This document shows positions 1-45,156 of a stretch of 45,156 bases of DNA, piece by piece. The notes below the pieces were generated by a model. The model worked only from the letters and a program-made list of their open reading frames with translations, searched no databases and was not told the origin of the DNA. Numbering within the stretch: the stretch's first letter is position 1; the number at the start of each line of letters is the position of its first letter. The position numbers were made by a program, and so were the translations under genes. This stretch comes from a virus, in IMG/VR virus record IMGVR_UViG_3300028127_000008, positions 1 to 45,156 of that record; one strand, given 5' to 3'.

Positions 1-480
1 CAAGGTAATCAAGGACCAGTTGGACCACAAGGTGAACAAGGTAATCAAGGACCAGTTGGACCACAAGGTGAACAAGGTAATCAAGGACCAGTTGGACCAC
101 AAGGACCACAAGGTAATCAAGGACCACAAGGTGAACAAGGTAATCAAGGACCAGTTGGACCACAAGGACCACAAGGTGAACAAGGTAATCAAGGACCAAT
201 TGGTCCACAAGGTATACAAGGACCAATTGGTCCACAAGGTATACAAGGACCGAGTGGACCTCCTGGTATAGATGCAACTGGAGCACAAGGACCACAAGGT
301 GAACAAGGACCAAGTGGACCAAGTGGACCGCAAGGACCAAGTGGTGCTGCATCAACAGTATCAGGTCCACAAGGACCAAGTGGACCACAAGGACCAAGCG
401 GTCCTGCATCAACAGTATCAGGTCCACAAGGACCAAGTGGACCAAGTGGGCCACAAGGACCACAAGGTACAACATCTGGT
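1..480 (+). repeat. Tandem 36-bp and 9-bp collagen-coding repeats
   Basis: Bases 1-36 and 37-72 are identical 36-bp units and 73-108 is nearly so. The pattern then degrades to 9-bp units coding for Gly-Pro-Gln, Gly-Asn-Gln, Gly-Glu-Gln and Gly-Pro-Ser. Identical neighbouring units suggest recent expansion by slippage or recombination, so repeat number probably varies between relatives. Confidence 0.9.
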
Positions 481-1554
481 TGTTTTGTTCCAGTAGGTGG
501 TTATGTGTCACAACAAAACCCTCTACCAACTAATAATAATCAAACTGTTGGTGGTGGATCAAGTTCTTCTGCTACACCTATCTTAACTACCACTATTACC
601 ACAATATGGTTAGGTACAGTAAGTGGAGCACTACAAGGAAACGGATTAGGGGTAGGAAGTATAATAACATTAACAAGAACTAACCAAGCCAGTCCAGTCG
701 TCGCACAATATGAAGTAACTGGTATTAATCTCCAAACCGTAAATGGAATCTTATATGATGTTACATATATTTCTGGTTTTGATTTTAGTGTTGGTGGTGA
801 TCCTTATGAAGTATGTCTTATACCTGTTGGGCCACAAGGGCCACAAGGAGTAAGCGGACCACAAGGAGTAAGCGGACCACAAGGAGTAAGCGGACCAAGT
901 GGTCCGAGTGGATCAGGTGATATTAACCCTCTTATTGTAAAGTCATCATTTAGTGTTCGTGATGGCTTACCTAGATACTTTATTTCTAACCCGGCACTTA
1001 GTAGCTACCGCGTAGGACCACCACGAGGTACCGGTAGTTTGTCTGAAGGTGGCGGATGGAATTCATCAACATGGCCAGGTGGTGGTGGTACTGGTGGAAT
1101 TTTAGATGGTACAAGTGGTACAGAAGATGCATTTACTCTACTAGGTAATGGTATTGTTTTAACAAGAAGTCTAGCTGCGGATTCAATAGTATCAATCAGA
1201 GGTACTGTAGTAGGAGTTAAAACTAATGGCCTATATACGAATGATGCAACAAATTTTGGTATTCAATTATTTTCCCACGGTTGTGGTATGAATGGTCAAG
1301 GGGAACAGGACTGGGAGGCAATTTGTAATACTCAATTAGATTTTAATGTAACTTATGAAACATATGTTGATGGAGAAACCGGTAGGGCTGTCGCATGTTT
1401 TAACGGAACGTTTTTACTTGCAAAAGGTGTCACTAGATGGAATGAAAGATTAATGGTAGGTTTTGCTTGTGATAGGGTAACCGCTGCTCACTTAGGTGGA
1501 AATGATGTAATTATTACTTATGCTCTATTCGAAGGAGCTGATCCTCAGCCATAA
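1..1554 (+). CDS. Collagen-like tail fibre protein (5' end outside window)
   Basis: The reading frame is open from base 1 to the TAA at 1552-1554, so at least 517 residues are present and the true start lies upstream. Residues 1 to about 157 are an almost uninterrupted Gly-X-Y repeat ([15 protein letters not shown]), the pattern of phage collagen-like fibre shafts that form trimeric triple helices. A globular region of roughly 120 residues follows, then a second short Gly-X-Y block (around residues 279-305, GVSGPQ repeated) and a C-terminal domain of about 210 residues, which I take to be a receptor-binding or trimerisation tip. A GTG at 505 in the same frame could be mistaken for a start, but the upstream frame clearly continues the protein. 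Its exact position on the tail is unknown. The fibre role is inferred from collagen repeats next to tail genes. Confidence 0.8.
841..894 (+). repeat. Three identical 18-bp repeats inside the fibre gene
   Basis: Three perfect tandem copies (841-858, 859-876, 877-894) of an 18-bp unit encode the second collagen-like block, with a GVSGPQ period. They separate the middle globular domain from the C-terminal domain of the fibre. Confidence 0.9.
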
Positions 1555-1576
1555 TTTTAAACAATTTCTTTTTTCT

Positions 1577-1596
1577 AGGTATAATAACTATAAAAG
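1577..1596 (+). promoter_or_regulatory. Possible promoter (GGTATAATA type)
   Basis: An AGGTATAATA sequence sits 30 nt before the ATG at 1606. The same AAGGTATAAT core recurs at about 2106 and 10311, both also upstream of genes. It resembles an extended -10 box and differs from the GAATATATAA motif found elsewhere. Assignment rests only on this recurrence. Confidence 0.3.
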
Positions 1597-1605
1597 AATA
1601 ATAGT

Positions 1606-2097
1606 ATGGAAAACACAGAGGAAAAGAAACTCCAGTGGATTAAGGGTGATAAGTTAGGTAATGTAGAAATAGTCAAGGGTGTTGATAATGAATGGACTAT
1701 ATTTAATAGTGGTGGTAGGATAGCAACAAATTTACTTAGTGAATTTTTAGAACCTTTAGATGGTGAACCTTTAGATTTTAATCCACCTACACCAGCATCA
1801 ACAAAGGCAGCCAAGGTATATAAAGAAAAATTACCACCACAAAAAGAAACCTCATCTCCAATAAGAACTCTTTTTGATAAGCAGAAAAAGAATGATAAAG
1901 TAAAACTGAATCTTTCATTTCCAATAAACGTTCCTAAAAAAGCTATATATGAAATTATCAGCTCTTCGTTTGATACCGAAGAAGTAAATGATGAATTAGA
2001 ATCCTTTATTAAAAATCAAATATCAGAAGACTTAATTTTAGATAGTCTTTTTGACAGCATTAAGGAATTAATTAAAACTAGATATAAAATTGACTAA
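1606..2097 (+). CDS. Hypothetical protein, 163 aa
   Basis: I do not recognise this protein. It is a soluble, charged polypeptide with no signal peptide or membrane segment. Residues 1-50 look like a small beta domain (LQWIKGDKLGNVEIVKGVDN, then WTIFNSGG). Residues 60-100 are Pro/Lys-rich and probably disordered. The C-terminal 70 residues look helical and acidic, with LNLSFPINVPKKAIYEII followed by ESFIKNQISEDLILDSLF. The ATG follows an A-rich leader without Shine-Dalgarno sequence. It opens a run of five small genes between a fibre gene and the tail block, so a late role such as a chaperone or minor structural protein is possible but unproven. Confidence 0.7.
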   Translation: MENTEEKKLQWIKGDKLGNVEIVKGVDNEWTIFNSGGRIATNLLSEFLEPLDGEPLDFNPPTPASTKAAKVYKEKLPPQKETSSPIRTLFDKQKKNDKVKLNLSFPINVPKKAIYEIISSSFDTEEVNDELESFIKNQISEDLILDSLFDSIKELIKTRYKID

Positions 2098-2110
2098 GCA
2101 ATTTAAGGTA

Positions 2111-2125
2111 TAATATATAATAAAA
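2111..2125 (+). promoter_or_regulatory. Candidate late promoter (TAATATATAATAAAA)
   Basis: A member of the NAATAWATAA family found repeatedly in this window, 23 nt before the ATG at 2134. It overlaps the end of an AAGGTATAAT sequence. Confidence 0.45.
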
Positions 2126-2133
2126 TCAATCAT

Positions 2134-2508
2134 ATGACACAAGCACCAAATAGAAGACAGAGAAGATTAGCGATGAAGTACCAAGGACTTCTAAAAGCTA
2201 AAAGTAAATTACCATTTCATAAGTGGATGGAATTTACAAGAGAGAATATTGAAAGAGGTAAGGAAATACATGCAGCTAATGTTGATAGTGTTGACAAAAA
2301 AATAGCATCTCAATTAGAAGCAGCAGAAGAAAGGCAAATAGAAGTGTGGAGAGAAGTTGGTTATGATGAATCTGAAATTAAAATGTTAAGAGAAGCTAAT
2401 GCCATCTTAATGGTTAAGAATAAAGAAACTTGGAAGGCTGATAAAAAGGAAGCTAGACAAATAATGAAAGATGCAAGAGAATCTTTAAATAAAAGATTAA
2501 ATGGTTAA
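2134..2508 (+). CDS. Hypothetical basic/coiled-coil protein, 124 aa
   Basis: The family is not recognised. The N-terminus begins with the basic cluster PNRRQRRLAMKYQG. Short NRxxRR segments like this occur in several phage assembly and nucleic-acid-contacting proteins, but this is only a resemblance. The rest is strongly helical and highly charged (SQLEAAEERQIEVWREVGYD, then KADKKEARQIMKDARESLNK), consistent with a coiled coil. There are no cysteines and no membrane segment. The stop overlaps the next gene's start by 8 nt, which suggests translational coupling. The position between fibre and tail-tube genes would suit a tail assembly chaperone, but I cannot show that. Confidence 0.65.
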   Translation: MTQAPNRRQRRLAMKYQGLLKAKSKLPFHKWMEFTRENIERGKEIHAANVDSVDKKIASQLEAAEERQIEVWREVGYDESEIKMLREANAILMVKNKETWKADKKEARQIMKDARESLNKRLNG

Positions 2509-2830
2509 AATTGTTTTAGAGCCTGCAAGAAATGGTGTTATCAAAAGAGTGATTGACGATAATCATGGTGGAGGTAGAGAACAATGGACCTCGACCGATG
2601 TATATGAATCAAATGATGAGCATAGAAATAAATATGAATACATCATGCGATTCTTTTGGGAACTTTGCGAAGACATAGGATTAGAGTGCGGTAACAAATT
2701 TGAAAAAGATTGCTTACGGATCAAAACTGAATGGGGTACTCACTATGAACCTAACCAAAAAGAGGTGGATAGTAAAATAAGAGAACTCCAAGCAGAGATC
2801 GATTTATTGAAAGAATGGAAACAGAAATAG
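2501..2830 (+). CDS. Hypothetical protein, 109 aa
   Basis: I do not recognise the family. The N-terminal part looks like a short beta segment (MVKIVLEPARNGVIKRVIDD), followed by an aromatic and charged helical region (EYIMRFFWELCEDIGLECGN) and a C-terminal heptad-like helix (VDSKIRELQAEIDLLKEW) likely to form a coiled coil. No export signal is present. It overlaps the preceding gene by 8 nt and the following gene by 16 nt, so it belongs to one translationally coupled cluster. Function unknown. Confidence 0.65.
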   Translation: MVKIVLEPARNGVIKRVIDDNHGGGREQWTSTDVYESNDEHRNKYEYIMRFFWELCEDIGLECGNKFEKDCLRIKTEWGTHYEPNQKEVDSKIRELQAEIDLLKEWKQK

Positions 2831-3204
2831 AATTTAATTTTATATACTCTAAGGATGCAATAAAAGTAAAAAAGTTTTTAGGCAGTGTACCAAGAAATAT
2901 TGAATGTATAAGTTATATGGATATTTTTAACAAGCTTACAAAAAATGACTTTTATCAATATGAACCGTCTGATGCCGTAGTATCATCTTACTTAATGAGG
3001 CAGTTACAGACAGTCTTAGGTAGGAACACTACAACTTCTATTTTTTATGTTTTAGGAAATCTTAATAAAGGAACTATAATTGGTGTAAAAAAATATGTAG
3101 AATCTTTAACTGATAGGGCTATATATTATAACATATATCATTCACCTGATATTAATGTAAACGGTACGGCTGAATTATTTAAAGATGCTGTAGAGTTTGA
3201 ATGA
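2815..3204 (+). CDS. Hypothetical protein, 129 aa
   Basis: Unrecognised soluble protein with a mixed alpha/beta composition. Its start lies 16 nt inside the previous gene and its stop overlaps the next start as ATGA, which supports this reading frame and start. Visible segments include IEFNFIYSKDAIKVKKFLG at the N-terminus and SSYLMRQLQTVLGRN in the middle. No catalytic motif, metal-binding cluster or membrane helix is seen. The operon context only says that it is made with its small neighbours. Confidence 0.6.
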   Translation: METEIEFNFIYSKDAIKVKKFLGSVPRNIECISYMDIFNKLTKNDFYQYEPSDAVVSSYLMRQLQTVLGRNTTTSIFYVLGNLNKGTIIGVKKYVESLTDRAIYYNIYHSPDINVNGTAELFKDAVEFE

Positions 3205-3764
3205 AAGCCCATAGGATATTTACAAAAGGACAAACTGTTTACTGCCTGCTATCATCTTTTAGCAGGCCTAATGTTTTGTTGCCAATAAAAGGCCTTATAG
3301 TAGATACCCAATGGGATCCTGTGAATCCACTATACCAAATACGTATTATTAAGATGTATGATAATATGAAGTATCTTAAGTCTAATTTTTTTGATATGAA
3401 CTTTAAATATGAATTTGATAATAGAGCCAGAAAAATGCCTATTAAAAAAGAAGACTTTAAAAATAAAAGTTTATTAGAGGAAAGATTTAATGAAAGTGAT
3501 AGGGAACGGTTTTATGTAATAGTAGAATCGGTTATGTGCAAAAAAACTAAAAATGATTTACAAGGTTTATTTGAAAAGGTTCAGTTTTATATAATATCAA
3601 AAAATCTAAAAGAAATAAGAGACATATCATCAAGGCCTTTTTTTAAAGGTTCTCTTTCAACTGATAGTTCACAAGAGTTTAATATTAGGTTTAAAAAAGG
3701 CTGGAGCGATAAGTTTAAAAATGGAGATATTGACATTGATAAGTATCTCAACAGCTTAAGCTGA
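3201..3764 (+). CDS. Hypothetical protein, 187 aa
   Basis: I do not recognise this protein. The first 60 residues have a small beta-barrel look (FTKGQTVYCLLSSFSRPN then LPIKGLIVDTQWD and YQIRIIKMYD), reminiscent of SH3- or KOW-like folds, followed by a charged alpha-helical half. The C-terminus (FNIRFKKGWSDKFKNGDIDI) is basic and aromatic. Translation is coupled to the preceding gene by an ATGA overlap. It is the last of the five small genes, and a promoter-like motif directly follows its stop, so the unit probably ends here. Function unknown. Confidence 0.65.
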   Translation: MKAHRIFTKGQTVYCLLSSFSRPNVLLPIKGLIVDTQWDPVNPLYQIRIIKMYDNMKYLKSNFFDMNFKYEFDNRARKMPIKKEDFKNKSLLEERFNESDRERFYVIVESVMCKKTKNDLQGLFEKVQFYIISKNLKEIRDISSRPFFKGSLSTDSSQEFNIRFKKGWSDKFKNGDIDIDKYLNSLS

Positions 3765-3777
3765 ATATATACTAAAA
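3763..3777 (+). promoter_or_regulatory. Candidate late promoter (GAATATATACTAAAA)
   Basis: A member of the GAATAWATAA family, overlapping the stop of the preceding gene and starting 27 nt before the ATG at 3790. It would drive the hub block. Confidence 0.5.
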
Positions 3778-3789
3778 ATAGACTATTAT

Positions 3790-5580
3790 ATGGGATTCTC
3801 TGATAAGATAGGAAAACTTAACGATGCATTATTTCCAACCAACCCAAGCAAAGAAACCGACCAAATAGTTGGGGCGTTTGGTGGCGAATCATTTGGGTTT
3901 GCACATGGGGTAGATACACTGTTTGCAAAAAACTTTTATACACAAGGTGCTGTGCCTGATGTATTTGGTGTAGCTGTAGGTATGAATTCTGTTATTCCTA
4001 GATCTATTTTTAATAGATATGCTTTATTTAATTTTAGGGGATTGTATGGAGGTTTAACCGGAGGAGAAGTTTTTAATGGGTTTCATGATCAGCCAGATAA
4101 TCCTGCTATGGGTGGTGCTGATGCTAGAAATGTATCTATTGCTAAACTCATAGATTACTTTAATACTAATTATCCTAGAATATCTTATACCGCGCAAGAT
4201 TTTCTTTATTGTAAATATTATAAACAAGTTCCGGTTAATCATCTGATTACATTGAGAAGGTTCCCTACTCCGGTAAATGATAACATATTTGATTTATCTG
4301 TTTCTCCTGGGTCTAAAGATCCTAAAGCACCTAAACCAGGTGAAGCTGTAGATGCTACACAGACTGCTGGTGTTACTGCTGTTACTTATATGGGTGAAGC
4401 GGCTGGAAATAAACTAGATGATATTTTAACAATGTCTTATGGATTAAACTATAAGGAAGTTAAATCTGAAATGGAAGATATTAGTAGTGGTGATGGTGGT
4501 TATACGTCTCAACCTTTTTATTCCAAAATGGGTGGTGTTGGTAAAGCAACCGCTGATGCATTTAAAGGAATTAGTTCAAGACAAAAATTTGCTAAACAGA
4601 ATATGTCTACTGGTGATAAGCTAGGAACTACTTATGCTAACTTTGTAATAGGACCAGTTAATGTTATTGATTCAACTAACGTTAGAGATCGTGGTATGAA
4701 ATTTTCAAATGACTTAAAACTTAATTTTGAATATGAACTTAAATCTCTTAATTATGTTAATCCTAAAATTGCAATGATTGACATTATAAGTAACATGTTA
4801 ACTATGACTTATAATAATGGTCAATTCTTTGGAGGAGGACAGAGGTACTATGGTAGTGCTGGTGCAGTAGCTAGTCAGTTTGGAGATATTAATAAATTAA
4901 AACAAGGTGATTTTAGTGGATATATTGGAAGTGTAGTTACTGATGTTGAAACTGGATTTAAAAATGTGTTTGGTGGTGGAACTGGTGAATTTAATTTAGA
5001 AAATGGTGTAGAAGGATTACTTAAGGTTGGTAAGACTATGTTAGGTAATATGCTAGGTGGATTTTTAAGTGATAATGTTGGGGCAGTTTCTGGTACACAA
5101 GCATCTAAAGCTTTAATAAGTGCGGAACCTACTGGTGATTGGCACGTGACTGTTGGTAATCCATTAAATCCTATTGTTACTATGGGTAACATGTATTGTG
5201 ATAATTCAACAATGACGTTAGGTCATGGCTTAGGATATGATGATTTCCCTATGGAAGTTAAATTTGAAATTGATCTTAAGCACGGTAAGCCTAGAGATAA
5301 AGGTGATATAGAAAACATGTTTAATGCTGGTCGTGGTAGAATTTACGCGTCTGCTCAAGGTGAAGAGGATATTTTAAATTTAGCCGGTGAAGACATTGCA
5401 ACATACGGATCAGTTAAGGCAGGTAATTATAAAAAAGGATTACAACCTACACAAGGTGGTTCAACATCTAATGTAAAGAATAGTAAAATAAGTAACATAA
5501 AAAGCAATCCTAATAAACAAGCTACTAGTGATAGTGCAGAATATATTTCTAATACAGTAAGTATGTTTATAGATTCATAA
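3790..5580 (+). CDS. Tail-tube or baseplate-associated structural protein, 596 aa
   Basis: The protein is Gly/Asn-rich with alternating beta strands, as expected for a virion component, and lacks signal or membrane segments. The C-terminal third contains GDWHVTVGNPLNPIVTMGNM, then LGHGLGYDDFPMEVKFEIDL, a strand pattern that resembles tail-tube-fold proteins of the gp19/gp48/gp54 type. Upstream, FVIGPVNVIDS and LNFEYELKSLNYVNPKIAM are further strand-rich segments. A Gly-rich, probably flexible insertion lies around residues 340-430. It heads a block containing the hub and spike genes, which favours a tube-initiator or baseplate-cap role. The exact T4 counterpart cannot be named from sequence alone; it could simply be a lineage-specific structural protein. 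Confidence 0.55.
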   Translation: MGFSDKIGKLNDALFPTNPSKETDQIVGAFGGESFGFAHGVDTLFAKNFYTQGAVPDVFGVAVGMNSVIPRSIFNRYALFNFRGLYGGLTGGEVFNGFHDQPDNPAMGGADARNVSIAKLIDYFNTNYPRISYTAQDFLYCKYYKQVPVNHLITLRRFPTPVNDNIFDLSVSPGSKDPKAPKPGEAVDATQTAGVTAVTYMGEAAGNKLDDILTMSYGLNYKEVKSEMEDISSGDGGYTSQPFYSKMGGVGKATADAFKGISSRQKFAKQNMSTGDKLGTTYANFVIGPVNVIDSTNVRDRGMKFSNDLKLNFEYELKSLNYVNPKIAMIDIISNMLTMTYNNGQFFGGGQRYYGSAGAVASQFGDINKLKQGDFSGYIGSVVTDVETGFKNVFGGGTGEFNLENGVEGLLKVGKTMLGNMLGGFLSDNVGAVSGTQASKALISAEPTGDWHVTVGNPLNPIVTMGNMYCDNSTMTLGHGLGYDDFPMEVKFEIDLKHGKPRDKGDIENMFNAGRGRIYASAQGEEDILNLAGEDIATYGSVKAGNYKKGLQPTQGGSTSNVKNSKISNIKSNPNKQATSDSAEYISNTVSMFIDS

Positions 5581-5594
5581 TATATTGAAAAGAT

Positions 5595-6137
5595 ATGGAT
5601 ATAAAATCATTAACATTAAAGAATAAACTAATCATAGATAAGACAGGTGAAGGTTACTGGGATCTTACAGCACCATCTTTTATTTATGATTCTGATTTAG
5701 GTGTTAGGGCTTTGCATTATGTAATGCAAGATCAAATTGGTAGAATAGATAAAATTTCAAATATTTATTTTGGTAGTGGTGAATTTATAGATGCTATTTG
5801 TGTTGTTAATAATATCTTTAATCCTTTTAGCGTTAATGAAGGTGATATTTTAATTATTCCAAATTTAAGTAGAAAAGATCTTGTTTATAAAAGACCTAAT
5901 CCTGCATCAAGGCCTAATGCAGTACAAGAGGCTTATGTTGATACTGGGAGACAAAGTGAAAAAGATCAATCAAGAATTCAGAGACTAATTGAAAAAGCTA
6001 AAACGAAAGAGGCTGGTGTAAAACAACCAATGCCACCGAATATGCTACAACTTGGACAAGAATCTAAAACTTACGAAGGTGGAAAAATACAATTAGGAAC
6101 TAACCTACCAAGCAGAAATACTAAACAATCAAACTAA
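5595..6137 (+). CDS. LysM-like baseplate protein (gp53-like), 180 aa
   Basis: Residues 50-95 read as a LysM-like module: RIDKISNIYFGSGEFIDAIC, then NNIFNPFSVNEGDILIIPNL. T4 gp53, a baseplate wedge protein, contains a LysM-like domain, and LysM-type tail proteins commonly sit beside hub genes in myophages. The C-terminal 80 residues are Lys/Gln/Pro-rich and probably disordered. The gene follows the tube-associated gene by 14 nt and ends 1 nt before the hub gene. I infer that it connects wedge or tube components of the baseplate. The LysM reading is moderately secure, the gp53 equivalence less so. Confidence 0.5.
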   Translation: MDIKSLTLKNKLIIDKTGEGYWDLTAPSFIYDSDLGVRALHYVMQDQIGRIDKISNIYFGSGEFIDAICVVNNIFNPFSVNEGDILIIPNLSRKDLVYKRPNPASRPNAVQEAYVDTGRQSEKDQSRIQRLIEKAKTKEAGVKQPMPPNMLQLGQESKTYEGGKIQLGTNLPSRNTKQSN

Positions 6138-6138
6138 T

Positions 6139-7635
6139 ATGTCAACGGTAGAAAGAAATATACTAACAGTTATAGAACCGACGATTGAGTTAGATGAACT
6201 AGAAATGACTGATGTAGAAAGTGGTACTGAAAATTCCGATGGTGATACAATAAAAGAAAAACCTAGTAAGTTTTCTACAATGATACCACTCATTAAAATT
6301 AATTCTTATGAAGTACAGGGTGATAGATTAGAAACGTTTGAGCTTAAGTCAGTTGGGTTTTATCCAACCTGTAAATTTAGCTTTTTTGATGTTGATGCTA
6401 TGTTTACTGCTAGATTTTTTCCAAAGGATGGTGATATTATTCAATTGTATATTAGGTCCCAAGGAGAAGAGACTACATTTAAACCTATAAGAATTGATTT
6501 TACTATTGAAAAAATAACACCGTTAGGTGGAGGTGGAGCATCAGATGAAGCTTCACAAATCATGGTAGATGGTAGAATGCATGTACCTAATTTATTTACC
6601 GAGAAGGTTCAGTTTCAAGATAACACTAGTTGGAATTCTTTACTTGCTATTGCAGAAGAATTAAAATTAGGATATGCATCAAATGTTGAAGATACGACAG
6701 ATCAACAAATATGGACAAATCCTTATGACACTGCACAGAGGTTTATAGAAGATATAACATCAAATTCATATATGAATGATGAGTCTTTTTTCACTGCATA
6801 TATTGACCCTTATTATTATTTAACCTTTGTTGATGCTAATAAGTTTTTTGGAATGGAGGATGATTTAGAAACTAGCCAAATGTTTTCACAAAATGCAATA
6901 GATACTATGGGTACTGGTGATGACGCTGATAGTGAATTTAACTTTCCTAATATGTTAAGTAATAATTTATCATTGCAGGGTAGCGCTAGATACATATCAA
7001 AATATCAGCAAGTAAATAATAGTGGTAAGATAAGTAAAAACAACGGATATAAAAGATATACACAATATTGGGATTTAAATGCAAAAGAATTTATAAGTGA
7101 ATTTGTTGATCCTATAACTAGTGATACTCCAGGAATGGTGCCTGTCACTAAAGGTAGAACAATTAATGGAGAAGTAGAAGGGCCTGTTAATGATCAAGTT
7201 AAATTTAAGTTTTTAGGTACACAAGGCGATAATGTACATGATAATTATTATTATGCATCTATACAAAATTTTCAAAACCTTGCAGAGATTAATAAATTAG
7301 GAATGACTATTGAGTTAGATACGGTTAATCCTGCTATATTAAGGTATAGTAGAATTTATTGTTCAATAATGGAAACTGCTCAAATGGTAAAGGGTACTTT
7401 AACTGCTCCAGAAAACGATGAAAATGCGCCTAGTGATTCAGTAAGAAGGACTGAAACACCTGATAATTTAGGTAGTGATGTTAATAATGAATTTGGTGTT
7501 ATTAATGAATACCTTTCAGGGTTTTATGTTATTACTGGTATAGAGTATTTTTTAATAAGTGGTGAAGAGGCCGGTGGCGCTGGGTTAAAGCAGAGGCTAC
7601 ATTTGCGTAGAAGAGAAGTAACTCCATCTACATAA
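6139..7635 (+). CDS. Baseplate hub protein (gp27-like), 498 aa
   Basis: This looks like the hub that bridges the spike to the tail tube. Residues 50-130 form a beta domain (IPLIKINSYEVQGDRLETFE, SVGFYPTCKFSFFDVDAMFT, FFPKDGDIIQLYIRSQGEE). Residues 165-230 carry the hub-type segment NTSWNSLLAIAEELKLGYAS, then TNPYDTAQRFIEDITSNSYM and FFTAYIDPYYYLTFVDANKF, matching the arrangement of gp27/gpD-type tail hubs. The C-terminus ends in a strand-rich section (YLSGFYVITGIEYFLISG). Its order before a tube-associated gene and a gp5-like spike fits the hub role. Length is somewhat greater than T4 gp27, with an acidic N-terminal extension of about 45 residues. Confidence 0.65.
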   Translation: MSTVERNILTVIEPTIELDELEMTDVESGTENSDGDTIKEKPSKFSTMIPLIKINSYEVQGDRLETFELKSVGFYPTCKFSFFDVDAMFTARFFPKDGDIIQLYIRSQGEETTFKPIRIDFTIEKITPLGGGGASDEASQIMVDGRMHVPNLFTEKVQFQDNTSWNSLLAIAEELKLGYASNVEDTTDQQIWTNPYDTAQRFIEDITSNSYMNDESFFTAYIDPYYYLTFVDANKFFGMEDDLETSQMFSQNAIDTMGTGDDADSEFNFPNMLSNNLSLQGSARYISKYQQVNNSGKISKNNGYKRYTQYWDLNAKEFISEFVDPITSDTPGMVPVTKGRTINGEVEGPVNDQVKFKFLGTQGDNVHDNYYYASIQNFQNLAEINKLGMTIELDTVNPAILRYSRIYCSIMETAQMVKGTLTAPENDENAPSDSVRRTETPDNLGSDVNNEFGVINEYLSGFYVITGIEYFLISGEEAGGAGLKQRLHLRRREVTPST

Positions 7636-7636
7636 T

Positions 7637-7650
7637 GAATAAATAAAAAA
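7637..7650 (+). promoter_or_regulatory. Candidate late promoter (GAATAAATAAAAAA)
   Basis: It starts exactly 26 nt before the ATG at 7663. The same sequence with the same spacing precedes the gene at 26358. Confidence 0.5.
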
Positions 7651-7662
7651 ACAAAAGTATAC

Positions 7663-9024
7663 ATGGCAGATCCAGGTATTTGGAACCAAGAACCACCAGA
7701 GGAGCTAGCTAACTTAGCTAAAAACTTTCAAAAATCATTTCCTAATAGTTATGACTTTGCAAAGACGTTTGTGCAAACTGCATCTTCTGCTGCTGGTGGT
7801 GGTAATGGTGTAACTAGTTTAGATGATCCAACATACCTAGGTTTTAATGTTAGGTTTGATCCTATGTCACCACTATTTGAAGGCGCACTAGAAGGTAGTC
7901 CTGCTATTCCTGCTGGTGTAGATCCATTAACATTTCAAGGAGGTGATGCTAATAATTTAGGTTCTCATCCTTCTGGTGAATCTGCTGTTGGGTATCTGAA
8001 TAATCTAGGTGAAGTTACAAGGGCTACATATTTGAAAGCTTTCTGCCAGGGTCTTAGAGAAATACAAACAAAAAGACCTTATTATTTTCAGACAATAGAA
8101 GGATTACAAGAAGCTTTTAATAAAACGGTTAATATGACACCGTATGGTGGAAGCGCTGAAGGTGAAGGAATCACAGTAGGTTGCCTAGAGGCAATAGATT
8201 TAAAAATGGCTGCAATATTTAATCTTTATAAAGCTGCATGTTATGATGTTAAATATAGAAGAAATCTTTTACCTGTAAATTTAATGTATTTTACATGTTA
8301 TGTTGATGTTGTGGAAGTAAGAAAATTTAAACAAGTTAGAAATTTTATAAATGCCCTCAATCCTCTTTCACCAGAACCAGAACTTAGTAAATTTGTAAAT
8401 GAAAACTTTTCAAAGATAACTTTAAAATTTGATGAGTGTGTTTGGGACGCTACTGCCAGTGGGCAAGTTTTTGCAGATGTTACTAATGTACAAGGTAGTG
8501 GTGCTATGACTACGTCATCTATAAAATGGTCATACGGAAGAGTTGAAATACAATCACAATTTGCTGGTTATGATTCTGCATTAATTGATTCAGCAAATGT
8601 AAAACCTAAAACTTTTGGTGATTTAGCAAAAGCAGCAGGTAAAAAATTATTAGATAAAGCAATCCAAGGAGCAGAGAATGCAATCCAAAGAAAGGCTTTA
8701 AGTTTTGTACAAGGTTTAAAGTTTGGTAATGTATATGGCTTAAGAAACCAAGTTCTGAATACCATTAAAAATCCACAAGGTTTATTAAGTACTCTACAAG
8801 GTGCCTTGGCACAAGAAGAAACTACACCAGGATTTGTTGACCCACTTGGTGCTAATATATTTGAAGGAGAGGCTGAAAGAATTGGTGGTAGTACACAAAG
8901 TATAGAAAGTAATAATATCTTTCCAGAAGAAGATGACATTTTACCATTACAAAGCAGCAACATATTTGGAACTCAGCCATCAGGGCCTACTCCATTACAG
9001 AGTAGTAATATATTTGAAGATTAA
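7663..9024 (+). CDS. Tube-initiator-like baseplate protein with NIF-repeat tail, 453 aa
   Basis: Residues 205-310 have the strand pattern of tail-tube-like proteins: LPVNLMYFTCYVDVVEVRKF, FSKITLKFDECVWDATASGQ and IKWSYGRVEIQSQFAGYD. The gene lies between hub and spike genes, where tube-initiator or hub-cap proteins are expected (gp48/gp54-like in T4). The C-terminal 60 residues look disordered and contain four copies of a short motif, Asn-Ile-Phe at residues 398-400, 418-420, 433-435 and 449-451, two of them preceded by PLQSS. These look like docking motifs for a partner. A central helix-rich stretch (KAAGKKLLDKAIQGAENAIQ) links the two parts. Assignment to a specific T4 gene is tentative. 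Confidence 0.5.
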   Translation: MADPGIWNQEPPEELANLAKNFQKSFPNSYDFAKTFVQTASSAAGGGNGVTSLDDPTYLGFNVRFDPMSPLFEGALEGSPAIPAGVDPLTFQGGDANNLGSHPSGESAVGYLNNLGEVTRATYLKAFCQGLREIQTKRPYYFQTIEGLQEAFNKTVNMTPYGGSAEGEGITVGCLEAIDLKMAAIFNLYKAACYDVKYRRNLLPVNLMYFTCYVDVVEVRKFKQVRNFINALNPLSPEPELSKFVNENFSKITLKFDECVWDATASGQVFADVTNVQGSGAMTTSSIKWSYGRVEIQSQFAGYDSALIDSANVKPKTFGDLAKAAGKKLLDKAIQGAENAIQRKALSFVQGLKFGNVYGLRNQVLNTIKNPQGLLSTLQGALAQEETTPGFVDPLGANIFEGEAERIGGSTQSIESNNIFPEEDDILPLQSSNIFGTQPSGPTPLQSSNIFED

Positions 9025-9027
9025 TAT

Positions 9028-9933
9028 ATGGGAAAATTAACAACAAAGGATTTAAAAGATGATAATCTTAAAGGTACGCAATGGATTGGTATAGTTGAAA
9101 ATACTGATGATGATATCTTTGAAGGCCGATGTAGGATTAGAGTTTTTGGTAAAATGGACCAGAGAGAAGATCCAGAAGATCCAAGTAGTGCTTACATAAT
9201 GCCAACTGAATCTTTACCTTGGGCAAGACCATCAGTAGCATCTTCAGGTGGAAGTAACAGTGGAAGTGGTACCTTTTCAGTACCTAAACTAGGCACGATA
9301 TTAAGGATAACATTTGACAATGGTAATTATTATTCTCCTGTATACCATGAGTCACTATACCCTTCTGATGAGACTAAGGCGGAGATAGAGGCGGCTTATC
9401 CTAATTCACATGTATTAATATATGATACAGCATTTGGGTTAACAGGGGATCTACAATCTGGTGATCCTGAAGTTACTAACGAAAGGGAGGGGGAACATAT
9501 TAAAGTTTTCTTTACAGAAGAAAAAGGCTTAATGATGGATTACACGACAACAGAAGGTCCAACAACAGTAAATATAAAACCTGATAATTCAGTTGAAATA
9601 ATAAATGCAAATGGAGATTCAATTGTAATGCTTAATGATGGAAATATAACATTTACTCATTCTGCTCAGTTTACAATTAATAGTGGTGCTAATACTGAAA
9701 TTAATTGTGAAGATGCAATAATTAATTGTACTAACACCGTTGTAAATCATGCCTCATCTATTGAATTAGGACAAGGTGCAGTTGAAAAGGTAGTACTAGG
9801 AGATACATTTATGGCTCTATTTAATAAGCATACTCACATTGGAAACTTAGGGGCACCGACATCTCCACCACCAGCAACCGGTAATGCAATGACTGCAAAT
9901 GAATTAAGCCAAAAGCAAGTTAAAACTCTATAA
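9028..9933 (+). CDS. 5: Baseplate central spike protein (gp5/gpV-like, no lysozyme)
   Basis: Residues 15-115 form the OB-fold of phage spike proteins: QWIGIVENTDDDIFEGRCRI, ESLPWARP, VPKLGTILRITFDNGNYYSP. Residues 185-260 are short repetitive strands (VEIINANGDSIVMLNDGNIT, AQFTINSGANTEINCEDAII) typical of the trimeric beta-helix needle. Near the C-terminus, KHTHIGNLGAPTSPPP contains an HxH pair (His268, His270) like the metal-binding tip of P2/Mu-type spikes. The T4 gp5 lysozyme domain is absent: the OB-fold passes straight to the needle. The protein punctures the outer membrane during contraction. It lies 3 nt after the tube-initiator-like gene. Confidence 0.8.
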   Translation: MGKLTTKDLKDDNLKGTQWIGIVENTDDDIFEGRCRIRVFGKMDQREDPEDPSSAYIMPTESLPWARPSVASSGGSNSGSGTFSVPKLGTILRITFDNGNYYSPVYHESLYPSDETKAEIEAAYPNSHVLIYDTAFGLTGDLQSGDPEVTNEREGEHIKVFFTEEKGLMMDYTTTEGPTTVNIKPDNSVEIINANGDSIVMLNDGNITFTHSAQFTINSGANTEINCEDAIINCTNTVVNHASSIELGQGAVEKVVLGDTFMALFNKHTHIGNLGAPTSPPPATGNAMTANELSQKQVKTL

Positions 9934-9945
9934 ATATATAAATTA
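9932..9945 (+). promoter_or_regulatory. Candidate late promoter (AAATATATAAATTA)
   Basis: A NAATATATAA-type sequence overlapping the stop of the spike gene and starting 28 nt before the ATG at 9960. Confidence 0.35.
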
Positions 9946-9959
9946 ATAAAACTAAAAAC

Positions 9960-10289
9960 ATGGCATTAGTAAAACCTGTATTAGATACCGCTCTAACAAA
10001 TACATTAAATGCAGCATTTGCAGCAGCAATGACTGACTTCGTTACTGTTATTAAAGCTAGCCCTGCAACCGGAAACGATTCCGAGGCTATAAATTTAACT
10101 GCTGCAATAGCATCATCGTCATTAGTATTTTCTAATTTAGCAGGACCCGGTATTTCTACTGCTGTCGATGCATACATAAGGTCACAAACATTAATTGTGC
10201 CACCAGGTCAACTTGTAACAACCGCAGGTTCTGCTGTTGCTCAGGCTGGTGCAACATCCGCACCTTCACCACCAATTCCTGTTTTATAA
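9960..10289 (+). CDS. Small Ala-rich protein next to spike gene, 109 aa
   Basis: The family is not recognised. It is rich in Ala, Thr, Ser and Val. The first 70 residues look helical (LDTALTNTLNAAFAAAMTDF), followed by a segment (VDAYIRSQTLIVPPGQLVTT) and a Gly/Pro-containing tail ending SAPSPPIPVL. That Pro-rich ending resembles the GAPTSPPP tip region of the neighbouring spike protein. There is no clear signal peptide, although the N-terminal half is fairly hydrophobic. Its place directly after the spike gene suggests a minor baseplate or spike-associated component. This is inference from context only. Confidence 0.6.
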   Translation: MALVKPVLDTALTNTLNAAFAAAMTDFVTVIKASPATGNDSEAINLTAAIASSSLVFSNLAGPGISTAVDAYIRSQTLIVPPGQLVTTAGSAVAQAGATSAPSPPIPVL

Positions 10290-10338
10290 TCTTAAACTAT
10301 TTAATATCTAAAGGTATAATAATTAAATCTAAACCGAG

Positions 10339-10350
10339 TAATATATAATC
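10339..10350 (+). promoter_or_regulatory. Candidate promoter region before the S1-domain gene
   Basis: A TAATATATAATC sequence begins 39 nt before the ATG at 10378. An AAGGTATAAT box lies a little further upstream at 10311-10320. The 88-nt gap is one of the longer ones here, suggesting that the S1-domain gene has its own control, possibly by two promoter types. Confidence 0.4.
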
Positions 10351-10377
10351 TATAATAACACTCTTAATAAAAAAATA

Positions 10378-11550
10378 ATGAACGAACAAGAAATCACCAT
10401 CCAATTAAGTGATGATCCATTTGACACTAAAGTAATTAAAGTTAAAGTACCTAAGGGAACTAAGTTAATGTCAACCGAGGCATATTCTGCTGATGTGTTG
10501 GATATGTATGATATGAGCGATGAAGATGCTAAAAAGCTTCAAATGTCAGAAGAGAATAATAATTATATTACTCAAGCCGAGATTGCTTATATTAAAAAAG
10601 AAATACAAATTGTTGAAGGTGAAGAAAGAGAGGTCAAAACAGAGGCACTGGTTGACATATCTAGAAAAAATACAGCTGTATGTATTTTATCAAAAGAAGA
10701 TCCGGATATAGTAGAACAATTAGAGGTTGGGATGATAGTAGATATTAAAGTTAAACATTCTAAACAAGGTACCTTATATGCTTCTATTAGTGATGCATTA
10801 GACGAAGTTAAACGTAATGAAATTTATAATGCCATTGGAAATAAAACTATTGGGTTTACTGGTAAAGTAAAAGAACTTATTCATGGTGGTTACTGGGTAG
10901 AAGTAGGCGGTGTTGAATGTTTTATGCCAGGTTCATTAGGCGGTTTAAATAAACTGCATAACTTTGAAAAATTAGTAGGTAAAGAAATTATCGTTATGCC
11001 TATAACTTATTCTAATGAAAAACAAACCATTGTCGTTTCCCATAGAGAATATCTAAGAACTATGATACCTTCTGCTGTGGAAAATCTTAGAGAAAATATT
11101 AAAGAGCATGTAACTGGGTTTGTTACAGGTGCAACTAAATTTGGTATATTTGCTGAATTTAACGATTGCTTAACCGGATTAATTCCTAAAAATGAATTAG
11201 ATGAATCTACATTAGAGAAGTTTAATAATAGAGATATTAAACCAGGTGATGAAATTGATTTTTGGACTAAAGAAATAATTTCGGAAAGAAAAATAATACT
11301 TAGCCAAACCGGACCTAAGATAGATTTATGGGATGGTGCTGATGAGAAATACAAACCTATGATGGTCACTGAAGGTAAAGTTACTAAAGTTACTAAGTAT
11401 GGCGCATTTGTCGAATTAGAAAAAGGTATCAGTGGTCTTATTCATAAAACTAAACTTAAGAATACTGAACTTACAAAAGGCGACCTTGTAAATATTAAAA
11501 TTGGTAGTGTGAATGTTAGTGATCGCAAGATTACAATGAACTTAGTATAA
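10378..11550 (+). CDS. S1-domain RNA-binding protein (ribosomal protein bS1-like), 390 aa
   Basis: Three S1 (OB-fold) domains are visible. The first is at about residues 158-225 (GFTGKVKELIHGGYWVEVGG, VECFMPGSLGG, TIVVSHREYL). The second is at about 244-312 (HVTGFVTGATKFGIFAEFND, LTGLIPKNEL, KIILSQ). The third is at about 333-390 (TEGKVTKVTKYGAFVELEKG, ISGLIHKTKL, KITMNL). A more diverged S1-like segment may lie at 90-150. The layout matches bacterial ribosomal protein S1, which recruits mRNA to the 30S subunit, but is shorter than the six-domain host protein. The N-terminal 80 residues are acidic and unique. It could favour phage mRNA translation, protect RNA or act in antitermination. It interrupts the tail gene block and has its own upstream promoter-like motifs. 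Family assignment is firm, role inferred. Confidence 0.85.
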   Translation: MNEQEITIQLSDDPFDTKVIKVKVPKGTKLMSTEAYSADVLDMYDMSDEDAKKLQMSEENNNYITQAEIAYIKKEIQIVEGEEREVKTEALVDISRKNTAVCILSKEDPDIVEQLEVGMIVDIKVKHSKQGTLYASISDALDEVKRNEIYNAIGNKTIGFTGKVKELIHGGYWVEVGGVECFMPGSLGGLNKLHNFEKLVGKEIIVMPITYSNEKQTIVVSHREYLRTMIPSAVENLRENIKEHVTGFVTGATKFGIFAEFNDCLTGLIPKNELDESTLEKFNNRDIKPGDEIDFWTKEIISERKIILSQTGPKIDLWDGADEKYKPMMVTEGKVTKVTKYGAFVELEKGISGLIHKTKLKNTELTKGDLVNIKIGSVNVSDRKITMNLV

Positions 11551-11555
11551 CATCC

Positions 11556-11588
11556 ATCCTGGTTTGGAATATATAAACAAATCAGGAT
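11556..11588 (+). promoter_or_regulatory. Inverted repeat flanking a candidate promoter
   Basis: ATCCTG at 11556-11561 and CAGGAT at 11583-11588 are perfect inverted 6-mers, and the GAATATATAA motif lies between them. This could be an operator or a weak hairpin. The arms are short, so chance is possible. Confidence 0.25.
11567..11580 (+). promoter_or_regulatory. Candidate late promoter (GAATATATAAACAA)
   Basis: It begins exactly 26 nt before the ATG at 11593, the spacing seen for several other copies of the motif. Confidence 0.5.
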
Positions 11589-11592
11589 AAAT

Positions 11593-12891
11593 ATGTATTC
11601 TAACGAACAACTAAATGCTATACATTCTTCAAAGATAGGTTTTGAATTTGAGTTCTTTTCAAACGAAAACCTTGATCTTACTAAAGATAGTTTAGCACAA
11701 ACCTTAAACAAGTCAATTAGAGTAGAAGAAAAAGCACATAGTGACTTTATACCTACTCAAGATATTTTTAAATTAGAACCAGATAACTCCGGTGGTACTG
11801 GAATGATTGAGTTAGTAACCGGTCCACTACCTTTTGTTGAAGCCAAATTAGTTATGGCTAAAACTTTAAAATGGATTAGAGAAAACGGTAAGACTAATGA
11901 AAGATGCTCTATTCATATAAACATTGCGTTTGATGGAAAAAAGTTAGGACCTATTGTTAATATGTCAAAATTAGACGTAGGTAAATTTGTACTTAACTTT
12001 GATGAAAACAAAGTATATGAAGCCTTCCCAAACAGAAGAGATTCTGTTTATGCAAAATCTATAAAGTTTATTGTACCTTTAAGTGGTATGACTCAACCTT
12101 CACCAGAAAAAAATCTTTGGAAAAACTATATGTTTGTCAAAGAGAAGTATTATGGTATTAATTTTGAAAAGCTACAAAAAGGTTATATTGAATTTAGATA
12201 TCTTGGTGGTGCTGATTATGAAAAGAGGTATTCTACAATACTTTCAATGACCGAACATTTTATTACTTCATTATATGAAACTTTAGTTAACCCAAAATAT
12301 AATGAATCTGATTTAAAGGTTTTGGATAAGATTTTAGAAAAGCATAAAACTGTTATTGAATCTTACCGAACATATTCTTCATTTAAAGAAAAATTTCCTA
12401 ATGTTCATTTAATGGTTGATCTTCAAACATATGATCAGCTTATTGAAATGTATTACCCTAAAATTAGAGAAAAGATTTTTGATTTAATTACTAGGGCTGA
12501 TATGAATGAAGGTTTAATCAATTACGATAGTGATACCGGTAGAATTCAGATTAAAGATGCTAAGTTAATGAGATGTTTTGAAATAAACGGTGTTGATATT
12601 GTTGATTCAGTTATCCAAGGAAATATAGTTAATTGTGATATCTTTGGTTGTGACCTTAAAAACGCGTCAGTATTTGAATCTAATTTATTTGGGGCTACTA
12701 TAGCCGAAGATTGCAAAATAGAAGAATCATATGTTAGTAGAAATGTAATATGTGAAGATAGTTATGTATTTGGTAAAAGAGGCGTTTTTAGTGGTGAAAT
12801 GGTTGGTGGTATTTTTAGACAAGGTAGAGCAACAGGGCTTGCGAGGTTTAGTGATAAAACTGAAGTAATTGAAATAGAAAAAATTAAATAA
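11593..12891 (+). CDS. Amidoligase (glutamine-synthetase-fold) with pentapeptide-like C-terminus
   Basis: The first 210 residues carry the hallmarks of the Amidoligase_2 family of COOH-NH2 ligases: IGFEFEF (Glu18, Glu20), DNSGGTGMIELVTGPLPF (Asp64, Glu73), RCSIHINI (Cys105, His108, Asn110) and YIEFRYLGG (Glu200, Arg202). Family members use ATP to join a carboxyl to an amine, forming peptide-like bonds on small molecules or proteins. Residues about 325-420 consist of short repeats such as VDIVDSVIQGNIVNCDIFGC, then LKNASVFESNLFGATIAEDC, resembling a pentapeptide-repeat or beta-helix domain that may bind the substrate. A helical linker lies between. No protease or cyclotransferase partner is adjacent. 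It sits between the S1-domain gene and wedge genes under its own promoter-like motif. The family call is good; the substrate is unknown. Confidence 0.7.
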   Translation: MYSNEQLNAIHSSKIGFEFEFFSNENLDLTKDSLAQTLNKSIRVEEKAHSDFIPTQDIFKLEPDNSGGTGMIELVTGPLPFVEAKLVMAKTLKWIRENGKTNERCSIHINIAFDGKKLGPIVNMSKLDVGKFVLNFDENKVYEAFPNRRDSVYAKSIKFIVPLSGMTQPSPEKNLWKNYMFVKEKYYGINFEKLQKGYIEFRYLGGADYEKRYSTILSMTEHFITSLYETLVNPKYNESDLKVLDKILEKHKTVIESYRTYSSFKEKFPNVHLMVDLQTYDQLIEMYYPKIREKIFDLITRADMNEGLINYDSDTGRIQIKDAKLMRCFEINGVDIVDSVIQGNIVNCDIFGCDLKNASVFESNLFGATIAEDCKIEESYVSRNVICEDSYVFGKRGVFSGEMVGGIFRQGRATGLARFSDKTEVIEIEKIK

Positions 12892-12895
12892 AGAT

Positions 12896-13747
12896 ATGTC
12901 AAATAAAAGTTGGTGTAACCCAGATTCACAGGAATGCTTAGACGCGCTAATCAAAGAAATTAATGATGACTTAACAGTAGGTTGCCAAATACCTTTTACA
13001 GTACCTAAAAAAGAGTTGGCTCATATTATTAATAGAGCCAAAGATTATTTTTATAAAATATATGAAGATAGTGTAGAAGAAATGTATATTGCATTACCTA
13101 AGTCTGCTTGGTATGAAAAAGATTTTAGGCAAGGCGTTAGTCATAGTAACGGTAGTAATAAATTAACAGAGAAGGATGTAAACAATCCTAGGGGTGTTGT
13201 AAAAATGCCTTCAACCGTTTGGGCAGTTAATAATGTATTTCAAATAAATGGATTCTCTGGTGAAGATGGTGGCTTTGGTGATAACTCATTTTCTGCAGGT
13301 GATCCGGATTTTTCATTAGATAAGTTTATTTACTCTGATGTGTATGGTGCTGGTATTGGATCCGAAGAATTAATGTACTATGTAATTAATTCTAAATTTA
13401 TAGATAATGCAAGACAAGTTTTACAGGCTCAGATATCATACAATTATAATAGACTAACTAAAAAGTTTAGATTTATGGGGGAGTTACCAAATAAAGGTGC
13501 ATGCATATTTCAGGTTTATAATACTATTCCTGATTGTGATCTTTTTCAAGATGAGGCTTTTATAAGATACTGTATAGGTATGGCTAAAATACAATTATCT
13601 AGAATATTAGGTACATTTCAATTTAACTTACCTGGTAATATTACTATTAATTATGATTTGATATCTAGTGAGGGTAGAGAAGAAGTTGATGCTATCGTTG
13701 AAGAAATAAAAGGTGATGAAGGTGTTGATTATTTTTTCACAGGATAA
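12896..13747 (+). CDS. Virion structural protein, possibly neck/connector or wedge, 283 aa
   Basis: I cannot name the family securely. The protein is soluble, with a helical N-terminus (CLDALIKEINDDLTVGCQIP, then ELAHIINRAKDYFYKIYEDS), a beta-rich centre (VVKMPSTVWAVNNVFQINGF) and a distinctive end: FIRYCIGMAKIQLSRILGTF followed by FNLPGNITINYDLISSEGRE and EEVDAIVEEIKG. That end, a helix then a strand then an acidic helix, resembles connector or neck-type phage structural proteins. Its place 4 nt after the amidoligase gene and before gp25 and gp6 shows that it is expressed with baseplate genes. Start chosen at the first ATG after the preceding stop. Confidence 0.5.
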   Translation: MSNKSWCNPDSQECLDALIKEINDDLTVGCQIPFTVPKKELAHIINRAKDYFYKIYEDSVEEMYIALPKSAWYEKDFRQGVSHSNGSNKLTEKDVNNPRGVVKMPSTVWAVNNVFQINGFSGEDGGFGDNSFSAGDPDFSLDKFIYSDVYGAGIGSEELMYYVINSKFIDNARQVLQAQISYNYNRLTKKFRFMGELPNKGACIFQVYNTIPDCDLFQDEAFIRYCIGMAKIQLSRILGTFQFNLPGNITINYDLISSEGREEVDAIVEEIKGDEGVDYFFTG

Positions 13748-13778
13748 TTTATAATCTAAGACCCTCAAAAAATGTAGA

Positions 13779-13793
13779 GAATATATAATAAAA
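13779..13793 (+). promoter_or_regulatory. Candidate late promoter (GAATATATAATAAAA)
   Basis: It starts exactly 26 nt before the ATG at 13805 and is the best match to the consensus. It would drive the gp25-gp6-gp7 wedge block. Confidence 0.55.
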
Positions 13794-13804
13794 GAATATT
13801 CTCC

Positions 13805-14170
13805 ATGATTAAAGAAATATACAGTAGAGACATAGATGCACCGAAGTACAATGATGACGTCATTGAGGTGACTGATCAATTACAACAGCTTATCCTTAAG
13901 ATAGAGAATTGTTTGTTTACAAGACAAGGTGATGTACTAGGTTCTCCTAATATGGGATGTAATTTAGATGATCTTGTCTTTTCTTTAGTTTTAAATGAAT
14001 CTGTTATTTCACAAAAGATAAGTAGTCAGATTCAAACATATTGCTTAAATAGCAGCAGTTCACAGTTTGGAATTGATGTAAGAGTTCAATTTTTTAGTGT
14101 GACAGAGCGAAACGGTTGTTTGGTTGATATTTATGTAAATGAACAAAGGGTCATTGGGGCTTTGTTTTAA
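13805..14170 (+). CDS. 25: Baseplate wedge protein gp25-like
   Basis: A 121-residue protein of the gp25/gpW family, a conserved sheath-anchoring part of contractile baseplates. The core segment QLILKIENCLFTRQGDVLGS, followed by PNMGCNLDDLVFSLVLNESV, matches the family layout in which a helix leads into a loop and then a helix rich in Leu/Asp. The canonical Glu-Pro-Arg turn is replaced around GSPNMG. The C-terminal strands (GIDVRVQFFSVTERNGCLVD, then IYVNEQRVIGALF) complete the fold. Length is close to T4 gp25 (132 aa). The gene lies just before gp6, the usual order in myophages. The protein sits at the top of the baseplate, where sheath polymerisation begins. Confidence 0.75.
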   Translation: MIKEIYSRDIDAPKYNDDVIEVTDQLQQLILKIENCLFTRQGDVLGSPNMGCNLDDLVFSLVLNESVISQKISSQIQTYCLNSSSSQFGIDVRVQFFSVTERNGCLVDIYVNEQRVIGALF

Positions 14171-14189
14171 AATAAAAATAAAATAGTTA

Positions 14190-16046
14190 ATGTCATTTTT
14201 CAGTAAAACAAGAATAAAAGCAACAGAGTTATTTTTTGATGCTTTTCAATATTTACAGCGCCAGTATGATCAAGCCGGTGAAGTGTTTACGCCTGCATCA
14301 CCATTTGGGCAAATTCTTACCGTGGTTGCCAACTTAGGGGAACTTATTTTATTTTACATTGAAGCGGTTGGGACAGAGCTTAACATTAGCAGAGCAAGAA
14401 ATATAGAATCAATATACGGTTTATCAAGACTAACTGGGCATGATCCTACTAGAGGAATATCTGCGCAAGGTATAATTGGACTAAGATTAAATACATCTGC
14501 AGCCACATTAGTTGAAGGCGACTTTGTACAAATATTAAATTATGCTGAGCTAGAAATTGGACAAAATGGTCTAAGTTATTTTATTAAGTTTGATAGTGAT
14601 TATATAAGATTAGAAAAAACAACAAGGTCATTTGTTAATGTTCAATTAATACAAGGTATAATTGAAGATCAAAAATTTACCGGAACTGGTGAACCTTTAC
14701 AAAGCTACAATTTAACTACCAAAGACCCAACAGATCAATATATGGTTGATGTACATGTAGATGGTAAATTATGGAAAAATGTTAATTCTTTATATGACAT
14801 GAATAATGGCGAAGAATGTGTTATGATAAAAACTAGTGTTAATGGTGGCTTAACTTGTTTCTTTGGAAATAATCAATTTGGCCAACCTCCTGCATTAGGA
14901 TCTATAATAAAAGTTACTTATGTAAAGACCAGAGGATCTGCTGGTAATATTGGTGGAAAGAATTTAGATATGAAATTTAAAACCCCAGGAACAGATTCTA
15001 CAGGAGAAGAAATAGATCTTAATGAAGTGTTATCTTTAAACATTGTTCGTAATCCTATATTTGGTTCAGATAGCGAAGACCCTACATTTACAAGGTTAAT
15101 TGCGCCATACCAAAGTAATTCATTTGTATTAGCTAATCCTAATAATTATATTTACTATCTAAGTAAGTATGATTACTTTTCTTTTGTAGACGCATATAAT
15201 ACAAAGGATGATCAATATTTAGATGATGACAATATTATATACTTATTTTTAATACCGGATATTGCTAAAAAGATAACAAGTGATAAAGATTATTTTAGTG
15301 TTCCTGTAGATGAATTCTCAATGACACCTGACGAAAAAGAAATGGTATATGAAATTCTAAATGAAAGTGGCCGACAGATAGTTACTGCTGAAGTTAGAAT
15401 TAATGATCCTATAATTAAAAGGTATGCATTAAATATTGTTTTGAGATATGTTGAAGGATTTGATAAAGATGAAATTCATGCATCCATTAGAGAACAACTT
15501 AGTACTTATTTTATATACATAAACAGGAGAGATAGAATTCCAAGATCCGACTTAATTTCAATTATTGAAAACGTAGATGGTGTAGATTCTGTTAATGTAT
15601 TTTTTATATCCGAAGCTAATGAAAAGGCTATGGCCGATGGGTTTTATGAAATTCCTGTTTATGGCACAGATCCTGTAACAGATCAAAAAGTATTAATAGA
15701 AACCAAGAAGGTAATGCTTAAAGGTGATGAGGATCCTCAAATAGGATTAGATGAATTTGGTGATGTAATTATTGGCCCTGAAGATTTGGCTATTATAAGA
15801 GGTGGTTGGGATGATAGGAATGGAACTTTTTATGAAAGCATACCTAATAAGAATACAATAAGTTCTCTTAATATTTTCTTTAAAGGTACTATTCCAAATA
15901 ACCTTTATAATAAAACTCAACAGTCTAAGTTTCAAGATTTAAAAAGAACTAGAGGAACAACTATTGCAACATCAGGAAACTCAAGAAGTACAAATACTGG
16001 AAGGTTAAAAGATAACCCTACATTAAAAGCAATACAAGGAAAGTAA
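14190..16046 (+). CDS. 6: Baseplate wedge protein gp6-like (baseplate J family)
   Basis: A 618-residue protein with the organisation of T4 gp6 and Mu/P2 baseplate J proteins, which form the wedge ring around the hub. The N-terminus has helical segments (ATELFFDAFQYLQRQYDQAG, SPFGQILTVVANLGELILFY) and RARNIESIYGLSRLTGHDPT, the region that packs wedges together. A beta domain follows (GIIGLRLNTSAATLVEGDFV). Residues about 400-480 show the J-type end: RYALNIVLRYVEGFDKDEIH, then REQLSTYFIYINRRDRIPRS and IIENVDGVDSVNVFF. The C-terminal 70 residues are basic and probably disordered. It directly follows gp25, and its stop lies 1 nt before the next start. Confidence 0.8.
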   Translation: MSFFSKTRIKATELFFDAFQYLQRQYDQAGEVFTPASPFGQILTVVANLGELILFYIEAVGTELNISRARNIESIYGLSRLTGHDPTRGISAQGIIGLRLNTSAATLVEGDFVQILNYAELEIGQNGLSYFIKFDSDYIRLEKTTRSFVNVQLIQGIIEDQKFTGTGEPLQSYNLTTKDPTDQYMVDVHVDGKLWKNVNSLYDMNNGEECVMIKTSVNGGLTCFFGNNQFGQPPALGSIIKVTYVKTRGSAGNIGGKNLDMKFKTPGTDSTGEEIDLNEVLSLNIVRNPIFGSDSEDPTFTRLIAPYQSNSFVLANPNNYIYYLSKYDYFSFVDAYNTKDDQYLDDDNIIYLFLIPDIAKKITSDKDYFSVPVDEFSMTPDEKEMVYEILNESGRQIVTAEVRINDPIIKRYALNIVLRYVEGFDKDEIHASIREQLSTYFIYINRRDRIPRSDLISIIENVDGVDSVNVFFISEANEKAMADGFYEIPVYGTDPVTDQKVLIETKKVMLKGDEDPQIGLDEFGDVIIGPEDLAIIRGGWDDRNGTFYESIPNKNTISSLNIFFKGTIPNNLYNKTQQSKFQDLKRTRGTTIATSGNSRSTNTGRLKDNPTLKAIQGK

Positions 16047-16047
16047 T

Positions 16048-16317
16048 ATGAATAAATTTACAGAAAAAAGAAAAGGTATGCCTAGTGTTTATAAAGCAAC
16101 ATACGAAGAAGGATGGGAATTAAAAAACTTAGGTAATGACTATAATGAAAATTTAATGAGAAATTCATTTTCAAATTATATGTTCAGAAACGAGAGACTC
16201 TCAACCTTTTTAGATTCTTACTTAAAACCAATTATGACATTTTGGATTAATAAAGTAAAATATCTTAGAATTTATTATAACTTCGGTGTACCTAAAGATT
16301 ACCAAAAAATAAATTAA
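16048..16317 (+). CDS. Small basic/aromatic protein between gp6 and gp7-like genes, 89 aa
   Basis: Unrecognised. It is basic and rich in Tyr, Phe, Asn and Lys, with a mostly helical look (NENLMRNSFSNYMFRNERLS, TFLDSYLKPIMTFWINKVKY). No confident transmembrane segment: the most hydrophobic stretch, around PIMTFWINKV, is too short. The gene is spaced 1 nt from both neighbours, so it is part of the wedge operon. A role as a small wedge component or assembly factor follows from context only. Confidence 0.65.
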   Translation: MNKFTEKRKGMPSVYKATYEEGWELKNLGNDYNENLMRNSFSNYMFRNERLSTFLDSYLKPIMTFWINKVKYLRIYYNFGVPKDYQKIN

Positions 16318-16318
16318 G

Positions 16319-19300
16319 ATGGCTAACAATTGGCAACATTTAAATTTCTTTGACAAGAACGGTAAGTATTACAATTTTGATTATGATACTTCTGCTGATA
16401 AGTGGTCAGGTACGGTTTACTTACCTGAAGTTTCTATCGGCCTGTTTGAAGTTGGTCAACTATTTATATTAGAGGAATTTATTGATAAAGATACGAATAT
16501 AAAAAAATTCGGTTTCCCACATGGGATAGAAGTTGTAACAGGAACTAGTGGATCTACCAATGGGATTTGTAATTGGGTTGCTGAATGGCAAACATCCGAT
16601 CCTACTGAAATATTCTTATTTCAATTTAACATGGATTTTAATAGTGGAACACAAACATCTCTAGAAATAGAACCAGATGGACCACCATTAGAAATCATAT
16701 CAGAATTAGAAATACCTTTAGACTCAGATCCTAGTGAAACGGTTAGCCCAGAAGGTTATACGATTACCAATAAGATTACATCCGAAGCTTTACAGGTTAA
16801 TTTTGCGATTAGGTCAGAATCTGAGAATACATTTAAAAGAACTTTGTTAATTAAAGATGACTGCACAGGTAATGTTATTGCTGAGATTTTAGTATGGGGA
16901 GAAACTGTTGGTGAAGATGAACGGTTAAAAGTTATGACCGAGAATATGGGTTATAATATTTTAGAGTCTGACAGTATGGTATTTAGAGATACAAATATAA
17001 AAGAGCTATTACCTGATTTTGAAACTGTGAATTTAAAGAGAAAGGAAATAATGTTAGAAGGATCTAATATTTATCCTTGGATAGGTTCGTATAAAGGTCT
17101 AATAAATGCTATTAAGTTTTTCGGATATGATACTTTGCAAGTGAAGGAGTTTTGGAAAAATGTAGATGCTAATTCCCCACAATTTGGAAAGTATATACAA
17201 AGTAATAATATTGCTTTATTTGATCCTACTGTTCAATTTAACGATAAGTCAATTACACTTCCTAATAAAAGGTTTAGAAAAACTAGTTTATTCAGTTTAG
17301 TTTATAGAATCAATGAGATTGTACCAGACAGTTATGACTCTGAAGATTTACCTTTAACTGAAGAGAATTTTGATTTTACTATTGAAGAAATTTTAATTAA
17401 GTTATTTGGATTAAAGAAAAAATTAGAAAATGAATTTTTACCACTTAATGCCAGAATAAAAGATATAACAGGTGAAGCTGATTTTTTCGGTTTATTGGAG
17501 GTTACAAATACATTAAGTAGAAATGATAAGGCAGAAATTGTAGCAGGAATAGATACTAGTTTTAAGTTGTCAACCGATGATTGTATTTATATGGAAGATC
17601 TTAGGTCTTTTAGTTCTTTTTGTGTATCATCCGAAGCTATAGTTAATCAAGCAATAGTCAATTACTGTAATGCATATATAGCACCACTAACAACAGGTAT
17701 TGGTATTGGTCGTAATTTAGTTGCAGGACCTATCACAGCCAGCACTATTTACCCACCGCCTCCAATTGGCCCAGATTTAAATGGAATTTATGGATTACCT
17801 TTTGATGGTGGTAATGCAACGATAAATGATTTGGCTGATGCGTTTCTTGCATATTTTACAAGGTACTCGCCTGATCTTAAAAAGGTTGGTGCTTGGCCTG
17901 ATGGTGAGTCATCTTATTATTTGCCAGATAAACCAGGTATTCCTGTTGGTGCTATGACAGTATTAGAAAACGATTCATTTAATAATATAACTTGGGATAA
18001 TGTAGATTCAACATGGAATCAATTAAATGATGCTAATACCTTCTTTACTTTTGATATTGACCCACAAGGTGTGAATCCTGGTGATGTATTTATTGTTAAT
18101 GATCCGGATTCAAATACAGGTGCAACATACACTGCTATGGTTGGTGACACTGATACCGATGTGGTTAATGCTTTATTTAATCAATTAAAAACTCTTAAAG
18201 TTTCATTTATTGATCCTTGGGTATATTGGGATATTAGTAAAGAGAATGTTGTAACTGGGGACGTTGTTAGAATATTTGGACAAAATGTAGATAGATTAAA
18301 AGTTTCTTGTCAATCAGCGTTTGGTTCAGAACTTCTTTTTAATCAGCAGCCTGGAGAAACTTTATTTACATGGGACGGTATTGAAAGAGGAAACTTTGAT
18401 GAAATTGAATGGACTATTTATAAGGAAGAGACCGATATATCACCATCATATTATAAGGTATTCAGAGGACCTCTATCACAATATAATAAGTTGCCAATAA
18501 TACTACCGTATGTTGGAACATATAGTGTTGAAATGAAGCTATTTGATTTATATAACAATATTTCATCTAACGTTAAACCTGATTTTATTTGTGTAGAGAG
18601 TAGAGAGGTTGAATATTCTGGGTGGTACCAATCAAGAAAGTTAAACTATAGTTGGAATAGTGAATCAAAATATATTTGGAATGATTATGGTTCATTATGG
18701 GATTTGCCAATTACACCTGAAATTACATGGGATCAAGAAACTCCAAGTTTATATGAATCTCTTGATAGGGTAAATGCAATTTTAAATAACTTCGGTTTAG
18801 GTACATCTCCAAATTTTCAACTCTTAAACTATCAAGATGACGGTAAAGCTAGTTTTTCTGGTCCATATAGATGGGATAATTTAAATAGCGGTGGCTGGGA
18901 TGACACTTATCACTTGTGGTGGGACATGACTAGTACGACTGGTGATACTCCAGCATTTTTCCAATTCAAAGAAGTTGTCCCTGAAACATATTTAAGAATA
19001 ACAGACATTCATGGAATTACCGCTGAGCATTATTTTGATTTAAGCATAACGACTTTAGCTCAAGCCGCATCCAGTTTAAATGTCAGCACAAACAAAATTA
19101 TTAATAAGTATGTTTATAATGTTGTTTATGATGCATCCAGTAATCAGAAGTTTATACAAGCAGTATGTAGATATTTTGGGGTTCATGGTGATTGGGAGTT
19201 TATTGATATGGTATATGCCAATGGTGATAGAGTATGCCCATCAGGTGTAACTGGTTCGCCTTTCCCAACAGGATTTACCGGTTGCCCTAGTTTAATTTAT

Positions 19301-19606
19301 AGAAAAGGTTTGCATAAAGCAAGCAACCCAACATGGAACACCGCTAAATTTATAAATAATGGGAAAACATTACCTAAAATGAGTTGGCTTATGTTTGTGT
19401 ATGATAAATGTAAGATTCCTGGTAAAGGTAATCCTAGATGGATAATTAAGAATACAACTAACTCTAAGATGGCTGATATATATTTTGAGAGTAAATACTT
19501 AACTTATCTGTTTAAGGAATCTGGTAAATACGAGATCACTCTTGAACTTACAGATACGAATGGGAATAAATATAAAAAGGGAAGAAATATCCTAGTAATA
19601 AAATAG
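16319..19606 (+). CDS. Giant baseplate wedge protein (gp7-like), 1095 aa
   Basis: Size and place directly after gp6 match T4 gp7, the long wedge protein spanning the baseplate edge. Residues about 205-270 contain LKVMTENMGYNILESDSMVF, then FRDTNIKELLPDFETVNLKR and WIGSYKGLINAIKFFGYDTL, which resembles tail protein I/gp7-type wedge segments. A helical stretch follows near 350-385 (IEEILIKLFGLKKKLENEFL). The C-terminal half is beta-rich with many Trp-Asp/Trp-Asn motifs (about residues 558-570, 778-800, 852-872). Segments near 735-760 and the final 35 residues (SGKYEITLELTDTNGNKYKK) look like Ig/PKD-type domains. The gp7 label is a structural and positional inference. Confidence 0.6.
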   Translation: MANNWQHLNFFDKNGKYYNFDYDTSADKWSGTVYLPEVSIGLFEVGQLFILEEFIDKDTNIKKFGFPHGIEVVTGTSGSTNGICNWVAEWQTSDPTEIFLFQFNMDFNSGTQTSLEIEPDGPPLEIISELEIPLDSDPSETVSPEGYTITNKITSEALQVNFAIRSESENTFKRTLLIKDDCTGNVIAEILVWGETVGEDERLKVMTENMGYNILESDSMVFRDTNIKELLPDFETVNLKRKEIMLEGSNIYPWIGSYKGLINAIKFFGYDTLQVKEFWKNVDANSPQFGKYIQSNNIALFDPTVQFNDKSITLPNKRFRKTSLFSLVYRINEIVPDSYDSEDLPLTEENFDFTIEEILIKLFGLKKKLENEFLPLNARIKDITGEADFFGLLEVTNTLSRNDKAEIVAGIDTSFKLSTDDCIYMEDLRSFSSFCVSSEAIVNQAIVNYCNAYIAPLTTGIGIGRNLVAGPITASTIYPPPPIGPDLNGIYGLPFDGGNATINDLADAFLAYFTRYSPDLKKVGAWPDGESSYYLPDKPGIPVGAMTVLENDSFNNITWDNVDSTWNQLNDANTFFTFDIDPQGVNPGDVFIVNDPDSNTGATYTAMVGDTDTDVVNALFNQLKTLKVSFIDPWVYWDISKENVVTGDVVRIFGQNVDRLKVSCQSAFGSELLFNQQPGETLFTWDGIERGNFDEIEWTIYKEETDISPSYYKVFRGPLSQYNKLPIILPYVGTYSVEMKLFDLYNNISSNVKPDFICVESREVEYSGWYQSRKLNYSWNSESKYIWNDYGSLWDLPITPEITWDQETPSLYESLDRVNAILNNFGLGTSPNFQLLNYQDDGKASFSGPYRWDNLNSGGWDDTYHLWWDMTSTTGDTPAFFQFKEVVPETYLRITDIHGITAEHYFDLSITTLAQAASSLNVSTNKIINKYVYNVVYDASSNQKFIQAVCRYFGVHGDWEFIDMVYANGDRVCPSGVTGSPFPTGFTGCPSLIYRKGLHKASNPTWNTAKFINNGKTLPKMSWLMFVYDKCKIPGKGNPRWIIKNTTNSKMADIYFESKYLTYLFKESGKYEITLELTDTNGNKYKKGRNILVIK

Positions 19607-19613
19607 AAAAGAA

Positions 19614-20252
19614 ATGGCAATTAGCGTAACAGAAATTCTTGGAACAGATTCATTATCCGGATCCAGGCTTGTATTGAACGATAACTTCAATATTTTGACC
19701 AGCGAAATTAATGCAATGGAGGTTTACTTTAACCCTACGGCTGGTACTATAACTAATCTTAACGATTTAAAAACAGAATCATTAAGAGTAGGTTTAAGTA
19801 CTATCTTATTAGATGTTAATGCTTCCACATTTGATGTTTTAACAAACGTCAACATGACAGGTAATCTAAACTTAAATGGTGGTGGATTATTTAGAAACGA
19901 CGTAGATCCACAAACCTTAAACGATACATTTGCAGGTGGATCACCAATCCCAATTGGGACTAGCACCGCAGTACCACCTTACACAGTAGAGCGTGTAGGA
20001 AACAGTTCAGGTACTACTGTAACCATTCAATTAAATGATGGTTCAATAGGCCAAGAAATATTCTTTGTTTATTCAGAGGCACAAACTGGTATTGTTGAAA
20101 TAGGCGGGGCTGTAAATCCTATTGTTTTAGATGGGGGTAATAAAGTTCAATTAGCTGCACAAGGACAGTCGGTCCATTTATTATGTGTTGATAATGGTAC
20201 AGGAAATGGTGACTGGTATTTAGTAGGTGGTAAATATTCTGCAATAGTTTAA
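19614..20252 (+). CDS. Beta-rich fibre/baseplate protein, 212 aa
   Basis: The first 30 residues (MAISVTEILGTDSLSGSRLV, then LNDNFNIL) match the opening of the collagen-containing fibre at 31000 position by position in character, so both may share an attachment domain. Residues 80-100 (NVNMTGNLNLNGGGLFRND) look like a fibre beta-solenoid segment. The second half is a compact beta domain (GTTVTIQLNDGSIGQEIFFV, NKVQLAAQGQSVHLLCVDN, GDWYLVGGKYSAIV), as seen in short fibre or decoration proteins. No export signal. It lies 7 nt after the gp7-like gene and probably belongs to the peripheral baseplate or a short fibre. Confidence 0.55.
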   Translation: MAISVTEILGTDSLSGSRLVLNDNFNILTSEINAMEVYFNPTAGTITNLNDLKTESLRVGLSTILLDVNASTFDVLTNVNMTGNLNLNGGGLFRNDVDPQTLNDTFAGGSPIPIGTSTAVPPYTVERVGNSSGTTVTIQLNDGSIGQEIFFVYSEAQTGIVEIGGAVNPIVLDGGNKVQLAAQGQSVHLLCVDNGTGNGDWYLVGGKYSAIV

Positions 20253-20270
20253 TAAAAAGAAAAGAGATAC

Positions 20271-22394
20271 ATGGCAACGACGCCTTTAATTAAAACACCG
20301 CAGGCTGATGGAGGTACATTTTATACCTTCTCTTCATCTGCGAGAGATCTTTCAAAGACCCTTAACAATGATCAGCTTAAGTTGGTCTTTTCTAAGTTTG
20401 TGCTTTTAAATTTACCGGACTTTGATAAATTAGACCCAAATATAACAGGCTCTCTTGATTATGCTAACTATATGCAATTTGATACTATTGATGGTATGAT
20501 TGCAAGTGGTGGCTTAAAAGGTGATCCTAATGTTAATTTTACTGAGAGTCTTCAGAATTACGCGCTGAACTTAGAAGAATTAATTATTAGTGATGCTTCT
20601 TATGATAATACTATACAGAGATCTGTTGCTGAAAGAGTATTCTTTAAGTGGTTAAAGGAGACTGGTGCTATGAGGTTCCGTGCTGCTACTACTTTAGAAA
20701 AGAACCCAGGTGTGGCAAGGCCATTATTTGTGGAAGAAGATTCTATAAGTACTGCAACGGAAGAATATAACCGAGTAGTGAAATACGTAGGTGATATTGA
20801 TATTGTAAACAATGTAGATAAAGCAGGTGAAGCTTATACAGAACTTTACATTAATGTACCAACTGAAGTAGGAGGAACTCCAACTATTCTATTTGATTCT
20901 ATATCGGATGCAAATTATCAACCTAGTTTAAAAATTCAAGGTAAAGACGAATTTATATTAGGTCGTAATGCAAGCACAATTCAACCACAAGGATTAAGCA
21001 TTAATGCATTTTATGATTACGATCAACCTTTATTAAACCCAACAGGGCCAGCTGGTTATACTGATCCTAATGCAAATTGGATGGATGAATCAACTCCGCC
21101 AACGACAATAGATTCTTATTTTACTGAACCTAATACATTTACTAATCCTACTAGTGTTTTTATACAAAAATACCCTGCTGATTATGGCAGTCCTATAGGA
21201 TATAATGGAACTGCATATATTAGATCAGAATTGGATGGTATTTCAGTTGACTTTACACCTAATGATTATGAGCAGATTATAACAGATCCTACTATTTCTA
21301 CTATTGCACAATTTAATGGAACTGATTTAGCAAGTACATTTGAATTTAATGCAGTATTGGTTTATTATGATTTAGTAGATACTAGCAATACCGCAAACAC
21401 TGTAACAAATCTTTATGGTATTTTACTTGTAGACAATGTTACCCCAACAACAGATGGTGGCTATATTCAAAGATACCCAAAATATAAACCTAATAAAGTT
21501 ACTGGGCAAAATGGAAACAGTTATGGATTTAAAATTAATTTACGATTTGATGCTTCGCCAGGATCGGCCGGCATCGACACAATTGTTAATGACTATAATA
21601 CATTTTCAATGCAGCTCTTCAGTGAAGCAACTGCACAGTTACAGGAATCGGCTAAAATATTCCAAACACAGCAATTAGAAATATCTACAATAGACCAAAA
21701 GGTTCAATCATTAGAAAATCAAATTACTAGTGTAGCGGATGTAACTTCACTTCAAGCGCAAATCACAAGTGTACAAAACCAATTGGACAATGCTAACTTG
21801 GCTTTTGCAAATGACACCGTTTTGTTAGATCTTATTGCAAAAAATTCGGATGAAATACAAGCATTGGCAAATGGCAATGTACCTATTACATTACAATACA
21901 ATACTGATGTATTAAGACAAGGTACAGGAATCATAGTAAATAATAATATACCTAATTTAGTAACCATATCATTAGCCACACAAGAATATAATTTTATGGT
22001 ACCTTTTAATACTAGTGAAGTTCAGGTCACATCTGCAAACCCATTAAATTTAAATCAGGCTATACCGAGGGTGTTTGCTCAATTAGAGACTTATACTAAC
22101 ATGCTGAGATTAGATACTGTTAATGAGGCTGGTGGAGATTTAAATATTTATATTAATGATACTGATATTCAATGGAGTACTGGACAAACATTAAGATTAA
22201 CATTTAATAATGATTTAAATATAGGATCAAGAAACATTAGAGTATGGACCGATGCATCTGACAGATTAAATACTGGAGTTTATGGTGTATCTATGGGAGT
22301 AATACCAAATGCTATTATTTCAACAAAACCCATTATTGAATTTATATGTACTGAGCAGGGTGTGTTAAGTTTTGTATATGACTGTATTAAATAA
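20271..22394 (+). CDS. Baseplate/fibre structural protein with coiled coil, 707 aa
   Basis: No family is recognised with confidence. The N-terminal 200 residues are helical and contain NNDQLKLVFSKFVLLNLPDF and RVFFKWLKETGAMRFRAATT. The middle is beta-rich and Asn/Thr/Asp-rich. Residues about 445-520 form a clear coiled coil (FQTQQLEISTIDQKVQSLEN, then SLQAQITSVQNQLDNANLAF), suggesting an oligomeric stalk. The last 180 residues are a beta domain (MVPFNTSEVQVTSANPLNLN, LRLTFNNDLNIGSRNIRVWT) ending FICTEQGVLSFVYDC. Position after the wedge genes suggests the equivalent of a peripheral baseplate protein such as gp8, gp9 or gp10, but no specific match can be claimed. Confidence 0.55.
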   Translation: MATTPLIKTPQADGGTFYTFSSSARDLSKTLNNDQLKLVFSKFVLLNLPDFDKLDPNITGSLDYANYMQFDTIDGMIASGGLKGDPNVNFTESLQNYALNLEELIISDASYDNTIQRSVAERVFFKWLKETGAMRFRAATTLEKNPGVARPLFVEEDSISTATEEYNRVVKYVGDIDIVNNVDKAGEAYTELYINVPTEVGGTPTILFDSISDANYQPSLKIQGKDEFILGRNASTIQPQGLSINAFYDYDQPLLNPTGPAGYTDPNANWMDESTPPTTIDSYFTEPNTFTNPTSVFIQKYPADYGSPIGYNGTAYIRSELDGISVDFTPNDYEQIITDPTISTIAQFNGTDLASTFEFNAVLVYYDLVDTSNTANTVTNLYGILLVDNVTPTTDGGYIQRYPKYKPNKVTGQNGNSYGFKINLRFDASPGSAGIDTIVNDYNTFSMQLFSEATAQLQESAKIFQTQQLEISTIDQKVQSLENQITSVADVTSLQAQITSVQNQLDNANLAFANDTVLLDLIAKNSDEIQALANGNVPITLQYNTDVLRQGTGIIVNNNIPNLVTISLATQEYNFMVPFNTSEVQVTSANPLNLNQAIPRVFAQLETYTNMLRLDTVNEAGGDLNIYINDTDIQWSTGQTLRLTFNNDLNIGSRNIRVWTDASDRLNTGVYGVSMGVIPNAIISTKPIIEFICTEQGVLSFVYDCIK

Positions 22395-22404
22395 ATAATA
22401 AAAG
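22389..22404 (+). promoter_or_regulatory. Possible late promoter (AAATAAATAATAAAAG)
   Basis: A weaker copy of the NAATAWATAA motif overlapping the upstream stop, 30 nt before the ATG at 22419. Confidence 0.3.
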
Positions 22405-22418
22405 AAAGAAGATAACTA

Positions 22419-25400
22419 ATGGCTGAAAATAATTCAATATCAACAATGTTACCAGAGCTTCTTAGACTTTTTAACAATTCTTTAGAGAGTTTTGAAAAGG
22501 TTAATCAAGCCATAACTTCCAGTAACGAGTCAGTTACAATTAACATTCAGAATAATGATGGTACTAATGCTAGAGTAACAATACCTAGCTTTGGGTATTT
22601 AAAAAATTCAGTAGATAGATTACAATCAAATATTGATACTATTACTAATTTAAATGGAGCTGATAGTTCTATAAGATTAGCTGATGGGACATTTAGAAAG
22701 TTGGTTTTAGCTAAACTACCTACAGAAGCACCAGACCTATCTTCTATTAATTCTATTAATACTTTTGATATTAAACCTAATTGGTTTTTTGAAGAATTAA
22801 TTAATCCATTACTTTATGTATCTTTTGATTTAACTGGCCAAGTGCCTATTGATACTGAAAGAGCTATTATACAAAGATACATTTTAAATACCAATACTCA
22901 GACTAAAATAAACTTTTTTAATAATTCATATGAAGGTAGGTCTGATATTTCATTTAACACCTTTTTACAAGATATTGTAGAAAAAAATATATCTTATGTA
23001 TTAGATGAAGCCGTTGTTGATTTACCACCGAGAGATAAAAGATACTTTGGTAACTTTAGTGTATTGAGAATATCAGACGCCACCGTTACAGAGGAAATAA
23101 ACGGTGTTAGTGTCACTTCACAAAGAAAACAATATAAACTAAATAAGATATTTTATACTGACACTGAAGCTGATTTTGATGATACTATACAGCTTGCGGT
23201 TGGTGATAGCTTAGAGGTAATTACAAATCCTATTAATACAAGATATAGAATTACTAAACTAGATTCTAGTACAAACACAGTTATTCTAGAATTAGTAGAA
23301 GGGTCTGCGCCAATAAGAATAGGTTCGGACATATTAAAAATATCCTCAGCATTAGAAGACAATATACAAGTTGATGTAACCGTTGGATTTAATGAAAGGT
23401 GTGTTACTTTTGTAAAACCTATTGACCCAGAATCAAAAATACCTTCAGTGAACTGGTCACCAGGTAGTGCATTTTACACGAACACTTTAACCACTATCAA
23501 TTCAGGTGGAGTAGAACAGACATTATCAGAATTTTACCAACAGAGTGCAATAGATTTTGGATCTATGCTTCTTTCTTTTGCAAACGATAAGATACCTACA
23601 ACAAGAGAAGGTGCTAAACCTAATCCGCCTACATTAGACGCAAGTGACTTTGGCGTCAAGTTAATAAATGGGCAGGTTAGTAATTCTCCGGCTATTATAG
23701 AACTTACCGATTTAAGTAATCAAAAAAATACAATTGAAGCTACATTAAAAGAATTAGATGGCGCTATAGTACAGAGTAGAGCAAAAATACAAACTACCAA
23801 CTATTCAACTAATGTTGAGCGAGATGCTGATAAAAATGCTGCACAAGGTTTAATAACAGAGAGATCTTCACAGGCCGAATTATATGCATCTGTAGTTAAA
23901 GAAATAGATGCAAAAGGACAAGATAATTCTGTTGCTAGTATATCACCTAAATATAGGGTAAGAGGTTTTTGGGCAATGCCTGAGGAAAGATCCACACCAG
24001 CAACTGGCCCACAAGCAGTCGTTAAATTTAAAACAAGATATCGCTATTTGTCTAGTGATGGTGCCGCTAACCCGGTAGACCAATTTACTTTTGTTGATGG
24101 ATCAGGCAAGAGCCAAGGTGCATTTTCTAATTATAATATTGTAGATAGTACCTTAAGACCTAGAGAAAAGAATCCTATCAATGGTACTTATCAATGGGTT
24201 GATATAAATGCTGATAATGCAGAAGCTGTAAATATTAATCAACTAGACATACCTATTAGAAAAGGTGAACAAGTAGAAATACAAGTTAAATCTGTCTCTG
24301 AGGCAGGATGGCCATCGAATCCATTAGAGAGTGATTGGTCAACTCCAGTTATAATTGGATTCCCTGCTGATCTTAGTTCTGATAACGCGGTAGAATCAAT
24401 TATTAATCAAAATCAACAAGATAGAGCAAAGGTTGCATTAGAGCAAGATTTAGGTGCTAAAGGAATAGATGAACATTTAAGTAGTTCGTTTACTGCAAAT
24501 GAAACTTATTTTGCTCATTCATCACCAGTAATAGCATCAGGGTTTTTATCAGAGAACCAAACCCCAATTGATTTGTTTACTAAATTAACTGAGATGCAAA
24601 ATCAATTAGATTTGTTTTCAGAAATACTAGCAAATGCAAAAGGGAACTTGGTGGTTACTTTAATTGATGATCAAGGAAATGTTACTAACCTAAAAAGAAA
24701 TTCGGTAACTAAAATATTTGCTGGTTTTTATTCACAAGAAGTATCTAATCTTGATGATCCTAGAGGTGCAATTATATCAAAAACATTCTTTATTAATTTA
24801 GCTAACAACGAACAAACAGGATTAAGAATAGTTTCTAGGATTGCTGGTAACAGAGGGAGAATGGTTAAACAATCAGAAAATCCTGGTTATACGGTGGTGG
24901 ATGTTACTTCTGGTAATACCATATTACCTGCAACATATTCATGGCTAGATAATAGCGCGGCTAATCAATCAAACAGTAGAGCTACATATTCATCAGATGA
25001 TACTGATTATAATACAATTAGAAAATACGACTTAACGCCAGAGCTTTTAACAAATCCAACAGTTGATTCTTCATGGCCTTATGGTCAAACTGTATCAACT
25101 CCGCCATTTCAATCTTCACAAAACAAAAACCAATTTATTTATAGTAGATTTAGTGATGTATCAAATGAAGGTAATTTTTATAACTACCAAAGACCTAATG
25201 ATGATTTTTACACTTTTAACTTAGATAGTATAGAAAATTTTTATGGTAGAACAAGTGATACTGGGGCGGTTGTATCTGGTGAATTTATTTGGGGTGGAGG
25301 TTTCGATAATGCTGGTGCACCTACTACAGCTACAGGATATCCACTAGGGGATCCTAATACATTAGAACTTCATACATCTCACCCATATTTAACTAGTTAT

Positions 25401-26303
25401 GCTACATACAAAAAGGCATATGAGAATACTACTGGTGATACAGTAACATTACCACTTGATGCAACGGGTGGGGTTGATTGTACTAATAGTGGAAATGGTA
25501 CTGCGGATGTTTTATTTAGACATTCTAGATTTATACCTTTACAATCGGATCAAGATAAAGGTAAACAGCAAGCAATTTATTTAAATGAAAATATTAATGA
25601 TCTACAAGCACTAGGAACAACAGGGTTACTAAGTGGTGCAGCCTTTACCTCTACTGGTCAAACGATTCAAGCTAGCCCGTCATTATATAATACTACTTTA
25701 GTAGAATTGCAGTCTGTTAATGGTGGTAAAGGTTATAGCAGAAATACTAAAACTTCCTTTGAAAATTTTGACCAATACTTATTAGGTGAACAGACTTGCG
25801 GTTCATATTTATTTATGTCTTCTGATGATCACCAAAATATTCAAGTTAGTGGAGATTCTATACAGTCACAAAGAATAATACAGTTTGGGCAACAGAATTC
25901 TATAAATATACCTTTGGTGTTTCAATATAGAATGACTGATTATTTCGGTACTGGTTCTGGTGCCGCTGGTGGGCTAGGTAATATTGGAGGTGATTCGTCT
26001 GGTGCAACAGTAAACGTCACGTATGCTAAGAAAGTAGGATTTGATATATTTCCTAATAACACAGATGTATATCAATATGACATTGAGGTATTTTCTAAAT
26101 ATAGATCTGATAATCTTAATATTGATGTATTCCCTACACAAACAGTTACAAAAGGTCTAAACGACCTAGAAAAGGTATTAACTAAATTAAGTCCATCAGT
26201 TACTGCTACAAGAGTAAATGAAATTGTTAGAACAGGTGGAGTCAACTCCCGTGGATCTGGTGGAGTTGATCGAGGTTTTGTTAGTGTTGATGCTAATATT
26301 TAA
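22419..26303 (+). CDS. Large baseplate/tail structural protein, 1294 aa
   Basis: I do not recognise a named family. The N-terminal 80 residues are helical (MLPELLRLFNNSLESFEKVN, FGYLKNSVDRLQSNIDTITN). Residues 80-420 are mixed beta. Around 427-503 there is a helical coiled-coil stretch (NTIEATLKELDGAIVQSRAK, LITERSSQAELYASVVKEID). Residues about 508-645 look like fibronectin-type or Ig-like modules (YRVRGFWAMPEERSTPATGP, GEQVEIQVKSVSEAGWPSNP). A second helical hairpin follows near 720-745 (LFTKLTEMQNQLDLFSEILA), and then a long Asn/Ser/Gly-rich beta region. This multidomain build suits a wedge-periphery or fibre-network protein. Unknown beyond that. Confidence 0.55.
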   Translation: MAENNSISTMLPELLRLFNNSLESFEKVNQAITSSNESVTINIQNNDGTNARVTIPSFGYLKNSVDRLQSNIDTITNLNGADSSIRLADGTFRKLVLAKLPTEAPDLSSINSINTFDIKPNWFFEELINPLLYVSFDLTGQVPIDTERAIIQRYILNTNTQTKINFFNNSYEGRSDISFNTFLQDIVEKNISYVLDEAVVDLPPRDKRYFGNFSVLRISDATVTEEINGVSVTSQRKQYKLNKIFYTDTEADFDDTIQLAVGDSLEVITNPINTRYRITKLDSSTNTVILELVEGSAPIRIGSDILKISSALEDNIQVDVTVGFNERCVTFVKPIDPESKIPSVNWSPGSAFYTNTLTTINSGGVEQTLSEFYQQSAIDFGSMLLSFANDKIPTTREGAKPNPPTLDASDFGVKLINGQVSNSPAIIELTDLSNQKNTIEATLKELDGAIVQSRAKIQTTNYSTNVERDADKNAAQGLITERSSQAELYASVVKEIDAKGQDNSVASISPKYRVRGFWAMPEERSTPATGPQAVVKFKTRYRYLSSDGAANPVDQFTFVDGSGKSQGAFSNYNIVDSTLRPREKNPINGTYQWVDINADNAEAVNINQLDIPIRKGEQVEIQVKSVSEAGWPSNPLESDWSTPVIIGFPADLSSDNAVESIINQNQQDRAKVALEQDLGAKGIDEHLSSSFTANETYFAHSSPVIASGFLSENQTPIDLFTKLTEMQNQLDLFSEILANAKGNLVVTLIDDQGNVTNLKRNSVTKIFAGFYSQEVSNLDDPRGAIISKTFFINLANNEQTGLRIVSRIAGNRGRMVKQSENPGYTVVDVTSGNTILPATYSWLDNSAANQSNSRATYSSDDTDYNTIRKYDLTPELLTNPTVDSSWPYGQTVSTPPFQSSQNKNQFIYSRFSDVSNEGNFYNYQRPNDDFYTFNLDSIENFYGRTSDTGAVVSGEFIWGGGFDNAGAPTTATGYPLGDPNTLELHTSHPYLTSYATYKKAYENTTGDTVTLPLDATGGVDCTNSGNGTADVLFRHSRFIPLQSDQDKGKQQAIYLNENINDLQALGTTGLLSGAAFTSTGQTIQASPSLYNTTLVELQSVNGGKGYSRNTKTSFENFDQYLLGEQTCGSYLFMSSDDHQNIQVSGDSIQSQRIIQFGQQNSINIPLVFQYRMTDYFGTGSGAAGGLGNIGGDSSGATVNVTYAKKVGFDIFPNNTDVYQYDIEVFSKYRSDNLNIDVFPTQTVTKGLNDLEKVLTKLSPSVTATRVNEIVRTGGVNSRGSGGVDRGFVSVDANI

Positions 26304-26310
26304 GCATTTA

Positions 26311-26355
26311 AATTTTCACAACCTTCATGGTGAATAAATAAAAAAAGTGAAAATT
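26311..26355 (+). promoter_or_regulatory. 9-bp inverted repeat before the 1544-aa gene
   Basis: AATTTTCAC (26311-26319) and GTGAAAATT (26347-26355) are perfect inverted copies separated by 27 nt that include the GAATAAATAA motif. The right arm ends 2 nt before the ATG at 26358, so pairing in RNA would bury the start region. It could be an operator, an mRNA hairpin or both. Confidence 0.4.
26332..26346 (+). promoter_or_regulatory. Candidate late promoter (GAATAAATAAAAAAA)
   Basis: It starts exactly 26 nt before the ATG at 26358 and repeats the sequence found at 7637. It lies in the loop of the surrounding inverted repeat. Confidence 0.5.
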
Positions 26356-26357
26356 AA

Positions 26358-29300
26358 ATGGCTGAAAAACTTTTTGATAAAGCGTCTTATAGTATAATTA
26401 GAACTAATCCTAAATTAACAGGTAATGTTAAATTAGTTAGTAATGGTGAAGATTTATATCTAGAATCTTTTAGTGCTAATACTCAACTGGCAACATCTAC
26501 ATTTAAAGCATTTAAGTTAAGTGGTAAAGAAACTTATGATACTGATGTATTTAAGTTCTTTCAGCTTGGTAAATTCCCAACAGATTTAGCATATGAAGTA
26601 TTTCAGGAATATCAAGATGTTTCTGTTTTGTCACAGTATCAAAATCAGTATGAAATGTTTTACTCAGCTGGTACTAGATCAGTAGCATCTGAAGCATATT
26701 CTGAAAACTTAGGTATGCTATCTCCACTTTGGCTAAATGAACAAATACCTAACAAGTTTGTTATATTTAGAATAGATAACCCAGCAGCAGTAAATAACAT
26801 AAACCAAAGTTTACAGAATGTTAATAGCGCAGATGCACAAACATCTATTGCATTTACTAAGAATGTCTTAGAGAACTGTACGGCAATTAAAACATTTGAC
26901 CTGTCTTCTAATAGCTTATTAGGATCTTATATTAGAAATTATAGAAACCAAGATTCGTTTCCAACAACACCCCTTAATGTTAGCTGGAGGCAAGATGAGC
27001 CTATACAATGGAACGGCATAAATTATAATAGAGGAGGGTTTACTTCTTCTGGTAGTTTCTCGTATGATGATCTGGTGGTTAATGATGCTACCATAATCCA
27101 AAACGAGCATTTTTTTACTGAAGGGTTTCAGCGTAATAATATTCTTTTAGCAAATTTAATAAATATGGAATTTTTGTTTTCTGATACTAATGCAAAGGAT
27201 TATTCATTAAATAGGTATTTCGGTTTATATGTAAATGAAGTAGAGGAGGGGTTGTTTGATATTTCTGGAGAAGGTTTTTATAAGAATACCGAAAAGACAC
27301 AACTACCAAAAATAAAAACAATTACACAAGTTTCTGAAGAACTTAATACTCCGTTTGAGATGACTAATGAAAATGGTTTATTAATATATTTAGATCCTGC
27401 TAAAACAACTACAATAACAGGTTTACCTACACCACAAAGAGTTAATGAGGTTGAATCTATATTTTATATTAAGGATAAGAATGAACAGTTTCATACTGTT
27501 AAAAAAGGATCTGTTTGGGGAGAAAATCAAATTAGGTTATTTGATACTATAATGGATATTTCAACTATAGCAGGATATAAACAACCTGATACTTTTGCTG
27601 ATGCATCTATAATTTCAAGAAAAGGTAAAGCTATAAGTTATTTTAAAATCTTAGAGGAATTGACTGATGGGTTTAAAATTACATTTTATGATGGTTTAGA
27701 TTTAGTAGGGGAAGTTGCTGCATCTACTGCAACAGTACCTATACCTGGCAATCATAAGTCACAATTTTTTAATCCTAATGGTACACCTGAAGAAATTGCT
27801 AAATCAATAGAAGGAGCTATCAATAATGGAATTTCATTAGAAAAAAGATTTTTTGAAGCTACTCATAATAATGATACTGTATATGTGCAGTCTAGGTTTT
27901 CTGGTAGCAGATTTAACAGATTAAATTTTGTTATAGATTATGCACAATATCCACTTATGGTTAATAATATTACTTCATACCCTATTACTTCTATCATAGA
28001 ACCAGGTAAACATTTTGTTGGTGGAAATGATGTTAATAATTCTTTATTAAAAGTTAATAATGGCGACCAAGAAAGATTTAAAAAAGGTAATTGGGTTCAA
28101 TCAAAAAACGGTTTTGCTGAAATTGGCGACTGGGTTCCTTATTTAGATGAACCTATAACAAACCAAAACGGTACAGTGTTAGGCTATACAGGTGTAAATG
28201 AATATGCGATAATTACATTAGATGATAATCAAATAAATGTTACTAGGACTGGTCAAGTTGCATTATATTCTGATTATAGACCTTCGTTTGGTAGATTTTC
28301 AATTTTTCCAATAAAGGATTTTGATTATGACTTTTATAGTAAGCTATACAGTCAAATGGGAGAACTGGAATATGAAGAAGATCAATATAACCAAACCGAT
28401 GCGAGTGGTAGTTTTACGGGTATAAGTGCTAACCCTGAGGTTAGAGAATTTTATAGGGATGGTGGATTTACTAGATTAATTGGTTTATTAAGATCAGCAG
28501 ACCCTGATGAAAGTTTTGACTCTATAATAGAATCAGAATATGATAGACTAGAAGAAAACTATTTAAAGCAACAGGCTGTAGCATCTAGAGTCATACCTTA
28601 TATAAATAAATGGTCTTGGGTTAATGATGGTAAAAATGTTAGGAATTTACCTTATGGATTAAACTTAAGTGAAGCGTTTAGTCAAAATAACTTTGCGCCT
28701 TCCAAGTATTCAATTGGGCAAGAGCCACTGGGCTTTTCACATGAGTGGTATTACTTATGTGAATTTCCTTATTACTTTAATAATGAAGCAATTAAGAGTT
28801 CATGGAGTTATATTGATAATGCACCAACTGATACCATTGAAGAAAATCCTTTTACTGGGGCTGTGTATACACCAGGAACATTCCAAAGAGTAGATAAAGA
28901 TTATTTTAATGATTATTTTATAGTGGATAAGTTTACGACAGGTGGTACTATTAATTTAGTTGATAGACAACTTAGATATGGTAGATTTAGTGGAGGCGAT
29001 GAAAAGAATTTTGCTGAGGCGTTTTTGAGAGGAGTTAGAGTAATTGCTAAACCTAAAGCAGATGCTTTTGAAAAGCCTAATTTTAATGCTAGGTCAATTA
29101 AGTATGTTAATGACGGTAGGTTTAATGATTATAGATTTTCAGTTATGCTTGTTCCTAATGCACCAGATAAACCTGAAGTAGAGGTTAAGTTTATAAAAAA
29201 TGATAAGTGGAGAACCGTAGTAATGTTAATCTTTTTAGATTTAAGCAATGATTGTATAAATGGCCCTGGTGACCAGAGTATTGATCGTACAACCTTATAT

Positions 29301-30992
29301 TCATTTGGAAGTGATTACAAAACACAGTTACCGCCTAATGAGTGTGAACCTGAAATTAACCCTATTGATAATACTTTTATGTTTGAAGCCGGTGAAGTCC
29401 AAGGGGCAATAAATTTAGCTAATGTGTCATGGAATAGCACAGTTGGCGCTTATCTTTTTCAAGGGCAACCAGACGTAAATGGAATTCCTACAAGGTTTTT
29501 AAGAGATCTAACGAGAGGGGCAAACGGGCAGTTTAACAGAATTGAATTTACTATAGGGTCTGATGTATACCAAATTGGTGGAATAGTAAGAATTGTTAGT
29601 GATACCGAATTCTTTGCAACTAGGATTACGGAAAACGGGTTGACTTTTATTCCAGGTGGACCTAACCCATCTCCGTTTTCACTGTTAACTGCAGATTATA
29701 TTACTATTGGTGGTGGCTTTAACACTTATTCATCCAGGCTTTCTGATGTTGGTTTTGCTACATTATTTAAAAATATTAATCAAGGTAATCCAACAATAAT
29801 TTATGAAACTATAGATAAGGATGGGAATAGGGTTTTAGATAAAGATGGCAATCTAGGTCAAACGTTTTCAATAGAATTAAGAGCCCAGGCAGATATATTA
29901 AAATCTGTGTATATAGGTGTATTACCTGACCCTGCAAAACCAACTGCATTTAACTTAACTGATATTATTGGATATGACTTGTCTTTGCAAACTAAACCAA
30001 GAATAACTCCTATAGGTAGGCATGCTGGTTATTATCAACCAACGGCCCTTGATGTTATATTTTTTAGAGATCCATATTTAAATATTGATTTTGATAGTGT
30101 GACAGGTGGAACTGGAATAACTGGCGGTTCTATTAATGATGAACTATATAAGATAAAGGTTAAAGAATTATGTAGATATGAGAATACTCAATTTAATAGT
30201 AGTGATTATGAAAACTTTGGACAAATAAAGAATTTATTTTATCATAAAGTAAATGAAGAAGATCCATCTACTATACTTGAACTTTCCACAGAAAGTGCAT
30301 TCTTAAGTTTATACCCTCTTATTAATGAGGTAGGTATTGCAAGTAGGGACTTTTACGCGTTTTCGTCTAATTGGGAACCTTCTTATTTTAGAAAAAGTAT
30401 TGATAAGTCTAAGATTGAATCTATTATAGGTACTAGGGCAATGACTGAAAAGAAGTCGTTCTTTGGTTCAAAATATTTAAAGGTACCTCAACTAATAGAA
30501 TTAGAAACATTTATACATTCTCCTTTTACTGAAGGTGCTATAAAGCAGCCTAGTTTAATTGATGGGACATTTATTACGCGAGAAAATGAAACTAATGTTA
30601 GATTTTATATGTTCATACAAAAAAGATTAGAAGAGTTTTTGTTTGATCCAATTAAAGAAGAGTTTAAAAAGTACATAAAACCTGAGTTTAGCTTTGGTGA
30701 CATTGAAACGTTAGACGATGATGTGTTAAGGTATATTAGGCAAAATGTTTTACAATTATATAAAATAGAAAACGTAGATTTTTATGTTAAAACTTCTAGA
30801 GAAATTTCATTGTTGGATTTTTCAACAGCCGAATTAACTAATTCTGAAAAGGTTTTGGCTGGCCTAACAGTAAACACTGCAATAGGATCAAAATTATTAA
30901 ATACTAATCCATTTGATCTAAGCCTAATATATAACAAAAGGAAAGGTTTTACTGAGTCTTTTGGTTTCAGTATAACCATAGTTAAAAAATAA
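26358..30992 (+). CDS. Very large tail/baseplate structural protein, 1544 aa
   Basis: The longest gene in the window; I recognise no named family. It is uniformly Asn/Phe/Tyr/Asp-rich with many beta strands and no signal peptide, transmembrane segment, protease or glycosidase motif that I can see. The N-terminus (ASYSIIRTNPKLTGNVKLVS, then GEDLYLESFSANTQLATSTF) and QLGKFPTDLAYEVFQEYQDV look like an assembly domain. The middle has repeated aromatic blocks (FSQNNFAPSKYSIGQEPLGF, HEWYYLCEFPYYFNNEAIKS). The C-terminal 150 residues are more helical (RFYMFIQKRLEEFLFDPIKE). It has its own promoter-like motif and ends 7 nt before the collagen-fibre gene. A fibre-connector or baseplate skirt role is inferred from neighbours. 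Confidence 0.55.
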   Translation: MAEKLFDKASYSIIRTNPKLTGNVKLVSNGEDLYLESFSANTQLATSTFKAFKLSGKETYDTDVFKFFQLGKFPTDLAYEVFQEYQDVSVLSQYQNQYEMFYSAGTRSVASEAYSENLGMLSPLWLNEQIPNKFVIFRIDNPAAVNNINQSLQNVNSADAQTSIAFTKNVLENCTAIKTFDLSSNSLLGSYIRNYRNQDSFPTTPLNVSWRQDEPIQWNGINYNRGGFTSSGSFSYDDLVVNDATIIQNEHFFTEGFQRNNILLANLINMEFLFSDTNAKDYSLNRYFGLYVNEVEEGLFDISGEGFYKNTEKTQLPKIKTITQVSEELNTPFEMTNENGLLIYLDPAKTTTITGLPTPQRVNEVESIFYIKDKNEQFHTVKKGSVWGENQIRLFDTIMDISTIAGYKQPDTFADASIISRKGKAISYFKILEELTDGFKITFYDGLDLVGEVAASTATVPIPGNHKSQFFNPNGTPEEIAKSIEGAINNGISLEKRFFEATHNNDTVYVQSRFSGSRFNRLNFVIDYAQYPLMVNNITSYPITSIIEPGKHFVGGNDVNNSLLKVNNGDQERFKKGNWVQSKNGFAEIGDWVPYLDEPITNQNGTVLGYTGVNEYAIITLDDNQINVTRTGQVALYSDYRPSFGRFSIFPIKDFDYDFYSKLYSQMGELEYEEDQYNQTDASGSFTGISANPEVREFYRDGGFTRLIGLLRSADPDESFDSIIESEYDRLEENYLKQQAVASRVIPYINKWSWVNDGKNVRNLPYGLNLSEAFSQNNFAPSKYSIGQEPLGFSHEWYYLCEFPYYFNNEAIKSSWSYIDNAPTDTIEENPFTGAVYTPGTFQRVDKDYFNDYFIVDKFTTGGTINLVDRQLRYGRFSGGDEKNFAEAFLRGVRVIAKPKADAFEKPNFNARSIKYVNDGRFNDYRFSVMLVPNAPDKPEVEVKFIKNDKWRTVVMLIFLDLSNDCINGPGDQSIDRTTLYSFGSDYKTQLPPNECEPEINPIDNTFMFEAGEVQGAINLANVSWNSTVGAYLFQGQPDVNGIPTRFLRDLTRGANGQFNRIEFTIGSDVYQIGGIVRIVSDTEFFATRITENGLTFIPGGPNPSPFSLLTADYITIGGGFNTYSSRLSDVGFATLFKNINQGNPTIIYETIDKDGNRVLDKDGNLGQTFSIELRAQADILKSVYIGVLPDPAKPTAFNLTDIIGYDLSLQTKPRITPIGRHAGYYQPTALDVIFFRDPYLNIDFDSVTGGTGITGGSINDELYKIKVKELCRYENTQFNSSDYENFGQIKNLFYHKVNEEDPSTILELSTESAFLSLYPLINEVGIASRDFYAFSSNWEPSYFRKSIDKSKIESIIGTRAMTEKKSFFGSKYLKVPQLIELETFIHSPFTEGAIKQPSLIDGTFITRENETNVRFYMFIQKRLEEFLFDPIKEEFKKYIKPEFSFGDIETLDDDVLRYIRQNVLQLYKIENVDFYVKTSREISLLDFSTAELTNSEKVLAGLTVNTAIGSKLLNTNPFDLSLIYNKRKGFTESFGFSITIVKK

Positions 30993-30999
30993 GAATATA

Positions 31000-33900
31000 A
31001 TGGCAATAACTATACAAGATTTGATAGCCTCTGATACTATCTCTCAAGCTGTTGATAAAATAAATTTTAATTTTGATCAGCTCTTGTTAAATGGTGGAGG
31101 GCCAGTAGGTCCTAGTGGCCCACAAGGTACACCTGGCCCAATCGGTGGTAGAGGGGAAAGAGGATCTGATTGGTATGATGGGACGGTTAATCCTAACACA
31201 ATTATAGTATCACCTTCACTCTTACCTGGTGATTATTACTTACAGAGCGATGGTCAAGTATGGGAATATAATGGAACTACTTGGTTTACGACACCAGTTA
31301 ATTTAACAGGTCCTACTGGAACCCCAGGAACCTCTGATGGTTGGCTATATATCGGTAATGATGGATCTGGTAATGTAATTCCTGCAAACAAAAATACATT
31401 ATACCCTTCAGGTATGCCAGGTGGTGCTGGTGCTAATGCTTCTAACGAAGGTGTAGCTATGGTTTTAGTTGGAGGTGTTACTACACAAACCCCAACAGTA
31501 GGATATAGTTATTCAGCTGCATATGAATTAACTGATGATATGACAGCTTCTTTAGACTCATCAAGAGTTAGTATGCTCATACATCAGAAAAACACATCTG
31601 CTAGGGCTATTAAGTTTATGGGAGGTGATGCTCTTCCCGAAAATTTTGAACAAGATAATCTTGGTAACTTAGCCGAAATTTATTTAGGTGCCGATGATGT
31701 ACTTAACATAAACATACCTAAAGTAACTACACCAACCAGCACATCATCTGCAATTGGATTTAATTTATACAGTGGACCGCGCGGTATGAATTTTAGGTCT
31801 GGGAGAGGTGTTAAGTATGTAACTGGTGGAATAGGTAGTGGTTCTGGTGGATATGATATTGCGGATTATGAAATTGAAATAAATGAAGTTAATGCTGCGT
31901 TACCTCCAGCATTTAGTGTTAATGTTCTAGGTAATAAATCTGGATTATTTCAATTAGGGCAGACTACCCCTCCTACAACTAATGCATTTAATGGTCTTGC
32001 TTATTTAGGGGCTGATGAAATTTTAATTGATGGTAGAACTTCAATAGAATTTAAATCTGATGCAAGTACATATATATTTGATGGATTAAGTAGTATTTCA
32101 ACTGCACCGACAGGTTTAGTTGCATATACAGCTGGAGAATCTTTAACTAAAATTGGTTTTAATGGGGGTGTTGTACCAGTCGGTCAGATATCTTATAATA
32201 CTGTAAACTCAAATTTGGAAGGCTCAACCGGTACTGATAATTATCTAGTCTCATGGGGTGCTCAGAATACATTACAAAACCAAAATTGGATAATGTCTGG
32301 GGACGCAATATATCCTAATCAGACTGATACACAAAAATTAGGGTCGACTTACGGCGGAGGTATTAGAGCCCTCCATCTTTCAGGTGGAGATAGTACTGGT
32401 AATAGTCTCTTGTCTTTTTATGATGATCTTGGTACATATAATAGAAATACATTACAAATATCGGGTGGCAACTCACCTAGCACTGGGGTTGTGAGATTTG
32501 TACCAGGGGATGAGCTTTCCTTTCAACCACCACTCACTGGATCTACAAGGTCAAATACTAATACGCAATTTCAGCTTAATCTAACCTTTGCTGAACAAAA
32601 TGAGGGAAGTAGTAGTGGTAGTTGGTATCAAGGAAAGCTTCCTGGTACCGTAATGGTGATTGGTAGTAGAACCGTAAGCGGGAAGCTAAGGAATGGTACT
32701 ACGAGCACAGTTAATTATGGTAAGATAGAAATTGCACCAAAGACCAATTCTGCTGGGCAATGTACCGGAAAGGAAATGGCTGGTATATGGGCCAGGCCAG
32801 AGGAGACATCAACTACTGCAGGTGGTACTACCAACAATTACTGGCAGAATAAACCAATAGTTTTTAAAGGCTCAGATGGCTCAGAGACAACTACGTCTGG
32901 ATCTAGACATTATGGTGGTGGTGCAGCTGTTCTTGGTGGTGATGGTGGAAATACATCAGGGCAAGCTGGTTGGGTTACTCTTTCACCAGGTGGTCAAAAT
33001 CAGCTTGTCGCAACTGAATATGGTAAAGGTGTTCAAATTGGATATAATCCATACTATGACTTACCTAATGGTGCATCTACTAGCGAGGAAAATGCTACTA
33101 GGAGATCTGCTGCCCAGATAACAATAGGACCGCCTCTTACTATGAATAGCACATCATGGAATCCTAATTATAAAAAGGATGAAATATTTTTAAAGATTCA
33201 TCAGCCGCCATCTATAATTAACATCGGTAATACTGATGAGGAAAGAAGAAATGAATCTAGATATGTAATGATGGTTAAAAGTTGCTATTCCGATGCGGAT
33301 TCAGCTGGAGCAGTAGCTTTTTATAATAGAAACAATTCTAACGGTATAGAATTCTACCCACATTTAGGAGCAAACGATTTTAACCCGCATGTTGAAGAGA
33401 ATGATACTTTAATAATGCACATGAATAATGGAACAAATGGAGCTGTGCAAGTAGGAGCTGGTGAAGGTGGTTTAGTTATTGGTGCTAAAGATGGTTATTG
33501 GGGAGCAATGAGGATTAATCAGGGTGGTGATTATGATGGGCGAGTCGTTAATAACCCAAATGAACCTAAACTACAGTTTTATGGACATGGAAATTATTCT
33601 AGTGTAGACGACTTCCAAGATCTAGGATTCCAAGTTAGAAGTATTAACAGTATAGTCGATCATCCTAATGTACTTTCCTGTGATTCAACCAGAAGTATTT
33701 TTGCGTCTGGGTGGATGAAAGCTAAACAGGCTGGTGGTATTGCTATTAACGTTAATAATTCATATATACATTGGCAACGAATAGGTAACACAATATCGTG
33801 TCATGGTAATATACAGTTTGGTAATGGTGTCGGTCAAAGAATTGTATATCTACCGGTTAAAGGAACAAGTGGTGGTGCCAATCTTGTTAGAGGACACTGT

Positions 33901-34047
33901 GATATAGTAAAAGGAGGAACTTTAGATGATGTGACTGGCCATGTTGTTCAAGTTGGTAGTGACAGATTTAGTTTTAGAAGAAATGCTGCTTGGGTAAGTT
34001 TAGCCAACTCAAATGTACACTTCTCATTTGCTTATATAATGCTATAA
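31000..34047 (+). CDS. Tail fibre protein with collagen-like segment, 1015 aa
   Basis: Residues 1-30 (MAITIQDLIASDTISQAVDK, then INFNFDQLL) resemble the N-terminus of the 212-aa protein at 19614 and are probably the anchor. A collagen-like Gly-X-Y run follows at about 32-57 (GPVGPSGPQGTPGPIGGRGE) with another short one near 105-115 (GPTGTPGT). The long central part is Gly/Asn/Ser/Thr-rich with short repeated strands typical of a fibre shaft. The C-terminal 130 residues (IAINVNNSYIHWQRIGNTIS, RFSFRRNAAWVSLANSNVHF) form a compact beta domain, likely the receptor-binding tip. No intramolecular chaperone triad is evident. Host adsorption is the inferred role. Confidence 0.75.
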   Translation: MAITIQDLIASDTISQAVDKINFNFDQLLLNGGGPVGPSGPQGTPGPIGGRGERGSDWYDGTVNPNTIIVSPSLLPGDYYLQSDGQVWEYNGTTWFTTPVNLTGPTGTPGTSDGWLYIGNDGSGNVIPANKNTLYPSGMPGGAGANASNEGVAMVLVGGVTTQTPTVGYSYSAAYELTDDMTASLDSSRVSMLIHQKNTSARAIKFMGGDALPENFEQDNLGNLAEIYLGADDVLNINIPKVTTPTSTSSAIGFNLYSGPRGMNFRSGRGVKYVTGGIGSGSGGYDIADYEIEINEVNAALPPAFSVNVLGNKSGLFQLGQTTPPTTNAFNGLAYLGADEILIDGRTSIEFKSDASTYIFDGLSSISTAPTGLVAYTAGESLTKIGFNGGVVPVGQISYNTVNSNLEGSTGTDNYLVSWGAQNTLQNQNWIMSGDAIYPNQTDTQKLGSTYGGGIRALHLSGGDSTGNSLLSFYDDLGTYNRNTLQISGGNSPSTGVVRFVPGDELSFQPPLTGSTRSNTNTQFQLNLTFAEQNEGSSSGSWYQGKLPGTVMVIGSRTVSGKLRNGTTSTVNYGKIEIAPKTNSAGQCTGKEMAGIWARPEETSTTAGGTTNNYWQNKPIVFKGSDGSETTTSGSRHYGGGAAVLGGDGGNTSGQAGWVTLSPGGQNQLVATEYGKGVQIGYNPYYDLPNGASTSEENATRRSAAQITIGPPLTMNSTSWNPNYKKDEIFLKIHQPPSIINIGNTDEERRNESRYVMMVKSCYSDADSAGAVAFYNRNNSNGIEFYPHLGANDFNPHVEENDTLIMHMNNGTNGAVQVGAGEGGLVIGAKDGYWGAMRINQGGDYDGRVVNNPNEPKLQFYGHGNYSSVDDFQDLGFQVRSINSIVDHPNVLSCDSTRSIFASGWMKAKQAGGIAINVNNSYIHWQRIGNTISCHGNIQFGNGVGQRIVYLPVKGTSGGANLVRGHCDIVKGGTLDDVTGHVVQVGSDRFSFRRNAAWVSLANSNVHFSFAYIML

Positions 34048-34069
34048 ACATAATATTAAATTTTTAAAA

Positions 34070-34312
34070 ATGACAAAAAAAGAAAAGAAAGAATTAACTG
34101 AATTTATTGACAAATACAAACAGATTGAAACATCTATTGATCTTATGCAAAAAAGTATTCTTAGCTTAGCAGAAAAGAGAGATGATCTATTTAATGATCT
34201 TGAAAAAATGAAAGTTAATGAAAAACAGTTTATGGATAAGCTAATAGAAAAATATGGAGAAAGTAATGTTACACCATATAAGTTATTACAGGTCTACGAA
34301 GAAGGATTATGA
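34070..34312 (+). CDS. Small coiled-coil protein, 80 aa
   Basis: Almost entirely charged helix with heptad spacing (KKELTEFIDKYKQIETSIDL, LAEKRDDLFNDLEKMKVNEK), so probably a dimeric or trimeric coiled coil. It has no membrane segment or cysteine. Its stop overlaps the next start as ATGA, and GAAGG lies just upstream of that start, so the membrane protein downstream is translationally coupled to it. The pairing suggests a soluble partner for the membrane protein. No family recognised. Confidence 0.65.
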   Translation: MTKKEKKELTEFIDKYKQIETSIDLMQKSILSLAEKRDDLFNDLEKMKVNEKQFMDKLIEKYGESNVTPYKLLQVYEEGL

Positions 34313-35091
34313 TAATTATAAAAAACATAATACAAATACTAACTGATCCTAAAAATACAAGAATGTTTTTATTAGGTGGTATTGTAGTGTTATTTATTTT
34401 ATTATTTAGACAATGTGAACAAACAAATATAGCAAAAGGAGAAGCTGTTAAAATTAGCAATAATTGGAAAGCATCATTAGATACAATTGAAAATTATATT
34501 GATAAGAATGGTAATGCTGCCGCTGAAATAAGAGCTCTTAATTTATCTATAGAAGAAATAGAAGGACAGTTAGAATTTGAAAAAGAAAAACCACCTATAA
34601 CTATTATTAAAACAGAAACGGTAATTAAAGAAGTTATAGTAGAAGTTCCGGTAGTTATATTAGATACAATTATAAATACCGTGGTTGGTGATTTTAATTC
34701 AGCCTTAACGTTTTCAGATAAAAAGGAATGGGGTAAAAGTTCTAGAATTATTGATGCTATAATACCTTATAAAACTTCTGATAGTCTTATATCATTCGGT
34801 AATGCTAATATAGGATTAAAGCAAAATATATTTTTAACTGCATCATTAACAAGAGATGTTAAAACAAAAGAATTATTTGTAAATCTTTTAACCGATTATC
34901 CTGGTACTACATTTAATAGTGCCGAAGGAATATTAATTGATCAAAAGAGTAAAGCATTTAAAGGTTTACAATATGAAAACAGAAAAACCATAGGTCTAGG
35001 TTTACAATTAGGCGTAGGTTTAACTGGAAATCAAATTAGCCCATACATAGGTATAGGTTTAAATTATACACCAAAGTTTTTACAATGGTAA
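34309..35091 (+). CDS. Membrane-anchored protein with C-terminal beta strands; spanin-like topology
   Basis: A 260-residue protein with one hydrophobic helix at residues 19-33 (MFLLGGIVVLFILLF) followed by Arg34 and Cys36. Residues 45-110 are helical and charged (AAAEIRALNLSIEEIEGQLE), then Val/Ile/Thr-rich strands (IKTETVIKEVIVEVPVVILD). The last 35 residues alternate hydrophobic and polar residues (TIGLGLQLGVGL, SPYIGIGLNYTP) and end in Trp260, like outer-membrane beta strands. An inner-membrane anchor, a periplasmic helix and an outer-membrane-type end would let one polypeptide bridge the envelope, as unimolecular spanins do at lysis. Similar proteins of unknown function occur in phages of Bacteroidota. 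Alternatives are a superinfection-exclusion or envelope-modifying protein. No endolysin or holin is seen nearby. Confidence 0.5.
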   Translation: MIIIKNIIQILTDPKNTRMFLLGGIVVLFILLFRQCEQTNIAKGEAVKISNNWKASLDTIENYIDKNGNAAAEIRALNLSIEEIEGQLEFEKEKPPITIIKTETVIKEVIVEVPVVILDTIINTVVGDFNSALTFSDKKEWGKSSRIIDAIIPYKTSDSLISFGNANIGLKQNIFLTASLTRDVKTKELFVNLLTDYPGTTFNSAEGILIDQKSKAFKGLQYENRKTIGLGLQLGVGLTGNQISPYIGIGLNYTPKFLQW

Positions 35092-35104
35092 ATAAATAAA
35101 AAGA

Positions 35105-36490
35105 ATGGAATCATCTAAATTTATACAACTATCAGACGGTATATTATTGGAGTATATTTATACTAGCCAATCAAACCCAACGGAGCTTAATACAGGTACT
35201 TATCCTATTGAGATAATGAGGGATGGGCATACTGGTGGAAGTTTTCTTTTTAATACAGAAGAAGTATCGCCAGAAATGGGGAACTATAGAGATATATCTG
35301 CAGTACCTATTAACGAGAACAAAACACAATACGCGTATTTAGATACCGACGTAGGTGTACCTTATAACGATTTTGATCCAGAATTAACTGATAGTGTAAA
35401 TTTATTACAATCCTTTAGCCCACAGCAAAACATTGCATATGATAAAATAAGAATACATTTTATATCAGGATTTACATTCACTGGATATGACGGTATAATA
35501 TTTGAAACTTTAATACCGAGAAGAGATGGTGTTTTGCTTAATCTTTCTTCTATTAATTTTTTAAAGAATGATACACCAGTATTTAACCCAGACCCAGTAT
35601 TAATAAACGATAAGTTATTTGCAAGTTACATAGAATGGAGAGTACCTTCATTGTTCTTTATGAATAACACCTTTAATACAGGAGATCCTAACGGATTAGG
35701 GTATAGGTTAACTGAAGGTCAAGGATTTTTAAGTACACCTACAATTACATTTAAAGCTACCGGTATATATGAAACTATAGTAGATAACGGATATAGTTAT
35801 TATAATGTTGAAGAGATAAACGCAGCAACATTTGCAAGTAGAGATATATACGATAATCTTTACGCAGAAGTTAAGGAGGCTGATGGTGGAGACTATTTTG
35901 AATTGAGTGGTCAGGTTACCGGTTCAACTTTTGCTAATTTTATTGCTCAATTAAACTCTTCTTCTGGTGGTGCTGATAATATAGTATTTCATGAAATTAA
36001 TGTAAGTGAACAAATAGGTACAAACTTTATAAAAACCAGCACACAAGTATTTACACAAACTACGAATTTTGATAACCCTATTTTATTTAGGCCTATTATT
36101 TTAAACAGTGCAGTTGCCGCGTCGTTTTCTATTAATTATATGTTAAGAATTTATAACCGAGCTGATAATACTCAAATAGTGAAAATTGCTAAATTGACTT
36201 CATTTGATGTTAATAAGTATGGTCGAAGATTAATGAAAATAAATTTAGGTGTAGTACCAACTGTTGCTAATGTTTATAATCAAGTAGCAGAAGATGATGG
36301 TAAAAACATAATTGTAAATAATGGCGGTGTTGGTAATAATCCAGGACAGACGTCAGATCAAATAGTAGAACAGCTGGTAGTAAAGACAAAATATGTAACT
36401 TCATTTAGAGATAGAATAAATGTAAAGGCTGCAATTTCACCAGCAAAAATACAAACAATAACAGAAAACGATGGCAGCACAACAGAATAA
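35105..36490 (+). CDS. Virion structural protein, 461 aa
   Basis: No named family recognised. The protein is beta-rich throughout, with segments such as QLSDGILLEYIYTSQSN near the start, YDKIRIHFISGFTFTGYDGI at about 115-135 and FSINYMLRIYNRADNTQIVK at about 345-365. There is no signal or membrane segment. The C-terminal 60 residues are Asn/Gly-rich and probably flexible. Its stop lies 20 nt inside the next gene, so the two are translationally coupled and likely act together. Late structural status is inferred from composition and from lying between fibre and tube genes. Confidence 0.55.
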   Translation: MESSKFIQLSDGILLEYIYTSQSNPTELNTGTYPIEIMRDGHTGGSFLFNTEEVSPEMGNYRDISAVPINENKTQYAYLDTDVGVPYNDFDPELTDSVNLLQSFSPQQNIAYDKIRIHFISGFTFTGYDGIIFETLIPRRDGVLLNLSSINFLKNDTPVFNPDPVLINDKLFASYIEWRVPSLFFMNNTFNTGDPNGLGYRLTEGQGFLSTPTITFKATGIYETIVDNGYSYYNVEEINAATFASRDIYDNLYAEVKEADGGDYFELSGQVTGSTFANFIAQLNSSSGGADNIVFHEINVSEQIGTNFIKTSTQVFTQTTNFDNPILFRPIILNSAVAASFSINYMLRIYNRADNTQIVKIAKLTSFDVNKYGRRLMKINLGVVPTVANVYNQVAEDDGKNIIVNNGGVGNNPGQTSDQIVEQLVVKTKYVTSFRDRINVKAAISPAKIQTITENDGSTTE

Positions 36491-37484
36491 CGCGAAGACT
36501 ACTTCAAATGCAAATACTAACATGCCGAATGAAACTACAACACCACTAGGAGTTCAAACTGATGTTGCAGTTACTGCTGAGAGTTATGAATATTTTAAAA
36601 AATTTACTTCTTTAAATCCTGGTGCAGAACCTTTACCTGAAGGCGATGGGACTATTAGGATTTCCCCATTTGATGACTATATAATTTTTACATTATTCGA
36701 TGAAACAGGCAATGATGGTGAGCTAGCAGATACTCCAATTGACTTAAGTAATGTTGGAACTTTAACATTAGTTTTTATTGGTGAAACCGATGAAATAAGA
36801 ATTCCTAACTGGACACAAGTACAAGAGGTTGACCTTTCGCAAGGACAGGTGTTATTTAGAATAAGTAAAGAAGATTCCAAAAAGATCTTAGCTTTAGATA
36901 ATAATATTTTTTATGTATCTACAAGAATGGAGAATGAAAGTGGAGTTAGTGACGAAAGTGCAATTTATTCAGGTACCTTTTTAAGTTTGCAAGATTCTGT
37001 ACAAAAAAACATGACAGATAGATTAAATCGCCAAGCTGCAATATATGCTGCTGATATGGCAGGTAAGCAAAGAATCATAGATAATTATGAAACTGAACTA
37101 CGTGAAATGATTTCGTTAGATGAAGATCAAACTGCAACAATAGCTGGATTAGAAGCATCTAATTTACAATTAACAAATGAGTTAGCATTATTATCAGAAC
37201 AGTTAGGAAGTACTGAATCTGAATTGGCATTAAAGACTTCTCAGTTAATTGCACAGTCATTGGAAAGATTAAAAAGAAAAAGATCTCAGATATTTGCCAT
37301 ACAAAAAAATGCTAAAGCACAGGCTTCTAAAGCAAAATCTATAAGCTTTTATAAACAGGCCGCTAAACTTAATGAAGACTTTGTTTCCACTGCTAACCCA
37401 GTGTATGACCCAGAGCCTGGTAAAGGGGTTCTTATTGATCCGGACTATAACCCAAACCAAGGCAGTGATTTTTTAAATAAATAA
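36471..37484 (+). CDS. Structural protein with beta domain and coiled coil, 337 aa
   Basis: The first 35 residues are Asn/Thr-rich and disordered. Residues 55-170 form an Ig-like beta domain (FDDYIIFTLFDETGNDGELA, VGTLTLVFIGETDEIRIPNW, VLFRISKEDSKKILALDNNI), similar in layout to N-terminal domains of phage baseplate upper proteins. Residues about 180-300 are a long coiled coil (RIIDNYETELREMISLDEDQ, LQLTNELALLSEQLGSTESE), and the end is basic then Pro/Asp-rich. This suggests a trimeric stalk or fibre-attachment protein. The start lies inside the previous gene (20-nt overlap). The next gene begins 3 nt after its stop. Confidence 0.55.
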   Translation: MAAQQNNAKTTSNANTNMPNETTTPLGVQTDVAVTAESYEYFKKFTSLNPGAEPLPEGDGTIRISPFDDYIIFTLFDETGNDGELADTPIDLSNVGTLTLVFIGETDEIRIPNWTQVQEVDLSQGQVLFRISKEDSKKILALDNNIFYVSTRMENESGVSDESAIYSGTFLSLQDSVQKNMTDRLNRQAAIYAADMAGKQRIIDNYETELREMISLDEDQTATIAGLEASNLQLTNELALLSEQLGSTESELALKTSQLIAQSLERLKRKRSQIFAIQKNAKAQASKAKSISFYKQAAKLNEDFVSTANPVYDPEPGKGVLIDPDYNPNQGSDFLNK

Positions 37485-37487
37485 GAG

Positions 37488-38042
37488 ATGATATTAAGCG
37501 CAAGAAATAATCAGTTTAAATTTGAATTTCCTAGAAATTTTATACCTAAGGAAATTTCAGATAAGTATAAGCCATACTTAAATAAGATGCCAGGCTCTAT
37601 GATTAAAGAACCTATTGATTACTTTAATTATGGAATACAGTCAATGAATTTACCAGGTCCTTCATTTGATCCAATATCGCAAAATGATTTTCCTGGAAAT
37701 ACTAGAAAGTTTAGAACTAGTTTACCTAAACAAGAATTGTTTGATAAATCATTAACTATAACAATGCAAGCGTTTGATGGTTGGGTCAATTATTGGATGG
37801 CTATCGAGGTGTTTGATTATTATTATAAACAAAGTGGAAAAAATCCGTTTGTACCAGAAGGAGTAGGATTACAAATGATTGATGGTAATGGCAATATTTT
37901 TGTTACATGCCAATTAAAGGATATGATTTTTACTGGTGTTAGTGCATTGGATTTAAACTTCTCAAGTAACACGATAGAATTTCAAACATTTGATATTGAC
38001 TTTAGCTATAACTTATTAGAAACTGTAGTTAATCTTACTTAA
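37488..38042 (+). CDS. Tail-tube-fold protein (gp19/gp54-like), 184 aa
   Basis: The layout matches the tail-tube fold used by T4 gp19 and by the tube domains of gp48/gp54. There is an opening strand (NNQFKFEFPRNFI), a loop with IQSMNLPGPSFD, then LTITMQAFDGWVNYWMAIEV. A late strand pair follows, GLQMIDGNGNIFVTCQLKDM, with the closing strand SNTIEFQTFDIDFSYN. The ending corresponds in character to the terminal strand of gp19 and gp54. Length (184 aa) is near gp19 (163 aa). It could be the major tube protein, but absence of a sheath gene next to it and the neighbouring baseplate genes make a tube-initiator role equally likely. Confidence 0.55.
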   Translation: MILSARNNQFKFEFPRNFIPKEISDKYKPYLNKMPGSMIKEPIDYFNYGIQSMNLPGPSFDPISQNDFPGNTRKFRTSLPKQELFDKSLTITMQAFDGWVNYWMAIEVFDYYYKQSGKNPFVPEGVGLQMIDGNGNIFVTCQLKDMIFTGVSALDLNFSSNTIEFQTFDIDFSYNLLETVVNLT

Positions 38043-38054
38043 TATATAAACAAA
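38040..38054 (+). promoter_or_regulatory. Candidate late promoter (TAATATATAAACAAA)
   Basis: It overlaps the stop of the tube-fold gene and starts exactly 26 nt before the ATG at 38066. Confidence 0.5.
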
Positions 38055-38065
38055 TAGAAACAGCA

Positions 38066-38422
38066 ATGAAAACATTTAAAGATTACCTTACTGAAAGCCA
38101 TAATGAATCTATAGATATCCAAAATCTATTAAACGAATCTTATGATTTAACAGAAGAGCAAGAAACTGCAATTGATAATGCAGTAGATAGAATTATGGAG
38201 GAACATAATAACGGAAAAGACTTAGAGGTTATTATGGAGGAAATAATTAATGAAGGTATATTAGGATCTGTTTTAGGTGGTCTTACCGGTTTTGCTTTAG
38301 GTAAATCTGTAGGAAAGGCTATTGCAAAAGTACTAGGTATTCAAAAAGGAGCCTTGTATGATTTATTAACCAGTCGATTAATCGGTGCTGCATTAGGAGC
38401 AGTATTAGGTAAAAGACTCTAA
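38066..38422 (+). CDS. Head-targeted-looking protein with glycine-zipper C-terminus, 118 aa
   Basis: The N-terminus MKTFKDYLTE is strikingly like the T4 capsid-targeting sequence of internal protein III (MKTYQEFIAE), which is removed by the prohead protease at (I/L)xE followed by a small residue. Candidate sites of that kind are LTE-S (residues 8-11), LNE-S (22-25) and INE-G (61-64). Residues 12-63 are acidic and helical. Residues 64-118 are Gly/Ala/Leu/Lys-rich with GxxxG spacing (GILGSVLGGLTGFALGKSVG, and IGAALGAVLGKRL), like glycine-zipper membrane-active segments. Cleavage after Glu63 would free that segment. I infer an internal head protein that may be ejected into the host. Alternatives are a holin-like or small membrane protein. 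Confidence 0.55.
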   Translation: MKTFKDYLTESHNESIDIQNLLNESYDLTEEQETAIDNAVDRIMEEHNNGKDLEVIMEEIINEGILGSVLGGLTGFALGKSVGKAIAKVLGIQKGALYDLLTSRLIGAALGAVLGKRL

Positions 38423-38432
38423 TCCATTATAA

Positions 38433-39107
38433 TTGATTTACTCAGGTATAGATTTTTCTCTTAATAGTCCAGGTACATGTACACAGGACCATAAAGGCAA
38501 ATACACATTTATTACATTCTTTAATTACGGTAATAGAATATGGGATGAAGAAGGTAGAAAGATACCGAAGTCCTTTTCGGTTCATAAAGAATTAATGGAC
38601 GATAAAACAATATTAGGGTTTCCTTATTATAGACAAGTAAAGGATAAGGACTTTTTACTTAGGGAAAGAGAAAAACTCACAGATGGTCAAAACATAGCCG
38701 ACTTAATTTCAAATATTTTAATAACATTATATGGAACAGAAAACCATAAGATTGCACTAGAAGGTTTTTCGTATGGATCAAAAGGGAATTCATTCATTGA
38801 CATTGTTCAGTATAATACATTCTTAAGAAATGAAATTGTAAATTCTTGGGGTGTAGAAAATATTTCAATTTACCAGCCATCACATGTTAAGAAATTAGCA
38901 GGTAAAGGTAATGCAAATAAACATTATATGGTTAAAGCATTCCAAGACGATGTTTTTAACGATAAAGATTTAAGGAAAACTAAATTATGGAAATGGACTC
39001 AAGGTAAAGACTTTACAGAAAAGATCCCTAAACCAATAGATGACCTTGTAGATGCGTACTTTATATTAAATGCAAATAAAGAAAAAGGGTGGTCATTAAA
39101 AACTTAA
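38433..39107 (+). CDS. RuvC-like Holliday junction resolvase, 224 aa
   Basis: This is an RNase H-fold nuclease of the RuvC type. The first strand GIDFSLNSPG carries the catalytic Asp7; LEGFSYG supplies Glu110; and PIDDLVDAYFIL supplies Asp203/Asp204/Asp207, giving the expected acidic cluster. KKLAGKGNANKHYM (around residues 150-165) matches the basic DNA-contact region of RuvC-like proteins. Translation probably starts at TTG 38433: an in-frame TAA stands directly before it, and the next ATG would delete the catalytic first strand. The enzyme resolves four-way junctions during recombination-dependent replication or before packaging, a job done by the unrelated gp49 in T4. Confidence 0.75.
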   Translation: MIYSGIDFSLNSPGTCTQDHKGKYTFITFFNYGNRIWDEEGRKIPKSFSVHKELMDDKTILGFPYYRQVKDKDFLLREREKLTDGQNIADLISNILITLYGTENHKIALEGFSYGSKGNSFIDIVQYNTFLRNEIVNSWGVENISIYQPSHVKKLAGKGNANKHYMVKAFQDDVFNDKDLRKTKLWKWTQGKDFTEKIPKPIDDLVDAYFILNANKEKGWSLKT

Positions 39108-39176
39108 TACATAGAATACCACTAAATACTTTAATGACTAGTAATTACATACTTCTCTTTCTTTAATTTAGTATAT

Positions 39177-39189
39177 TTTATATATAGAA
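39177..39189 (+). promoter_or_regulatory. Possible promoter before the co-chaperonin gene
   Basis: The 106-nt gap 39108-39213 is very AT-rich and contains TTTTATATATAGAAA, a looser relative of the GAATATATAA motif, 37 nt before the ATG at 39214. Confidence 0.3.
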
Positions 39190-39213
39190 ACCAGAACTTA
39201 GTTTCAGAATATT

Positions 39214-39480
39214 ATGATAAAAGCGATAAAAAATAGAATATTTATTAAAAAAGATGAATTACCAGAAAAAATCGGTAACATATATGTCCCAAAAACAGAA
39301 GGTCAGTATGCACCACCATATTCAGGTACTATCATTTCTGTAGGCGGTGACATAGAAGATCCGGATTATAAAGTAGGATCACGAGTACTATTCCACGACT
39401 TAGCAGGCACAGAGTTTAAATATGATGGCAATACCATATTCAGCATCAGAGAAAATGATGTAACCGCTATTATACAATAA
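39214..39480 (+). CDS. GroES-like co-chaperonin (T4 gp31 functional class)
   Basis: An 88-residue protein with the GroES signature: the N-terminal strand IKAIKNRIFIKKD, a mobile-loop region (residues about 15-32, ELPEKIGNIYVPKTEGQYA), then PPYSGTIISVGGDIED, YKVGSRVLFHDLAG and the final strand YDGNTIFSIRENDVTAIIQ. Length is close to bacterial GroES and shorter than T4 gp31 (111 aa). It should form a heptameric lid on the host GroEL so that the large phage capsid protein can fold. It has its own short leader upstream and a strong stem-loop right after its stop, so it may be an independent unit. Confidence 0.85.
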   Translation: MIKAIKNRIFIKKDELPEKIGNIYVPKTEGQYAPPYSGTIISVGGDIEDPDYKVGSRVLFHDLAGTEFKYDGNTIFSIRENDVTAIIQ

Positions 39481-39486
39481 AAAAGT

Positions 39487-39511
39487 TCTATTTAGACTGA
39501 AACTAAATAGA
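39487..39511 (+). terminator. Perfect 9-bp stem-loop after the co-chaperonin gene
   Basis: TCTATTTAG (39487-39495) and CTAAATAGA (39503-39511) pair perfectly around a 7-nt loop, 6 nt after the GroES-like stop and just before a promoter-like motif. It could mark a transcript end or protect an mRNA end. There is no U tract after it, so it is not a classical intrinsic terminator. Confidence 0.5.
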
Positions 39512-39516
39512 GATAT

Positions 39517-39534
39517 GAATATATAATAAACAAA
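39517..39534 (+). promoter_or_regulatory. Candidate promoter of the gp32 leader (GAATATATAATAAACAAA)
   Basis: A near-perfect copy of the GAATATATAA motif, but 158 nt before the gp32 start instead of 26. If used, the gp32 mRNA would have a leader of about 140 nt. Confidence 0.45.
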
Positions 39535-39674
39535 GGAACTGATATTATTCAGCGACTTATAAACAGGCATATAACAAGGCAAAGTATATTGGCAATACCC
39601 GGGCAAATTAAAAATAGGCAGAGCTGCGTTATATCCACAATTAATAACAAAGTAAAAATAAAAAGGCAATTAAA
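39535..39674 (+). promoter_or_regulatory. Long untranslated leader of the gp32 gene
   Basis: About 140 nt without a credible gene. It contains six GGCA tetramers, an unusual G/C-rich island (CCCGGGC at about 39599) and a final A-rich stretch before the ATG at 39675. T4 gp32 represses its own translation by binding a leader with a pseudoknot and an unstructured AU-rich tract, so a comparable operator is plausible here. I could not build a convincing pseudoknot by eye. Confidence 0.4.
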
Positions 39675-40595
39675 ATGGCAAATGAATTCGACATTTTCAG
39701 TGTAAGCGTCAAGGACCTTGACACTGGAGACAGACCCGCACCAAGTAGCGATCTGTACACACCAAAACCCGACCAGGGAACTGACGGTACTTACCGTTCA
39801 CTAATTAGGTTTCTTCCTAATGTAAAAAACCCACGTAAACCTTTCGTTCGTAAATATGTCTATTGGTTAGAAGATAGAGATGGCAACGGCTTCTACGTAG
39901 ATTCACCTTCAACAGTTGGAGAGAAATGTGCAGTACAAGACATGTTCTTTAAACTTAGAAATTCTGAATCTGCTGTAGATAAAAAGATGTCAGAAGGACT
40001 GAAGCGTAGAGAAGTATTTTATGCATTAGTGCAAATCGTAAAAGATCCACAGAACAGAGATTTAGAAGGACAAGTTAAAATCATGAAATTTGGTTATAAG
40101 ATTAAAACCAAAATTGATGAGGAATTAAATCCACAATTTGATGAACCTACTCAAGTATTCGATCCGTTTGAAGGAAAGAATTTTGAATTAGTAATTTCTA
40201 AGAAAGGTGGTTATCCTAACTATGATTCTTGTAAATTTCAAGGAAGTAAATCCGCTATGACGATTAACGAAGAAGCAGTAACTTCTGATGACGCAGGTAG
40301 AACTGCAATTCTTGATTTTATTAAGGATGCACCAGAGTTAGCAAACTTTGATTACCGTCCTTGGAATGATGAACAGCGAAATAAAGTAATGGGTGTACTT
40401 TCTCAATTTAGTAACCCAGGATCTTCTATTGAAACTGTTACTAAAAAGCAAGACGCACCAGAACCAGTAAAAGTAGCAGCCGCTGTATCGGCGGTAAATG
40501 AAGCTGCAGGATCTGCTGCACCAACTGCAACTAAAACTGAAGATTCTTCTAAAGGAGATGATTTCGATGATTTCATTAATGGTTTAGATCTTTAA
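39675..40595 (+). CDS. 32: Single-stranded DNA-binding protein gp32
   Basis: A 306-residue T4 gp32 homologue (T4: 301 aa). The OB-fold core is visible as TYRSLIRFLPNVKNPRKPFV, then RKYVYWLEDRDGNGFYVDSP and STVGEKCAVQDMFFKL, the conserved DNA-binding face. Residues about 115-230 continue it (FYALVQIVKDPQNRDLEGQV, FGYKIKTKIDEE, NFELVISKKGGYPNYDSCKF). Only two cysteines are visible, so the His/Cys zinc site of T4 gp32 is missing. After an Ala/Pro/Thr linker the protein ends in an acidic tip (GDDFDDFINGLDL), the part that recruits replication and recombination partners. It coats single strands during replication and recombination. The primase gene starts 4 nt after its stop. Confidence 0.9.
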   Translation: MANEFDIFSVSVKDLDTGDRPAPSSDLYTPKPDQGTDGTYRSLIRFLPNVKNPRKPFVRKYVYWLEDRDGNGFYVDSPSTVGEKCAVQDMFFKLRNSESAVDKKMSEGLKRREVFYALVQIVKDPQNRDLEGQVKIMKFGYKIKTKIDEELNPQFDEPTQVFDPFEGKNFELVISKKGGYPNYDSCKFQGSKSAMTINEEAVTSDDAGRTAILDFIKDAPELANFDYRPWNDEQRNKVMGVLSQFSNPGSSIETVTKKQDAPEPVKVAAAVSAVNEAAGSAAPTATKTEDSSKGDDFDDFINGLDL

Positions 40596-40599
40596 TAGT

Positions 40600-41673
40600 A
40601 TGGCAACAGAAGTAATAATATCTTCTGAAATGAAAGCTCGGATCATCGATAAGGTGGTCCGAGTTCTTCATACTAACCATTCTCATCCAGAAAAAAGAAG
40701 ATTATTAGAAAGTAAAGAAAGATTAAATTTTGCATGTCCATATTGTGGAGATTCAACAGATAGTCCTAGAAAGAAAAGAGGAAATTTATACTGGAGCAAT
40801 TTACAGTTTCATTGTTATAACTGCTCTGCTCATGAAAGTTTAGATGTTTTTCTTAAAGATCATAATGTAAACTTTGAAGGTGAAGATCGTATAGATGTAA
40901 TTAATTTTATTAAAGAAAATAGAAAAAACTTTTCTTTAGGAGAAAGTTTAGAATTTCATTTATTTGAAATGGCTAATAAATTAGCATTAACATTTGATGA
41001 GGTTGCTTTAGGCTTTAATGTGTATCCTATAAATAGTTTAACATACCGAGCATACCCTTATTTAAAAAGTAGATTACTTCATCATAAAACTGAAAGATTC
41101 GGTTATGACCCAAGAAGAAAAGAACTATATGTATTTAATCTTAATTCCAAAGGAAACATTATAGGTTTTCAAGTTAGAGCATTAGATGATAATAGCGGTC
41201 CTAAATATAAAACATGGAATATAGAAAGAATATATGACAGGCTTAAAAAACCTTTAAATATAACTGAAGAAGAACTAGATTCTTTAAACAAAATATCAAT
41301 GATCTTCGGTATACTAACAACAGATTTGAGTAGACAGTTCACGGTATTTGAAGGTCCTATTGATTCATTCTTTATGTCAAATACCATTGGTCTTACTGGT
41401 GTTAAAAAACAAATATTGGATTTTGATGATATACCTACCGTTAGATATTTCTTTGATAATGATATTGAAGGTAAATCAAAAATGATCCAAAAACTAAAAA
41501 GAGGTAATACTGTTTTTATGTGGCAAAAGTTTTTAAAGGATTTTAATATTCCTTCAAAAAAGGTAAAGGATTTAAATGACTTAGTTAAGTATGAATTTAA
41601 ACATAGAACAGGGTGCTTGCATGAGTTGGATAAATATTTTACAAACAATCATTTAGATCTTATATTTATATGA
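40600..41673 (+). CDS. 61: DNA primase (gp61/DnaG-like)
   Basis: A 357-residue primase. The N-terminal zinc ribbon has CPYC (Cys46, Cys49) and CYNC (Cys72, Cys75) separated by a basic segment (SPRKKRGNLYWSNLQFHC). The RNA-polymerase core contains the TOPRIM motifs FEGPIDSFF (Glu251, Asp255) and FFDNDIEGK (Asp286, Asp288), which bind catalytic metal ions. Between them lies FGYDPRRKELYVFNLNSKGN, then IIGFQVRALDDNSG, typical of DnaG-type primases. Length is close to T4 gp61 (342 aa). It should make RNA primers for lagging-strand synthesis with a gp41-type helicase, which is not in this window. The stop overlaps the next gene as ATGA. Confidence 0.85.
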   Translation: MATEVIISSEMKARIIDKVVRVLHTNHSHPEKRRLLESKERLNFACPYCGDSTDSPRKKRGNLYWSNLQFHCYNCSAHESLDVFLKDHNVNFEGEDRIDVINFIKENRKNFSLGESLEFHLFEMANKLALTFDEVALGFNVYPINSLTYRAYPYLKSRLLHHKTERFGYDPRRKELYVFNLNSKGNIIGFQVRALDDNSGPKYKTWNIERIYDRLKKPLNITEEELDSLNKISMIFGILTTDLSRQFTVFEGPIDSFFMSNTIGLTGVKKQILDFDDIPTVRYFFDNDIEGKSKMIQKLKRGNTVFMWQKFLKDFNIPSKKVKDLNDLVKYEFKHRTGCLHELDKYFTNNHLDLIFI

Positions 41674-41885
41674 TAAAAAATTACAACAATTTTGTGACTG
41701 AACAATTTGATGATTTTTATAATGATTTAGCAATCTCTAAAAAGAAGCTTAAATTATTTACTAAATTTAAAAAGATTAAAACTGATGATGTAAAAACAAC
41801 CTTTACATTACCGCAACCTAAGAAAAGGTTTCAGCCAAAGATTAAGCAGTACAAAAAGATTAATAACGATAAAGGAATATTTTAA
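41670..41885 (+). CDS. Small Lys-rich protein with capsid-targeting-like N-terminus, 71 aa
   Basis: Residues 1-11 (MIKNYNNFVTE) share the M-x-x-(Y/F)-x-x-(F/Y)-(V/L/I)-x-E pattern of the T4 capsid-targeting sequence and of the protein at 38066. The rest is strongly basic (SKKKLKLFTKFKKIKTDD, PKKRFQPKIKQYKKINND), as known for T4 internal head proteins packaged with the DNA. It has no structured domain that I can identify. It overlaps the primase gene (ATGA) and the next gene (TAATG), so it is expressed with replication genes. It may equally be a small DNA-binding accessory protein. No family recognised. Confidence 0.6.
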   Translation: MIKNYNNFVTEQFDDFYNDLAISKKKLKLFTKFKKIKTDDVKTTFTLPQPKKRFQPKIKQYKKINNDKGIF

Positions 41886-42334
41886 TGGCATTTGATGATA
41901 CACAAATAAAAGAGGCTAATGAACAATTAGAACTTAGATTAGGTTCTGATAGGAATGATTGGAAAGCAAAAATCAAAGATCTTGTTTCTAAGCTAAAAAA
42001 CATGAATGAATTAGCAGAGTGCCAAGTAAGAATGCTTTCATACCGGCAAATCTTATTAGACAAAGTAACTGATTTTAAGACCACCATATATAAAAGGAAT
42101 GCTACTTGGGACAGGTATTATAAGAACCAATATCGAGAGTATTCAGTTAACTATGATGTTAAACTAACTAATGGCGAAAAGCATCAATTTATAAAAGCCG
42201 ATCTGTCTTCTTTAAAAACTCAGATTGACATGTTACAATCACATATAGATTATTACTATGAATGTATTAAGACTTTAGATAACATGGCATTTGCAATAAG
42301 AAACAGAATAAACTTAGATGATAAGGAATTTTAA
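41885..42334 (+). CDS. uvsY: UvsY-like recombination mediator, 149 aa
   Basis: A helical, charged protein of about the size of T4 UvsY (137 aa). An N-terminal helix (KAKIKDLVSKLKNMNELAEC) leads into a variable middle (YKNQYREYSVNYDVK). The C-terminal helices DLSSLKTQIDMLQSHIDYYY and CIKTLDNMAFAIRNRI recall UvsY, where a similar ending (GFAIKHI) closes the oligomerisation region. UvsY loads the UvsX recombinase onto gp32-coated single strands. The gene directly precedes uvsW with a TAATG overlap, and uvsY and uvsW are close neighbours in T4 too. Similarity is weak, so synteny carries much of the assignment. Confidence 0.55.
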   Translation: MAFDDTQIKEANEQLELRLGSDRNDWKAKIKDLVSKLKNMNELAECQVRMLSYRQILLDKVTDFKTTIYKRNATWDRYYKNQYREYSVNYDVKLTNGEKHQFIKADLSSLKTQIDMLQSHIDYYYECIKTLDNMAFAIRNRINLDDKEF

Positions 42335-43836
42335 TGGAACTATCTCTGTCTGAAAATAAAAAGTTTTTAGTAATTGATTCATGTACCGAATTGGAATATG
42401 AACAGTTAAAATCTAGTCTTACTAAGAAAATAGAAGGTTGGCGGTTCCACCCTTTAGTAAAGAAAAAGGTATGGGATGGTAATATTTCGTTTATTAAAAG
42501 AAATAAAATTCCGGCAGGGTTATGGAAAGAAGTTATAGACATCTGTAAACAATATGATTATCAATTTACACTAAATGGCATAACTGATATTTTTGATACT
42601 TCGATAGATGAAGATATGTTTAGAGGTTGGGTAGATGAATTTTTTGCAAAGTCTGAAATTAAACCTAGAGATTATCAGATTGATGCTGCAATTAAAATTT
42701 TAAAATATAGAAGGTGTTTAGCTGAATTGGCAACGTCTGCAGGTAAAACTTTAATTTCATTTATGGTGGTTGCTTATATGATGGAACAATTAGGCAAAAA
42801 GAAAATCTTAATGATCGTGCCTAATGTAAGTTTAGTAGTTCAGGCGAGTGGAGATTTTGAAGAATATAATAAAGGCAGAGTACCTATTAAGATTCAACAA
42901 ATTTATGCAGGAGTTAAACTAAGAAAGAGTTCTAATATAGTTATAGGTACTTATCAATCATTAACTAAAAAAGACGAGGAATACTTTAGCCAATTTGATG
43001 CAGTATTTGTAGATGAAACTCATAAAGCAAAAGCAAATTCAATCCAAAAGATAATGGATAAATGTTGGCACTGTGATTATAGATTTGGTTTAAGTGGTAC
43101 TATACCTAAAAGAGGAACTGTAAATAGACTTAGTTTAATGTCGGCAATGGGCCCACTAGTAACTCAAGTAAAGGCTGCTCATTTACAGGAAGAAGGTCAT
43201 ATTGCAAAATGTAAAGTTTTACAGATCCACATGGAATATGCAACCGATGCACAAAAAGAAGCATTCTCATCTCTGTCTAAAAATCCGTATGATAGACAAA
43301 AGCTATTTAGTTTAGAACAAAACTTTATTAACGAAAGTGAAAAGAGACTAGACTTCGTTTGTCAGGTAATTAAAAAATCAACATCCAACTCATTAGTCTT
43401 ATTTCATAAAATAGCATACGGTGAAAAACTATATCAAAAGCTTAGAACAATAACAGATAAAAAAGTCTATTATGTTGACGGTTCTGTTAAGTCTGATTTT
43501 AGAGAAGAGTTTAAAAAGAGAATGGAAAAGAATGATGATGTTATTATTGTAGCATCATACGGAACATTCTCAACAGGTATTTCAATTAAAAACATTCATA
43601 ACATTTTCTTTACTGAATCATTTAAATCAGAAGTAATTATCAGACAGTCAATAGGTAGAGGTTTAAGAAAACATGAAGCCAAAGATGTTGTAAAAATATA
43701 TGACTTCATTGACGATTTTAGATATAAAGTAGATGATCATGACTGGGTAAATTATATCTATAGACACGGTATGGAAAGAAGAAAAATATACAAGGAAGAA
43801 AAGTTTCCTTTTGAGGTACAAAATGTAAGGTATTAA
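42334..43836 (+). CDS. uvsW: UvsW-like superfamily 2 helicase
   Basis: A 500-residue helicase, the same size class as T4 UvsW. An N-terminal domain (GWRFHPLVKKKVWDGNISFI) resembles the UvsW DNA-binding lobe. Helicase motifs follow: Q-like IKPRDYQIDAAIKIL, motif I ATSAGKT (Lys138), motif II VDETH (Asp227-His230), motif III GLSGTI (about 252-257), motif V-like SYGTFSTGIS and motif VI QSIGRGLR (438-445). UvsW unwinds and anneals branched DNA and R-loops, promoting the switch from origin-initiated to recombination-dependent replication and fork regression. It is translated from a start overlapping the uvsY-like stop. A stem-loop follows the stop. Confidence 0.9.
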   Translation: MELSLSENKKFLVIDSCTELEYEQLKSSLTKKIEGWRFHPLVKKKVWDGNISFIKRNKIPAGLWKEVIDICKQYDYQFTLNGITDIFDTSIDEDMFRGWVDEFFAKSEIKPRDYQIDAAIKILKYRRCLAELATSAGKTLISFMVVAYMMEQLGKKKILMIVPNVSLVVQASGDFEEYNKGRVPIKIQQIYAGVKLRKSSNIVIGTYQSLTKKDEEYFSQFDAVFVDETHKAKANSIQKIMDKCWHCDYRFGLSGTIPKRGTVNRLSLMSAMGPLVTQVKAAHLQEEGHIAKCKVLQIHMEYATDAQKEAFSSLSKNPYDRQKLFSLEQNFINESEKRLDFVCQVIKKSTSNSLVLFHKIAYGEKLYQKLRTITDKKVYYVDGSVKSDFREEFKKRMEKNDDVIIVASYGTFSTGISIKNIHNIFFTESFKSEVIIRQSIGRGLRKHEAKDVVKIYDFIDDFRYKVDDHDWVNYIYRHGMERRKIYKEEKFPFEVQNVRY

Positions 43837-43842
43837 TATAGA

Positions 43843-43868
43843 ATATCTTTCTCATGAGAGATGGATAT
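43843..43868 (+). other. Stem-loop after uvsW, overlapping a promoter-like motif
   Basis: ATATC plus TTTCT (43843-43852) pairs with AGAGA plus GATAT (43857-43861 and 43864-43868) around a CATG loop, with a TG bulge and one G-U pair. The sequence after it is A-rich, not U-rich, so it is not a classical intrinsic terminator. The right arm overlaps the next promoter-like motif. Confidence 0.35.
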
Positions 43869-43877
43869 ATAAAAAAA
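43863..43877 (+). promoter_or_regulatory. Candidate late promoter (GGATATATAAAAAAA)
   Basis: One mismatch from the GAATATATAA motif, starting 37 nt before the ATG at 43900. It probably drives the acidic protein gene. Confidence 0.4.
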
Positions 43878-43899
43878 GAATCAAAAAAAGATAATTATA

Positions 43900-45156
43900 A
43901 TGAAACCAATTAAAAAGTTTTCACTGATGGCTAAAGCTGATGATTCAATTAATGAATCGGCTGACCCAAATCATGATGCTGTAATGGATCTAGTTAAAAA
44001 GATGGGTTACGAAAGTGTCGAAGAATTAAAGAAAGAAAAAAATCTTTTAACTAAATTAGAAGGTTTATTAAAAGATGTTTCACCAAAGGACGATATTTCT
44101 GAGGATGAACTTGAAGAAGATAGAGCCGAAGATATAGCTGATGAAGTTAAAAAGAAAGGTGAACCTAAATCATTAGAATCTGAAGAAGATAAAGATGAAG
44201 ATAAAGTTGGTACCGATGGTGAAGTTGCTGAAACTGATGAAGTTGAAGAAGACTCTGCAAAAGATATTGAAGATGAAGTATTAGCTAAAGGCGAACCTAA
44301 AGATGTAGAAGATAAGGCAGGTGATAAGGTATCTGATGATCCTGAAATTACCGCTGAGGTTCCTGCTGAAGCTGATGAAGTTGAAGATGAGGAAGGTGTT
44401 GAGGTTGCTGCTGAAGAAGAGGAAACTCCGGCTGCTACAAAAAGAATTATGGCTTTCGAAGATTTCATTAAAGAAAAAGAAGTTACAATAAATAAGAATG
44501 TCAAATATCACGATGATGATGAAGAGAAAGAAGACTATTCTGTTGTTGCTGCATCTGCCGATGCTATTTCTGAGGATGATGAAGATAAAGGAATGGAAGA
44601 TGAAAAAGAAGGAGATGAGTTAGAAGACAAAGGTGATAAGAAAGTTGATTCTGAAGATGACAAAGAAAAGGCTGACCATTATAAAGGAGCTGTAAAATCT
44701 GATGACTCCGAAATTGATGCATTAAAGAAAGATGCTGAATATGATGAAGAAGAAGAAAAGAAAGATGAATCAAGAATTATGTCTTTTTCAAATTTTGTAA
44801 CTGAATCGTATGATGAAGAAGAAGTAGAAGAAGAAGAAGAAATAGAGGCTGAAGAAGAAGCTGTAGAAGAAGCGGTAGGTGAAGTAATTACTAAAGTTAC
44901 CGGTGATGAAATTGCTGATGAAGAAGCTGGTGATGATGGCCTTGCTATTCCTGCAGAAAAAGGCGACGGTTCTGAAACTGCTGCTGGTATTGCTGGTGAT
45001 ATAATGGATATGGGTAAAGTAAAAGTACAACCTGAATCAAAAGGCGAAGAATTAGTTACTAAAGACCAAAAGATTACAACTGAAGTAAAAGGTGAAGCTG
45101 ATGATCTTAAGGATGCTACTGAAGTTCCTGCAAAAATGGGAGACGGTTCTGAATCT
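43900..45156 (+). CDS. Very acidic repeat protein with repeated targeting-like motifs (3' end outside window)
   Basis: An ATG at 43900 opens a frame that stays open to the last base (419 codons seen, no stop). The protein is dominated by Glu, Asp, Ala and Lys, with almost no aromatic core, so it is probably disordered or helical. Three spots break this: residues 1-20 (MKPIKKFSLMAKADDSINES), residues 182-192 (RIMAFEDFIKE) and residues 292-303 (RIMSFSNFVTES). The two internal ones copy the targeting-like motif that starts the proteins at 38066 and 41670. Other repeats are DEVxxKGEPK (twice, first 130 residues) and GDGSE near the end. A head-scaffold or internal core role fits. Function is inferred and unproven. 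Confidence 0.7.
   Translation, partial: MKPIKKFSLMAKADDSINESADPNHDAVMDLVKKMGYESVEELKKEKNLLTKLEGLLKDVSPKDDISEDELEEDRAEDIADEVKKKGEPKSLESEEDKDEDKVGTDGEVAETDEVEEDSAKDIEDEVLAKGEPKDVEDKAGDKVSDDPEITAEVPAEADEVEDEEGVEVAAEEEETPAATKRIMAFEDFIKEKEVTINKNVKYHDDDEEKEDYSVVAASADAISEDDEDKGMEDEKEGDELEDKGDKKVDSEDDKEKADHYKGAVKSDDSEIDALKKDAEYDEEEEKKDESRIMSFSNFVTESYDEEEVEEEEEIEAEEEAVEEAVGEVITKVTGDEIADEEAGDDGLAIPAEKGDGSETAAGIAGDIMDMGKVKVQPESKGEELVTKDQKITTEVKGEADDLKDATEVPAKMGDGSES

Follow-up and report, generated by a model that had tools for sequence, protein, structure and literature searches.

A widespread amidoligase with a C-terminal solenoid, encoded beside the neck gene of huge phages, as a candidate modifier of virion proteins

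The window analyzed here, a stretch of 45,156 nucleotides from the IMG/VR virus record IMGVR_UViG_3300028127_000008, carries T4-type baseplate hub, gp25-like, gp6-like and neck genes and, farther along, genes for a gp32-like binding protein and a UvsW-like helicase, which identifies it as part of a T4-like myophage genome. Within the tail region lies an open reading frame that a reading of the sequence alone had described as an amidoligase fused to a pentapeptide-like domain. The features of this region are listed below.

9028..9933, + strand: gp5-like baseplate hub protein (phrog_430, 3.5e-13)
10378..11550, + strand: S1-domain protein, bS1-like, the upstream neighbor (30S ribosomal protein S1 models, NCBIfam best 8.1e-41)
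11593..12891, + strand: predicted amidoligase gene (ATG start, 432 aa, stop codon inside the coordinates)
11593..12297, + strand: glutamine-synthetase-fold catalytic domain, residues 1-235 (VIA-align against 4bax)
11638..11655, + strand: GFEFEF motif, residues 16-21, with E18 and E20 as predicted metal ligands (both invariant in 95 distinct relatives)
11776..11829, + strand: EPDNSGG...ELVTGPL motif, residues 62-79, with E62 and E73 as predicted metal ligands (E73 in 95/95, E62 in 94/95)
11905..11925, + strand: CSIHINI motif, residues 105-111, with H108 as predicted metal ligand (His in 79/95, Gln in 16/95)
12190..12201, + strand: EFRY motif, residues 200-203, with E200 and R202 (both 95/95)
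12499..12888, + strand: pentapeptide-like beta-solenoid, residues 303-432 (separate fold prediction, structure comparison and period test)
12896..13747, + strand: neck / head-tail adaptor protein, the downstream neighbor (phrog_211, 5.9e-11)
13805..14170, + strand: gp25-like baseplate wedge protein (phrog_43, 1.1e-3, and PF04965, 0.031; both weak)
14190..16046, + strand: gp6-like baseplate wedge protein (phrog_219, 5.6e-21)

The reading frame and its four named motifs (GFEFEF, DNSGG...ELVTGPL at residues 64-79, CSIHINI and EFRY) were all located. A chance reading frame is excluded by more than 500 relatives in IMG/VR (107 in a first scan and at least 527 in a profile scan) and by the invariance of G16, E18, E20, E73, E200 and R202 in 39 aligned relatives. 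For close pairs, dN/dS was mostly 0.04-0.15 in the catalytic and solenoid parts alike, and only comparisons with the distant relative L052 exceeded this range; judged by these ratios, purifying selection is acting on both domains.

The assignment to the amidoligases rests on structure and profile searches together. An AlphaFold2 model built from 39 sequences had a mean pLDDT of 91, and its residues 1-235 aligned to glutamine synthetase 4bax in VIA-align with a Z of 12.6 and an rmsd of 3.2 over 182 residues, the listed rows being filled by glutamine synthetases and close ligases of that type. Foldseek gave 1.5e-5 to 8fbp, and the viral structure library BFVD returned named amidoligases with values of up to 1.1e-13, one of them from Agrobacterium phage Atu_ph07; the best full-length match there was A0A6J5PQ40 from an uncultured Caudovirales phage (TM 0.90, 25% identity). 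Against Amidoligase_2 (PF12224), the window protein scored 19.6 bits (E 9e-4), just below the Pfam cut-off of 22 bits. The family was matched by 28 of 39 relatives (E<=0.05, best 3.4e-9), and L167 (37.4 bits) and the Atu_ph07 protein (30.2 bits) clearly passed the cut-off. Failure of profile searches to recover the fold had been named as the outcome that would speak against an amidoligase; the fold was recovered. Kinship to glutamine synthetase is fold-based, because hhalign between the family profile and one glutamine synthetase sequence gave no link (prob 0.3). The window amidoligase had no match in NCBIfam, and PADLOC matched neither the amidoligase nor the S1 protein. Taken together, we consider it very probable that the gene product is an ATP-dependent amidoligase.

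Across 95 distinct relatives, which range down to about 31% identity, residues E18, E20, D64, S66, E73, T101, K131, K185, N190, E200 and R202 were invariant, and E62 and R148 were kept in 94 of the 95. The expectation that the ATP- and metal-binding Glu residues are conserved thus holds for E18, E20, E62, E73 and E200 (94-95/95). Judging by the order of motifs in glutamine synthetase, not by coordinates, we take E20, E62 and E73 to form one metal site and E18, H108 and E200 the other, with R202 presumably serving the ATP phosphates. Loss of catalytic residues among homologues, the second outcome named as adverse, was found solely as a change of H108 to Gln within one clade (support 100/100; L059, L060-L062, L064, L066-L069, L071, L073, L075, L076, L078, L079 and L081), which keeps the other predicted catalytic residues. 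This clade possibly differs in metal use or activity. Those of its members inspected in the alignment carry about 50 extra C-terminal residues with a Lys/Gly-rich start, followed by an FPDRN/FPNRN-like motif.

The beta-helical, pentapeptide-like C-terminus foreseen from the sequence was likewise borne out. Modeled alone, residues 303-432 formed a beta-solenoid with a pLDDT of 96, whose strands repeat at five-residue spacing along part of its length. A five-residue period of hydrophobic positions was reached by only 7 of 5000 shuffles, while periods of 3, 4, 6 and 7 were not significant in the same test. The structural neighbors include designed pentapeptide-like solenoids, AlbG, HetL and MfpA; at Z 8-9.6, the designed solenoids, AlbG and HetL tied with pectate-lyase and autotransporter helices, so that the right-handed quadrilateral form is not singled out. 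No Pfam pentapeptide model scored above its cut-off in the window domain, PF13599 was reached weakly in three large-phage relatives (about 22 bits against a cut-off of 38), and a PDB sequence search with the C-terminus returned designed solenoids only. "Pentapeptide-like" is therefore a fair label. We infer that the solenoid would serve as a docking module on a protein partner.

Relatives at 31-41% identity sit in phage genomes of 462-735 kb. Those larger than 634 kb have been assigned to the Mahaphage clade, with Bacteroidetes as predicted hosts (PMC7162821). Relatives of the neck gene occur in Tenacibaculum, Chryseobacterium and Prevotella phages, and because of these two lines of evidence a Bacteroidota host is likely for the window phage. 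A weak host hint also comes from window positions 34309-35091, which match DUF6808 at 2e-5, just over the cut-off; we take DUF6808 to be a Bacteroidetes family. More diverged relatives without an alignable solenoid were found in Atu_ph07 and in Salicola phage SCTP-2, the latter with two adjoining diverged amidoligase-like genes annotated as hypothetical (L083 4999-8798). In LR756502.1, the amidoligase profile gave another, weak match (W02; 208756-208995 in record coordinates, E 1.4e-7, profile positions 165-247), which lies within a 368-aa frame and is a possible second, diverged amidoligase. A scan of 84,980 species genomes with three short patterns, which reaches fairly close relatives only, gave one match. 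A cellular origin was rejected for it: the contig also bears phage neck and tail-like genes and probably represents phage DNA within a Bacteroidota MAG.

The gene forms part of a tight block in the order bS1-like S1 gene, amidoligase, neck, gp25 and gp6, with 42 bases between the end of the S1 gene (11550) and the amidoligase and 4 bases between the amidoligase stop and the start of the neck gene (12896). The sequence-only reading had placed it between an S1-domain gene and baseplate genes, standing alone. The upstream S1 gene and the tail/baseplate setting hold, but the gene immediately downstream is a neck/connector gene (phrog_211) that precedes the baseplate genes; equally, no partner enzymes of the kind known for amidoligases adjoin the gene, but it belongs to a conserved gene string. 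The order from S1 to gp6 is common to many marine huge phages whose proteins are 30-40% identical, and the order of window genes from 7663 to 16319 is kept in divergent contigs with identities of roughly 23-43%. Within this stretch, the gene at 7663-9024 repeats an SNIF-like motif in its C-terminal tail (ESNNIF, QSSNIF, QSSNIF).

In 87 of 99 distinct loci, the neck reading frame, relatives of which are annotated "neck protein" in PTm1, PTm5 and MA9V-2, starts no more than about 50 bases after the amidoligase frame ends. The association extends to larger genomes: among the four phages of 634-735 kb, three have the amidoligase close to tail or neck genes. Its distance from tail genes is about 0.4-2.5 kb in L085 and L087, and its distance from the neck and gp25 genes is about 2 kb in L086. 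In L167, the amidoligase lies directly 3' of a T4-neck-protein-like gene. A DHH-family phosphoesterase-like gene lies a short distance 3' of the amidoligase in L085 (13811-16111) and L087 (13796-15811). In Atu_ph07, about 2.6 kb separate the distant relative from the portal gene; with its gene number deduced from the portal being gp198, the relative probably falls within CDS 170-215, a cluster rich in virion proteins by mass spectrometry (PMC6102473).

These data lead us to propose, tentatively and at somewhat less than even confidence, that the enzyme is a late-expressed ATP-dependent carboxylate-amine ligase acting on a neck or tail protein of the virion. In this model, the enzyme would be produced alongside the virion assembly proteins and docked on its protein partner by the pentapeptide-like solenoid. 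It would use ATP to convert a carboxylate into an activated acyl phosphate, which would then be joined to an amine in an amide or isopeptide bond, so that, as the particle is assembled, a neck, tail or baseplate protein would be cross-linked or would gain an amino acid or a peptide. A protein substrate is favored because the solenoid is conserved and biosynthetic partners are missing from the window. Several observations weigh against a virion substrate. Tenacibaculum phage PTm1, Chryseobacterium phage MA9V-2 and Prevotella phage Lak-A1 have homologous neck genes and no amidoligase match, which implies that the amidoligase is an accessory not generally needed for neck assembly. In the 735-kb phage, neck gene and amidoligase are far apart, and the closest recognized homologue of a window gene is about 9-10 kb from the amidoligase. 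A survey of the last four residues of the neighbors revealed no obvious conserved acceptor tail save in the small protein at 2815-3204, which in 89% of 19 distinct relatives has Glu as its last residue (V/I-E-F-E); this protein is a possible carboxylate donor or merely has a conserved end. The loss of His108 in one clade counts against an active enzyme throughout, and a place in the late block reflects co-expression and is no proof of a common substrate. A more specific version, in which a solenoid-aimed conjugating enzyme of the glutamine synthetase fold tags or isopeptide-cross-links neck or tail proteins (or the co-encoded S1 protein) at assembly, as a Pup-ligase-like step of morphogenesis, is conceivable although rather doubtful.

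The conserved S1 gene, which the sequence-only reading had named just as a landmark, suggests another target, the translation machinery. The enzyme might modify the neighboring bS1-like protein, a ribosomal protein or a translation factor and so redirect host ribosomes, comparable to RimK, which adds glutamate onto S6. The S1 gene lies upstream of the amidoligase in 76 of the 83 distinct loci with upstream room, mostly within about 50 bases, and in one clade its stop codon shares bases with the amidoligase start codon, probably TTG, which suggests translational coupling. Its product matches rpsA models with best E-values of 8e-41 and 1e-37, yet far under the equivalog cut-offs, and we regard it on these scores as S1-like, not as a certified bS1. 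Huge phages with a possible rpS1 have also been reported to lack recognizable Shine-Dalgarno sites (PMC7162821). Against this target, four complete relatives of 634-735 kb have tens to hundreds of kb between the S1 gene and the amidoligase; in these and the Lak phages, S1-like relatives are located elsewhere in the genome, away from the tail block. Atu_ph07 and SCTP-2 have the amidoligase and no S1 match, Lak-A1 has S1 and no amidoligase match, and the S1 C-terminus was not conserved in the last-four-residue survey. Because the S1 gene is lost from the vicinity or not found in distant relatives and also occurs on its own in Lak-A1, we prefer a virion substrate over S1 or the ribosome and consider the latter unlikely. 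Across the 634-735-kb phages, we tentatively take the virion link to outlast the S1 link.

A third possibility derives from podoviruses, in which an amidoligase is encoded with a GATase, a gamma-glutamyl cyclotransferase, an ATP-grasp enzyme and a second amidoligase (PMC5498523). For phage amidoligases with such partners, a modification of the host wall or surface has been hypothesized that would act against superinfection (PMC5498523; PMC10580990), and the window enzyme could do the same late in infection. However, GATase_6 was not found in the whole genomes of seven large-phage relatives, and the cyclotransferase (3/7) and an R2K ATP-grasp (5/7) were unlinked to the amidoligase; six partial contigs contained no cyclotransferase. 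GATase_6 did match in three of six related contigs, all from the Gln108 clade. It was rejected as a partner, since the one inspected is asparagine synthetase B (L183 10745-12178, 477 aa, on the same contig as the amidoligase at a distance of about 30 kb). With these partners absent or unlinked, the cassette reading is disfavored and wall modification appears improbable.

Amidoligase families also include metabolite-making enzymes, and the protein might produce a small-molecule or peptide metabolite that plays no part in virion assembly, its late-block position being historical. No biosynthetic partner genes were recognized within the window and the conserved solenoid suggests a macromolecular partner, which makes this quite improbable. 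To the same low degree, we credit the idea that the protein kept only the fold, is inactive as an enzyme and serves the virion as a structural component or chaperone: its virion-gene neighbors and the well-supported Gln108 clade are in favor of this, but the remaining predicted catalytic residues show little or no variation over the 95 relatives, that clade included.

Many conserved genes of huge phages have no assigned role, and the amidoligase is both widespread (more than 500 related contigs) and strongly conserved, is enzymatic by every computed criterion and is held beside neck genes. If virion proteins are modified, this would constitute a covalent assembly step undescribed for tailed phages in the literature searched; if S1 or ribosomes are modified, it would be a new route to redirect translation. 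The enzyme family, its fold and its occurrence in phages are already known. The amidoligase-solenoid architecture, the S1-amidoligase-neck string and the Gln108 clade were not described in a limited literature search that covered papers outside subscription.

Compared with Amidoligase_2 (PF12224), the window protein shares the fold, the motif order and the conserved Glu, His and Arg residues, but falls below the curated cut-off, has the solenoid in addition and is encoded among virion genes. PafA and Dop, the Pup ligase and deamidase, have a glutamine-synthetase-like fold and act in protein conjugation via isopeptide bonds; the fold is common to the window enzyme, while no Pup-like partner was recognized; the survey of its neighbors' last four residues pointed to the Glu-ending protein at 2815-3204 as a possible donor. 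The podovirus cassette of phiEco32, RIO-1 and PSA-HP1 (PMC5498523) has a phage-encoded amidoligase in common with the huge phages, in which its other members, including the second amidoligase, are absent or unlinked. The amidoligase-like protein of Atu_ph07 (A0A2L0UZM1) and the tandem pair of SCTP-2 share the catalytic domain at 24-26% identity and likewise belong to large genomes, but have a longer N-terminal part and neither an alignable solenoid nor the S1 neighbor. The likeness to A0A6J5PQ40, named "Uncharacterized protein" in BFVD, extends over the full length of the structure.
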